This document shows, piece after piece, positions 1-50,724 of a stretch of DNA of 50,724 nt. This DNA comes from a virus. The notes beneath the pieces were generated by a model. That model was not told the DNA's origin, made no database searches, and was given only the letters and a program-made list of their open reading frames with translations. The DNA is taken from positions 1-50,724 of the IMG/VR virus record IMGVR_UViG_3300032282_002410. One strand, 5' to 3'. The position numbers and the translations under genes are program-made. The first letter of the stretch is position 1. Each line of letters opens with the position of its first letter.

Positions 1-678
1 AGGAAAGCTCTGAATAGCAGCGACCGCAATCTCACCTCTACAGAATTTATGAACTTCGTCAACAATCAACACCTCCGCTTGTTCTAAATGCGTATCAAAT
101 ATCTTTTCAATACTTTGAACGGTGGATAACATTATTCTACCATCCTTGTAATCTCCACCAAGATTAATTCCAACGTCTTTGAATCCGCACTTCTTAGTTA
201 GGTATTCATACGTCTGAGTAAGGATACTGCGCTCATCAAACAGGATTACGACCTTATCCTCAGAGAAGGCCGTAAGGAGAGCGGCCAGAATTAAAGTCTT
301 GCCCGATCCCGTTGGCGATAGTATCAAAGCTCTTTGAGCCTTAAGAGCTTCGTAAACAGCTTTCTCTTGATAATCGAAAAGCTTAAATTCCTTGATCTCA
401 GTTTCAAATACAAAACCAGATCGAGGTTCGTAGTCTCTCACTATACTTGGCTTGCAACCCACCTTCTCAAGGTCAGCCAGAATACCATTTAAAAGCCCAG
501 TTTTAAATCTTCCGGTGGCAGTTATAAACCGCTTCTTACCATCCCAACCTCGTCTTTGGTAGGCTGGGGTATACTGATACCCTTGGACTGGGAAAGCCCA
601 ATTATCTGATAAAACTTTTATAATTTGTGGGTTATCAGTTTCTATTAAGGAGTCTATAATTCCTACCCGAATTCTCAT
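1..678 (-). CDS. uvsW: UvsW-like DNA/RNA helicase, N-terminal part (runs off the left edge)
   Basis: An open frame of 226 codons reads from an ATG at 678-676 to the window edge without a stop, so this is the 5' part of the gene. The first ~110 residues resemble the N-terminal substrate-binding region of T4 UvsW. After it comes a superfamily 2 helicase core: a Walker A motif SPTGSGKT near residue 127 and a DEAH-type box (VDEVH) near residue 208. UvsW-type helicases remodel branched DNA and help switch replication from origin-driven to recombination-driven. The gene diverges from the gp26-type gene at 709. A TATAAT sits on the minus strand at 691-686, only 7 bases from the start codon, and I see no ribosome binding site. 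The family call is firm; choosing UvsW over another phage SF2 helicase rests on the N-terminal layout and on T4-like context. Confidence 0.85.
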   Translation of the reverse strand, partial: MRIRVGIIDSLIETDNPQIIKVLSDNWAFPVQGYQYTPAYQRRGWDGKKRFITATGRFKTGLLNGILADLEKVGCKPSIVRDYEPRSGFVFETEIKEFKLFDYQEKAVYEALKAQRALILSPTGSGKTLILAALLTAFSEDKVVILFDERSILTQTYEYLTKKCGFKDVGINLGGDYKDGRIMLSTVQSIEKIFDTHLEQAEVLIVDEVHKFCRGEIAVAAIQSFP

Positions 679-680
679 AC

Positions 681-695
681 CTACTATTATAGTAG
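681..695. promoter_or_regulatory. Palindrome CTACTATTATAGTAG, candidate bidirectional promoter
   Basis: A perfect 15-base palindrome lies between the divergent helicase and gp26-type genes. On the minus strand it contains TATAAT (691-686), ending 7 bases before the helicase ATG. On the plus strand it reads TATTAT (685-690), 18 bases before the ATG at 709. The core CTATTATAGT recurs exactly at 49626-49635 between another divergent pair. Promoter function is inferred from sequence and position; no clear -35 element was identified. Confidence 0.4.
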
Positions 696-708
696 ATAGA
701 GGAATTAT

Positions 709-1452
709 ATGTCAAATTTAGATAAATTTCAACCCGATAGAGATTCAAGACTAGAAAAGCTTTTTGGTAACTTACCACTTGAGGCTGATGTAACGATAAA
801 GCTACCAAGCAAAGGCAGATTTTATGCAAATAAAAAGGAAGACGTTACGGTAAGCCCAATTAAATTTGAAGATGAAAAGCAGCTAACGGTTAGCGTTAAA
901 AATGGATTAAATCCAATAAATTTAATTCTCAGCAAGTGTGTGAAAGACCTTGACGTAAATTCTTTAATTTTATTGGATAAATTATTAATTTTATTAAAAA
1001 TAAGAGAAATTTCTTATGGGGAAACTTACCCAGCTATAGCTACTTGTCCTAAGTGTGCTGTTAAGAGTGAAATAGAAATAGATTTAACTAAATTAATTAT
1101 TAATTACGTGCCGGACGATATTGATGACCCTAGAGAAATAATGCTTCCAAAGCTCAAAAAGAAGGCTAAGGTGAGGTTTCCTAGGGTATCGGATGAGCAA
1201 TACCTGGAGACTCAAAACGACGTATACACCAATATTTGGCGCTTTGTGACCGAACTGGATGGCACCCAAGACCCCGTTTTTATTGCCAAAGCTATCCCCA
1301 AAATGCCCATTAGAGACATTAAGTTTATATTAAACAATATAATGCGTAATGATTTGGGCCTAGATCCTAAGTTTATTTTAGAGTGTGCCGACTGTGGTCA
1401 GGAATCGGAGATGGGGGTCCCGATCAACGAAAATTTTTTTTCAGTGATCTAA
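709..1452 (+). CDS. 26: gp26-type baseplate hub / tail assembly protein (zero-frame product)
   Basis: A 247-residue protein similar in length and layout to the T4 gp26 baseplate hub family. Residues ~25-60 match the family's N-terminal pattern (IKLPSKGRFY then VSPIKFEDEKQL). Two CxxC pairs are visible (CPKC near residue 114 and CADC near 226), suggesting a small metal-binding fold. The start follows an AGAGGA ribosome binding site. The zero frame ends a few codons after a run of eight T (1434-1441), with C-terminus NENFFSVI. The -1 frame stays open for another 62 codons and looks coding, so most of the intended C-terminus may lie there. In many tailed phages such paired frames encode tail assembly chaperones. 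The gp26 call is moderate: the family is distant, and T4 gp51 is a possible second match for the extension. Confidence 0.65.
   Translation: MSNLDKFQPDRDSRLEKLFGNLPLEADVTIKLPSKGRFYANKKEDVTVSPIKFEDEKQLTVSVKNGLNPINLILSKCVKDLDVNSLILLDKLLILLKIREISYGETYPAIATCPKCAVKSEIEIDLTKLIINYVPDDIDDPREIMLPKLKKKAKVRFPRVSDEQYLETQNDVYTNIWRFVTELDGTQDPVFIAKAIPKMPIRDIKFILNNIMRNDLGLDPKFILECADCGQESEMGVPINENFFSVI
1434..1440 (+). other. Candidate -1 ribosomal frameshift site (T TTT TTT)
   Basis: In the frame of the gene starting at 709 the codons here are AAT TTT TTT TCA. This gives a slippery heptamer of the X XXY YYZ type made entirely of T. Slipping back one base reads TTC AGT GAT and continues for 62 codons to a stop at 1628, bypassing the zero-frame stop at 1450-1452. 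I see no obvious downstream stem or pseudoknot. A lost T in the assembly (T8 instead of T9) would give the same picture. Confidence 0.5.
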
Positions 1453-1628
1453 CAGATAAAATAAACATAGAGAACCTTCTTCTGGAAGCCTACATATTGG
1501 TAAGTAAATGTAATTTTACTTACACAGACGTTAAAAGTATGACCAAGCTAGAACGGGCCGTATTTTTAAAGCTGTATACTAACGATTTGGAAGCCCAGAA
1601 AAATGCTTTTGAACAACATAAATTATAA
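1440..1628 (+). CDS. -1 frame C-terminal extension of the gp26-type protein (gp26/gp51-like)
   Basis: Sixty-two codons in the -1 frame relative to the preceding gene encode a Lys/Glu/Leu-rich helical segment (LTDKINIENLLLEAY, then MTKLERAVFLKLY). It has no credible start of its own. The only ATG upstream, at 1383, lies inside the zero-frame cysteine region, has no ribosome binding site, and would translate that region out of frame. Internal ATG 1539 would leave just 29 residues. The likely product is therefore a ~306-residue fusion made by frameshifting or, if the T-run is mis-sequenced, one uninterrupted gene. The motif style resembles the C-terminal ends of gp26-type proteins in T4 relatives, from memory. 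The next gene starts 26 bases before this frame's stop, which points to translational coupling. Confidence 0.5.
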   Translation, partial: FSDLTDKINIENLLLEAYILVSKCNFTYTDVKSMTKLERAVFLKLYTNDLEAQKNAFEQHKL

Positions 1629-2553
1629 TGATCGTCACAACCGTCCTGTAGTTTTATCTAACGTTGGGCTACAGGTTAACTTCTTAAGTGATGGTCAATA
1701 CGTGGACCCTTTTGAAATCAGCGCAGTCACAATATTTCCCAGGGTAGCAAATCTATACCCAGAGACAATATTGAATGCAGATACTCAGTTGATAGATACT
1801 TCAACTGTTAAGGATTATATTTTAATGAATTTTTATAATCCTGATTCACACACTTCAAGCACTGATTTTGATACTAGCAACTATTCAACTAATCCTAGGG
1901 GTATTTATAAAATTTCTACGGGAAGATACATTACATTCCTTGATGGAAATAACACTGATGAAGAGTTTGGATTTATAAATCTAGATGGTCTAGATCAATA
2001 CACCCCCAACAAAGCGTCGTCAACTGGTGATTACCTAGATGCTTGGACGATTAGAATGTATGAAGGGTCTGAGCTTCAAGTTGTAATCAATCAATTTACT
2101 TTGAGAAAAGGTGGGTTTACTGTTGTTACAGAACCCTTGATGATTAAATCAAAAACTAGATTAGTCAATAATAAAGTTTCTCTAGGATCAAAAGTAAATC
2201 TAAAAATAGCAACTGATTTATATGTTGAAAATACTACGATAGATGAATCAGTAAAAAATCTTTTACGAGATAATGTTGTTACGAATGCTTCATTAGAAAT
2301 TCAAAAAATAAATGAAGCTTCAAACTTGCCTGCAAGAGTTACTGTATCATCATTCGCAGAAACTTCAGCACTCGTAAATATCAGTGGTGATAATGTTATA
2401 ATGTTTAACTGGGATACTGCACAGCTATCAATGCATCCTGCTGTTGCGTCAGGTGACTTTGAATCAGTGCGTGGAGTTTACTCAATCAAAGCTAAATACA
2501 ATATATTTGATGAAATTATTGTAACCGATCCAATGTATCTAACCCTCTCATAA
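1603..2553 (+). CDS. Putative virion structural protein, function unknown
   Basis: A 316-residue acidic to neutral protein, rich in Asn, Thr and Ser and in predicted beta strand, with no signal peptide or membrane segment. No enzymatic motif is visible. The N-terminal half contains an AVTIFPRVANLYPETI segment, and the middle has a YKISTGRYITFLDGN stretch typical of beta-rich phage structural proteins. The ATG at 1603 overlaps the end of the -1 frame extension; no other in-frame start is better placed. It begins a tight run of similarly composed genes (1603, 2556, 3771, 5097) with spacings of 2-36 bases. From composition and context I infer a tail or virion accessory protein. I cannot name a family. 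Confidence 0.6.
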   Translation: MLLNNINYNDRHNRPVVLSNVGLQVNFLSDGQYVDPFEISAVTIFPRVANLYPETILNADTQLIDTSTVKDYILMNFYNPDSHTSSTDFDTSNYSTNPRGIYKISTGRYITFLDGNNTDEEFGFINLDGLDQYTPNKASSTGDYLDAWTIRMYEGSELQVVINQFTLRKGGFTVVTEPLMIKSKTRLVNNKVSLGSKVNLKIATDLYVENTTIDESVKNLLRDNVVTNASLEIQKINEASNLPARVTVSSFAETSALVNISGDNVIMFNWDTAQLSMHPAVASGDFESVRGVYSIKAKYNIFDEIIVTDPMYLTLS

Positions 2554-2555
2554 TA

Positions 2556-3761
2556 ATGGCACCTCCAATAATATTAGAAGATCAAGAAGATATTTATCAT
2601 TACTTAGTAGTAATGAAAGAACATTTAAATCATTCTTACTTTTCAAGTATTGGGGAAGTTCCTGTATCAGTAATTGATCTTAGATCAACATCTACACATG
2701 CAAGTGGAACTGGATTCCTAGGTGCATTAGGTAACTCAACACACCCAGACATACATGAATTTCTTTGTGCGTCTGGAATACTAACCCCTCCGGGAGATAC
2801 ATTCGATTTTAATTATCTAACTAATTATCCGGGAGTTTCTTCACAAGGAACAATACTGTCAACTGCTGCCTCATCTTTAGGTTCTGCAAGTAGTTTAATT
2901 TTTAGTTCAAATACCCCAACCAATATAAATTTTAATGTGATGACAATCTCTGGATTAAATAATCCAAAGTATTATTTTATTGAAGTTAATGGAGGAATTA
3001 ATAAATTTAATGGAAATATAGATAGTGTATTTGATTACAATTATTTTGTTTCTGTAAATTCTAAAATAAACCAATATATTTCTTATTTTACTATTGATGG
3101 AAATTACGAAATAACTAACACAAGCCTTGGTAAAAAATTAAATTATAGTTTTGAAGTTGCAAGTAAATATTTATATCGAGATGTTTATAAACAATACCCA
3201 ATCGTTGACAACATAGGTGAATCTTTCCAAATTACACCAACTATGTATTTCAACGATGTTTCAAGTTCTAATGGTATTAGAGTGTCTAGCACTATTTCCG
3301 AAACTGGTGATATTAAATTAGAACATTATTATCTTAAATCAAATACTACTACTCCTACAGTATTAGCAAGCAAAAATAGTTTACCAATTAAACCTCAAAG
3401 TATTGATTGCTTAATTGCTAATTGTTTACTAACTGGTGATTACTATTTCTATAGCAATCCAAATACTCTTAAAAATAATCTTATTACTGAAGGAGCTAGA
3501 ACATCTATTTACGTAAATGCCTCATCAAATTTAAGCACTTCAAGTTTTGATATTCCTAAAGTTCAAATAACAAATAGAGGTAGTTTATTACAATCAGAGT
3601 TTTTAAATTTGATGATAAACTTTACTCAAGCTTCCGATGTTGATAGCACTTTAACTTTAGCAAACTTTATAAATAAAGAATTAGCAAAACAAGGTAATTT
3701 TTATAATGCTATAATTTCTGATCTATTTAAAACATCAGGAGCATCTACAATTTTAACGTAA
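2556..3761 (+). CDS. Putative virion protein, paralogue of the next gene over its N-terminus
   Basis: A 401-residue Asn/Ser/Thr-rich protein of unrecognised family, starting two bases after the previous stop. Around residues 50-90 it contains GNSTHPDIHEFLCASGI followed by an FDFNYL segment. The neighbour at 3771 has GNSTHPDIFSFISQVGI followed by FTFEYL at the same relative place, so the two share an N-terminal module and probably arose by duplication. The rest is beta-rich with no visible catalytic motif, signal peptide or membrane segment. Codons are strongly A/T-ending. A role as a fibre-like or decoration component is inferred from context only. Confidence 0.6.
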   Translation: MAPPIILEDQEDIYHYLVVMKEHLNHSYFSSIGEVPVSVIDLRSTSTHASGTGFLGALGNSTHPDIHEFLCASGILTPPGDTFDFNYLTNYPGVSSQGTILSTAASSLGSASSLIFSSNTPTNINFNVMTISGLNNPKYYFIEVNGGINKFNGNIDSVFDYNYFVSVNSKINQYISYFTIDGNYEITNTSLGKKLNYSFEVASKYLYRDVYKQYPIVDNIGESFQITPTMYFNDVSSSNGIRVSSTISETGDIKLEHYYLKSNTTTPTVLASKNSLPIKPQSIDCLIANCLLTGDYYFYSNPNTLKNNLITEGARTSIYVNASSNLSTSSFDIPKVQITNRGSLLQSEFLNLMINFTQASDVDSTLTLANFINKELAKQGNFYNAIISDLFKTSGASTILT

Positions 3762-3770
3762 TAAAATATC

Positions 3771-5060
3771 ATGGTTAGACCATTAGAATTAAATCAATCT
3801 AGAAATATATACTATTTTCCTGTAGTAACAAATACAGATTCTAATACTATTAAAATTATACCACTAGAATCATCTAATGCTTATGTTTCATCATCTAGTT
3901 ATGTAGATGCCTCTGGTAATTCCACTCATCCAGATATATTTTCATTTATATCACAAGTTGGTATAGAAGAAGCTCCTAATTATGGAAATTTTACTTTTGA
4001 ATATTTATTAAAATATTCATCAACAGATGGGGTAGTTGTAAGTTCAAATAATTTTAATACTGCTACACAAGATATTTCATTTATACCAGATAATACTAAA
4101 GATTATTACACTGGAACAATTCAAAATAGATTTATAACATTTACTAATTTAGCAGGAAATTCAACTACATTTAAAGAATATCAAAACAGACAATTAAATA
4201 ATTTTATTGCTGAGACTGTTTTAGAGGAGACAGGAGATCGTTGTTTTGTAAAAATAACTGAAATTTGTAAAGCAAATACTGACTTTACAGTTAAATTAGA
4301 AAAACAAGATAACTTTTGTGAAGTATTTGGATTTATAGCTTTCAATAGAACTGCATCTAGAGAATGTGAATTTACTTTTGAAGAAGGTAAAGATGAGTTT
4401 ACTACTTGGGGTGAATGTTATTTTTCACTACCTAAGTATTGGGGAAAAGATATCCATAGTGAAAAAATAACTTATAAAAAATTTAATAACACTCAAGATA
4501 GAGATATTTTTAAATGTGATGGATACGTAACAACTAAATATGCTGGTATACGTTTTGAGAAAAGTGCTGCTGATGGTAAAATTAAATCAGAAATTTTTGG
4601 AAATATTGGTATATCTGCTGACAAAGTTGTCGGTGGTGGTCCTAGTGTAGGATTATCTATTTTTGAAGCCGCAGTGGGAGGTTTAGCAACCATAATAGCC
4701 GCATCAGTTACTCTCCCAGCAGGCGCAGCTATTGGTGCGGCTGGCTCAGTTTTACCTGAAGGTAAATTAAAAGACAGTGTAAACGTTGTCGCTGATCCAG
4801 CAGGTAGTATAGTTAAAATAGGATTTGATGTTCTTAATAATTCTCTTACAACTAAATTTAAAGATTTAGTTGACGATTTTAATAAAAAATTAGATATTGC
4901 TTTAAGAGGTATTGAATGTTCTAAAGATGGTGAAATTAAATTAAAAGAATTATTAACAACGAAGACACCTGTAGGGGTCGCTTTAGCTAATGTAGCGGAT
5001 CAGTTAGATTCAGTAATTAAAGATTGTCCATGTAGTGAATTTCAATCTTTTAAAGCTTAA
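3771..5060 (+). CDS. Putative virion protein with hydrophobic Gly/Ala segment
   Basis: A 429-residue protein that shares the GNSTHPDI N-terminal module with the gene at 2556 but differs afterwards. Residues ~285-330 form a long Gly/Ala/Val/Ile segment (for example LATIIAASVTLPAGAAIGAA) that could insert into or cross a membrane. The C-terminal ~90 residues are helical and end in a CPC motif (IKDCPCSEF). Several other cysteines occur in the middle (residues ~158-205). No family was recognised. The hydrophobic segment in an otherwise soluble virion-type protein suggests a role during envelope penetration, but a purely structural hairpin is equally possible. Confidence 0.6.
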   Translation: MVRPLELNQSRNIYYFPVVTNTDSNTIKIIPLESSNAYVSSSSYVDASGNSTHPDIFSFISQVGIEEAPNYGNFTFEYLLKYSSTDGVVVSSNNFNTATQDISFIPDNTKDYYTGTIQNRFITFTNLAGNSTTFKEYQNRQLNNFIAETVLEETGDRCFVKITEICKANTDFTVKLEKQDNFCEVFGFIAFNRTASRECEFTFEEGKDEFTTWGECYFSLPKYWGKDIHSEKITYKKFNNTQDRDIFKCDGYVTTKYAGIRFEKSAADGKIKSEIFGNIGISADKVVGGGPSVGLSIFEAAVGGLATIIAASVTLPAGAAIGAAGSVLPEGKLKDSVNVVADPAGSIVKIGFDVLNNSLTTKFKDLVDDFNKKLDIALRGIECSKDGEIKLKELLTTKTPVGVALANVADQLDSVIKDCPCSEFQSFKA

Positions 5061-5067
5061 TTAAATA
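5060..5067 (+). promoter_or_regulatory. Possible late promoter -10 (ATTAAATA)
   Basis: ATTAAATA lies in the 36-base gap before the gene at 5097 and keeps the TAAATA core of T4-type late promoters (TATAAATA). The gap has several other TATA-like strings, so the assignment is weak. Confidence 0.2.
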
Positions 5068-5096
5068 CTATATACCTATATAATTAAGATATTATT

Positions 5097-5624
5097 ATGG
5101 CAAATACCCCCGCAGCAATAAATGAGGTTAACATGAGAATAGCAGATTGTAAATCTTTCACTAAAATTATAAACATTCCAGCCACTGCAAGCGGAGTTAT
5201 TTCCGCAGGGTATGTTAGCGGAGGTGGTGTTTTAGTTAGTCTAACTGATGCATTTAATACTCAGTTAGTGACCCCAAATCATATTGAGATAACCTTTATG
5301 CCAACTAGCGTATCTCAATATGCCACTAATATTAATCTTAGTGGGTATTCTTTTAATGGGTATGGATGGGCTCACCCATGGGGGTCTAATATGCAAGCAT
5401 CGTCAACGTTTAGAGGTCTGCACCCAGATTCAACGTTAGCTAATGGTGCTGCTGCTTATGGGAAAGTGGCTACGCTAGGAAAAACTATTGAATGGAATTT
5501 TGGTGCAAATAATAATGTAAATCAAATTCAAATATTCAATAGATTCGGACAAACTGTAACAGCTTTTATAAATTATTCATTTGAGAAAATTTATACTAGT
5601 GAAACAGGGTCTTGCGGATACTAA
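5097..5624 (+). CDS. Small putative virion protein, function unknown
   Basis: A 175-residue Gly/Ser/Ala/Asn-rich protein with a beta-sandwich-like composition and no motif I can name. It contains an aromatic Gly-rich stretch (SGYSFNGYGWAHPWGS, near residue 80) and ends in CGY. The start is the ATG at 5097; the upstream 36 bases are very AT-rich and lack a clear ribosome binding site. Its stop codon overlaps the stop of the convergent primase gene (TAA on one strand, TAG on the other, within 5621-5624). Composition is like a phage fibre or decoration protein, which is inference only. Confidence 0.6.
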   Translation: MANTPAAINEVNMRIADCKSFTKIINIPATASGVISAGYVSGGGVLVSLTDAFNTQLVTPNHIEITFMPTSVSQYATNINLSGYSFNGYGWAHPWGSNMQASSTFRGLHPDSTLANGAAAYGKVATLGKTIEWNFGANNNVNQIQIFNRFGQTVTAFINYSFEKIYTSETGSCGY

Positions 5625-6589
5625 TACTCTAATCCTCTTACAGTATCCCATTCATTTAGGTCAAACTGCTTATAGCTTTTTAAGTGATTACGAAGCATTT
5701 GTTCATTTTTGACGAATGCTTCATTCCAATCCTTGAAACCTGAGGGTGGGAAGCAGTAGCTGAACCCTTGCATTCTAGCTCTTCTACGGCGAAGCTCAAA
5801 CGTGCGCAGACCATCTAATCCAGCACGATCATTGTCGTAAGCTACTACGATCTTGCCTTGATAGTATTTGAGTTGTTCTAGCTGTGCCATCGAAACATGG
5901 CAGGAGATTGTAGTGGTTGCGTTGAATCCCATCAACTGCAATGACATCGCATCAATAGCACCCTCGCACACGTAGAGGGGATCAGTTGAATCGTATTTGA
6001 AAGGGAATAGAACCGAAGATGACTTCATGCCCTTGAAGTTCAAATACTTGGGATTCTGGTTGGATAAGGTTCTGCCCTGGAAGAAGAATACCTTGTCTCG
6101 GTTTCGGTAAGGTATGATCAATCTTCCGTAATAAAGACCTTGATTAGCGACGTAGAAGTCGCCATACTCTACGATGCCACGGTCGATTAGAGCCGTAATC
6201 GCCTGGGAGTTATAGTGGCAAGAAGTATTGGCAAAGTCTAGCTTCTTAAAATCTTGGGCAAATAACTTATTAAGTTCTTCCTCAGTATTATTCTTATTCT
6301 CTGGGGCAGGCTTAACTTCTTCGGCAAAGAACTCATCGACCAAGAACTTCTGATAAGCTAACTTGTAAGTTAATCTTTCAAGTTGGGCATAGAGGTGAAT
6401 AAAGTTGCCCTTTTCTCCAGATTTGAAGCACTGCCAAAGCCCAGTATCTAAATTAATTGACATATGGCGTTTAGCATCACTATCTAAAAAGATAGAAGGA
6501 ATAATCATTTCCCGGCCACTGCTAATTAATTTATACTTTCCCTCGAATTTTTTAATTAAGTAGTCTCTAATGTAATTTGAGGAAATCAT
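5621..6589 (-). CDS. 61: DNA primase, T4 gp61-like (Toprim)
   Basis: A 322-residue protein (T4 gp61 is 342) that should make RNA primers at the phage replication fork with the gp41-type helicase. The catalytic Toprim core is clear: LYVCEGAIDAM with Glu199, then VAYDNDRAG with Asp242 and Asp244, and a downstream KDWNEAF (residues 286-292). Upstream is GRLIIPYRNRD, as in phage primases. The N-terminal region keeps the gp61-like WQCFKSGEKGNFIHLY but has only Cys54 there, with no CxxC pair, so the usual zinc ribbon seems degenerate. The start codon shares CATG with the divergent nuclease gene at 6588, so its promoter must lie inside that gene. A replication gene within a tail cluster is unusual for T4. 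Confidence 0.85.
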   Translation of the reverse strand: MISSNYIRDYLIKKFEGKYKLISSGREMIIPSIFLDSDAKRHMSINLDTGLWQCFKSGEKGNFIHLYAQLERLTYKLAYQKFLVDEFFAEEVKPAPENKNNTEEELNKLFAQDFKKLDFANTSCHYNSQAITALIDRGIVEYGDFYVANQGLYYGRLIIPYRNRDKVFFFQGRTLSNQNPKYLNFKGMKSSSVLFPFKYDSTDPLYVCEGAIDAMSLQLMGFNATTTISCHVSMAQLEQLKYYQGKIVVAYDNDRAGLDGLRTFELRRRRARMQGFSYCFPPSGFKDWNEAFVKNEQMLRNHLKSYKQFDLNEWDTVRGLEY

Positions 6590-7391
6590 GTTTTTAGACC
6601 GATTAAGTAATTCAAAATCCGACGTAATAGATCAATGTTTGCTCAAGTATGACTATAGATACATTAGGAAGCTTCCGGGCTACCCATCAAAAAACGAGGA
6701 CGCATTGGACTTCGGAACCTATATTCATAGAATCTTTGAGCTTGGTCATACCGAGAATCATATCACACAGCTAGAGAAAATTGCCGAAAATATTAAAAAA
6801 GATTATAAAGTCCCCTTAGTTTATAAAGATCGTATTACCCAGTGCCTAACTAACTTCCTACGGTTCAATAAGGGCCTAGGAGAGACGATGGCGGTCGAAC
6901 ATGAGTTCTCAGTCGATCTAGCCGAAGGAATCAAATACAATGGCTTTATTGACCGTATAGTGAAGGGTCAGCAGGGCGGCATCCTTATCATCGACTACAA
7001 GACTTCCAAGAGGGAGAAGTCTAAGGTAGAACTTTCTAGGGATAAGCAGCTTATCGGATACGCATACGCGGTATCCAAGGAATTTAATATCCCATTAAAT
7101 GAGATCTGGTGCGCTCACTATTATCCACTAACTGATAACTTAGTGGCAGTTAAGTTCCCTCAATCCTCAATTAATATGTGGCGGGAGAAGGAAATTAATA
7201 AGGTCTGGAAGATCCGCAAGAAGAAGAAAGACGAGTTCCCGGCTATGCAGAATGAGTTCTGTGACTGGTGTGAATACCGACCACTTTGCCCCTTATTTAA
7301 TGATGCATGCCAAGTCCAGATTAGATTGGAGGAGCAAGCTAGGCTGAAGGATCAGGAGAAGGATAAAGATTTATCTAGTATCAAGGGATGA
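6588..7391 (+). CDS. Cas4/RecB-like PD-(D/E)XK nuclease with probable iron-sulfur cluster
   Basis: A 267-residue protein of the PD-(D/E)XK exonuclease superfamily. Visible active-site elements are GTYIH (His47), GFIDRI (Asp122), IIDYKTS (Asp136, Lys138) and Q-x3-Y (Gln154-Tyr158), in the order seen in Cas4 and the AddB/RecB nuclease domain. One early cysteine (Cys17) plus a C-terminal trio (Cys225, Cys228, Cys234, in CDWCEYRPLC) fit a 4Fe-4S cluster that pins the N- and C-termini together. The family degrades or trims DNA ends; in a T4-like phage, roles in recombination-dependent replication or host DNA degradation are plausible. The start has a GAGGA ribosome binding site that lies in the primase coding region. 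Codons are more C/G-ending than in the flanking structural genes. Confidence 0.8.
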   Translation: MFLDRLSNSKSDVIDQCLLKYDYRYIRKLPGYPSKNEDALDFGTYIHRIFELGHTENHITQLEKIAENIKKDYKVPLVYKDRITQCLTNFLRFNKGLGETMAVEHEFSVDLAEGIKYNGFIDRIVKGQQGGILIIDYKTSKREKSKVELSRDKQLIGYAYAVSKEFNIPLNEIWCAHYYPLTDNLVAVKFPQSSINMWREKEINKVWKIRKKKKDEFPAMQNEFCDWCEYRPLCPLFNDACQVQIRLEEQARLKDQEKDKDLSSIKG

Positions 7392-7645
7392 TAAATAGAT
7401 ATGTCTATAGCATCAAAGAAGTTTTTAACTTGCTCTATTGAGTAACCACATTTCTTTGACAAGTGTTTAGTTAATGATTCCAGCTTAATAGGTTTTCTGT
7501 CTTTGAGAGATTTAATTACTTTACTTTGAAATTCTTTTATGAATCTAATACTAAATCTAAATCTCCATTTATCTGCAAATTCATCACTTAAAGTAAAGTT
7601 AATCAAGTCAATAAAGTCAACAATATCTACATCAAGGTTAGTCAT
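7352..7645 (-). CDS. Small hypothetical protein
   Basis: A 97-residue Lys/Phe/Ile/Asp-rich, mostly helical protein on the minus strand. Its 3' end overlaps the convergent nuclease gene by about 40 bases, while its 5' two thirds occupies otherwise empty sequence, so it is not a pure shadow. Composition (WRFRFSIRFIKEFQSKVIKSL, then CGYSIEQVKNFFDAIDIS) looks like a small DNA- or polymerase-binding phage protein. I recognise no family. Its size invites comparison with the T4 late coactivator gp33 (112 residues), but I see no convincing similarity. The upstream minus-strand sequence contains TATTATATAA near the ATG. Confidence 0.5.
   Translation of the reverse strand: MTNLDVDIVDFIDLINFTLSDEFADKWRFRFSIRFIKEFQSKVIKSLKDRKPIKLESLTKHLSKKCGYSIEQVKNFFDAIDISIYHPLILDKSLSFS
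7390..7397 (+). promoter_or_regulatory. Possible late promoter -10 (GATAAATA)
   Basis: GATAAATA differs from the T4 late -10 TATAAATA at the first base. It overlaps the nuclease stop codon and points toward the tail operon that starts at 7728, but it lies about 330 bases upstream and inside an antisense gene, so support is weak. Confidence 0.2.
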
Positions 7646-7727
7646 AAGTAAGTTATATAATACATATTAGAGGCAGCGAATTTAAAATTTCTCAACGAAT
7701 CTTAAATTTTTCAAGGATATTACAACC

Positions 7728-8246
7728 ATGTTTAATTATTTATTTGGCAGAGCAAGAAATGAAGAAAGTAAACAGAAACTTGCAAGATTTAATAAAACCG
7801 TATTTGAGAGATTATTTAATAAAACAGCTAGGGAGTTAGTAAATTCTGGGATACCAATAAGATATTCTTTAACCAGATTAAAATTTATAGATGTTAAAAA
7901 CAGTAGATCACTTATTACCAGAATAGGACCGGGGGAAATAATTAGATTAAATTATGAGGGGTCAACTATTAAAAGAATATTCCTCACGGCGTATACGGGA
8001 AAAAGCCCTAAAGGATGGTTTAACTCTACCAGGGATAATACTTTATTGTGCTGTTTTGAGGTAAACGAGAAGTCACTTAGTTTTAAATTAATCTTGAAAT
8101 TACTACATAAACATGCAGCTAGATGTAAATATAACCTAGTTCCATCCTTTTTAAAGATTATTTTTGGTGTAAGTGCTTATAAAACTTTAAATGTTGAAAA
8201 GATTAAAAACTTACAGGTGCTATTAAGAGATGAAGATTTAATTTAA
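7728..8246 (+). CDS. Hypothetical protein upstream of the tape measure gene
   Basis: A 172-residue basic protein with no recognised domain. The N-terminus is Arg/Lys/Phe-rich (LFGRARNEESKQKLARFNK), the centre looks beta-rich, and the C-terminal half is helical and basic. The ATG follows AAGGA (7713). It immediately precedes the tape-measure-like gene. In T4 the hub gene 28 (177 residues) occupies exactly this place before gene 29, so a gp28-like role is possible from position and size alone; I could not confirm it by sequence. It is the first gene of the long rightward tail operon. Confidence 0.55.
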   Translation: MFNYLFGRARNEESKQKLARFNKTVFERLFNKTARELVNSGIPIRYSLTRLKFIDVKNSRSLITRIGPGEIIRLNYEGSTIKRIFLTAYTGKSPKGWFNSTRDNTLLCCFEVNEKSLSFKLILKLLHKHAARCKYNLVPSFLKIIFGVSAYKTLNVEKIKNLQVLLRDEDLI

Positions 8247-8249
8247 ATA
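8242..8249 (+). promoter_or_regulatory. Possible late promoter -10 (TTTAAATA)
   Basis: TTTAAATA overlaps the stop of the preceding gene and lies 26 bases before the tape measure ATG, keeping the TAAATA core. An AAGGA ribosome binding site follows at 8263. Weak on its own. Confidence 0.2.
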
Positions 8250-8274
8250 GTATATAAGGTATTAAGGATATTAA

Positions 8275-10071
8275 ATGGCTACAAGCAGAAACCCTAATTT
8301 TGGAGACTTATCTAATGAGATAAGGAACTTTACCAGAGCTTTACGGACTGATCGTGAATCTATGCGTCAAGCCTTAACTGCTAATAGCAATGCAATTAAT
8401 AACTTAGCTAATTCCTTTCGTAACTTAGGTAACCTTAATTTTACTCAGTTATTAACTAACTTTGATAGATTTGCCAGACTTTTAATAATTTCACAAAATA
8501 GAACTACTCGCGCTGTAAGAAATAACTCTGGAAATAATAATCAAAACCCGTTAGTTGGTGGTCCTTTCCCAGCAGCACCAATTCCTGTTTTTGTAACTAA
8601 CTTTCCCCCAGGTATTGGTGGTGGTGGAGCTAGCGGAACTGGTAATGATGACGAAGATGATGGTAAGATAAAAGGATTAAAAGGAACTATACTAACAAAG
8701 CTTGCAAGTATTGGTTCAAATTTTAACAATAGGTTATATCAATCATTTAAAAATATAGATGAAATTCAAGCCAGAGCATTAGGTAGTAACACCATGCTTC
8801 AGCAAATGAACTTACCATTTACTGGAATTTCAATGGATAAGTTGGCTACAGAATTATTAAATCTTAGAGAAGAGGGCTTTAAGAATGTTAGTAACTCCAC
8901 GATGCAGTTGATTGGGACGATGAAGGTTACTAATCAGAATACAGCATCTTTAGGTAAATTCTTAGTTGACACTTCTTTAAAGATTTCTCTTAACAATAGC
9001 CAAGCTGAAAATTTAGCTCAGAGTTTATCTCAGTTGTCTATTCAATATGGAGTTACTCAAGAAAAGTTGATCAACTCTATCAATCAATTATCAGAAACTT
9101 TTAGAACTGCAAATCTATTTGGCAAAGGTGCAGAAACTGCTAAAGGTGCTGCACAAGTTATTGGAGAACTTGGAGTTAGGGTTACAGGATCTGTTCAAGA
9201 GTTAATAGGATATTTAACTGAATCAGGAAGAGAGTCAGCAGGCTTATTAGCTCAGAACTTCAGTATTCAAAATGAGTTCTTAAGTGCAAACTCTTCTTCT
9301 CAAGCAGAATTGATAAAACAAGCTGCCAATAATATTGTTAGCACATTTAAATCTATGGCGGGTGGAACTCCTGACGCTGTAGGAAAAATACAAGCTGATG
9401 CTATAGCTCAACAACTAGGTGGAAGGAAAACAGTTGATGCTGCATTTGCAATGGTAGCTGCAATGCAAGATGCTGTAAAAGCAACTGACCAAAATGTTCA
9501 AAACACAACTACCTTCAAATCAGCACAAGAAGTTTATAACGATTCAATTGCTAAGTCTGCTTTAGCATTAGAGAGAATTGCTAATAAACTTAGTCCAGAA
9601 ACTAAAAGTGCTTTAGGTAAAGGTGCCGCTATTGCTGGGACTATTGGGCAGGGAGTTTTAGTTAGCCTCGCTGGCCGAGCAGCCGGGATGGCTTTAGCTG
9701 GTGCTGCTGGAGGTCCTATTGGAGCTACTTTAGGTGCTATTGTTGGCCTGACGATGGCTGGGTATGAAATATACACGATGATGTCAGAGTCACAGGCCGA
9801 AGCTGCTGTTGCGCAAGCTCAGGTAGCTGAAAATACAAAAGTATTGGCTGATGATGTCAGGAAAAAAGATTTATCTAAAATAGATAAACCTAGAACATCA
9901 TTATTGGATGTACTCACTAATCAGATATCTATGCTCGGACCCCAACAAAATGATGTAGATGCAGCCAAACTTAAACACATGGAAGATCAAAAAGAATATT
10001 TGAGTGAAATAAATAATAAACTTCAATTGATGTTAAATAGCGAAAAGCCGCTTTCTAGGGCTGGAAGGTAA
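8275..10071 (+). CDS. 29: Tail tape measure / baseplate hub protein, gp29-like
   Basis: A 598-residue protein, close to the 590 of T4 gp29. Like tape measure proteins it is mainly helical, Gln/Asn/Ala/Leu-rich and low in cysteine. An early Gly/Asn/Pro-rich linker covers residues ~83-130 (GGGGASGTGNDDEDDG), and long amphipathic helices follow. Near the C-terminus, residues ~448-505, is a Gly/Ala-rich hydrophobic segment (MALAGAAGGPIGATLGAIVG) of the kind thought to enter the host membrane. It would extend through the tube lumen, set tail length and leave the virion before DNA. AAGGATATTAAATG gives a good start. The gp26-type chaperone gene is separated from it by other genes, unlike the adjacent arrangement in lambda. 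Confidence 0.75.
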   Translation: MATSRNPNFGDLSNEIRNFTRALRTDRESMRQALTANSNAINNLANSFRNLGNLNFTQLLTNFDRFARLLIISQNRTTRAVRNNSGNNNQNPLVGGPFPAAPIPVFVTNFPPGIGGGGASGTGNDDEDDGKIKGLKGTILTKLASIGSNFNNRLYQSFKNIDEIQARALGSNTMLQQMNLPFTGISMDKLATELLNLREEGFKNVSNSTMQLIGTMKVTNQNTASLGKFLVDTSLKISLNNSQAENLAQSLSQLSIQYGVTQEKLINSINQLSETFRTANLFGKGAETAKGAAQVIGELGVRVTGSVQELIGYLTESGRESAGLLAQNFSIQNEFLSANSSSQAELIKQAANNIVSTFKSMAGGTPDAVGKIQADAIAQQLGGRKTVDAAFAMVAAMQDAVKATDQNVQNTTTFKSAQEVYNDSIAKSALALERIANKLSPETKSALGKGAAIAGTIGQGVLVSLAGRAAGMALAGAAGGPIGATLGAIVGLTMAGYEIYTMMSESQAEAAVAQAQVAENTKVLADDVRKKDLSKIDKPRTSLLDVLTNQISMLGPQQNDVDAAKLKHMEDQKEYLSEINNKLQLMLNSEKPLSRAGR

Positions 10072-10074
10072 TTT

Positions 10075-11040
10075 ATGGCATCAAATAATCAAATAATAAA
10101 AAATCGTTATCTCGCAGAAAGATCATTTATGTATTATATATATCCTCAACCTGCGGGCCAACCATCCTTAGAATTTTATTTTCCTTTTTTAGAAAATATT
10201 GAAATATCAGAAAATCAAAAACCAAATTTAGCCACGTATGATTTACTAGGTAGGAATGGAAACTTGTATGCTTATTTAGGATCAAGATCAAGAGAGTTTT
10301 CACTTAAGTTTAATATCACTCTTTTAAACGTATTAGATTATATAACTAACGTTGGATTAGGATCTCAATTTTTAAATAAAATTGTGGAAGATAAAGATTA
10401 CTACAATTTATCAAAAAATTCTTTACCTTTAAGTGAGTTTACTTCAAATACTGCAAATAATAAAAATAGAAATAAAAATGCTAACTTTGAAAGAAGGGTG
10501 CAAGAATCAATAGCAGCTATTAATGATCCATCCACAGGTAGTAAATTACTTCAATCATTTATTAATTTTAGTGAAGGGTCTGTAATAGCTAATAATGAAA
10601 ATAGTGAAAGATTAAATAATTTTTTAGCAATAGAAGCTAGCAGATTAAATGCATCAGATAAATCTACTAAAGATGCAGTTAATTATACTATTGTATTATT
10701 AAATATTATAAGAACATCAACTATAAATAATAGCAAAAATACAAGCCTTGGTCCACCAGCAATATATTTAAATCATGGAACTATGTATAATAACATCCCT
10801 TGTATTTGCACTGGATATAGTATAGATATTAAAAATGGTGCTGGGTATGATTTACTTTCATTAACTCCAAGACAAATTTCAATATCTTTAACTCTTTCAG
10901 AAAATAGAACTGGAAATTTTGGAGAATTTAAACCATTTCAATATTTAGAGGGTGAAAACATGGCTGGATGGGAGGCTGTAATAGAACAAGGAACTTTAGA
11001 TCCTTATAATTCTAGTATAAGAAATTATTTAACTAGTTAG
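10075..11040 (+). CDS. Baseplate tail-tube-associated protein (gp48/gp54 position)
   Basis: A 321-residue protein directly after the tape measure and before gp53. In T4, genes 48 (tube cap, 364 residues) and 54 (tube initiator, 320 residues) follow gene 29. The N-terminal part carries a pattern I associate with phage tube/baseplate adaptor proteins: FYFPFLENIEISENQKPN, then YDLLGRNGNLYAYLGSRSR and EFSLKFNITL (residues ~35-85). The middle is Asn/Ser-rich and helical, and the C-terminal third returns to beta strands. It most likely caps the baseplate hub where the tube starts. Which of gp48 or gp54 it corresponds to, or whether one protein replaces both, cannot be settled here. Confidence 0.55.
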   Translation: MASNNQIIKNRYLAERSFMYYIYPQPAGQPSLEFYFPFLENIEISENQKPNLATYDLLGRNGNLYAYLGSRSREFSLKFNITLLNVLDYITNVGLGSQFLNKIVEDKDYYNLSKNSLPLSEFTSNTANNKNRNKNANFERRVQESIAAINDPSTGSKLLQSFINFSEGSVIANNENSERLNNFLAIEASRLNASDKSTKDAVNYTIVLLNIIRTSTINNSKNTSLGPPAIYLNHGTMYNNIPCICTGYSIDIKNGAGYDLLSLTPRQISISLTLSENRTGNFGEFKPFQYLEGENMAGWEAVIEQGTLDPYNSSIRNYLTS

Positions 11041-11044
11041 TAAT

Positions 11045-11332
11045 ATGGAATATATAAATCATTACACCCTTGGGTCTTTTACCGTTGATCATAATGGTAA
11101 ATCTATTCAAATATCTGACAGAGATTCTTTAGTATCATTTATAAAATCATTAGAAAATGTAAGATTTGAAGTATTCTATATTCCACTAGGGTATGAGCAT
11201 AGACCTGATTTAATTTCTAATAAATTCTATAATACTGTATCTAAAGATTGGTTGATTATGATGTTTAATAACGTATCTGATTCTTTTCAGGAACTAAATG
11301 TGGGGGATAGACTTCTAATTCCTATCATCTAA
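11045..11332 (+). CDS. 53: Baseplate wedge protein gp53-like, LysM-type
   Basis: A 95-residue protein matching the gp53 signature: YEHRPDLISNKFYNTVSKDW, then LIMMFNNVSDSFQELNVGDRLLIP. That is the LysM-like fold in which Tyr/Trp residues and a final GDxLxIP strand are typical. T4 gp53 has 196 residues, so this version is about half length and seems to keep only the conserved core. In T4, gp53 binds between wedges and helps join them around the hub. The gene is packed (4 bases after the previous stop, 2 before the next start), which fits one tail operon. Confidence 0.75.
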   Translation: MEYINHYTLGSFTVDHNGKSIQISDRDSLVSFIKSLENVRFEVFYIPLGYEHRPDLISNKFYNTVSKDWLIMMFNNVSDSFQELNVGDRLLIPII

Positions 11333-11334
11333 TT

Positions 11335-13995
11335 ATGGCAAAAGTGTTAATCCCTAACATATTTATAACAAATAGATATGATACAATAAAAGAATTTTTT
11401 TTAAATCCTGAAAAAAAATTTACAACTTCTGAATTACCATCTAGTGATGGATCATTATTAATAACTCCAAAGAAAAATAAATATTTACAATCTTTCGATT
11501 ATTCATTTAACTATTCACAACAATCAAAAGGTCCTTTATTAGTATTAGAGTTTGTAGATACTGATGGAAAATTTGAAGAGGAATTTTTAATTAAACCATA
11601 TGATGCTTTGAAGTCTCAAATTCATAGTGCTATTAATAAAAATAATGAAGCAGTAGAAGCAGCAGTATCTAAATTAAAAGAAATAAATAGAACAGAAATT
11701 GTTAGACAATTAGAAGATTTAAATTCTTTATTTGCAATTGTTGATAGAATCTATGTTTCCTTTGGAGAGGGAACAGACCTAGGGGATTGGTCAGACCCTC
11801 TTGCCTTTACTGTAATTGGTAGAAAAATTGATGTGCCTGCTAATGGTTTGAAAAAATATAAATTTACATTTGTGCCAAGTGTAAACGCATTATTTAGACC
11901 AAGGTTAAAGTTTAACCAAGAATCTCCAAACCCTGAAAGAGAATTTTTCTTTTTAGATAATTCTTATGTTAGCATAGGTGGATTGATACCTTATTTTTAC
12001 CCTAGAAATTATGATACAATAAATATTTTATATAACTTACTAGAGGATTATATTAGTAAAATTACTTTAGTAAATTCACGTAATATTATCGGTATATTAC
12101 CTCAAATTTATGAAAATAATGGAGCTGGAATTGGAAATTTTGGACTTGGAATTGAAAATGCATTAGAAAATTTATTTAATATAAAAGTAGTTACAGCCAA
12201 GGAATATTCAGATAAATTTTCTGATATATCTAAAAAAGTAAATACCAGTCCACCTTTATTTGGTAAACAAGTTAGTGAAGAATATGAGCAAAGGAAAAAT
12301 TCTAATAAATTTTATTCTATAACTGCGGATATTTTAGACACTAAAATTAATCCAAAATTACCAAACTGGCAATCACCTTTTGATAAAATAAATGTTGGAT
12401 TAAAATCTTTATTAAATTTATCGACAGATAATGATTTTACATTAATACAAGAAACAAATGTAAGATTATTAAAATTTTGGCAGGAGTTAGGATTGATACA
12501 GGATGCAAGTAAGCCATGCATTATTTTTGGACCAGAGAGAATGATTTATGAATGGCTACATGTCATGATGATCCCAGGAGAAACTGATGCTCTTACAGCA
12601 GCAGCTTTAGAGGAGGTTAGACCATCTGTAGATTTAGCTCAAACTTTAAATGATAATGATAGAGTTCAAAAAATTTATAATATTTTAAATGATTCAACTT
12701 ATAAATTACAATATGCTAGCAAATTAAAGAAAAATAAAAGCAGTTCTCTCTTCAAGGAAAAAATAATAGTAGATGAGTTTGCTTTAAAAAGTAAAAATAA
12801 TTTTATATCTGAATATTTTAATACTAATTCAAAACTAGCTGAATTATTAGACATTCCTGTTTTTACAAATAATATAAAAAATAGTAATGTATTAGATATT
12901 CAATTACAAAACGATGAAGTATATTTTAATTCAATTAGAATTGCTATTGAAAAAGATTATGCTAAATATTTTCTTACTCAAATTTCAGAGAATATTAAAA
13001 ATATAAGTATTAAAGGTATTAATATAGGGGACTTAGGTGAGAAATATAATTTTATTATAAGGAGATTAAAAGGAACTGATAGACCTTCAGACGAATTTAA
13101 TGTACCTTTTGATCCTGTCTCAGATTTTGAGATAGTTAAAAAAATCTTAATTCAACAACTTTATATTGCTAAAAGGGATGAAATACAATTTAAAAATATA
13201 GATGATTTATTAAGATTACAAATAAAAAGAAAATTAATTCCTTATACCACAGATATAGAGTTTTGGGACTATCCAGACCCCACTAATTCAAGGGAACAAA
13301 AATATAGATTACAAACACCAGAAGATATTGAAAAAGAAATTATAGATAAAGTAAAAATTGATAAATTTTATAAAATATCAGAATATAGAGATTTATTACT
13401 TAGATTTAATTTTATATTAGAGTCTTTTGGTAGGCTAATGATTAAAGATCCTACAAGTTTAGATTTTACTAAACTTTTAATAGCTTATGCAGCCTATGCA
13501 TCAGATTTAGTTAAAGTAAATTTTAATTCTATTGAGTCTTCCAACAAAAATATAAATGAAAATTTCAAACCTATTGAAAAATTAGAAGAATATTTTAAAT
13601 ATGCTACATTAATGATGAATATGTTTGTTATCCCTGGAGTTCAAGATGTTGTAAGCAGAAATCAAATAATAACTTTTAAACCTAAGGACTTTGGATTAAG
13701 TCAATCAAATTTATTAAGTGAATTAGCATCACACATTTCAAATAATGCCTATTTATTAAATATTAAAACTTTACCATTTTTTCAAATAAGCACATACAAA
13801 GATTTATTTTACAAACCATGTATTTTATTATCTAAAAAAGTATTGTTAGAATCCCCTGTTAAATCATCAAAAGATGACTCTGATTTTTTCACAGGGGTAT
13901 ATAACATACTAGGATTTAGGCACGTAATAACTACCAGAGATTGTTACTCACAGTTCCTATTATATAAGAATACTATAAAGGCAATATTGAATTAA
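11335..13995 (+). CDS. Probable baseplate hub protein (gp27-like position), very AT-rich
   Basis: An 886-residue protein with no family I can name from sequence. It lies directly upstream of the gp5-like spike gene, where a gp27-type hub that forms the torus holding the spike would be expected, but it is over twice the 391 residues of T4 gp27. The N-terminal ~190 residues are beta-rich (YLQSFDYSFNYS, then GPLLVLEFVD; later GRKIDVPANGLKKYKFTFVP), as in hub domains. The remaining two thirds are Lys/Asn/Ile-rich and largely helical. No catalytic motif is visible. Hub function is inferred from gene order and size class; a wedge or fibre role is not excluded. Confidence 0.5.
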   Translation: MAKVLIPNIFITNRYDTIKEFFLNPEKKFTTSELPSSDGSLLITPKKNKYLQSFDYSFNYSQQSKGPLLVLEFVDTDGKFEEEFLIKPYDALKSQIHSAINKNNEAVEAAVSKLKEINRTEIVRQLEDLNSLFAIVDRIYVSFGEGTDLGDWSDPLAFTVIGRKIDVPANGLKKYKFTFVPSVNALFRPRLKFNQESPNPEREFFFLDNSYVSIGGLIPYFYPRNYDTINILYNLLEDYISKITLVNSRNIIGILPQIYENNGAGIGNFGLGIENALENLFNIKVVTAKEYSDKFSDISKKVNTSPPLFGKQVSEEYEQRKNSNKFYSITADILDTKINPKLPNWQSPFDKINVGLKSLLNLSTDNDFTLIQETNVRLLKFWQELGLIQDASKPCIIFGPERMIYEWLHVMMIPGETDALTAAALEEVRPSVDLAQTLNDNDRVQKIYNILNDSTYKLQYASKLKKNKSSSLFKEKIIVDEFALKSKNNFISEYFNTNSKLAELLDIPVFTNNIKNSNVLDIQLQNDEVYFNSIRIAIEKDYAKYFLTQISENIKNISIKGINIGDLGEKYNFIIRRLKGTDRPSDEFNVPFDPVSDFEIVKKILIQQLYIAKRDEIQFKNIDDLLRLQIKRKLIPYTTDIEFWDYPDPTNSREQKYRLQTPEDIEKEIIDKVKIDKFYKISEYRDLLLRFNFILESFGRLMIKDPTSLDFTKLLIAYAAYASDLVKVNFNSIESSNKNINENFKPIEKLEEYFKYATLMMNMFVIPGVQDVVSRNQIITFKPKDFGLSQSNLLSELASHISNNAYLLNIKTLPFFQISTYKDLFYKPCILLSKKVLLESPVKSSKDDSDFFTGVYNILGFRHVITTRDCYSQFLLYKNTIKAILN

Positions 13996-13997
13996 TC

Positions 13998-15167
13998 ATG
14001 GAAATAGTAAAAGGAACAGTTGGAGTTTACACGCCTGATCTTGTAGAGTTCAAAGAATTTAAAGTAACAATCTTTGGGCAGAAGGAAGAGGTAAAGGCAA
14101 TTTATTGCACACCTCACCATGCCAGATACAATTCAGGAATGTATGCGCCGCCAGAGCCGTTCTCTCAAGTGTTGCTAGCATACGATGGTAGAGACTATTA
14201 CTATCTATCAACCATAGTTGATTATCCTAAAGAATATGGAAAGATAGCTAAGGATAAGGCAGGACAACCACTACCTCTTTACTCCGAGAAAAAAGTATTT
14301 AATGCTTCTGGGTCTCCACAATCAGTATTTTTTAGAGATAGCACTGGGGCAGGATTAAAGGTAACAAATTATAGAAGCCCTAAGGAAAAGATTGTATCTA
14401 GAACTGAGTTACGAAGCACTGAGGGTCATCAACTTGTATTAAGTGATAGCCCTGAGCAAGATTGCGTTATGCTCCGAAATAAGAACGGTGCAGGTATTGT
14501 AATTAATTCTAAACGCAACTTTTTACATAGTGATAATTCTATTTCTATATTCTCTCAAAACTCTCATAGGTGTGTAGTAGATAACGGTGAAATAAGACTT
14601 AGAATTACTGCCGGTAGGGACATTACTCTCGTCAACGAATCTGGCCCAGGATCGGCTTTTATAGCCGCTGCAAGGAATGCTGACCCAGGATCTGCTCTAG
14701 CTGCTGCATCTGTTGTAGCGAGTAATCAATGGGGTAATGTTAATCTTATTAGTCGTTGGAAGGGCGTTAATATTTATACTGGACCAGACACTGCTGCCGG
14801 ACCAGATGTAGGTTTAGGTGGTGACATTTTAATGTCAACTTTAAATCCAATTAGCGTGGTTCAAATAAATTCAATGGGGAATGTAAAAATATTCTCTAAC
14901 ACTGGTTCAGTAACTATAGAAGGAACTGCTGGATTAAATTTACATTCAATTGGACCTATAAAAATTCAATCTGAAACATCTGTAGATATGCAAGCTCCAT
15001 TAATAAACCTTAACGCTGGACAAATTTTTGGTGCTTATGCTGGAGCTTCTTGCAATATAGGTGTTGCTGGAGTTCCATTGAATTTAAATAGTCCAGGTAA
15101 TATACCAATTATAAGTCCAATTAATCCTTTGAATTTAGTTAGAACTGTAAATCCTTATGGGAGATAA
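13998..15167 (+). CDS. 5: Central tail spike, gp5/VgrG-like, without lysozyme domain
   Basis: A 389-residue protein with the architecture of a tail spike. The N-terminal region (residues 1-110) looks like the OB-fold seen in gp5 and VgrG. The C-terminal half carries short repeated strands of the gp5/VgrG triple beta-helix kind (GNVKIFSNTGSVTIEGTAG, then IKIQSETSVDMQAPLINLNA). No lysozyme domain lies between them, unlike T4 gp5 (575 residues), so this spike would pierce rather than digest. The C-terminus ends in a proline-rich tail containing SPINPLNL, which recurs in the PAAR tip protein at 35086. It should trimerise under the hub made by the preceding gene. Confidence 0.75.
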   Translation: MEIVKGTVGVYTPDLVEFKEFKVTIFGQKEEVKAIYCTPHHARYNSGMYAPPEPFSQVLLAYDGRDYYYLSTIVDYPKEYGKIAKDKAGQPLPLYSEKKVFNASGSPQSVFFRDSTGAGLKVTNYRSPKEKIVSRTELRSTEGHQLVLSDSPEQDCVMLRNKNGAGIVINSKRNFLHSDNSISIFSQNSHRCVVDNGEIRLRITAGRDITLVNESGPGSAFIAAARNADPGSALAAASVVASNQWGNVNLISRWKGVNIYTGPDTAAGPDVGLGGDILMSTLNPISVVQINSMGNVKIFSNTGSVTIEGTAGLNLHSIGPIKIQSETSVDMQAPLINLNAGQIFGAYAGASCNIGVAGVPLNLNSPGNIPIISPINPLNLVRTVNPYGR

Positions 15168-15172
15168 TTTAT

Positions 15173-17899
15173 ATGGCTGTATTTGATGCTAAAGCTTTTG
15201 CTGCTGTTGCTGGTAACGGTGGTGGTCCGGTAGAGGCAGTAGGAACTGCATTCGGAGTTCCTAGTTGCATGATTAATTTAGCAAATGATTTATTAAATTT
15301 GCTACCTTCTGAAATACTCCAAGGAATTAAGGATGCGATGCTTGAGGGTGTTACCGCAGCAGATGATGTTGTTAAAAGTATAGTAGCAAATTTGTTTGGT
15401 TGGATGGGAATAATTGAATGGGATACAGAGGAGGGTGGATTTGTATTTAGATCAAAAGCATCCAAACTAGCTGCTGAAAAATCTGGAGTACTAGGTGTAA
15501 TAAATGGATTTTTAAAAGCTGCTGCATTTGCTTCAAGACTTTATGAAAACTATCAAACTGCTAGAAGCCAAATTGAATCAATGTACCGATGCATTAAGGA
15601 CTTTCAAACTTATTTAAAATATGCAAATGGTAATGCAGCAAATGAAGTATCAAATTTAACTGATGTACAGTATGATGAATATATAGATACACTTTATAAT
15701 AACGAAAAGCAACAGATGATGGTTGCATTAGACTTTATTGATCAATGTAACGCACAAATTGAACTCATTGATGGTATTTTAGACGACAGAAGAAACAATC
15801 CAAATTTAGAACCATCTTTCCTTTGTGAATTCTATAGTGAATTATCTGGAACTGGACTTAGGATTGAATGCGATCCTGCAACTCAAAAAGCCAAAGAAAT
15901 CTTTAGATTAGTTTATGGACCACCTAAATCTACTTATGGACAATTTATATTATCTAAAGATGGATTATACTTTGATTCTCAGACTAATGGAATTTATCCA
16001 GCATTAAATCATTTATTCTTTAAACAAGCTGCGTTTCCCAAAGGTGATAAATGGAAATTTAAACAAGATCCAAATATTGGCGGAAGGGGTGATTCATTCT
16101 CAACTAATGATTTAAAACTTTATGTAAATACTATACTAGATCCCTCTAAAATTGATGAATCAGAATCTCTAAAAGATTATTACAATTCGGATGCATTGTT
16201 ACAAGAACTTTTGGGTAATAAAAATAAAAGAATTTATGATTTATCTTCTCAGTTATCAGAGCTTATAGAGGGTAATGCTCCAACGTCAATTATAACTAAT
16301 TTTAAACAAGCAATAATATCAGAGAGTTTAATTATTCATGAAAAAATAAATAAACGAAAAAAGCAGATAGAATTAGCAGTTGTATTACCTAGAATTTATG
16401 GAACTAATATAGAATATCAAATTGGAAAAATACCAATTAATGATTTTTCTTATTTGGCTGGTTTGAATATTTCTTTAGATTTACAAAAACAAAAAGCATT
16501 AACATTCAGTCAAGTAGATATTTCAGGAGTTGTATCTCCTTTAGAGACAACTACACCAATATACTCTGTACCTAAAGTTAATACTAAAAATACTAATTTT
16601 GAACATTTAATTATTGCGGAAAATGGAGCAGGGGCAATAATTTACGATGGTAGTAGTGTTTCATCTACTGATGCAGTTGTATTGCAAGCTGAAAACGTAT
16701 TGACTACAGATTCTTTGTTTGCAATGTATAACTTTTTAGATACTGATATTGAAAGTCCATCTTCCACAGTATTTAGTTCAAGAAACTCTGCTTCCCAAAG
16801 CACTGAACTCTATGGTCAGTTAGTTGCTGAAAGCCAATCTGATGTATTTGAAAGAGGCTTAGGTGTTCCTTACTTCCAAGGAATAACTAAACATTCTAAT
16901 ACTTTACCAGGATCTTTATCTGGGCTTGGAAGTTTCTTTAGGTTACCTAATGAAAGACAGTTCAATGATTTATTATACAATAATACTGGAGCGAGTATAG
17001 ATTTCTGGGTTCATGTTAATAATCTTAGTTCAATAGCAAATGGGTATAACGTTGGTAACGTTTCAAGTCTTTACAGACTTGTGTTATCTAACGAAAATAC
17101 TGGATCTGTGGGGGATGTGAATACTAATACAGAATATATATCTAATGATTTTTCAAATAAACATGTCAGAGGATTTATGATGGGATTCACTCGGGATAGA
17201 AGATTAACTAAGGGTCTTCCTGCTAGTGAAATTGATTCAAATAATCCTGCTTCGGGCACTGTATTCTTCATAGCCCCTACACAATCAGTCACCGCATCAT
17301 CTGTTGCTCTTATAAATAGATCAGCTTATGATTCACAGGATTGTAATGTTGGAACAAAATACCACTCAATGACCTACCCTATAAGTTCAATAATTAATGG
17401 GGTTGCATTATCAGCGTGTCAAAATACGTTCTGCCATGTCGCTGTAACATTTGATCCCAAAGAAGATTCTATTAATTTCTTTGTTGATGGTAAGAAAGTT
17501 CAAACTTCAAGCATGTCTTATGTTTTTGGTATAGAGCCTAATCACATGCCTAATTTACCTACTGCTGCTGCTGCGAACAGTTTTGAGTATAACTCTTATT
17601 CTGTCGGATCATCTGCACCTAACTCATTGAAGTATGGACCTAAATTTGATGCTTTCAGAGGTCCAAATGGGGTAATTTTAAAGTATACCCCTTGGATTGT
17701 TGGTGGTGGGTATACGGATGGTTTATATAATAAAGGTAATTTCATGGGCGGTAAGTATGGTGGAATTATAAGTGGTCTAAGAGGGCATTTAGGTAGCATT
17801 AAATTCTATTCTAAACCATTAAATTCTTCGGAGATAATAAATAATTATAACACTCAAAAGAATTTCTTTAAGAATATTGATACTTCTAAACTATCCTGA
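15173..17899 (+). CDS. Large virion protein with C-terminal LamG/concanavalin-like domain
   Basis: A 908-residue protein. The first ~220 residues are helical (IKDAMLEGVTAADDVVKSIV; residues ~150-210 contain several Cys), and the middle is helical and Lys-rich. The last ~320 residues look like a laminin-G/concanavalin A-type jelly roll: IDFWVHVNN, CHVAVTFDPKEDSINFFVDG and a closing HLGSIKFYSKPLNSSEI are the usual landmarks. Such domains bind carbohydrates or other virion parts. It lies between the spike and gp25 genes, so it is probably baseplate-linked, perhaps contacting the host surface. The ATG is 6 bases after the spike stop. The function of the helical N-terminal part is unknown. Confidence 0.65.
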   Translation: MAVFDAKAFAAVAGNGGGPVEAVGTAFGVPSCMINLANDLLNLLPSEILQGIKDAMLEGVTAADDVVKSIVANLFGWMGIIEWDTEEGGFVFRSKASKLAAEKSGVLGVINGFLKAAAFASRLYENYQTARSQIESMYRCIKDFQTYLKYANGNAANEVSNLTDVQYDEYIDTLYNNEKQQMMVALDFIDQCNAQIELIDGILDDRRNNPNLEPSFLCEFYSELSGTGLRIECDPATQKAKEIFRLVYGPPKSTYGQFILSKDGLYFDSQTNGIYPALNHLFFKQAAFPKGDKWKFKQDPNIGGRGDSFSTNDLKLYVNTILDPSKIDESESLKDYYNSDALLQELLGNKNKRIYDLSSQLSELIEGNAPTSIITNFKQAIISESLIIHEKINKRKKQIELAVVLPRIYGTNIEYQIGKIPINDFSYLAGLNISLDLQKQKALTFSQVDISGVVSPLETTTPIYSVPKVNTKNTNFEHLIIAENGAGAIIYDGSSVSSTDAVVLQAENVLTTDSLFAMYNFLDTDIESPSSTVFSSRNSASQSTELYGQLVAESQSDVFERGLGVPYFQGITKHSNTLPGSLSGLGSFFRLPNERQFNDLLYNNTGASIDFWVHVNNLSSIANGYNVGNVSSLYRLVLSNENTGSVGDVNTNTEYISNDFSNKHVRGFMMGFTRDRRLTKGLPASEIDSNNPASGTVFFIAPTQSVTASSVALINRSAYDSQDCNVGTKYHSMTYPISSIINGVALSACQNTFCHVAVTFDPKEDSINFFVDGKKVQTSSMSYVFGIEPNHMPNLPTAAAANSFEYNSYSVGSSAPNSLKYGPKFDAFRGPNGVILKYTPWIVGGGYTDGLYNKGNFMGGKYGGIISGLRGHLGSIKFYSKPLNSSEIINNYNTQKNFFKNIDTSKLS

Positions 17900-17909
17900 G
17901 GATAATTAA

Positions 17910-18374
17910 ATGGTTTTTAATAGCACTGTCGAAGTTTATGGAAAAGGAGTTCCCAGATCAGCGGGATTCCTAACTAAAAGAAAAGCTAATAAATTTTTAG
18001 GATTTAAATTTCCAATATCTAATATTGAAGATGGTGGATTTTTAAATAGATCAGCCGATATTGAAGTTATAAAAGCTGGTCTTAGGCAGTTGCTACTTAC
18101 CCGCAGAGGGGAAAGAGTGATGCTCCCTAACTATGGAACCAATTTAAAAAATTACTTAATGGAGCCGTTGGATCAGGCAACTTTAAGTCAAATAAGAAGA
18201 GAAATAGTAGAATCATTCGCTAAATATGCTGTAGGAGTTAAATTATTAAAAATACAAGTATTCCCTAGTGATAGTCCAAGCCTATCAGGAGGTCATTTCT
18301 TGTATGTTAATTTATTTTGCTCTATTAAAGAGGAAGATACAGTATCTTTTGAAGTTAAAGTAGAGATAGCATAA
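17910..18374 (+). CDS. 25: Baseplate wedge protein gp25 (GPW/gp25 family)
   Basis: A 154-residue protein with the gp25/lysozyme-like fold signature: VIKAGLRQLLLTRRGERVMLPNYG, then LMEPLDQATLSQIRREIVES. This is the conserved sheath-initiator family shared by contractile tails and type VI secretion (T4 gp25 has 132 residues). It sits on the inner baseplate and nucleates sheath polymerisation. The start has a GAGGA ribosome binding site that overlaps the preceding stop. Its stop overlaps the gp6 start as TAATG, so the two are translationally coupled, in keeping with their contact in the wedge. High confidence. Confidence 0.93.
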   Translation: MVFNSTVEVYGKGVPRSAGFLTKRKANKFLGFKFPISNIEDGGFLNRSADIEVIKAGLRQLLLTRRGERVMLPNYGTNLKNYLMEPLDQATLSQIRREIVESFAKYAVGVKLLKIQVFPSDSPSLSGGHFLYVNLFCSIKEEDTVSFEVKVEIA

Positions 18375-19987
18375 TGGCATTTAAAGGAACAGTAGAATCA
18401 GATTTTTTAAAACTTGCTAAAGTTGAAGAAGTTGATAAGCAAAAATTAATTAATTTTGCCTCTACAGACTTTTTAACTTTAAGAGATTCATTATTAAACT
18501 ACATAAAAGCTGTTTATCCTTTAGATTATAATTACTTTTCAGAATCAGACTTTGGCATGATGCTCATAGAGTTAGTCTCCTACATGGGACATATTCTATC
18601 CTATAAGGCTGACTACTTGGCTAACGAGAACTTTTTAAAGACTGCAAGATCAAGAGAGAGCGTAAGAAACTTAATGCAGTTAATAGGTATCAGAATGAAG
18701 GGTCCAATAGCTGCGGCTGCAAATGCATCTTTAACTTTAGATCAACCAGTGTCATGGTCTGTAACTGGGACTGGATCTTATGTAACTGTAAGCGCAGCAG
18801 ATAGAGTTATTAGCATAACATCCCCAGAAGATAACCTCCCATTAACTTATACTTTGTATAAGGTATCCCCAGATGGAGATATAGATACTGCAAACGCAAA
18901 TGGAAGTATTGTAATTTATGAATCAGAAAAAACTTCAGCAAACACTTTAACTAATTTGGTTTTGCTTGAAGGCTCATTAGTTATTGAGCAAGGAACATTT
19001 GTTGACACAGAATCATTAAAGAGTGTAAAATTACAACAAGGCCCAATTATTGAAGGTAGCGTTCAAACAGTTATAACTGGACAGGAATCTACTAACGGTG
19101 TTTATCGACAAGTAGACAATTTATTCTTTGCTTCGGGCTCAGATGATAAAGTGTTTCAATTAATATCTGATAATAATTATGGTGGAATTGTAGTATTTGG
19201 TGATAGCAACCTAGGCAAAGTCCCAGCTATTGGAGACAGTTATACCATTATTTATAGAATTGGCGGTGGTAGTAGAGGTAATATAATTTCTAATTTAATA
19301 AATGCACCAGTAAACATTACATATGCAGATATAAGTGGAACTTACAGGAGCTTAACTGCCACTGTTGTAAACACTTCACAAGGCACTGGGGGAACTGATG
19401 CAGAGACAATTGCTCATGTAAAGAAGTATGGCCCACTAATGTTTAGAAGCCAAAATAGGCTTGTAACTTTATCTGATTATAAAACTTTCGTGAATAGTTA
19501 TATATCTTCTTATGGCTCAGTGGGTAAGGCTACGGTTGCAACTAGAAGAGCATATTCCTCTGCTAACATTATTGATGTTTATGTTTTAGAAAAAACAAAT
19601 AATACTCAACTTAGAAAAGCTACACCTGAATTTAAAAGACAAATAGCGGAAGCAATACAAGATAAAAAAATGCTTACAGATGAAGTTGTAATGGTTGATG
19701 GTTTGATAAGAACTCTTGACGTACAAATTTCATTAAGACTTGATAAAAAATATGAAACTTTAGAAAATACTATAAAAAGCAAAGTAAACAATAAAATTTC
19801 AGAATTCTTTAATATTGATAATACAGATTTTGGAAAAGAATTTAATCCTCAAGATTTAATGTATTCAATTTTTGAAGTAGAAGAGATTAGATTCGCAACA
19901 ATTGATAATATCCCAGAAGCTATTCAAGTTAATTTTAACGAAATAGTTCAATTAAATAATTATACTTTAAATTTCTATTATGTCTAG
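18374..19987 (+). CDS. 6: Baseplate wedge protein gp6 (baseplate J family)
   Basis: A 537-residue baseplate J-type wedge protein (T4 gp6 is 660). Diagnostic parts are the helical N-terminus (MGHILSYKADYLANENF, then RNLMQLIGIRMKG, residues ~72-118), the YGGIVVFGDSNLGKVPAIGD segment near residue 272, and GGTDAETIAHVKKYGPLMFRS near residue 340, followed by the C-terminal dimerisation region. gp6 forms the continuous ring of the inner baseplate that rearranges at contraction. It overlaps gp25 by one base and the next gene by eight, matching a wedge assembly operon. Confidence 0.92.
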   Translation: MAFKGTVESDFLKLAKVEEVDKQKLINFASTDFLTLRDSLLNYIKAVYPLDYNYFSESDFGMMLIELVSYMGHILSYKADYLANENFLKTARSRESVRNLMQLIGIRMKGPIAAAANASLTLDQPVSWSVTGTGSYVTVSAADRVISITSPEDNLPLTYTLYKVSPDGDIDTANANGSIVIYESEKTSANTLTNLVLLEGSLVIEQGTFVDTESLKSVKLQQGPIIEGSVQTVITGQESTNGVYRQVDNLFFASGSDDKVFQLISDNNYGGIVVFGDSNLGKVPAIGDSYTIIYRIGGGSRGNIISNLINAPVNITYADISGTYRSLTATVVNTSQGTGGTDAETIAHVKKYGPLMFRSQNRLVTLSDYKTFVNSYISSYGSVGKATVATRRAYSSANIIDVYVLEKTNNTQLRKATPEFKRQIAEAIQDKKMLTDEVVMVDGLIRTLDVQISLRLDKKYETLENTIKSKVNNKISEFFNIDNTDFGKEFNPQDLMYSIFEVEEIRFATIDNIPEAIQVNFNEIVQLNNYTLNFYYV

Positions 19988-22900
19988 TCCAGTTAAATTT
20001 ATAGATAACAGACAGTATCACAAATCAAACTATAGTGATGCTTTAAAATATATTATTCCAAATCTATATTTTGAAGAGGATTATGCATTAAAAGATAAAC
20101 AAATAGACATCCTAGATCAAATAATAAATTCTCATTTAAATGTAATAGGAAATATATCTTCAATAATAAATGTAAGTTCTATCCCAGGATCAATTTATAG
20201 CTCATTAAATACCGCAGAAGGAATTTCAAAATTTTTCGTAAAACAAAATAATTTAACTAATATTAGTATTGACGATTTTGAAAAATTAATTTTACTCCCT
20301 CTTAATAATTCATTTAGAAATTTTAATTCAAGTTCACAATTTTCAGATTATTTAAAAAATACATTACTTCCTGGGATAAGACTTAATAAACCTACATTGG
20401 ACTTTTTAGATGGTGGATCAGTTAGTGCAAATCATGATTACTTAGTAACTAACCTTTCATGGTTATACTTTTTAAATTTAAGTGGACCACCCTCTTTAAC
20501 TTATAACCCATCGTCGTTTGTTCATGATATTTTAATTGAAAATACCTACAACGCAAAAACTATAAATCTTAATGATGCGATGAGAGGTTTGTCTTATTAT
20601 ATTTGGAAAAATTATTTAACTAAACCAGCATGGCAATCTTTAAATATTCTTCCAAATGACTTTACTCCATTATCATCTATTACAAACACAACTTGGACAA
20701 GTGGAACACAGCAATTAGAAAAACTATGCACTTTAATAGATGTAGTATACTCTCCATTATATATTGATGATGGAGATGTTAAAGTAAAAGATGCTATAAA
20801 TGATTACTTAAATACTTCATACCTTTTAACAGATAAAAAACTTCAGGGACCATTTTTAAAATTATTAAAAGCATTTTCTTTTGCTTTTGCAGATTACTCA
20901 AATCAAGTTGACAGATTAGAAATATTAAATGATTTAGATAATTGTCCAGATGATTATTTGCCATTACTTGCAGATCTAATTGGGTGGAATCTTTTTGGAA
21001 CTGATCCAGGTAGATGGAGATTGCAGCTAGCAAATGCTGTCAACATCTATAAAATGGTAGGAACTAAAAAGTCCATACAATTTATAGCCAATTCTGTATT
21101 CGGGCAAGATGTGTTTAATGTCAGTTCAAATATATTTGAACTTTGGGAATCTTATGTTCCTTATTTAATTTATTATGCACTTGCAACAGAATCATCCTTA
21201 TTGAAAGACTTCACTACTTGGAACTCACAATTAGCAAATAATTTAGGTTGCGGATTTAGTTTTAGTAGTATGGATGATAATTTAAAATATTGCACTGATA
21301 AAATTATCAAAGATTTAGTATATCAATTTAATTCACAATTTTTATTAAATAGCAAACCATTTCCATTAGATACTGAAAACTTTGTATTTAATTATCGCAA
21401 TAAACAAAATCCTATTCCACCCTTTGAAGAAATTCCATATTATTTAGATGTAATAATAACTGAAGAGATGCTTGAGTCTATAAGTGATAGACTTGTTTGT
21501 TTTGGAGTCAGAGAAGATTTTGCAAATCAATTAATTGATTATATTAGATCACACACTATTGATGCACTAGAAGATTATTCAATTAGAAATAGCTGGTTGA
21601 TGTTTACACCAAGTGCAGAGTATGCCCCAAACTGGGACTCAGTAATTGAGAATATTTCTAACAATAAAGTAGAGTATCTTTCATTATGGAATGGTAAGTC
21701 ATCCTACTTCCAAGTTCTTTTTGATGCATCCAGTTTTGATTTTACAAAAACTTCCTTAGAGGCAGATTCTAAAGAAGTTTTAAAGATAACTTCACAAGCT
21801 ATAAATAATTTCTCTCCAGCAAAATCAGTTCCTAATGTAACTCTAAGAGCATCAACAGAAGATGATTACTTATCTGATAATATTACGTTCCCTTACTTAG
21901 GATTAGATAAGGTAGATTATGCGTCATTAAAGTATACTAGCGGTGCTGCTTTGGCTGGATTTGGCATGTCAGCCTTAGTTATGGGAACTTACAAGAGGGG
22001 TTTGACTCCAACCTCTGTAAACTCATTTGGTCGTTTGGATGTGGATAGTCTTCAAGATAATCTAATATCATCACAAGGAACTGTAGCTAATTTACCAAGA
22101 AGAAATCATAGAAGAAGAAATTATAAATTAACACTACCTAGAGATGGTTATTATGATCGCACAGGATTCAATATGCCAACACCATTGAATTCTTACAGTG
22201 CTAATGGATATAATTTCTTACCACTAGGTTTAATACCTTCTTCGCAAACATATGTAACTATACCAAACTACAGCAGTATTCCAGATATTTATAGTAAATG
22301 CGAAGGATTAAATTCTAGTAGTGTATATTCAGGTTTAATTGTAAGTAACACTTATCCAATTCGTGGTTGGAGAGGTATTGAATCAAATGCTAAAATTAAT
22401 CAACTAGGTAGGAGACCTGATTATTATTTTGATTATGGTCAGTTGCACCCTATTATGGCCGTTATGCATTATATAGGAGAACAAAGTAAGATATTACAAG
22501 CATCATCCTACTACTATAGTAATCCAGAAGAATTTACATCTTATGGCGCATGGCAAAATATTTTACAAAATTATGCAAACAGTTCTACAGAATTTAATAA
22601 AGCATTTCCAAGTTCATATAATGATTATATAAATTTTTCTTTTGGTAGAGAATTTCATAAGTTATTTAATATTTATACTCATGAATTTCAGAGACATACT
22701 CTAGATCCTAGAGTTATGTATTTAGATGGTCCAACAATATTTGGACATGCATTAGGGTCTGTTTTATATAATTCAAATTTAAATAAAAATGGAAGTTTTG
22801 CTAGCGCAAATCCTCAAGTTATAACGTCTAGCTTTGCTGATGTTGTAGAGCACAAGGCTGGGCTAGGATTGTTCTCTTACGAGGGTATTGCTTCTGGTAG

Positions 22901-23978
22901 TTACATAGCATCATCAGATTTATATTTAAATTCATATGAATATAGAAGTTCCGGTATCTTAGACGGAATAGAGTTATCTCAGACATCAGGAACTAGTACC
23001 GATAATAGTTTTTCAATAATTAGACTTAATAAGTCTAATAAAATTGGAAATAGATATAATTCTTTATTCCACGAAAATACTGTCATACGACAAAGGTCAA
23101 CTGATGGATTTGGTAGAATTATTTTTGATATAAGCAAATACTCCCCAGATATTTCACTTGGTTATAAAGGATTTAAAAACTTTTTAATACCAGAACATAA
23201 ATTTAAATTAAATTTTAAATCATTAATAATTAATGATAATGGGGAATCTATTGGTGGGGATTCTGTTGGTATATGGATTCATACTAAACCAGAAAATGGA
23301 AAAATTTGGAGTTATACTAAAAATAAAATTTGGATACAGCATGATGTTTCATCATTAAACTCTAATGAAGTAATAGATAATTATTCTCATATTTTTGGAT
23401 CAAATGAATCTCAAAGAGATTTAAGTTCTTTAAATATAAATTGTAATTTATTTCAAATACAATCTAATACTAATAGAGTAAATGATTTATTAGCTTCTAT
23501 ACAACAATCTGAATTTAATAATTTTGAATTAGAATTCAATACTGAGAATATTTTAATTGAAGTTCCATCAGATTATCATATTAACATATCCCAGCAAGTT
23601 CATAGATTAGACCAAAATTATGTTATAGAAATATTTACTAATTCGACAAGATCTGATAGATCAACTTTATTCTATGATATAAATTTAATAGATCAAACAC
23701 TAAATACTTGGTCTAAACCTTTAGTAGATAAAAAAGGTTGTAAAGAATTTAGAGTAGATTTAAGTAAGCCTCAAGTAATGACTATAATAAAATATTTTAA
23801 TGAATTAACTGGGGCTTACAGTAAGTTTGGTTATGCTAGCAGAGTTGCTAGTTACACTTCGGGAGTATATGAAGTTTCAGGTGGTAGTAGAATAAATCAC
23901 ATGGAAAGTCCAGAATGGATGGCTAACACTAAACTAAGTGGTTATAATCTTTTAAAAGAAATTACTTTTACAAATTAA
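19980..23978 (+). CDS. 7: Baseplate wedge protein, gp7-like (tail protein I-type core)
   Basis: A 1332-residue protein directly after gp6, where T4 has gp7 (1032 residues). Residues ~310-390 match the tail protein I pattern: ILNDLDNCPDDYLPLLADLIGW, then RWRLQLANAVNIYKMVGTKKS. That fold lets gp7 of T4 and gpI of P2 bridge gp6 dimers. The following ~250 residues remain helical, whereas residues ~650-1332 are Ser/Tyr/Asn-rich and beta-like, suggesting peripheral domains that reach to fibres. Codons are strongly A/T-ending. The wedge core call is good; the large C-terminal half has no recognisable fold. Confidence 0.75.
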   Translation: MSSPVKFIDNRQYHKSNYSDALKYIIPNLYFEEDYALKDKQIDILDQIINSHLNVIGNISSIINVSSIPGSIYSSLNTAEGISKFFVKQNNLTNISIDDFEKLILLPLNNSFRNFNSSSQFSDYLKNTLLPGIRLNKPTLDFLDGGSVSANHDYLVTNLSWLYFLNLSGPPSLTYNPSSFVHDILIENTYNAKTINLNDAMRGLSYYIWKNYLTKPAWQSLNILPNDFTPLSSITNTTWTSGTQQLEKLCTLIDVVYSPLYIDDGDVKVKDAINDYLNTSYLLTDKKLQGPFLKLLKAFSFAFADYSNQVDRLEILNDLDNCPDDYLPLLADLIGWNLFGTDPGRWRLQLANAVNIYKMVGTKKSIQFIANSVFGQDVFNVSSNIFELWESYVPYLIYYALATESSLLKDFTTWNSQLANNLGCGFSFSSMDDNLKYCTDKIIKDLVYQFNSQFLLNSKPFPLDTENFVFNYRNKQNPIPPFEEIPYYLDVIITEEMLESISDRLVCFGVREDFANQLIDYIRSHTIDALEDYSIRNSWLMFTPSAEYAPNWDSVIENISNNKVEYLSLWNGKSSYFQVLFDASSFDFTKTSLEADSKEVLKITSQAINNFSPAKSVPNVTLRASTEDDYLSDNITFPYLGLDKVDYASLKYTSGAALAGFGMSALVMGTYKRGLTPTSVNSFGRLDVDSLQDNLISSQGTVANLPRRNHRRRNYKLTLPRDGYYDRTGFNMPTPLNSYSANGYNFLPLGLIPSSQTYVTIPNYSSIPDIYSKCEGLNSSSVYSGLIVSNTYPIRGWRGIESNAKINQLGRRPDYYFDYGQLHPIMAVMHYIGEQSKILQASSYYYSNPEEFTSYGAWQNILQNYANSSTEFNKAFPSSYNDYINFSFGREFHKLFNIYTHEFQRHTLDPRVMYLDGPTIFGHALGSVLYNSNLNKNGSFASANPQVITSSFADVVEHKAGLGLFSYEGIASGSYIASSDLYLNSYEYRSSGILDGIELSQTSGTSTDNSFSIIRLNKSNKIGNRYNSLFHENTVIRQRSTDGFGRIIFDISKYSPDISLGYKGFKNFLIPEHKFKLNFKSLIINDNGESIGGDSVGIWIHTKPENGKIWSYTKNKIWIQHDVSSLNSNEVIDNYSHIFGSNESQRDLSSLNINCNLFQIQSNTNRVNDLLASIQQSEFNNFELEFNTENILIEVPSDYHINISQQVHRLDQNYVIEIFTNSTRSDRSTLFYDINLIDQTLNTWSKPLVDKKGCKEFRVDLSKPQVMTIIKYFNELTGAYSKFGYASRVASYTSGVYEVSGGSRINHMESPEWMANTKLSGYNLLKEITFTN

Positions 23979-23979
23979 T

Positions 23980-25920
23980 ATGCTAATAGATCAAGCTGGA
24001 GAATTAATTGCTGATGTAATGACTGCTAATCGCAGCCTTTCTTCCATACCATCTGCCTCTGCTATATTAGATGCATCTAATTATACTTTTCATGCTATTA
24101 GTTATGGTAAAGATGCCGATGGTTTTAGGCATCATGCACATGAAATAATAAATACTGTTGACTCTATAATTCCCTCCAGAAAAACTTTAGTAATTTTTGG
24201 AGGGGCAGACTCCTCGGGTGTCAACAATCAAACTTGGGAATTATCTGGAACTTCTTGGAGTTCAGTGTCATTAACAACCAATCCAGGAATACGCATAAAA
24301 CATTCTACAGCATACGATTCAACTAGAGGTAGATTAGTATTATTTGGTGGGTATTCTGGAAACGTTCCTGTATTTTATGGAGATACTTGGGAGTTAAGCA
24401 GCAGTATAAGTTCAACAAGTTGGAATTTAATTTCGACAAGTGGACCATCGCCTAGAGAAGGCGCTGCGATGGCTTACGATTCTATTTCTAGTAGAACTTT
24501 ATTATTTGGCGGTAGATCAATACAGGGAAATTTAATTACATATAAAAATGATTTATGGTCATGGGATGGTACTAATTGGACAGAATTAGTTCATACTAAC
24601 AGACCTTCCGCAAGAGCTTTTCATAAAATAGTGTTTGATAGTTCTAGAAATCGTTTAGTTTTATTTGGTGGTGGAATTTCTGGGGGCAAGTTAGGGGACA
24701 CCTGGGAATGGGGTGGAAGTTCTTGGACCAGAGTTTCAACCACAGGCCCTTCAAGTAGGCAAGACTTTGGTATGGTTTATGATAGCTATAACTCAAAAAC
24801 TGTCTTGTATGGGGGAGAGGATTCTACTGGCGCATCAAAGGATGATGTGTGGTCTTGGAACGGAACATCCTGGTCCCAGGTAACTCCAACAGGGGCTGGT
24901 GGTGCTGGTAGAAGAAAATTGCACGGTATGGTCTTTTGCCCAGATAGAAATCAATCTTTAGTTTTTGGAGGATTTAATCCAAATTCTCCTAATACTTATT
25001 ATCGTGATACTTGGGCTTTTAATTATACTGTAAGTCCATTTTGGTCCCTAATATCAACTTCTGGACCTAGTGGGCGTATTCAACATAGTGTAGATTATTT
25101 TGATAATAAAAACCCCACACAAATAATGACTCCTAATGATGGGATTATAAAAGTTTTATCTTATGAGCCTATCTCAGTTTCTAGTTACCATACTTTAGCT
25201 ACAGCCTCAGGTTTATTTAGTAGTTATAAATTATTACCTAATTCAATAAAACCAACTGATACTAGATTGGAATCTAACTCAACAGTTACCTTATACTCTA
25301 CTAATGTACCCGATGTTGGGCATTGCTTAAATTCATATTTAAATTCAAATTTATCTTCTTATAGTCATTTAGTAGGTTGCTTCCCAGCAGCTAGTGGAAC
25401 CAAATACTGGATGATATCCTCAACATTTAATCCAAGCTCTAATATCATTATATCTGGAACGTTGTCCAGTGTTTATAATCAGCAAAAAATAATGGACATG
25501 TCTGGATTTTTAACTTTTGTTGAAGAATCTTTAGCTGTTCAAAATGAATTATTAGCTACTGAAAATTATTTATCTGGTGCTTTAAGAACAACCCCAAATG
25601 AGTTTCCTCAAAAAATAAGATTAGCTTGGGGCCTTTACCCAGGTGATGCAGGGTCATTACTATTGTTTGGGGGTATATACCACTTAGGTTTATGGTATTT
25701 AGACTTAAAAGAGATGTTAAAACAAGGTTATTATCCTCCTTATAACTTTAATGCACTAAATAATATAAGAAAATATAAGCTTTTTGCAAAGAAAACTTTT
25801 AATAAAGACTTATTATACCTAAATGACAATGGGTCTAATTCAGGATTTAAAAGTGTTTTTGAGCAAAATGCTCTTGGTGCTGACTGTATAAAATATATTT
25901 GGGATATAAAATTTTATTAA
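23980..25920 (+). CDS. Baseplate/fibre protein with six-repeat Kelch beta-propeller
   Basis: A 646-residue protein starting one base after the gp7-like stop. Residues ~67-375 contain six Kelch-type repeats. Each has a hydrophobic strand plus FGG or YGG (near residues 73, 122, 166, 229, 277 and 329), then DTWEW or DLWSWD, then SW, then P-S-x-R and a YD turn. Six blades would close one propeller. The remaining ~270 residues are Ser/Asn-rich, with the C-terminal end helical and basic. Kelch propellers bind proteins or glycans. In T4, gp8 and gp9 follow gp7 here, so this may be a wedge-attached adaptor or receptor-binding module. Function is inferred; the repeats are directly visible. Confidence 0.75.
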   Translation: MLIDQAGELIADVMTANRSLSSIPSASAILDASNYTFHAISYGKDADGFRHHAHEIINTVDSIIPSRKTLVIFGGADSSGVNNQTWELSGTSWSSVSLTTNPGIRIKHSTAYDSTRGRLVLFGGYSGNVPVFYGDTWELSSSISSTSWNLISTSGPSPREGAAMAYDSISSRTLLFGGRSIQGNLITYKNDLWSWDGTNWTELVHTNRPSARAFHKIVFDSSRNRLVLFGGGISGGKLGDTWEWGGSSWTRVSTTGPSSRQDFGMVYDSYNSKTVLYGGEDSTGASKDDVWSWNGTSWSQVTPTGAGGAGRRKLHGMVFCPDRNQSLVFGGFNPNSPNTYYRDTWAFNYTVSPFWSLISTSGPSGRIQHSVDYFDNKNPTQIMTPNDGIIKVLSYEPISVSSYHTLATASGLFSSYKLLPNSIKPTDTRLESNSTVTLYSTNVPDVGHCLNSYLNSNLSSYSHLVGCFPAASGTKYWMISSTFNPSSNIIISGTLSSVYNQQKIMDMSGFLTFVEESLAVQNELLATENYLSGALRTTPNEFPQKIRLAWGLYPGDAGSLLLFGGIYHLGLWYLDLKEMLKQGYYPPYNFNALNNIRKYKLFAKKTFNKDLLYLNDNGSNSGFKSVFEQNALGADCIKYIWDIKFY

Positions 25921-25923
25921 TTT

Positions 25924-26535
25924 ATGATATTAAATTTATTAGAAGAATTGGATATTAAAGGTCACTTAACCATTTCTAAGGTCTATTCAAATGGATCTGA
26001 GGAGATTGTATTTGATGATCATAATATAATTGTATCAGGGATGGGTGTGGCTTTAGCACATTTATTTTCTTTATCTGAGTCTAATTCAATACTAGATTAT
26101 CAAATTGATAGGTTTCAATTAGGTGTATCTGGCCTAACTGCTTATGAGGTAAGCACTACTAATAAATTAACTAGACCACTAAGTAGTATATCTGAATATG
26201 CTGGGACGGCTGGAAATATACTTGTCGATAAAGTATATCAAATAAAAAATAATGTAATTGATACTACTGAAGTTTGTTATGGTTTAATACCTCAACAAAA
26301 TATAACTCGTATAGATCCAAATACAGTTAGATACACAATATTTATTGATCAAGATTCTTGTAATAATATCACAAGAGGTGGTTCTGCTGCTTCAATAAAC
26401 GAGATAGGATTATTTATAAAAAATATAAAAAATAATAATCCTGCTGCACCTATTTTAGTTGCTTATAGAGTCTTTAGTAATATCATAAAGACCTCAGATT
26501 TTTCTTTAGTTTTTAGATGGAGTATAAACTTCTAA
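25924..26535 (+). CDS. Small baseplate/tail protein
   Basis: A 203-residue beta-rich protein. The C-terminal third has a pattern common to phage tail and baseplate proteins: INEIGLFIKN, then APILVAYRVFSNIIKTSDFS and a final FRWSINF strand. The N-terminus also fits (GHLTISKVYSNGSEEIVFDDHN, then GMGVALAHLF). It lies in the region where T4 has gp8/gp9, between the Kelch protein and the beta-helix protein, and is translated with 3-base and 1-base gaps to its neighbours. It is probably a wedge or fibre-anchoring subunit. The exact T4 equivalent is unclear. Confidence 0.6.
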   Translation: MILNLLEELDIKGHLTISKVYSNGSEEIVFDDHNIIVSGMGVALAHLFSLSESNSILDYQIDRFQLGVSGLTAYEVSTTNKLTRPLSSISEYAGTAGNILVDKVYQIKNNVIDTTEVCYGLIPQQNITRIDPNTVRYTIFIDQDSCNNITRGGSAASINEIGLFIKNIKNNNPAAPILVAYRVFSNIIKTSDFSLVFRWSINF

Positions 26536-26536
26536 C

Positions 26537-29500
26537 ATGTTTTTAAAAGACGACCTTTACACTGGAACTGGTTCTACTAAACTTTATCATTGCTGGACTG
26601 ATAAGGTAACTAAGTTTGATTCAAGTTCATTTTATAACTGGGAACAAGATAATATGCCAGTTTATGACCTTGATGAAAGAACCCATTACCTATGGGAGCA
26701 ATTAGGATTTCCAACTTCTAGCATAGCTGGAGTAATGTTGGTTGTCTCTTCTACTGCATCTGATAGCGACATAGTATGTAATAAAAATGTATTTAGATCA
26801 GTTAGTTCTGCAATAGCAGCATTACCACAAACTATAAATTTTCCAATAATTATTGAAGTTGCTAGTTTTGGTGATTTAGGAAATTTAATTTTAAATAATT
26901 TTAAATTCGGTCCAAAAGGTTCACTTGAAATTATTAATAGAAACTTCTCTAAAGGAGATGCTGAAGTATCTGGAAACTTAAACTTCAATAATGGTGGAAA
27001 TCAAAAATTATTTGTTAATTATGGTAATGCTGATTCATCAGTCTTTAATCCACACTCATACTTATCTTCAGTAGCGTTAACCAGCACTATTGAATCCGCA
27101 GGTGCCGGAGTAGGATCAACCTTTTCAGTTCGTGGAGGATTTTTACAAGCTTCAGCTTTGAGTTTAAGCTGCTCAATATTTAGCTCACTTACTGATACAA
27201 GATTAACATCTAACTTAAATGGATTTATTAGTTTATATAAAAATAATACAAATAAATTCTCAAGAGGTTCTTTAGTAGAGGATGATCAGAATAGTCGAAG
27301 CCCATTTAATTCAACTTCATCAACCATAGATTTTACTACTTATGATTTAAATCCTTTGGCATCAGATGGTGTTCATACTTATGATGCTAGCACGCTAGAT
27401 CTCTTAACTAATAATACTTTATATCTAAATTCTTTTGAAGCTAACTCGCCCGTTAGAGGTTTATTTTTCGGAAATAAATTATTTAAAGTTGTTATAAATA
27501 ATTGTGAAGGTCCTATTTATCTTAGAAATTTCTTCTTAGATGGTGGTGGAATTAATTTATCAAATAATAATTACGGTATTGAAATTAATAATTCCACAAA
27601 TATTTATTTAGAAAATACTGTAGTTACAAGATATAGAAAAGCTGGATTAATTTTTAACAATTCAAACGTAAATCTATTAAGAGGTTGTGTTGCTACTAGA
27701 ATTTATGATTTTGATTCTACAAATAGATTGACGGGACCTTGGTCAATTAAATCAAAATATATCTTAGCTAATGATGGAACTCAAGTATCAAATGAAGATT
27801 CTGGTGCAGGACTAATTTCAAATAATAGCATTATTACTGTAAGCTCTACTAGAGTAATAGAAGAGAGTTTACAACAAAGTAATGTTTTATCCAGGCACGG
27901 AAGTTATTTTAATTCGTTTTACCCATTTATAAATGCTAATTACATATTTGATTTTAGCAAAAACTCTAATGGAATTATATTAAATAATTCAGTATTACAA
28001 GGTGGAGATAAATATTATTCAGATATATCTAATCATTATAAATATCAAATAAATTTTGATATTTATAATAACGTTGGCTATGGAATTAAATCTATAAATT
28101 CAAAAATTTCTTTTGATGGTCGATTAAATATTTTTGAAAATTTAAATGGAATTCTTCTTGATTCGTCGGTATTTGAAATTGATAAAGCTACTTTAGTATA
28201 CAATCAAAAAATTGCGGTAGAATCAAATAATTCAAATATTATTTATAATAAAAATTTGGTTAATTATGGGTCGTATGAGAGACCTTATAGACCATTAATG
28301 TTTAGTGGTAACGGACAACATTTAGTTTTAAATAATTCAAATATGAATCCAGTATTTACTTCAGGCATGGATTCTATTTATGAAGAAATTATTTTTGATA
28401 GACCAATAGGGAGATTAAATTCAACTTTAAAACAAATTATACCTTCTGTTGAAATTAAAAATAATTCAAAGGCTGTCTTAGTTTCCCCATATATGAAAAG
28501 AGATTCTAATCATTCTACTATTGCTGCCGCTGCTGCTTGCAAAGGTTCTGAAATATCTGTTTTAAATAATTCAAAATTAAATATAAAGGGAACTAAGAAT
28601 TATGCTACTAGAGTTTTTGGTCCGCAGGGAAGAGTTTTCCAAAGTAATATAGCCGCAATATATGCAGGTAATAAATCAACTATTGAGATAAATGGTCCAA
28701 CAGTAATCGCGCAATATGGTATAGATTTATTAGCTGAAAGTAATTCTACTATTAGTATGAATCCTCACAAATCTATAGATAATAGATCTATAGATTTAAG
28801 TTCATTTAATTTATTAGATAGTGGAAATCATACCGCAGTTGAATTACATAGCACTAGAGCCTGTGTTGTTATTGATGATCATTCAACATTTGATGTAAAA
28901 GATTTAGGATCTTGTAAAACTTCCTGGACCAGATCAAATATTTATAGTAGTTTAATTCTTAGTGGATTAGATTATTCTGATCAGATTGAGATATTAGATC
29001 CCTATGTAAGTGCAGGTAGTTTACAATTCTATCCAAATCCAATAGGGTCTTATAATAATGCCCTGGGGACTTTCCCAGGTATTGATACCTTAGCTTCGTT
29101 AACATCTGAAAAATTTACAGCAAATTCAAATCCAGGATTACATTATTTAAAAAGTCCCTCAGTAACATCTGTTTTTGATTACAGTGCTGTTACTGCCGGT
29201 GGTTACTGTGTCAGAGCATTAAATAATAGTTTAGTAAATATTCATAATGTTAACTTCCCTTGCGGATGGTGGCAAACTTCTGCACCTTACTATGATAATA
29301 CTATAGGAATAAATTCAGGTGGTTATTGTTCTAAATTGTTTATTTGGAATATTGCTGATACCTCTCAGTTAAAAGCTTCTTATCTTTCTGTCAGTGGATT
29401 ATATCCAAGAACGGCAGGTTATTATGGCCCAAGCGGGCTTTGGGCTAGTGGAGGTAGCACTAGAGTGGCTAGTGGAATGCCTAGTTCTACCCCAGATACT

Positions 29501-30013
29501 AGTTCAGTATCCATTTTGGATTATTTTGGTGCAGCGGCAACCAATTTAAATCCATTTGGAAAAACTACAGCGCAGAATTATGGTCCATTTAGATTATACT
29601 TCTCTGTGGACCCAGTTGTATATGCACTGACAGAAGCGGCATCTAGTGTCAGTGGATTTGGTTATATCCCTCAAATATATTCTCAGGGATACCAACCAGT
29701 ATCTGCTTTAGTGTGTAATTCAGATGTAAGTAATATTTACTCTGTAGCACTTCAAAGAAATTCTAGTAATATTATTGCTCCATCTGGATACTATTATGGA
29801 TCTAGTATAATGAGTAACAATGGATTTATTAGAATTTCGTTAGATGAATCCGCAGCAGAGACATTTGCAAATGCTAAACATTGCTCTGTAGGTAAATCTG
29901 GTAATGCTAAATTGACATCAATTCATTATCCGTATACCTCAAAATTTGGAAGCTCTTATGGAGCTTTAGGAATTAAATCAGTTAACTTATTTGATATAGA
30001 GAGAGATAACTAA
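26537..30013 (+). CDS. Large baseplate/fibre protein, probable right-handed beta-helix
   Basis: An 1158-residue protein. The N-terminal ~130 residues (FYNWEQDNMPVYDLDERTHY, then LWEQLGFPTSSIAGVML and SSAIAALPQTINFPIIIEVA) resemble structural proteins I recall from cyanophage-like T4 relatives. The central ~700 residues show imperfect rungs ending in Asn-Asn-Ser turns (INNSTNIYLENT, FNNSNVNLLRG, LNNSVLQGG, KNNSKAVLVS, LNNSKLNIKG), typical of right-handed beta-helices in tailspikes. The last ~300 residues are Ser/Tyr/Gly-rich. A likely role is an outer baseplate or short-fibre component. No catalytic residues for a glycan lyase could be assigned. It overlaps the next gene by one base (TAATG). 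Confidence 0.65.
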   Translation: MFLKDDLYTGTGSTKLYHCWTDKVTKFDSSSFYNWEQDNMPVYDLDERTHYLWEQLGFPTSSIAGVMLVVSSTASDSDIVCNKNVFRSVSSAIAALPQTINFPIIIEVASFGDLGNLILNNFKFGPKGSLEIINRNFSKGDAEVSGNLNFNNGGNQKLFVNYGNADSSVFNPHSYLSSVALTSTIESAGAGVGSTFSVRGGFLQASALSLSCSIFSSLTDTRLTSNLNGFISLYKNNTNKFSRGSLVEDDQNSRSPFNSTSSTIDFTTYDLNPLASDGVHTYDASTLDLLTNNTLYLNSFEANSPVRGLFFGNKLFKVVINNCEGPIYLRNFFLDGGGINLSNNNYGIEINNSTNIYLENTVVTRYRKAGLIFNNSNVNLLRGCVATRIYDFDSTNRLTGPWSIKSKYILANDGTQVSNEDSGAGLISNNSIITVSSTRVIEESLQQSNVLSRHGSYFNSFYPFINANYIFDFSKNSNGIILNNSVLQGGDKYYSDISNHYKYQINFDIYNNVGYGIKSINSKISFDGRLNIFENLNGILLDSSVFEIDKATLVYNQKIAVESNNSNIIYNKNLVNYGSYERPYRPLMFSGNGQHLVLNNSNMNPVFTSGMDSIYEEIIFDRPIGRLNSTLKQIIPSVEIKNNSKAVLVSPYMKRDSNHSTIAAAAACKGSEISVLNNSKLNIKGTKNYATRVFGPQGRVFQSNIAAIYAGNKSTIEINGPTVIAQYGIDLLAESNSTISMNPHKSIDNRSIDLSSFNLLDSGNHTAVELHSTRACVVIDDHSTFDVKDLGSCKTSWTRSNIYSSLILSGLDYSDQIEILDPYVSAGSLQFYPNPIGSYNNALGTFPGIDTLASLTSEKFTANSNPGLHYLKSPSVTSVFDYSAVTAGGYCVRALNNSLVNIHNVNFPCGWWQTSAPYYDNTIGINSGGYCSKLFIWNIADTSQLKASYLSVSGLYPRTAGYYGPSGLWASGGSTRVASGMPSSTPDTSSVSILDYFGAAATNLNPFGKTTAQNYGPFRLYFSVDPVVYALTEAASSVSGFGYIPQIYSQGYQPVSALVCNSDVSNIYSVALQRNSSNIIAPSGYYYGSSIMSNNGFIRISLDESAAETFANAKHCSVGKSGNAKLTSIHYPYTSKFGSSYGALGIKSVNLFDIERDN

Positions 30014-32475
30014 TGGTAGACTACAACGATAGTTCATATAAATTTACTAATCCGATTAGATATTTTAAAGCTAATGATCCTATTTACTATGAAGTTGAAA
30101 ATATACCTTTAAAACAACTTCAAGAAAATGATCTTTGGCTTAAGGATCAAATTACTACCACGGTATCAAGAGTTAACTCTATAAAAGATGAATTTGATAG
30201 AAGTGGATTTAGTGAATTAAAACCTTACTGTGATGGAACTAATAATGTAGTTAAGGTAAAACCAGGGAGGTTTACTGCAAGAATAAATGATGCATATAAC
30301 TTAACTCCTCTACAAATAATTAAAACTTTAACTGGTGGTAGTGCGGCATCAGGAGATTACAATTCATGGTCAGTAGACTCTTTAAACTCGGCAGACTTAT
30401 CCAGTATCATAAGTAAATTTAGAAATGATAATCTAACTCAAACCGCATTAAACATGAACGGTTTAGTTGAGAGAGCCTTCAGTTATCCAGCTTGGATATC
30501 TGATAGATCAAGTGGGTATCAATTATCCTCGTCACCAGTTATAAGTAATGTTGCTACACCTGATAGCACTAAACAACCCCCTTATCCATTAATCCAAGCT
30601 CAACTTTGGAATTCATTTAATCAAGGCGGCACAACTAGTTATGTAATTCGTCAATATGATAAGGATGCTGCAAATATTGGATTTGCATCTTTAGGTTCTG
30701 CTGAATCAGAATTTATTAAAAAATGGAGAGGCGTTGCCAGAACTTCAGTTGTTGATATTCCTGATGAATTGTCTATAACTATTCCAGAATTTAATACTAA
30801 TGATTTTTATTATTATAACGAACAAAATCAAAGAATAATTTTAAATAATGCTTCACAAAGAATTGATCTTTTGTTCGTATATTCAAAGCCCGTAGATTCT
30901 TCGGGGGCGACTGTTGCTAAATTTGATAATCTTGGAAAGCCAACCACAATTACTAAGGCTGAATTAGGATTAGTTCGTGGTGCTGGAATAGGGTTAGACT
31001 TTTTTAATTACCCACAAGAATTGAAAAAATTATTAAGTGCTAGGGTATCTAATTCAGACGGAACTTTAAAAATTCTCCCTCATGTTGGGGATCAAAATGG
31101 CTCCAATAATGGATTTAAAGTATCTGGTAGTTTCATAAAGGGATCATTTCCTTCTCCAGATGACTTAATGAATTTAACTCCATTGTTAGATGAGGAGTTA
31201 GCTAATAATCATTATGCACTAATTGGCCAATCAATTCTCCCAATAGCTTACATTGTCGTAAGAAGGGATGCACAATTTAATAATAATGCTGTTAGAATAA
31301 TTACTACTAGTAATATTATTGATATTAGACCTTTCTTTAGAACTACAGAACTTTCATATAATGAACGTGCTGGTATCGCTGCTGCTGTGCCCGCACCATC
31401 ATTAGCTAATCCAGTTGTAACCCAAGCTGAATTAGATTATGAAATAAAAAGAACTTATGCAAATATTGTTAGTGAAATAAGATCTGGTGGATCTGGACTT
31501 TTAAAGTCTCAAATATTGGCCACAGGAATAATTCAAGGTGGATTCTACTATGGTGTGGAAGGTTCTATAGCAAGAAGATTAAGGTATTCAACTTCTAAAA
31601 CTGCGGAACAGGTAAAAACTGAAGTTAGAAATTTATTTAAATATACAAGAGATATTCCTGATTTACCTGAATGGGATTTAGCAAATTGGTGTGCAAATAT
31701 TACTGGTCCTGGATTATTACCTAATGATAGAATTAATAGAATTACTTTAGCTAATTATAATAATTTATTATTTGGAACATTAGCTAGAAATCCAAATATG
31801 TCATTATTTACTAGCCCAACAGATATTACCTCATGGGAAGATACAGCTACATTTAATTTATTTGGTGGTAAATCAGGTAAGACTCCCCCCCCTAATACGG
31901 CTGGTGGCCCAGCTTTAAATGTTCAAAACCCTATTACTATACATTATATAAAAAAGAAAATAAAATTAAGTGGATTATCTGATGCTGGATTTTCTAGTTA
32001 TAATGTAAATGTTCAATATTTAAATTGCTGTCCAATAACAGGAAAATCTTATAGAGCTAATACTTCAACAACAAATAATACAGGTGGAGTACTCACAGCA
32101 GACAATTTTTTGCAAAATACAGTTCAAGGAATTTGGGTAGAAAAAAGTAAAAATGAACTTGGTAGTAATGAAGATTATTTTACAATATATGTTGCAATAG
32201 CTGCTAATGATAATGAGTATTTAGCATTTAACAATGTTAACGGTGCCGCAAAATATGATATGTCCATTTTAGCTAATAGAAAAAGTGATAGCTTTGTAGG
32301 ATTCTCTGTAATTAATAGTAAAATGCCAATATCAGGAGATGCAGATAATATTAATAATACTGGATTGGCTGTGTATCCAACTATTCAATTTGAAGTTGTT
32401 GGAATTCCAAATAACTTCCCTGGAACAAACATGTCTTTTGGTGGTATAGAGCCGATAATTTCAGTACTAGGTTAA
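30013..32475 (+). CDS. Large baseplate wedge/fibre-network protein
   Basis: An 820-residue protein whose N-terminus (YKFTNPIRYFKANDPIYYEV, then ENIPLKQLQENDLWLKDQI) I recognise as a conserved structural-protein signature in T4-like aquatic phages, though without an agreed T4 name. This N-terminus has a short helix that could bind the wedge. The rest is beta-rich with an exposed Gly/Asn character. It includes the ISGDADNINNTG stretch near the C-terminus. No enzyme motif is seen. Coupling with the preceding gene (TAATG) and its place among wedge genes suggest it attaches fibres or outer wedge parts, perhaps replacing T4 gp8/gp10. The functional name is uncertain. Confidence 0.6.
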   Translation: MVDYNDSSYKFTNPIRYFKANDPIYYEVENIPLKQLQENDLWLKDQITTTVSRVNSIKDEFDRSGFSELKPYCDGTNNVVKVKPGRFTARINDAYNLTPLQIIKTLTGGSAASGDYNSWSVDSLNSADLSSIISKFRNDNLTQTALNMNGLVERAFSYPAWISDRSSGYQLSSSPVISNVATPDSTKQPPYPLIQAQLWNSFNQGGTTSYVIRQYDKDAANIGFASLGSAESEFIKKWRGVARTSVVDIPDELSITIPEFNTNDFYYYNEQNQRIILNNASQRIDLLFVYSKPVDSSGATVAKFDNLGKPTTITKAELGLVRGAGIGLDFFNYPQELKKLLSARVSNSDGTLKILPHVGDQNGSNNGFKVSGSFIKGSFPSPDDLMNLTPLLDEELANNHYALIGQSILPIAYIVVRRDAQFNNNAVRIITTSNIIDIRPFFRTTELSYNERAGIAAAVPAPSLANPVVTQAELDYEIKRTYANIVSEIRSGGSGLLKSQILATGIIQGGFYYGVEGSIARRLRYSTSKTAEQVKTEVRNLFKYTRDIPDLPEWDLANWCANITGPGLLPNDRINRITLANYNNLLFGTLARNPNMSLFTSPTDITSWEDTATFNLFGGKSGKTPPPNTAGGPALNVQNPITIHYIKKKIKLSGLSDAGFSSYNVNVQYLNCCPITGKSYRANTSTTNNTGGVLTADNFLQNTVQGIWVEKSKNELGSNEDYFTIYVAIAANDNEYLAFNNVNGAAKYDMSILANRKSDSFVGFSVINSKMPISGDADNINNTGLAVYPTIQFEVVGIPNNFPGTNMSFGGIEPIISVLG

Positions 32476-32480
32476 CAATA

Positions 32481-35096
32481 ATGGTTTTTGATACTCCTCA
32501 AAGATTTCCATGTGGAGACTTTAAACCTGGGTATGCTCCAAGTCCAGGTCCAGGAGTTAATAATTCACATCCTGTAGTTTATGTTCCTACTTTAGTTAGA
32601 CCTGAAGAAGTTTTTGTAGTTCCTGATTCACGAATTCCTCCAGGTGGCCCAGATATACCTGTCCCAGGAACTCCAAGCACTGGAAATCCCTCTGGCCCAA
32701 CTCCTAAAGGCCCTGCAACTCCTCGTGGTGGTGGTTCAACTGGGGGTGGCGGTGGGGGAACTACAACCCCTAGATTCCCCCCAAGAGGAGATACAACTGG
32801 TGGTGGTAGAAGAGGTCCGGTTACTCCTAGAGGCACAGTGCCAGATATAAGATGGAGGTGTGCATCCCAAGATCAATTTTGTCCACCAAATGGTAGTGAA
32901 ACCCAATCATTAGTAGTAAGTGCAACACAAAGAAGATGTGTAAGATGTGATCAGGGGGCAGCAGAATCTATAGGTTCTTGGTATGGTAGGTGTCCATTTG
33001 AAACGGAAAATGCTTGTTTAACATTATGTAGGAGTAGCACAGTTAGCCCAATTCCTTGTATTACAACAACAACTACAGGTGGGTCAGTTGTAACTCCAAG
33101 GAATGAAACTAATCAAAATCCAAATGATTTAAAAACATCATTACTTCGGAGTAGTTCAGTTACTAATTCTAACATAGATTCAATGATGTTAAGAAACTCT
33201 GCTCCTAAGAAAATTACTACAAATATAGTAATAAACAATAAAAATTTTAAAGGTAACTCATCAACTTCTGCGGGATACAATGACTCAAGCATGTATCATC
33301 CCTATTATAATTTCTTTAAAACACAAGCAGATCCTAATACTAAATTAGTTTCAAACAATTTATACACTAATATTTTTTCAGATTTAATAGCATCAGAGGT
33401 TAATTACTTTTTAAATAATGTAAATTCTGGTGGGCCTTGGCACGAAATAAAAATAAATAATTTAACTACAGAAAAAATTGCAATAAGTTTAAAACCTGAA
33501 CTATTAACTGCATTAACAAATATACACACTATTGCTAATAAAAGAGTAAGTGAACAAGAGTTTTTAGAAGTAATAAAAAAACATTTATTAGAGGGGACTA
33601 TAGATCAATTTGATCCAAATTATTATTTCTATACTTACAATGAACAAATAGAAGATGAAGTTATTGAATATTCAGAGACTGGCGAGACTAGGGCTTCCAT
33701 CGACGCAGCCCTATCAATCTTTGAAGTAAACTCTAATAATCCAAACTACGAAACTTTAGAAACCTCCACTGAAAAAACTGAATACAAAAGAATGAGATTC
33801 TTATTAGAAGATATTGAATCTGGAATAAGGGTCTTACAGATAGAAGGAAATCAAGACAATCTTTTACTAAATAATGTAGGTGCTCCAGTAAGGATGATAG
33901 ATGAATCTTCTTTTGTTCCACAGACTATAGATACAGAGGTTAGAATAGGTGACGGAGCAGGATATTATTTTTCAACATTATTAATTGATGGAAGTGAATA
34001 CCCTTTACCATCTGAGCATTCTTTAAGTGATGTTGGACATTTAAATCCTAATAGTAAATACGCTTCTTTAAATATTCTAGGGAAAGCTGGAGATCTGAGA
34101 TTGACTGTAAGTTCTCAACAATCATATCATGAACTTACCCCTGGGTATAATTTCTCATCGGACGTTGGTGTAATGTATTTTGCATTAGATTTAAAATCAG
34201 TAGGAGATATACCAAATCCAAACTCAGTAATTAATATATTATCTGGAACTTACAAAAGACTAACAGATGAAGAAGCAGCCCACCATTCAAGAAATTATAG
34301 TTTTAATATAGTTAAAGTTAATATTGATTACAAAGATCCGTTTATTCAATATTCAAGAGACACTAGTAATATTTACTTGGAACAAGATGATTTTGATCTA
34401 AGAGAGTTTGATGTAAATAGATCTATAAAGTCTTTTAGAATAATGCCAAGAACAATACCCGCAGCAATAATATTAACTCCGGGCTGCGGATCTTATCATA
34501 ATCCATTTAATAGTAAATCAAATATTAAACAATTTAATAATACTCTAATTATCAGGATATTAACAGTAAGACCATCTCATGATTCAAGAGATAGCACAAT
34601 TGATAAACCATTAATAGATAAAGCTAATATTTATGAAACTATAGGTACCGATCATTTTGGCTTATACGAAAAATATTTATTACCAGATATACATGGTAGT
34701 ATATTTACATATAGTCCTAGTTCCGATATATTTAATCAATCATACTATTATAATGGAGAGTATAGTAATATACAACCTCCTTCAAGTATGCGTGACGGAT
34801 CACCTGAATCAAAACTTATTAATTTAATTAATAAATTAACATCTTTAGAAGGTGTAGAACAATTAACTTGGTGGGACGTTTTTAGAAGATTAAATTTAAA
34901 TGAAATTGCATCTTTAAATTATACTAGCAATGATTCTTTAATCAAAGAATTATCTATCGGGTATAGTAATGGAGTTCCTATAAAACATGTCCTATCTAGA
35001 TGGGATATTAGACCAACAGGTATACCTGATGGAGTGGTGATAGAAAATGATAAAATTTATGTTAATGTGGAGGACAGAGTTTTAGATGCCACGTAG
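32481..35096 (+). CDS. Baseplate/fibre protein with Gly/Pro linker and 8-cysteine module
   Basis: An 871-residue protein. Residues ~15-122 are Pro/Gly/Thr-rich and probably disordered, including a run of Gly with Thr near residues 83-97. A cysteine-rich module follows: Cys127, 134, 153, 156, 171, 179, 183 and 193, including one CxxC. After a Thr-rich spacer (ITTTTTGGS) comes a ~670-residue mixed alpha/beta region with no recognised family. Eight cysteines within 67 residues are unusual for a phage tail protein and could bind metal or form disulfides outside the cell. Its end overlaps the PAAR gene by 11 bases, so it may act together with the spike tip. Confidence 0.6.
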   Translation: MVFDTPQRFPCGDFKPGYAPSPGPGVNNSHPVVYVPTLVRPEEVFVVPDSRIPPGGPDIPVPGTPSTGNPSGPTPKGPATPRGGGSTGGGGGGTTTPRFPPRGDTTGGGRRGPVTPRGTVPDIRWRCASQDQFCPPNGSETQSLVVSATQRRCVRCDQGAAESIGSWYGRCPFETENACLTLCRSSTVSPIPCITTTTTGGSVVTPRNETNQNPNDLKTSLLRSSSVTNSNIDSMMLRNSAPKKITTNIVINNKNFKGNSSTSAGYNDSSMYHPYYNFFKTQADPNTKLVSNNLYTNIFSDLIASEVNYFLNNVNSGGPWHEIKINNLTTEKIAISLKPELLTALTNIHTIANKRVSEQEFLEVIKKHLLEGTIDQFDPNYYFYTYNEQIEDEVIEYSETGETRASIDAALSIFEVNSNNPNYETLETSTEKTEYKRMRFLLEDIESGIRVLQIEGNQDNLLLNNVGAPVRMIDESSFVPQTIDTEVRIGDGAGYYFSTLLIDGSEYPLPSEHSLSDVGHLNPNSKYASLNILGKAGDLRLTVSSQQSYHELTPGYNFSSDVGVMYFALDLKSVGDIPNPNSVINILSGTYKRLTDEEAAHHSRNYSFNIVKVNIDYKDPFIQYSRDTSNIYLEQDDFDLREFDVNRSIKSFRIMPRTIPAAIILTPGCGSYHNPFNSKSNIKQFNNTLIIRILTVRPSHDSRDSTIDKPLIDKANIYETIGTDHFGLYEKYLLPDIHGSIFTYSPSSDIFNQSYYYNGEYSNIQPPSSMRDGSPESKLINLINKLTSLEGVEQLTWWDVFRRLNLNEIASLNYTSNDSLIKELSIGYSNGVPIKHVLSRWDIRPTGIPDGVVIENDKIYVNVEDRVLDAT

Positions 35097-35421
35097 AGCT
35101 TTAACACATTTAGATGGGACTACTGGCCAAGGCATAGGTGGTCATAACTGTAGTCCTCTAATAGGAGTTATAACTCCTATTAATCCGCTTAATTTACTTG
35201 TTACTATAGGTGGAATTCCTATTTGTGTAGCTGGAGATATTCTACCCCCTCATGTTAATTGCCCCGGACATCAAACTGTTGTAAATCCTGCATTTTGTAG
35301 TTTAGGAGTAAAGGTTGGTGGGTTTCCCGTAGCCGTTGAACTAGGGACTTTAGTATGTGGTGATACTTTATTAAAAATATTGCCAGGGGATGTTTTTATT
35401 GGAGATTCTATATTAGGTTAG
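35086..35421 (+). CDS. 5.4: PAAR-type spike tip protein, gp5.4-like
   Basis: A 111-residue protein with PAAR features: an early HLDGTTGQG, GGIPICVAGDILPPH followed by NCPGHQ (candidate metal ligands His56, Cys59, His62, Cys71), then KVGGFPVAVELGTLVCGD and GDVFIGDS. T4 gp5.4 is 97 residues and sharpens the gp5 spike with a metal-bound tip. Here the gene lies about 20 kb from the spike gene, at the end of the baseplate operon. It contains the string TPINPLNL, matching SPINPLNL at the spike C-terminus. The start overlaps the preceding gene. Confidence 0.85.
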   Translation: MPRRALTHLDGTTGQGIGGHNCSPLIGVITPINPLNLLVTIGGIPICVAGDILPPHVNCPGHQTVVNPAFCSLGVKVGGFPVAVELGTLVCGDTLLKILPGDVFIGDSILG

Positions 35422-35459
35422 TTAATTTTAAAAATTAATTAAAATATATTTAATGGTCG

Positions 35460-35467
35460 TATAAATA
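35460..35467 (+). promoter_or_regulatory. T4-type late promoter -10 (TATAAATA)
   Basis: An exact match to the T4 late promoter element TATAAATA lies in the 83-base gap between the tail operon and the head genes, 38 bases before the ATG at 35505. A CGAGG ribosome binding site follows near 35490. In T4 this element is read by the gp55 sigma factor, which this window also encodes (50266-50628, minus). It is placed to drive the head core, protease, scaffold and capsid genes. Confidence 0.7.
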
Positions 35468-35504
35468 GATATAGGTAATTATTTTATTACGAGGTATAAA
35501 AATT

Positions 35505-35921
35505 ATGAAGAAAGAGATTTTGAAGGAAGAAGTTGATCAAATTATCAAGCAGTCATTCTGGGGTATCGGTGGAGTAAGACTTACCGAGAATACCGAGGCT
35601 GATGCTGCTCCAGTTGAGACTGAAGAGCAAGTTGAAACTGAGGAAGTTAATGAGGAAACTCATTCCTGCCCACTTTGTGAGTCAGCCCTAGAGAATCCTA
35701 TCTCCGATGAAAAGTTAACTGAGCACATTGAGATGATGCTTGGTATCATTAACGAGATGAATGATATTACGGATGAGGAGCTAGAGGCTATTGAGGAAGA
35801 GATTGATGAGGTTGACGACGAGGATGATGACGTTGAAGTCGTTGAGGAAGCCAAGAAGAAGATGCCAGCCTTTCTGAAGAAGGGTAAGAAGTATGGCGAT
35901 AAGCCTATGGCAAAAGCCTGA
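35505..35921 (+). CDS. Probable prohead core protein (gp67-like), highly acidic
   Basis: A 138-residue protein at the head of the capsid operon. Its C-terminal half is extremely acidic (a Glu/Asp run near residues 88-115) and is followed by a basic KKKMPAFLKKGKKYG tail. T4 gp67 (80 residues) is a small acidic core protein at the same place, so the role is inferred from position and charge. A CPLC motif (residues 55-58) with His and acidic residues nearby might bind metal. RLTE at residues 25-28 fits the gp21 protease preference (Leu/Ile-x-Glu), suggesting cleavage after Glu28. The start has a CGAGG site and a TATAAATA promoter upstream. Confidence 0.6.
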   Translation: MKKEILKEEVDQIIKQSFWGIGGVRLTENTEADAAPVETEEQVETEEVNEETHSCPLCESALENPISDEKLTEHIEMMLGIINEMNDITDEELEAIEEEIDEVDDEDDDVEVVEEAKKKMPAFLKKGKKYGDKPMAKA

Positions 35922-35949
35922 GGCTAAGTTAACCAGTTAGTTTAACTGC

Positions 35950-36486
35950 ATGAGTAATCAACAATTTCCTGATATTTCAGTAGGCGACTTTGCCATGGAC
36001 GTTTTAAAAGACATGGCAAAGGACCCTAAAGCATTAAAACCTGCTTTAAAAGAATCAACTATTGAATCTGCTAATGCTCCAGATGTTAGCAATATAGAAG
36101 TTTCTGAAGACTTCGTATCTTTAATTACCGAGGGTAAGAAAGTTAAACCTAAAGTTGATTCTGTTAAAATCCCTATTGAAGAAAATATGAAGGATTTAAT
36201 AGTTAGATTATCTGGGTTATTATCAGAAGCAAGACAACTTATGGAAAACATTTCCCCTGGTTGCACGACTGTTGGCAATCTGGGGATTAATATGGCTGGA
36301 TCTTCTAAGAAGAATAAAAAAAGAAAAAATACTTTAACTTATAAAGTTTCAAATAAAGTAGTAGAATCAGAAGAATCAGAAGATAATAATCCATGGGCTA
36401 TATGTCACTCATCAGTTGATAAAGCAAAGAGTGATAAATTTGAACGTTGTGTTAGAAAAATTAAAAAGAAGTATGGTATAAAATAA
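35950..36486 (+). CDS. Small head-operon protein with NPWAIC motif
   Basis: A 178-residue protein, Lys/Ser-rich, with an acidic N-terminal half and a basic C-terminal half. The segment SLITE (ending near residue 61) fits a prohead protease site. The C-terminus has NPWAICHSS, then FERCVRKIKKKYGI. I recall this short cysteine-containing motif (NPWAxC, then ERCVxxIKK) at the ends of several unrelated phage proteins, often head or scaffold related, but its function is unknown to me. Position between the gp67-like and protease genes corresponds to T4 gp68. Overlap with the next gene (TAATG) suggests coupling. Confidence 0.55.
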   Translation: MSNQQFPDISVGDFAMDVLKDMAKDPKALKPALKESTIESANAPDVSNIEVSEDFVSLITEGKKVKPKVDSVKIPIEENMKDLIVRLSGLLSEARQLMENISPGCTTVGNLGINMAGSSKKNKKRKNTLTYKVSNKVVESEESEDNNPWAICHSSVDKAKSDKFERCVRKIKKKYGIK

Positions 36487-36866
36487 TGGAAGACTTCTTT
36501 AAAATATTAAATGAATCTAGACATGAATCTGGTAAAGGCTCTAAGAGTGGTAGAGAGGCTATTCATCGTAAGAAGAGTGAGGCTCATACCAACCCAGGGA
36601 AGTCCAGAGTAAGAGTATACAATTCAATTACGGATGCACTTAAGAATGGATACATGGGTCAAAAATTCTCAACTAGAAATGCTGATCGTATCTATGTAGT
36701 CACTCACCAGAAGTGGGGGAAAGATAAAGAACAAATTATAAATGGTAGATCCGCAAAAGGATTTTCTACTTCCACCCCACACAAAAGAATTGAAAAATAC
36801 TCTAGAGATACCATTATAAGACACGCTGGTAAAGATAAGCGCCGCAGACAAAAAGAAGGTAAATAA
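36486..36866 (+). CDS. Small basic head-operon protein
   Basis: A 126-residue, strongly basic protein (many Lys/Arg/His throughout, ending GKDKRRRQKEGK) with no family I recognise. The N-terminus FFKILNES has an (I)LNE site of the kind cut by gp21-type proteases and so could be a capsid-targeting propeptide. If so, the mature basic part might be packaged with DNA as an internal protein. It lies directly before the protease gene, 2 bases apart. This role is inference; a scaffold-associated or nucleic-acid-binding regulatory protein is an alternative. Confidence 0.5.
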   Translation: MEDFFKILNESRHESGKGSKSGREAIHRKKSEAHTNPGKSRVRVYNSITDALKNGYMGQKFSTRNADRIYVVTHQKWGKDKEQIINGRSAKGFSTSTPHKRIEKYSRDTIIRHAGKDKRRRQKEGK

Positions 36867-36868
36867 TT

Positions 36869-37648
36869 ATGCAACAGCTACAAGACGTATTCATTCTTCA
36901 GAATATGAGAATAATCAATGAGGGTAAATCTGGCCCTCTAAAGGTTCGCGGGATATTCCAAAGAGCCGATGAAGCTAATAACAATAATAGAGTTTACCCT
37001 CACAAAGTTCTTGAGGGCGCTGTTAAATCTTTGAACGAAGCAATCAAGGAGCGTCGTCTTGTTGGTGAGTTAGACCACCCCACTTACGATATGGTAAAGT
37101 TATCTAATGCTTCTCACTTAATTACCAACCTATGGATGGAAGGTAAAGAGGTTATTGGAGAGGCTGAAATCCTCCCTACCCCAGCCGGAAAAGTTGTTGA
37201 AGGTCTAATTCAAGGTGGCGTAAAGATTGGTATTTCTAGCCGTGGAATGGGGACTCTAAGCGAAAGCAAGACTGGCGCTAAGACTGTTAACGAGGACTTC
37301 AAGCTCCTTACTTTTGATATTGTAGCTGACCCATCAACCCGTGGTGCTTACCCAGCCCTAACTGAATCCAAGCAATATAGCAAGGATAAGAAGATCATTG
37401 AATCAACTATTCGTAACGTAGTTGGTGAGAGATTATTCCTCAAGCTTCTTGAGAAGAAGATCAATGATAAGCTTGGCAGAAAAGATGAGGTGACTAAGAC
37501 TGACGCTGAAGCCAGAGCGATGGTTGGTTACAAAAGAAAACAAGCACAGAAACTTAGATCCGAAGGAGATCCCCAAGGAGCTAAAAGAGTAAAGAAGACT
37601 ACCAAGTCTTTGATAAAGCATATTAAGGGTGGAGCTTACCCAAAGTAA
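36869..37648 (+). CDS. 21: Prohead core protease, gp21-like
   Basis: A 259-residue serine protease of the T4 gp21 type (T4: 212 residues). The catalytic landmarks are GELDHP (His70), KIGISSRGMG (Ser123/Ser124) and FDIVADPS (Asp150/Asp154). It degrades the scaffold and trims capsid and internal proteins after Leu/Ile-x-Glu. Its own N-terminus contains RIINE (cut after Glu18) and, after the protease core, PALTE (Glu166), both possible self-processing sites. The C-terminal ~50 residues are an additional Lys/Arg-rich segment. It stands directly before the scaffold and capsid genes, as in T4. Confidence 0.9.
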   Translation: MQQLQDVFILQNMRIINEGKSGPLKVRGIFQRADEANNNNRVYPHKVLEGAVKSLNEAIKERRLVGELDHPTYDMVKLSNASHLITNLWMEGKEVIGEAEILPTPAGKVVEGLIQGGVKIGISSRGMGTLSESKTGAKTVNEDFKLLTFDIVADPSTRGAYPALTESKQYSKDKKIIESTIRNVVGERLFLKLLEKKINDKLGRKDEVTKTDAEARAMVGYKRKQAQKLRSEGDPQGAKRVKKTTKSLIKHIKGGAYPK

Positions 37649-37699
37649 CAAAAATAATAAATTTTTGTTAAATTTTAAATTAAAAGGATAGATAGTTAT

Positions 37700-38341
37700 A
37701 TGAGCAAAAATTCATTAGAACAAATAGCAACCCTACTACCTGAGGGTCTAACTGAGGACGTAATCGAAAAGATTGCTACCCTCGTTCATACCAAGATTCA
37801 GGAGGAGGTCAATGCTAAAACGGAGGATTTAACGATTAAGGTTAAAGCCTATTTAAGAGGTCAGATTGAGCGTCTCAAGGAACAGGCTATTAAGGAGCTT
37901 GAGCTTGAGAACGAGACTTATCGCAATGCCCAACTATATGAATCTGTAAAGGCATTGTTTGCTACGGAACTAACCTCTGAAGATGAGGATAATGCAGTTC
38001 ACATAATGGCCGAGGAGCAACTCAGTCTATCTAGCAAGATGGAAGTTCTGGCCTCTGAGCTAAACAACTCATTGAAAGAAAACATTCAGCTTAAGAAGCT
38101 TCTAAAGGTTGTCTCAGATAAGAATGAAAAACTTGAAGAGAGTGTTAAGCAAACCAAGCAGAATTTAGCAGAATCAAGAGCTATCAAATCAATGAAGCTT
38201 TCTGATACTGCTGAAGTTGTTTCTAAGGAAAATTTCCAACGTCAAGGGAAGAAGTTAGAAGAGCGCAAGGATAGCGTCAAACCTGAGACGAATGGTAATA
38301 AGTTCTTGACCGAAGAGGTCATCAGATTGATGTCTAATTAA
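37700..38341 (+). CDS. 22: Prohead scaffolding core protein, gp22-like
   Basis: A 213-residue, highly charged protein predicted almost wholly helical and coiled-coil-like (Glu/Lys/Leu-rich, e.g. LKEQAIKELELENETYRNAQL). It lies between the protease and the major capsid gene, as gp22 (269 residues) does in T4. It should form the inner core around which gp23 assembles and then be cut to peptides. LPEGLTE (residues ~13-19) is a likely protease site. The ATG follows AAAAGGA. The 51-base gap before it is almost all A/T and holds no exact late promoter. Confidence 0.8.
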   Translation: MSKNSLEQIATLLPEGLTEDVIEKIATLVHTKIQEEVNAKTEDLTIKVKAYLRGQIERLKEQAIKELELENETYRNAQLYESVKALFATELTSEDEDNAVHIMAEEQLSLSSKMEVLASELNNSLKENIQLKKLLKVVSDKNEKLEESVKQTKQNLAESRAIKSMKLSDTAEVVSKENFQRQGKKLEERKDSVKPETNGNKFLTEEVIRLMSN

Positions 38342-38363
38342 TATTTTATACAAGGAGAAATAT

Positions 38364-40010
38364 ATGGACTATTCAAAAGTTGGAGGATCACCTGACCTAG
38401 TTCAGAAGTGGTCAAAGGCCCTTGACGGTATTAAGAGTGATTATACCGCTCGGGTTACTGCTCAGTTGTTGGAGAATCAAGCCAAGGCAGTTTTGGCTGA
38501 GAATTCAAGAATCCAGGAAGAAGTTGTTTCTACTGGATCTACGCACGTAGGTAACATTGGAACTTTCCAAAAGTTCGCCTTTCCATTGGTTCGTAGAGTA
38601 TACCCCAATCTAGTGTTTAACTACATTGGCGCTACTCAGCCAATGGATGCTCCTGTTTCCCAGATCTTCTATCTCGGTAACAGCCGTTGGAGTGGTGGTA
38701 CTCAGCAAACGGTATACTCAAAGTTCAATTTGACGTATAACGCTAACGGAACTAACGTTACTTCACCAATCGGTACTACGAATGTTGCGGCAGGTAGCGT
38801 AACTGGAACTAATAGCTGGTATGATGGAGCTACCGGGACTGCTGCAAACGGTTTGGCTTTTGCTAACGTAACCGGAACCGCAGGGTTTGATCTTTCAAAC
38901 GTATTAGCTCCAAACAAGGGTTCACCTTCAACCACTTATGGTGGTAAGATTGCTTCATATCCTGATTCCACGACCACGATGGGTTGGGTTGTATCAGCCG
39001 GTGAACGTCTTGATGGCACGGGTATCCCAGAAGTTCAGTTCCACATTGAACAACAGCCAGTTGTTGCTCAAACTCGTAAGATGAGAGCCCTCTGGACGAT
39101 TGAAGCTTCACAGGACCTTAAGGCTTACCACAACCTCGACCTAGAGCGCGAGCTTACCGAGCTACTCAGCAAGGAACTCTCACTTGAAATCGACCGTGAG
39201 CTTATTGAAGATATCCGTATGATTGCTTACGGACTCGGTGGAACGACTGAAGCTCTTGGTGGCTGGAATGCTAGAGCATTAGACCCACTTGCTAACTCAA
39301 ATAACTTTACTTACCAATATGGTAAATTAAGCACTGGCACAGGAACCCAAGATTGGGTTCCCGGTAAGTTTGAATGGGATAATGATAGCACCAAGGTCAA
39401 TGGTTATACGGGTCAATCAGTTGCTAAGAACGTCTTTGTAGCCGATCTTAAGAACTTTGGTGGAGCCACTTTTGCCCCACAACACGTTGGTCAAATGTAT
39501 AGCAACTTGCTAGCGTTAATTAACTTCGCTAGTCAGGATATCTATAAGACCACGATGCGTGGACCAGGAACGGTTCTCATCACCTCCCCACTTATCGGTT
39601 CACTCTTAGAGTCAGCCGCCAAGCTTGAGGGCGGTCTCCCAGAGAAGGATGGTCCTTCAAACATGGGAACGAAGATTGAGTATAAGGGTAAGTTTGCTGG
39701 AAAGTATGATCTAATCATAGATCCTCTCTTCCCAGAAGACGAGATCGTCATTGGCTACAATGGTGGTAGCCCAATGGATGCGGGATTCGTATACTGCCCA
39801 TACATTCCACTCATGCCATTGCCAATGGTAACTGACCCAGGTTCATTCCAGCCTCGTAAGGGTATTATGACCCGTTACGCCAAGGCTGCAGTTCAACCTT
39901 CTAGCAGATTCTACCGTGTGATCAGACTAATTGGAGCTTCCTCCGATTACATGAAGCCATACGTGTTCCAGAATAAGACCGCTAGTGTTCTATCGGTAAA
40001 TGCTGGCTGA
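38364..40010 (+). CDS. 23: Major capsid protein precursor, gp23-like
   Basis: A 548-residue capsid protein (T4 gp23: 521). The family pattern is evident: ENQAKAVLAENSR near residue 37, FPLVRRVYPNLVFNYIGATQPM (residues ~73-94), IFYLGNSRW, then ALWTIEASQDLKAYHNLDLE (residues ~232-251) and the GYNGGSPMDAGFVYCPYIPL end region. Candidate maturation cuts are after Glu46 (LAE) or Glu52 (IQE); T4 gp23 is cut after residue 65. A strong AAGGAG ribosome binding site and many C/G-ending codons fit very high expression. A terminator follows at 40067. Confidence 0.95.
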   Translation: MDYSKVGGSPDLVQKWSKALDGIKSDYTARVTAQLLENQAKAVLAENSRIQEEVVSTGSTHVGNIGTFQKFAFPLVRRVYPNLVFNYIGATQPMDAPVSQIFYLGNSRWSGGTQQTVYSKFNLTYNANGTNVTSPIGTTNVAAGSVTGTNSWYDGATGTAANGLAFANVTGTAGFDLSNVLAPNKGSPSTTYGGKIASYPDSTTTMGWVVSAGERLDGTGIPEVQFHIEQQPVVAQTRKMRALWTIEASQDLKAYHNLDLERELTELLSKELSLEIDRELIEDIRMIAYGLGGTTEALGGWNARALDPLANSNNFTYQYGKLSTGTGTQDWVPGKFEWDNDSTKVNGYTGQSVAKNVFVADLKNFGGATFAPQHVGQMYSNLLALINFASQDIYKTTMRGPGTVLITSPLIGSLLESAAKLEGGLPEKDGPSNMGTKIEYKGKFAGKYDLIIDPLFPEDEIVIGYNGGSPMDAGFVYCPYIPLMPLPMVTDPGSFQPRKGIMTRYAKAAVQPSSRFYRVIRLIGASSDYMKPYVFQNKTASVLSVNAG

Positions 40011-40034
40011 AACGGTGGCAATCCTAATGATGGT

Positions 40035-40067
40035 TAGTAATATCCATTATTAGGTGGATATTTACTA
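40035..40067 (+). terminator. AT-rich hairpin upstream of the gp23 terminator
   Basis: TAGTAATATCCA pairs with TGGATATTTACTA, giving about 12 base pairs with one bulged base and an 8-base loop. It lies immediately before the GC-rich terminator and may stabilise the gp23 mRNA 3' end. Confidence 0.5.
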
Positions 40068-40093
40068 GGCGGGCTGAAAAGCCCGCCTTTTTT
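40067..40093 (+). terminator. Rho-independent terminator after gp23
   Basis: AGGCGGGCT-GAAA-AGCCCGCCT followed by six T: a nine-pair GC-rich stem with a four-base loop and a T-tail. It is the strongest hairpin in the window and separates the capsid operon from the neck genes. Confidence 0.92.
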
Positions 40094-40106
40094 CTTTATG
40101 TGAAGA

Positions 40107-40114
40107 CCTAAATA
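40107..40114 (+). promoter_or_regulatory. Possible late promoter -10 (CCTAAATA) for the neck/sheath operon
   Basis: TAAATA at 40109-40114 ends 7 bases before the ATG at 40122, directly downstream of the gp23 terminator, where a new promoter is needed. If used at the T4 spacing, transcription would start at or next to the start codon. The first two bases deviate from TATAAATA. Confidence 0.4.
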
Positions 40115-40121
40115 TTATTGT

Positions 40122-40985
40122 ATGGTAACTAAACCTTTAATAACTAGCTATGGCTCATCCTACGGAAAATATGGTGGAACTAGGTTAACCGATTATTCTC
40201 TTACCGGGGATATTAATCAAGATAATTTAAATAAAAATCTTGAAGTTGATGGAGTTCAATTTAATTTATTTGAACAATCAATTAATGATTATGTTTTGGC
40301 TCAATTAGGTCATCCTATCGTAGCCGTTGAATTAACTCCATTTCAAATTAAAACTTGTATAGATGAGGCAGTATCTAAGTTAGATTATCATGCACCCCAA
40401 TGGGCTAATCAGTATGCGGTATTTGATGCTTCGTCTGGTGAAAACGTATATGAGTTGCCCCAATTCTTAGCTAATAATATAAGTTATGTTGGATATAAAA
40501 AGGATATATTAGGTTTAAATTATACTCCAGGTTCTTTAGCTTTCGATATGACGTTAGCATTTTTTAATACCAATAGATTCTTTCAAGGTGGTGGTATTGG
40601 AGATTTCTTTTTAACTCAACAATACTTAGAAATAACTAGAAGAGTATTATCTAATGAAGGTGCTTGGAATTTAACTAACGGAAGATACCTTCAGTTATAT
40701 CCAATACCAACTGAGACCCCAACTCCAGTTATCGTAGAGTATCGTGCTCTTGATTCTAACACGATTCATCATGCCTACAGGAACTGGATTCAACGATACG
40801 CTTTGGCGGCTGCAAAGGGCGTTCTTGGACGTATACGTGGCAAGTATAGGATTGTTCCTGGCCCTGGTGGCGGTGCTCAAATGGATGGTGGTGTATTAGT
40901 GCAGGAGGCATCCCAGGAGAAGAAAGAACTCATGGATGAGTTGATGCTTGAAATCGAAGAAAGGCCAATGTTTATAGTTGGTTAA
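40122..40985 (+). CDS. 13: Neck protein, gp13-like
   Basis: A 287-residue protein (T4 gp13: 309) at the start of the neck-tail operon. I recognise the neck-protein style of the segment YVLAQLGHPIVAVELTPFQI, then IDEAVSKLDYH (residues ~57-92), and the helical NWIQRYALAAAKGVLGRIRGKY near residue 218. gp13 and gp14 close the filled head and join it to the tail. It is followed one base later by a gp14-like and then a gp15-like gene, which supports the call. No ribosome binding site is evident; see the nearby TAAATA element. Confidence 0.7.
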   Translation: MVTKPLITSYGSSYGKYGGTRLTDYSLTGDINQDNLNKNLEVDGVQFNLFEQSINDYVLAQLGHPIVAVELTPFQIKTCIDEAVSKLDYHAPQWANQYAVFDASSGENVYELPQFLANNISYVGYKKDILGLNYTPGSLAFDMTLAFFNTNRFFQGGGIGDFFLTQQYLEITRRVLSNEGAWNLTNGRYLQLYPIPTETPTPVIVEYRALDSNTIHHAYRNWIQRYALAAAKGVLGRIRGKYRIVPGPGGGAQMDGGVLVQEASQEKKELMDELMLEIEERPMFIVG

Positions 40986-40986
40986 A

Positions 40987-41562
40987 ATGAGTAATTTCGG
41001 AAAATATAAAACTAATATTAGTTTACCTAATGCGGACGAATACGAAAGTCCGTTTAGATTATTTAATAAAATAAATGATCAAAATTTGTTTAACATTATT
41101 GATGAAGAACAAATTAAATTAGGTGGATCTCCATTAATGATTTATAAATATTTTCAAAACATAGAAATAGATGATGTCTATGGAGAAGAGAGAAGCAAAA
41201 CTATATCCGTTGAACCAATTAGAATTTATGGGCATTATGAGCCTAAAGCTATTGAAGAGAATCTAACTCAATTCGGAATCGAATTAACTAACGATCAACA
41301 ATTTACTTTTAATAAAAGTTACGCTGAGAGAAGATTAGGAAGACCTTTAATTCCTGGCGATATCATTAAACCAGAATTTCAAAATTTAAAATATGAGATT
41401 TACGAAGTCCAAGAAGATAGCTTTGAGTCTTATGGCGTGTATCACTTGGTATGCAGTGCTAAGTTACTCAGAGATTCGGAGGATATTCATAAACAGATAA
41501 CACCTAAGTCTGATCAAGTTAGTGTTAAAGAAATACTAAAGGACCCCTACGAATATGAATAG
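40987..41562 (+). CDS. 14: Neck protein, gp14-like
   Basis: A 191-residue protein (T4 gp14: 256). The segment IDDVYGEERSKTI, then VEPIRIYGHYEP (residues ~57-85) is the kind found in gp14 family neck proteins, and FESYGVYHLVCSAKLLRDSED follows near the C-terminus. I take ATG 40987 as start, one base after the gp13-like stop; an in-frame TTG at 40978 lies inside the upstream gene and is less likely. gp14 forms the neck ring with gp13, to which the tail docks. It overlaps the gp15-like gene by eight bases. Confidence 0.75.
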   Translation: MSNFGKYKTNISLPNADEYESPFRLFNKINDQNLFNIIDEEQIKLGGSPLMIYKYFQNIEIDDVYGEERSKTISVEPIRIYGHYEPKAIEENLTQFGIELTNDQQFTFNKSYAERRLGRPLIPGDIIKPEFQNLKYEIYEVQEDSFESYGVYHLVCSAKLLRDSEDIHKQITPKSDQVSVKEILKDPYEYE

Positions 41563-42241
41563 GCCCACCGTAAATAATAAAGTATTAAATGAAATACTTG
41601 AAAAAAGTAAAACATCAAGTGGGATGTATTCTCAGGAAATATTTAAAGATATACTTAGATTCCTTATTGGAACTTTTAGCGACGTTAGGTATGTCGATAG
41701 AAATAATAATGTAATTAAAGTTAAATGCTTTCATGCTAACCAAGAAAGAGCTATAGCCAAGTCTACACTAGGGGATAATATAACTTTACCTGTTATAACT
41801 ATTAGTGAAAACTCAACTGAGAGTAATCAAGAAAGAAATAAGTATAGCTCAGTTTTAATGCATGAGGTTTATTTTGATCAAAAGAAACAAAGGGCTATCA
41901 GGTTATTAAGTTTATCCCCTAGGGCTATAGATATTAATTATACTATTAATATTTGGGCCAAATATAAACAAGACTTAGATCAGATAAGAGAGTATATTTT
42001 ATTACTTTTTAATCCAGACCTTGAAATACCCAATAAGTCTGGGGATTCAAATAAAGCTTACTTTATATCTGAATCTGAAGTGGAACAAGCTGAAGCAGAA
42101 GATACCCAGGATCGAATATTAAAAAGATCAATCAATATAGCTGTGGAAACTTATATTCCAAATCCTAAGTTTTTATACACTTCAACCGGAAAAATAGAGA
42201 AATTTAACTACGAATACGAAATAGATACCTCAGGATTATAA
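41555..42241 (+). CDS. 15: Tail terminator/sheath stabiliser, gp15-like
   Basis: A 228-residue protein (T4 gp15: 272). The centre and C-terminal half carry the features of gp15-type tail completion proteins: SPRAIDINYTINIWAKYKQDLDQI followed by LLLFNPDLEIPN, then strands with SINIAVETYIPNP. It would form the hexamer that caps the finished tube and sheath and binds the neck. Context, after gp13/gp14-like genes and before the sheath gene, supports this. The start codon overlaps the previous stop. The C-terminal ~60 residues include an acidic stretch (SEVEQAEAEDTQDR). Confidence 0.72.
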   Translation: MNRPTVNNKVLNEILEKSKTSSGMYSQEIFKDILRFLIGTFSDVRYVDRNNNVIKVKCFHANQERAIAKSTLGDNITLPVITISENSTESNQERNKYSSVLMHEVYFDQKKQRAIRLLSLSPRAIDINYTINIWAKYKQDLDQIREYILLLFNPDLEIPNKSGDSNKAYFISESEVEQAEAEDTQDRILKRSINIAVETYIPNPKFLYTSTGKIEKFNYEYEIDTSGL

Positions 42242-42280
42242 TTAAATTAAAAATTTTAAATTAAAATTACTTCCATAAAG

Positions 42281-42288
42281 GGTAAATA
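42281..42288 (+). promoter_or_regulatory. Possible late promoter -10 (GGTAAATA) before the sheath genes
   Basis: GGTAAATA lies 17 bases before the ATG at 42305 in a 63-base AT-rich gap and keeps the TAAATA core of T4-type late promoters. A separate promoter for the abundant sheath and tube would make sense. Two mismatches keep this tentative. Confidence 0.3.
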
Positions 42289-42304
42289 CTATTAGAGATT
42301 TTTT

Positions 42305-42496
42305 ATGCCTTCATCTTTTACTACTAAATTAATTAAAAATTATTCACTGCAAAGTCACTTTATACTTTTAGAGACGAGTAAAGGTGTTGAGTATGTTTGG
42401 CTTGAGCCAAAGAAAAGCATCAGAGTCCCTGAGACTCAAATCGGTCAACAAATTAAAAATCTTCATAAAAGAAGAATAATTCAAATAACTAATTAG
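42305..42496 (+). CDS. Small conserved-looking protein before the sheath gene
   Basis: A 63-residue protein, basic at its C-terminus, with beta strands at the start (HFILLETSKGVEYVWLEPKKS) and a helical end (IGQQIKNLHKRRIIQIT). It lies 11 bases before the sheath gene and would be co-transcribed with it. I know of no T4 counterpart. The compact beta fold with a VPETQIG segment suggests a small tail accessory or sheath-associated protein, but this is only inferred from position. Confidence 0.55.
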   Translation: MPSSFTTKLIKNYSLQSHFILLETSKGVEYVWLEPKKSIRVPETQIGQQIKNLHKRRIIQITN

Positions 42497-42507
42497 AGGT
42501 TATATAA

Positions 42508-45500
42508 ATGGGTACAATTCCTGCTAGTCCTGCTGTCGTTTTCCTGGAAAAAGATAATTCAGCCTACGCACCAAACATTGAGTCATCAGTGGCTGGTATC
42601 GTTGGATATGCCACTAAAGGTCCAACGAATGAGGCAACTCTCATAACTAGCCAAGAGCAGTTAATTCAAACCTTCGGTGAGCCAAGTGAGAGCCTGATGG
42701 GTCAGGGACTAGAGGGTGCTCTTGAAATCCTTGAGGCTACGAATCAATTAAGATATGTAAGAGCTATCCCAGATGATGCTAAAGAAGCATCAACCTCTGT
42801 TCAATTTGGTGTATGCCCTGCCGTTATATTTGCGGCTAGTGGATTTGGAGTAACTAAAGATCTTTACTTAAAAGTAACGGTTGTAAATAATGATGTCATA
42901 ACCGTTGTTGAAGATAAAGTTTATTCAATACCTGCCGGAACTGCTGAAACTCAAGCAGAAGCGCTAAAGAGTGTCATAGGTGAAGGGTTAACGGATAGCG
43001 ATTATCTTGGAGTTTCTTATGATAGCAACACTGAGGATGCCGGATATTTGGTAGCTGCTGTTGCAGGGAAAAATGCAAGCATGACCATTTATGCTGCATC
43101 ATCCAATAATTTTATTTCTTCAAATTTATATGAAAATTCATTTACTGTATTAGAGGCTGGTGGTGTTAATAATGTTCCAACTCCATCAGAATTTGATAAT
43201 CCAGTAACTGAAACGACCCCTGAGATGTGGATACTTTTTGGTGATAGTATAGCATATGGGGAAGGTGGGTATAGTGCTCTTCAAATATCAGGAAGTTTTT
43301 CCTCTTTAAGAGCTACTAGTGGTGTTTCAAGTGTTTTAATATTCCACCCAAGTTCTCAAAATTTTAATTACCCTAACCCATCATTAGTTCCATTACTAAT
43401 AAATGGTGCCACAACTGGAACTTACCCAGGTATTACTAATGGACCTCTTTTTGGATTTGATGGTGGACTTCCAGTAGGTCTTGAATTATCATTTGCTAAA
43501 AAAGCTTGGGAAAATGCAAGTTCTGTTCCAGGCGGCAGATTAGTTACTATTGTTAAATTTGGTATAGGTGGTGCAAAACTTGGATTACACTATGGTAATG
43601 ATGTGGCTACGGGATCAACATCAGCTACTGGATTTGGGTCATCAAGTTCACCTTATATTAGAAAGTATGCACAACAGTTTTCACAGTATGGTTGGGCTCC
43701 CGCTAGTGCTTGTGATGACTTTGGTGTTGATAATACAGTTGACGCTTACGGTAACCCTGCACCAAGTGGGCATTATGAATTACTCGCCCACTTAAAACAT
43801 TGGATTTATCTAGCGGCTGGATTAGTCTATCAACGTACGGGACAAGTTCCAATAGTATCAGGAATTATTACTTGTTTAGGTAGTAATAGTCCAGCTAATT
43901 ACATATGGACTTCTTTAAATGATTTTATTGTAGAAGACGGAAATCCAGGTTTGATAAATCCACAAACCGCCCAAGAAGTTGGGTATATGGGAAGACAGCG
44001 AACTGCTGTACAAAATTTAATTCAAAATCTTAGAGGATATTTAAGTACCGTAAAAATAAATCCAGGTGATCCAAGAGAAAGACCAATTGGCGGACCACGA
44101 ACTAAGTGGACCTGGGTGTGCCCTGCTAGTGGTACATCTACAGGTGCAAGTGCTTTCTTCTTTGGAACCTATAATAGTACAACAAATGTGTATTGGGGGG
44201 CTAGAAATTCTGTAAGTAGTGCAGTGCTTACTGAACCTTATACAAAAGTTGTTGATCCACTAACTTTACCTTATTTTAAATTAAGTGATCAAATTCACCC
44301 AGACATGAAAACTTTCTTACACTTAGGTGAGGCTGTTTGGAATTCATTTACAACTGGGGGAGATGATTATGTTGCCCCTGAGGGTAGTGCTGTATGCCAT
44401 GGAGCTAATATAGATGCTTCAACGTTCTCTTACTTAGCTAAATCTCAATATGCTGGAACTGGATATAATTTAAGCACTACTACAAATGGTAATATTTTAG
44501 GTAATAGTGTTACCATTAATTCAGATGCTGAATTTGATAAATCAACTTTATCAGTTAATAATAACGGTGTAAACTCTGAAAGCTTCAAAGTTTCGCTATT
44601 AGATAATTCAAATTATTTTGAAAAAGTTATTAATATTAGTAATGAAAATGTTACTTCTGATTATATTAAAGGTGAATTAACTAGCGATAGTAATGCTAAT
44701 ATTAGTATTGTTCCTTTAAATTATTTCCATGATCCTATTAATACCATGGGTATTCTTGGAGTTACTTTAACAAACTGGGATGATCAAGTATATCAATTAG
44801 CTGCTCCAAGATTCGTAAAACCAATAAAGAATACTTATGCTTTAGCTGGTGGAACTAATGGAACTATGGACTCAAATGATACTTTGATTGGTAATCCAAG
44901 TGCTAAGACTGGTATTTATGCTCTAGATGATGATACTTTGAACATTTCACTGGCTGCTGTTCCAGGTATCTACGATCAAAGAACTCAAAATGAGTTGATT
45001 ACACTTGCTGAAACCAGTCAAAATTTCTTGGCTGTCGTAGCTCCTGAGTATGGTTTGAATACTGTTGAAGAAGCAGTTGACTGGATGAATGGTAGAGGTT
45101 CAAGAACTGATGCAATCAATAGCTCCTGGGCTTCAGTCTACTGGCCACATGTCCAAGTATTCGATGTCTTCAGCAGCAAGGATAGATGGTATGATCCATC
45201 CATCTTCGCCATAAGACAAATGGCTTATACTGATAACGTATCGGAAACTTGGTTTGCTCCTGCTGGTTTCAGAAGAGGCAGACTAACCAAGCCTACGGCA
45301 ACGGAAGTAATTCTAAATCAAGGTGATCGTGATGTTCTCTACAGCAACAATATTAATCCTGTAGTAAACTTCAACCCAGAGGGTATTACGATCTTCGGTC
45401 AAAAGACTGCTCAAAGAGCACCAACTTCTTTGGATAGAATCAATGTTAGAAGATTGATGATATACCTCAGAAAGGTTCTCTTGCAGACTGGTCGAATTGA

Positions 45501-45750
45501 TTTGTTTGAACCTAATGATCAATTTACTTGGGAAATTGTTCAAGAGAAGGCCGAGGCACTTCTCGCGGATGTCCAAGCTAGAAGAGGTATTACCGACTTC
45601 AGAGTTGTATGCGATGAAACGGTGAACACTCCTCTAAGAGTTGATAGAAACGAACTATGGTGCAAGATTCTACTCAAGCCCACTAAGACCGCAGAGTGGA
45701 TTATCTTTGAGGTCAATCTCACCAATCAGTCAGCTAAATTTAATGGATAA
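42508..45750 (+). CDS. 18: Tail sheath protein gp18 with internal SGNH esterase-like domain
   Basis: A 1080-residue contractile sheath protein; T4 gp18 has 659. Residues 1-~230 are sheath (PAVVFLEKDNSAYAPNIESS, then VAGIVGYATKGPTNEATLIT), and residues ~630-1080 resume it with YLAKSQYAGTGYN, GIYDQRTQNELITLAE and the conserved C-terminal RINVRRLMIYLRKVLLQ and NRNELW-like end. Between them, residues ~235-617 form an SGNH hydrolase-like domain (see separate entry). Removing it leaves ~700 residues, close to a normal sheath. The gene begins with an AGAGGT ribosome binding site. Codons at both ends are more C/G-ending than in the middle. Copies stack around the tube and contract on attachment. Confidence 0.93.
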   Translation: MGTIPASPAVVFLEKDNSAYAPNIESSVAGIVGYATKGPTNEATLITSQEQLIQTFGEPSESLMGQGLEGALEILEATNQLRYVRAIPDDAKEASTSVQFGVCPAVIFAASGFGVTKDLYLKVTVVNNDVITVVEDKVYSIPAGTAETQAEALKSVIGEGLTDSDYLGVSYDSNTEDAGYLVAAVAGKNASMTIYAASSNNFISSNLYENSFTVLEAGGVNNVPTPSEFDNPVTETTPEMWILFGDSIAYGEGGYSALQISGSFSSLRATSGVSSVLIFHPSSQNFNYPNPSLVPLLINGATTGTYPGITNGPLFGFDGGLPVGLELSFAKKAWENASSVPGGRLVTIVKFGIGGAKLGLHYGNDVATGSTSATGFGSSSSPYIRKYAQQFSQYGWAPASACDDFGVDNTVDAYGNPAPSGHYELLAHLKHWIYLAAGLVYQRTGQVPIVSGIITCLGSNSPANYIWTSLNDFIVEDGNPGLINPQTAQEVGYMGRQRTAVQNLIQNLRGYLSTVKINPGDPRERPIGGPRTKWTWVCPASGTSTGASAFFFGTYNSTTNVYWGARNSVSSAVLTEPYTKVVDPLTLPYFKLSDQIHPDMKTFLHLGEAVWNSFTTGGDDYVAPEGSAVCHGANIDASTFSYLAKSQYAGTGYNLSTTTNGNILGNSVTINSDAEFDKSTLSVNNNGVNSESFKVSLLDNSNYFEKVINISNENVTSDYIKGELTSDSNANISIVPLNYFHDPINTMGILGVTLTNWDDQVYQLAAPRFVKPIKNTYALAGGTNGTMDSNDTLIGNPSAKTGIYALDDDTLNISLAAVPGIYDQRTQNELITLAETSQNFLAVVAPEYGLNTVEEAVDWMNGRGSRTDAINSSWASVYWPHVQVFDVFSSKDRWYDPSIFAIRQMAYTDNVSETWFAPAGFRRGRLTKPTATEVILNQGDRDVLYSNNINPVVNFNPEGITIFGQKTAQRAPTSLDRINVRRLMIYLRKVLLQTGRIDLFEPNDQFTWEIVQEKAEALLADVQARRGITDFRVVCDETVNTPLRVDRNELWCKILLKPTKTAEWIIFEVNLTNQSAKFNG
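43210..44358 (+). other. SGNH/sialate-O-acetylesterase-like domain inside the sheath protein
   Basis: Sheath residues ~235-617. Block I is ILFGDSIAYGEGG with nucleophile Ser247 (codon 43246-43248). Block II is IVKFGIGGAKLG (glycines 352-355), preceded by GLELSFAKKAWEN. Block III is CLGSNSPAN with Gly458 and Asn460. Block V is SDQIHPDM with Asp594 and His597, followed by LHLGEAVWNSF. Order and spacing match SGNH hydrolases, especially the carbohydrate-esterase (sialate O-acetylesterase) branch, and the triad appears intact. The domain is in frame, with sheath sequence on both sides. Activity and substrate (probably acetylated surface glycans) are inferred. Confidence 0.82.
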
Positions 45751-45757
45751 ATAAAAA

Positions 45758-46348
45758 ATGGCAACACCAATAGGATATTATAATACAAGTTATCGTCCCT
45801 TTGAGAAGGGTAAAAATTTACCAAGAATTTCTACTGGTATAGATTCAGTAAGAGCGTATCAATTTGAGGTTCACTTCTTTGGACTTCCCCCAAGTGTGGC
45901 CTCAAAGGAGCAGACGGATCTTACGTTAGCTGCAAAACAAGTTGGAGCTATAGGATACGGAGTTGATGATATTACGGTATCAAGAGTAAACGATAAAGTA
46001 TTCTATCCAGGAACTCCAAGCTTTGATGCCATCTCCATCACCTTTGACAATCTTTACATGATGAAAACTTGTCAGAGTTTGTGGCAATGGTTCAAGACTA
46101 TCTACGATCCTCTTAGCGGTAACATGACCTCATTGTCAGCCCCAGGCGGGAATGGCAACAGATCATTTAAGGCTGCTAAGATGAGAATCGTGGAGCTAGA
46201 TAATGCTAAGGTTCCTCATGCTGCAATAGAGCTTTATGGTGTTTACCCAAGAAATGTTAAATTCTCTGAAAAGAATTATGAAACCAGAGACTTCTCTACT
46301 ATAGAAGTGGATTTCCGCTTTGATTTCATTGATTACTTTAATTACTAA
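45758..46348 (+). CDS. 19: Tail tube protein, gp19-like
   Basis: A 196-residue tube protein (T4 gp19: 163). The family pattern is clear: RAYQFEVHFFGLP near residue 35, VGAIGYGVDDITVSRVNDKVFYPG (residues ~66-89), AISITFDNLYMM, and a C-terminal YGVYPRNVKFSEKNYE, then IEVDFRFDFIDY. It stacks as hexamers along the tape measure inside the sheath. It lies 7 bases after the sheath gene as in T4 (18-19). Codon use is similar to gp23 and the sheath ends. A terminator-like hairpin follows at 46375. Confidence 0.92.
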   Translation: MATPIGYYNTSYRPFEKGKNLPRISTGIDSVRAYQFEVHFFGLPPSVASKEQTDLTLAAKQVGAIGYGVDDITVSRVNDKVFYPGTPSFDAISITFDNLYMMKTCQSLWQWFKTIYDPLSGNMTSLSAPGGNGNRSFKAAKMRIVELDNAKVPHAAIELYGVYPRNVKFSEKNYETRDFSTIEVDFRFDFIDYFNY

Positions 46349-46370
46349 TACCAATAAATATTAGTCTATT

Positions 46371-46378
46371 TATAAATA
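46371..46378 (+). promoter_or_regulatory. T4-type late promoter -10 (TATAAATA) overlapping a terminator stem
   Basis: An exact TATAAATA lies 22 bases after the tube gene stop and 39 bases before the ATG at 46418. Its last four bases (46375-46378) overlap the left arm of the terminator hairpin, so initiation would begin inside the stem region. Confidence 0.5.
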
Positions 46379-46404
46379 GCCTATCCTTTGGGTAGGCTAT
46401 TTTG
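46375..46404 (+). terminator. Rho-independent terminator after the tube gene
   Basis: AATAGCCTATCC and GGGTAGGCTATT pair over 12 positions (one T-G pair) around a three-base TTT loop, and a short T-run follows (TTTT, then GC). The tail is short, so termination may be partial. Confidence 0.75.
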
Positions 46405-46405
46405 C

Positions 46406-46411
46406 TATAAT
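46406..46411 (+). promoter_or_regulatory. Candidate -10 (TATAAT) immediately before the gene at 46418
   Basis: TATAAT ends 6 bases before ATG 46418, just after the terminator, and no ribosome binding site is present between them. This placement would give a leaderless or nearly leaderless mRNA. It resembles the helicase start at 678. Confidence 0.4.
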
Positions 46412-46417
46412 ACTTGT

Positions 46418-49081
46418 ATGAATTACTTTAACGAACTATTAGAGAGCTACAGCCGATTAAAAAAAAGAAGTCTTAGACTATTAGAAAAGGAATCCCCACA
46501 AGTACAGGTTACCGCTAACCCAGAATCTTTAGCACAGCAAGCAATTAGCCAAGCAAAAAATGCTACAAAAGAAAATCCATATATAGCTCAAACTCCAAGA
46601 GGCAATCAAATTGCTGTATTTACTACTCAAGATGGTCAAGTAGATTTTACTACATCAGTTCAAAATGGGCAGGCTGGTGGATTTATTAAATCTGTAAATA
46701 ATAATTATGAAGAATTTTTATCTTACTTCGGCTCTGATTCCGCAGCAGCACAACCAGGAGAATCCGAGGTTGAAGGTGAAAAACCTAAAACAATAAGAAC
46801 AAAAGCGGAGCCAGGAGATACAGCAGATAAAAATTTTCCAGGACTTGGATTAGGTAAAGTTATAAAAAAGTTTGCTTCACATCTTACCGATAATTTCCTA
46901 AAAAAATTACAAAAATATGCCCCAGACAAATCAAAATATGGTCCAGGTGCAACCGTAGAAAAATTTAGAACATATTTTCTGGGTGCAAAGCCACAGTCAA
47001 TAGAAAATGCAATAGATAATGCTTCAGTAATTAGATTAAATAAAGATAATAATCAAGTTGAATTTTCTCAAGGTGATGGCATGTCTAGGGAGGATAAAAA
47101 GACATTAAAAATTGCTGCAACTAAATTAGAAATAATGACTGGTATTGCTGCTAAGGTTGCAAGGGGTGAAAATCTAACTGGAGAAGATATTTCATTTTTA
47201 AAGACTAGTATTAAACTAGTAGGTTCTTGTAGAGCCTTCATGAGCAATAGCAAAAACTTTGGTGATTGCAGAGTAATGTTAGCTGTCAATGGAGAGGGTT
47301 CTGATATAGCTGGTGTGGTATTTAGTGATAACAAAGGTCAGATAAAGACTATGTTAAGAATGCTTCAGGAAGGCTCTGAGGGTTACGACCCAACAGATCC
47401 TGAAAGTAAATTTACACCAGAAAAAGTAAAGTTATATGAAGACCCAAATGGAAAAGCAATTCAAACTAATTATGCTCACATAATGGAAATAGCAAGCGTT
47501 CTTAGGCACCATTACTCTAATTGTAATAAAAGTAAAGGTGATGCTAAGTATCAAGCTTATTGTGCCGAAAGAGCTAAAAAATTGGTTGAGAAGTATGGAG
47601 AAAAAATGGAATCTATTACAGATATGGTAATAGCATTACAAAGACAAAGAGAGAAAGGTGAAACAGCAGGAATATATAATCCAGAGATAGAGCAGATGGT
47701 AGAGTTGTTCAATATAGGTGGAAACAAAGACGCTCTTCAAACTGTATTTAAACACATACGAAGTGTGACTGACCAAGCAAGAGCAAATAGAAATCCATTA
47801 ACTATCATCAACAGAGGTGCAGAAGTAGGATCTAGCAAGAGAACGGATAACGTAGAAGTTTATAAGACTGAGCAAGAGCTTAAGCAGGCTTTATTGAATA
47901 GCGGCATATCCGAGAAAGAATATCAGGACATGATAGACGATGGAACTATCAAAATTAATATTCCCCCCAAAGATGCTTTCGGTGAAAACCAAGAAGAATA
48001 TGATATAGCTAAAAAGCACGGTATAGTGTCAGATTCGCAACCAGTGTGTGTATTTAATATTAGTGAAAAATATTATCGCAAGCTAGACGATGGTGTAAAA
48101 ATAGGGTCTAGAAGATCATCCACTATAAAAAATACCTTGAAGGGAATTAATGAAAAGCCTAATGACCCTAGATCAAAAGCAGATCTTGAATTAGCTAGAA
48201 ACTCTTTGAAAAGGAATTTAAATTTAAGCAATAGAGATCTGGAAGATGCTGCTGATTACGATGACCAGTTGGATGATGAGATAGATGGAACTTTGAATAA
48301 GTTCTTTGTCGGAAAAGAAACCATCGTTGATGGTAAAAAAACTAAAGTTTGGGATGGACCAAAGACTGCTAATGCAGTTCTGGAACACATTAGGAAGAAC
48401 TGCACGCAGGATCAGTTAAACAAACATCCACATTACTCACAAATAGTTCAAGCAGCTAATGCTTTGGCAAGTGGTAGTGAGAAGAATCCAGAAAGGTTAC
48501 TTAGTTTAGTATCTACTTTTGCTAAAATGAAGAAATGCCAAAGTGATTCTGAAAGTTCTGATCCTAATGTAGCCATGAGAGCTAGAAAATATTTAGCTTC
48601 TAAAATGTTTTTAACTGGTGGAGCTTCAGACGGAGCGTATGTTAATGCTAATGCAACTACAACTAATGAGAGAATTACTTTTAGACAAAATAAGATATTT
48701 AGTGACGCTGTTCAATCTGCTGTAAGGGGCGATGGTGAATGGGAATTTAGATTTGATGAAAACGGTAACGTTGGAGTTTATAACAAAAATGATAGCTTAA
48801 TGAATATCACTATGGGATTCCAAGCAGATCAATCAGCAGAAGGATTTAGTACAACACATTCAGTATATTCAAGTAAAGAAATAATGTTAAGATATGCTGA
48901 TAAGGAACTTGCAACTGCATCACAGCCACAATCACAACCTGAAACTAAAAAGAAAAGGGTAGTGAAGAAGAAATCAGCAAAGCCTTCTGGGCCAAAGAAG
49001 CCACTTAGAAATGTTTATAGAAGCAAAGCTAAAAAGGAAGAAGCTGAGAAAAGAAGAGAAGCTAAATCCAAAGATGCCTAG
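46418..49081 (+). CDS. Large hydrophilic protein, possible internal head/ejection protein
   Basis: An 887-residue protein if started at ATG 46418; an in-frame TTG at 46388 lies inside the terminator and is rejected. It is Lys/Asp/Asn-rich, mostly helical, with no recognised domain. The N-terminus (FNELLESYSRLKKRSLRLLE) resembles a capsid-targeting peptide ending in an LLE site (cut after residue 23), as cleaved by gp21-type proteases. Residues ~70-135 are flexible. The C-terminal ~65 residues form a Lys/Arg tail (KKKRVVKKKSAKPSGPKKP). DNA association and packaging into the head are plausible inferences. No ADP-ribosyltransferase (Alt-like) motif was found. It overlaps the convergent nuclease gene by 20 bases. 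Confidence 0.6.
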   Translation: MNYFNELLESYSRLKKRSLRLLEKESPQVQVTANPESLAQQAISQAKNATKENPYIAQTPRGNQIAVFTTQDGQVDFTTSVQNGQAGGFIKSVNNNYEEFLSYFGSDSAAAQPGESEVEGEKPKTIRTKAEPGDTADKNFPGLGLGKVIKKFASHLTDNFLKKLQKYAPDKSKYGPGATVEKFRTYFLGAKPQSIENAIDNASVIRLNKDNNQVEFSQGDGMSREDKKTLKIAATKLEIMTGIAAKVARGENLTGEDISFLKTSIKLVGSCRAFMSNSKNFGDCRVMLAVNGEGSDIAGVVFSDNKGQIKTMLRMLQEGSEGYDPTDPESKFTPEKVKLYEDPNGKAIQTNYAHIMEIASVLRHHYSNCNKSKGDAKYQAYCAERAKKLVEKYGEKMESITDMVIALQRQREKGETAGIYNPEIEQMVELFNIGGNKDALQTVFKHIRSVTDQARANRNPLTIINRGAEVGSSKRTDNVEVYKTEQELKQALLNSGISEKEYQDMIDDGTIKINIPPKDAFGENQEEYDIAKKHGIVSDSQPVCVFNISEKYYRKLDDGVKIGSRRSSTIKNTLKGINEKPNDPRSKADLELARNSLKRNLNLSNRDLEDAADYDDQLDDEIDGTLNKFFVGKETIVDGKKTKVWDGPKTANAVLEHIRKNCTQDQLNKHPHYSQIVQAANALASGSEKNPERLLSLVSTFAKMKKCQSDSESSDPNVAMRARKYLASKMFLTGGASDGAYVNANATTTNERITFRQNKIFSDAVQSAVRGDGEWEFRFDENGNVGVYNKNDSLMNITMGFQADQSAEGFSTTHSVYSSKEIMLRYADKELATASQPQSQPETKKKRVVKKKSAKPSGPKKPLRNVYRSKAKKEEAEKRREAKSKDA

Positions 49082-49610
49082 CGTTAAATTCTTTAGTTGT
49101 GGATAGCAGATCGGTGAGACGGCATATGATATACCGTTGATTTAAAAAATTCAAGTGAATGTGATCCTTGTTTTCGGCGTAGGTTGCCAATGCGAGCGAA
49201 CCCCTTTCCTTAAATAGACATAGGATATCTTTCCTGTCTTGCTGGAAGACTATTAAGAAATTTTTCTGGATTTTTTGAGAATCTTTTTCGGCTTGCTCTA
49301 TAAAAGACATCAAATCAGATTTAGTATTAAATACTGATCCAATGTTTTCTTTATTATATCCTTTCTTACATTCTATAGTGAACTTAAAGGTTTTAGGTGT
49401 TATTAAATCACCACTAAACTTTAAGTGTTCTGGTAAATTATGTGTTGTAGAGAATGCACCAGAACCTGGAGATCTGATAAATTCAGTAGTATCGAAGAAT
49501 TCATTTAATATAGAACAAACTTTTCTTTCAAAAGTATTACCTTTTGTTCTGCTATTTTTTCTTTTCTTTTTGTTCTTGATCAAGTTTTTTAAATCAAAAT
49601 TGTCTTGCAT
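49062..49610 (-). CDS. PD-(D/E)XK endonuclease, Hjc/resolvase-like
   Basis: A 182-residue protein. The N-terminus is basic (KNKKKRKNSRTKG); Glu28 in NTFERKV, the RSPGSGAF segment (residues 46-53), Asp68 in SGDLITP, and Glu80-x-Lys82 in FTIECKKGY make a full PD-(D/E)XK set in the order of Holliday-junction resolvases and related phage nucleases. It would cut branched DNA or contribute to host DNA breakdown or packaging. In T4 the resolvase is gp49 (endonuclease VII), of a different fold, so this may be a functional replacement. The start has a TTGGAG ribosome binding site and a minus-strand TATAAT at 49632-49627, shared with the divergent gene at 49641. Confidence 0.75.
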   Translation of the reverse strand: MQDNFDLKNLIKNKKKRKNSRTKGNTFERKVCSILNEFFDTTEFIRSPGSGAFSTTHNLPEHLKFSGDLITPKTFKFTIECKKGYNKENIGSVFNTKSDLMSFIEQAEKDSQKIQKNFLIVFQQDRKDILCLFKERGSLALATYAENKDHIHLNFLNQRYIICRLTDLLSTTKEFNARHLWI

Positions 49611-49625
49611 TTTTATTACTCCAAG

Positions 49626-49635
49626 CTATTATAGT
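49626..49635. promoter_or_regulatory. CTATTATAGT, candidate bidirectional promoter
   Basis: Identical over 10 bases to 684-693. Minus strand TATAAT serves the nuclease gene (leader with TTGGAG). Plus strand TATTAT (49627-49632) lies 8 bases before ATG 49641, where no ribosome binding site is seen. Inferred from sequence and position. Confidence 0.4.
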
Positions 49636-49640
49636 GTTCG

Positions 49641-49955
49641 ATGGACAAAATTAAATTAGATGGTTCAAAGTGGAAAATAAAAGCCACTGAAAGAAGTAGA
49701 GGACGTATGAAAATTAATATTAAACTTAGTAAGGATGAAGCTGAAGGCTTTAAGAATTGGTCTACCTTAGTTAGACCTGATTCAATCTCAGATGAGGAGT
49801 TCTTCAAGCAAATATTTTTCAATGGTATTGAACACTTAAATACCAAGCTACAACAAATTTCTCAACAGATCTTAAATGATCCCGAAATGAGAAAGAATCT
49901 TGAATCTTCAGGTATTAGTGTTTCTGCCTTGGAAAATTCTCTGCAAAAGCCATGA
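49641..49955 (+). CDS. Small hypothetical protein
   Basis: A 104-residue basic-to-neutral protein, beta-like at the start (LDGSKWKIKATERSRGRMKIN) and helical later (ISDEEFFKQIFFNGIEHLNTK). No family is recognised. The ATG lies 8 bases after a TATTAT string. Its stop overlaps the next start (ATGA), so the two are translated together. Placement between a nuclease and the late sigma factor suggests a DNA-metabolism or regulatory role, but nothing in the sequence proves this. Confidence 0.55.
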   Translation: MDKIKLDGSKWKIKATERSRGRMKINIKLSKDEAEGFKNWSTLVRPDSISDEEFFKQIFFNGIEHLNTKLQQISQQILNDPEMRKNLESSGISVSALENSLQKP

Positions 49956-50293
49956 ATTATATTCCAAAGAATATTAACTCTTGGGAACGCCTTCAACAAC
50001 TTATTCGCGCTGTTGATGAGTTACTCCCAAAGTCTGGACCTAAGAGTAGAATTAAAGTTTTGATCTATAGCCCTTGGAATGAGCATTCAACCAAATTTAA
50101 GGGTTATGATTCTCGTGTGAACTTATTTGAAGTTCCCGAGGTTATGCAAATTCTTAATGAGACTTTTGAGCAGGACTTAAAATTAAATACTGTTCCAACT
50201 TTGATCAACTTCCAAATGGTAGATGATCAGATTAAGATGGTGGTTGTAGATAATGCTACCGCCATTCAGCATGAGCTAGCGTCTGGTGGTTGA
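49952..50293 (+). CDS. Small hypothetical protein
   Basis: A 113-residue mixed alpha/beta protein coupled to the preceding gene by an ATGA overlap. The segments WERLQQLIRAVDELLPKSG, IKVLIYSPWNEHSTKF and PTLINFQMVDDQIKMVVVDN alternate helix and strand, like a small globular regulator. No known motif is visible. It ends 28 bases inside the convergent sigma factor gene. I have a vague memory of similar small proteins in T4-like aquatic phages but cannot attach a function. Confidence 0.55.
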   Translation: MNYIPKNINSWERLQQLIRAVDELLPKSGPKSRIKVLIYSPWNEHSTKFKGYDSRVNLFEVPEVMQILNETFEQDLKLNTVPTLINFQMVDDQIKMVVVDNATAIQHELASGG

Positions 50294-50628
50294 GCAGGAA
50301 ATCCAAACTTAAACTCAAAATAAGCTTCCAACTTGAGTTTATGCCTTTTAACTTTAGTAGCCACTAGCTTTAAATTATTTATAATTACTGTCGTAAAATA
50401 ATTAAAAGCCGAGCCGCTTTCAGGTCTAAAATTACGCAGTGTTCTTAGGACAAGGAGGAAGCATTCTTGTTTTGCGTCTTCCTTGTCCACTTTAAAATGG
50501 AAAGCGTCTATGATGTTGCCGATGAGGGTGTCGAAACAAGCCATCAACTCATCCTGAAATTCATAATTACCAGAACAGTGTAGTTTAATTAATTGTTCAA
50601 AACGTTTGTTATTAAGATACTCCGACAC
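50266..50628 (-). CDS. 55: Late-promoter sigma factor, gp55-like (short)
   Basis: A 120-residue protein starting with GTG at 50628 (an in-frame stop lies 6 bases upstream, so no longer form exists). Residues ~28-90 fit sigma region 2 as in gp55: DTLIGNIIDAFHF, then EDAKQECFLLVLRTLRNFRPE and SGSAFNYFTTVIINNLK. gp55 directs host RNA polymerase to TATAAATA late promoters, such as those at 35460 and 46371. T4 gp55 has 185 residues; this one is unusually short. The C-terminus is aromatic and acidic at first (LEAYFEFKFGF), which could be a clamp-binding tail, but then ends PDASSC. No ribosome binding site is seen before the GTG. Confidence 0.75.
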   Translation of the reverse strand: MSEYLNNKRFEQLIKLHCSGNYEFQDELMACFDTLIGNIIDAFHFKVDKEDAKQECFLLVLRTLRNFRPESGSAFNYFTTVIINNLKLVATKVKRHKLKLEAYFEFKFGFPAQPPDASSC

Positions 50629-50642
50629 AAATTAATAATAGT

Positions 50643-50724
50643 ATGAGAATACTACCAGATCCTTTTAAATATGAATATATTGATTGCAAGGGCTGCACTC
50701 AACTCCAACGTAATCAAGTTTGCC
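50643..50724 (+). CDS. Start of a protein with CxxC motif (runs off the right edge)
   Basis: An open frame from ATG 50643 to the window end gives 27 residues (MRILPDPFKYEYIDCKGC, then TQLQRNQVC). The CKGC pair suggests a zinc-binding or HNH-type protein, but too little is present to assign. It diverges from the sigma factor gene with a 14-base gap. No ribosome binding site is visible. Confidence 0.4.
   Translation, partial: MRILPDPFKYEYIDCKGCTQLQRNQVC

Follow-up and report, generated by a model that had tools for sequence, protein, structure and literature searches.

The analyzed window is the whole 50,724-nucleotide stretch, a fragment of an uncultivated virus whose genome is incomplete; at 50.7 kb, it corresponds to about one-third of a typical T4-like genome. 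A search of genome contigs for the phage's host gave no match. The fragment carries T4-like structural genes encoding a head maturation protease, major head protein, head-tail adaptor, sheath stabilizer, sheath, tail tube, and baseplate wedges. The sheath gene sits between a gp15-type gene upstream and a gp19-type gene downstream, as for gp18-type sheaths, and the features of this neighborhood are the following:

41555 to 42241, plus strand: tail sheath stabilizer (gp15 type), upstream of the sheath gene (PHROG_227, E = 8.6e-6)
42508 to 45750, plus strand: tail sheath protein (T4 gp18 type), 1,080 aa, with an internal insert (open frame, PHROG_23, Pfam, AlphaFold, Foldseek)
42508 to 43116, plus strand: N-terminal sheath part, residues 1–203 (37–62% identity to relatives; pLDDT 60–95 from residue 27)
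43117 to 44379, plus strand: inserted domain, residues ~204–624, ~420 residues, with an SGNH-like motif order (absent from relatives; pLDDT mostly 20–30; present in a second assembly, L006)
44380 to 45750, plus strand: C-terminal sheath part, residues 625–1080 (41–69% identity to relatives across most of this part)
45758 to 46348, plus strand: tail tube protein (gp19 type), the next gene after the sheath (PHROG_4542 and PHROG_45)

The open reading frame at 42508–45750 is a complete contractile tail sheath protein of the gp18 type. It matched PHROG_23 (E = 1.8e-71) and Pfam Phage_sheath_1C (E = 7e-14), and its C-terminal part contains the subtilisin-like and C-terminal sheath domains (Pfam). 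We modeled the whole 1,080-aa protein with AlphaFold using 27 aligned sheaths. Across most of the sheath part (insert excluded), pLDDT was about 75–95, and the best Foldseek matches of the modeled sheath were the T4 and Klebsiella phage KP1 variant sheath structures (E 1.6e-17). The initial annotation had described an intact 1,080-residue sheath with sheath sequence on both sides of an insert, and the open frame and the profile matches to both parts bear this out.

Several other genes of the window are noted here in their own right. A 646-aa protein of Kelch repeats (β-propeller), encoded at 23980–25920 among the tail genes (Pfam PF24681, E = 2.4e-35), is unusual for a phage tail cluster. A 908-aa ORF (15173–17899) that directly precedes the baseplate wedge genes carries at its C terminus a region resembling concanavalin-A/laminin-G (Pfam PF13385, E = 3.3e-6) and is a possible second glycan-binding virion protein. 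An 897-aa orphan ORF with a TTG start (46388–49081) lies between the tail tube gene and a RusA-like resolvase gene; Pfam and PHROG profiles gave no match to it. The sigma-70 region 2-like protein on the minus strand at 50266–50628 (Pfam, E = 4.5e-5) is possibly a gp55-like late sigma factor.

The limits of the insert were set by comparison with about 40 related sheaths from IMG/VR, whose C-terminal parts reach about 80% identity. The roughly 30 relatives with full-length frames are 658–794 aa long; none contains the insert, and they align straight from residue ~203 to ~625. In the whole-protein model, residues 27–203 and most of 626–1072 are confident, with pLDDT below 30 almost everywhere in 204–624. 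Because the relatives' alignment and the drop in model confidence both place the limits there, we take the insert to span residues ~204–624. An insertion had originally been proposed at ~235–617, along with a search of sheath homologues for the same insertion: the insertion itself stands, its extent is larger, and the search found it in none of the ~30 complete relatives. Removing the insert leaves 659 aa, which is also the length of T4 gp18; the initial estimate of ~700 residues had pointed to the same closeness. By alignment, the insertion site corresponds to about residues 218–238 of gp18, an approximate equivalence because the alignment is weak there. Domain II of T4 gp18 comprises residues 88–97 and 189–345 and forms the outer part of the subunit (PMC3004832), and the insertion site appears to fall roughly in its equivalent.

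Searches of phage, plasmid, and genome collections returned no homologue of the insert, and IMG/VR gave L006 only. A match in Phage NCTB, a phage of similar kind, was to a short protein that is QueC-like by eye (E = 5), and we treated it as chance. L006 (IMGVR_UViG_3300034198_002545) comes from a different metagenome and has a different left contig end, and it carries the same insert in the same frame with both junctions. Because both junctions recur in a near-identical phage that was assembled independently, a chimeric assembly at either one, which had been a concern at the outset, is very unlikely, and we rejected it. GC at third codon positions is 0.17 in the insert and 0.16 in the fiber-region gene at 26537–30013, against 0.27 in the sheath sequence on either side; the low value in the insert, like that of the fiber-region gene, would fit import of a fiber-like adsorption module.

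Within the insert, the translation contains the SGNH motifs in order:

43240 to 43248, plus strand: SGNH block I, GDS 245–247, with Ser247 as predicted nucleophile (translation; low-confidence strand predicted immediately ahead of it)
43561 to 43572, plus strand: SGNH block II, GIGG 352–355 (translation)
43879 to 43887, plus strand: SGNH block III, GSN 458–460 (translation)
44287 to 44298, plus strand: SGNH block V, D594-Q-I-H597 (translation; predicted helix after it, insert 374–392, low confidence)

All of these residues are where they had been reported, and block I reads MWILFGDSIAYG in the translation, with Ser247 as the predicted nucleophile. Among composition-preserving shuffles of the insert, 0.05% contained GDS-GxGG-GxN-DxxH in order with free spacing. 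A stricter pattern with hydrophobic strand context, written after the sequence was seen, occurred in 0 of 100,000. Low-confidence secondary structure prediction gave strand-GDS, strand-GIGG, two helices, GSN, a long helix, a hairpin, and a DxxH-helix. Comparison with Pfam, NCBIfam, PHROG, and PDB sequences yielded no match at E up to 10. Profile comparison with Escherichia coli NanS (hhalign) was likewise negative, the insert not outscoring its own shuffles. Structure prediction of all 1,080 residues, which the initial annotation had suggested, recovered the sheath fold (Foldseek, T4) and gave no confident fold for the insert, with pLDDT mostly 20–30 inside the sheath and 29 for the insert alone. 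Of the apparently complete SGNH esterase domain originally described, the motif order holds; a sequence or profile match to SGNH families was not obtained (none to E = 10). The insert is genuine, as are its motifs. On this motif basis, it is probably an SGNH domain, and an SGNH fold and activity are predicted as likely.

We compared 43,871 bases of the window with the near-identical phage's contigs L006 (38167–50724) and L057/L074 (6854–38253). There were 22 differences over 43.9 kb, all in three short patches. The stretch 16537–38253, including the large fiber-region genes, is 100% identical between the two assemblies. This fragment and L006 both stop at the identical base, 50724. The patches are as follows:

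15764 to 15804: first divergent patch, 5 differences in 41 bp vs. L074, inside the 908-aa ORF 15173–17899, mostly third-position, in a 31-kb contig with no other difference
44137 to 44189, plus strand: hypervariable patch in the insert, codons 544–561, 7 of the 22 differences; candidate variable repeat of a diversity-generating retroelement (DGR)
50242 to 50308: third divergent patch, 10 differences in 67 bp vs. L006, where two convergent genes overlap at their ends, mostly silent transitions

Every one of the seven differences in the 53-bp insert patch changes an amino acid, altering six residues (S/A, T/P, S/N, A/D, S/N, and V/R), and five are transversions. None falls at codon position 3, in contrast to 11 of the 15 differences in the other two patches (Fisher p = 0.004), which are mostly silent. 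Those two look like ordinary divergence through recombination or assembly, the one at 50242–50308 like a small recombination tract or an assembly bubble. Because they occur in the same comparison, clustering alone is no proof of targeted mutation. The insert patch lies between the last predicted core strand (KWTWVCPAS) and DxxH, 33 residues before D594, and AlphaFold modeled it as a β-hairpin with very low confidence. As a difference between these two genomes, the patch is real, and it suggests targeted diversification, the strength of this inference being limited by the two alleles from which the patch is known.

The pattern of changes at 44137–44189 resembles a DGR variable repeat; it is the signature expected from rewriting by a template rich in AAY codons, that is, from a DGR. 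The true variable repeat probably extends beyond these coordinates, and with two alleles, any variable site is compatible with a template adenine. A search for a reverse transcriptase (Pfam RVT_1) was negative for the 50.7-kb window and for 53 partial records of relatives, all of them fragments. No template repeat was present in the window, and none was found in IMG/VR as an exact match at nonadenine positions; degenerate-pattern matches in IMG/VR were poly-A tracts and L006 itself and were rejected. Because the window covers about a third of a T4-like genome, the lack of both elements is not conclusive. In phage DGRs, the variable repeat is followed directly by a GC-rich hairpin of 7–10 bp that has a GRNA loop (PMC3240598). 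After the insert patch, we found only a weak stem with a larger loop (44212–44231; z-score −0.5). On balance, the case for a DGR behind the insert patch is evenly poised.

We propose that a large T4-type myovirus gained a ~420-residue SGNH (GDSL/sialate-O-acetylesterase-like) domain between two strands of the outer sheath subunit. The sheath is a polymer, and therefore, one copy of the insert would be present per sheath subunit on each virion. The T4 sheath has 138 subunits. In T4 and other sheaths, domains added to the conserved core sit away from the tube (PMC9230969), and by analogy, the insert would lie on the sheath surface. Host glycans at the cell surface are its most likely contact there, and it may remove O-acetyl groups from them by way of Ser247, Asp594, and His597 (predicted), with the block II glycine (GIGG 352–355) and Asn460 as predicted oxyanion hole. 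The segment from the KWTWVCPAS strand to the catalytic DxxH, a loop or hairpin, would be hypervariable and the motifs fixed, so that binding specificity could be diversified with the motifs unchanged. The likeliest engine would be a DGR, acting by adenine-directed retrohoming from a template repeat and encoded by the part of the genome outside the sequenced fragment. The insert with its limits, its lack in relatives, the order of the motifs, and where and how the patch varies are observed; in this proposal, we infer the SGNH fold, the surface exposure, the glycan binding or catalysis, and the DGR as engine. The best explanation of the locus is an SGNH-like domain that contacts glycans multivalently and has a hypervariable loop, perhaps driven by a DGR, and we give this explanation an even chance of being right. 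Its most specific form, in which every sheath subunit contains an SGNH-type domain and a DGR hypermutates a loop adjoining the active site, is offered tentatively, as a minority prospect.

Part of the remaining probability belongs to an SGNH-type esterase or lectin domain that varies without targeted mutagenesis, the patch being a small recombination tract or a strain difference under diversifying selection. The patches at 15764–15804 and 50242–50308 show that patchy recombination or assembly bubbles occur in this pair, and neither a reverse transcriptase nor a template repeat was found. However, those patches are mostly silent and third-position, and the insert patch has neither kind of change; we consider nontargeted variation somewhat unlikely. 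Were the motifs themselves due to chance, the insert could be an orphan, non-SGNH adhesin domain whose variable hairpin is the binding site, for example in a divergent C-type-lectin-like fold. This would suit the missing homologues in every collection, the missing fold prediction, the C-type lectin folds of published DGR variable regions (PMC8144416), and the hairpin predicted with very low confidence at the patch. It is at odds with the shuffles, by which four ordered motifs with strand or helix context are improbable by chance, and 420 residues are long for a lectin domain; we regard such an adhesin as unlikely.

The contig is metagenomic and the insert is missing from relatives, as might be seen if a separate esterase gene had been fused into the sheath gene by the assembly or a strain mixture had been collapsed. 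Against such an artefact stand the second, independent assembly with the same frame and junctions and another left contig end, the intact frame, and a residual sheath of exactly T4 length, and its probability is very small.

For the preferred reading, a glycan-contact SGNH-like domain with a hypervariable loop, the patch brings a diversified receptor-contact surface to the fore in place of a static array of esterases. Extra domains of sheaths have so far been guessed to aid adhesion or stability, and the literature that we found links none of them with an enzyme or with targeted variation. If the reading is true, the sheath joins the fibers and the baseplate as a host-recognition surface, the tail bears a diversified, highly multivalent glycan-engaging coat, and massive sequence variation is accommodated by an enzyme-derived fold in place of the C-type lectin fold. 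Our literature search found no description of an SGNH-type domain in a tail sheath; many subscription papers lay outside the search, and novelty is not proven. No paper was found that combines "diversity-generating retroelement" with "SGNH." The few papers pairing tail sheath with SGNH or acetylesterase appear to concern fibers, spikes, or gene lists.

The protein is like T4 gp18 and the multidomain (type 3) sheaths in its N- and C-terminal core, its adjoining tube gene, the placement of extra domains in the outer part, and its 659 aa without the insert. In a survey that modeled 112 sheath proteins, extra domains were mostly Ig-like, and its text mentions no esterase, enzyme, or lectin (PMC9230969). 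Unlike the mostly Ig-like extras of type 3 sheaths, the extra domain here is 420 aa long and combines SGNH motifs with a hypervariable patch. The block order and the approximate spacing are shared with E. coli NanS, a member of the SASA family (Ser19 to His ~301 in NanS; Ser247 to His597 here), and the NanS layout of strand-GQS, strand-GG, strand-QGE, helix, strand, and His is matched by eye in the low-confidence prediction for the insert. The insert differs from NanS and the SGNH hydrolases in having no detectable sequence or profile similarity to them and in residing in a sheath, not in a free enzyme or a tail fiber or spike.

With DGR-diversified receptor-binding proteins such as BPP-1 Mtd and the tentaclins, it shares a virion tail protein as the site of variation and, between near-identical genomes, a clustered, amino-acid-changing, transversion-rich patch. 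In the largest survey of DGRs, those variable regions that could be annotated fell systematically within C-type lectin folds and, for several viral clades, mostly within tail structural proteins, with sheath and esterase not mentioned (PMC8144416). In contrast to BPP-1 Mtd and the tentaclins, here the target is the sheath, the patch is internal, the fold is not a recognized C-type lectin, the downstream DNA hairpin is not significant, and a reverse transcriptase and template repeat were not found. A sheath with an accessory domain is an already known kind of protein; the SGNH motifs together with the hypervariable patch are what sets this one apart.
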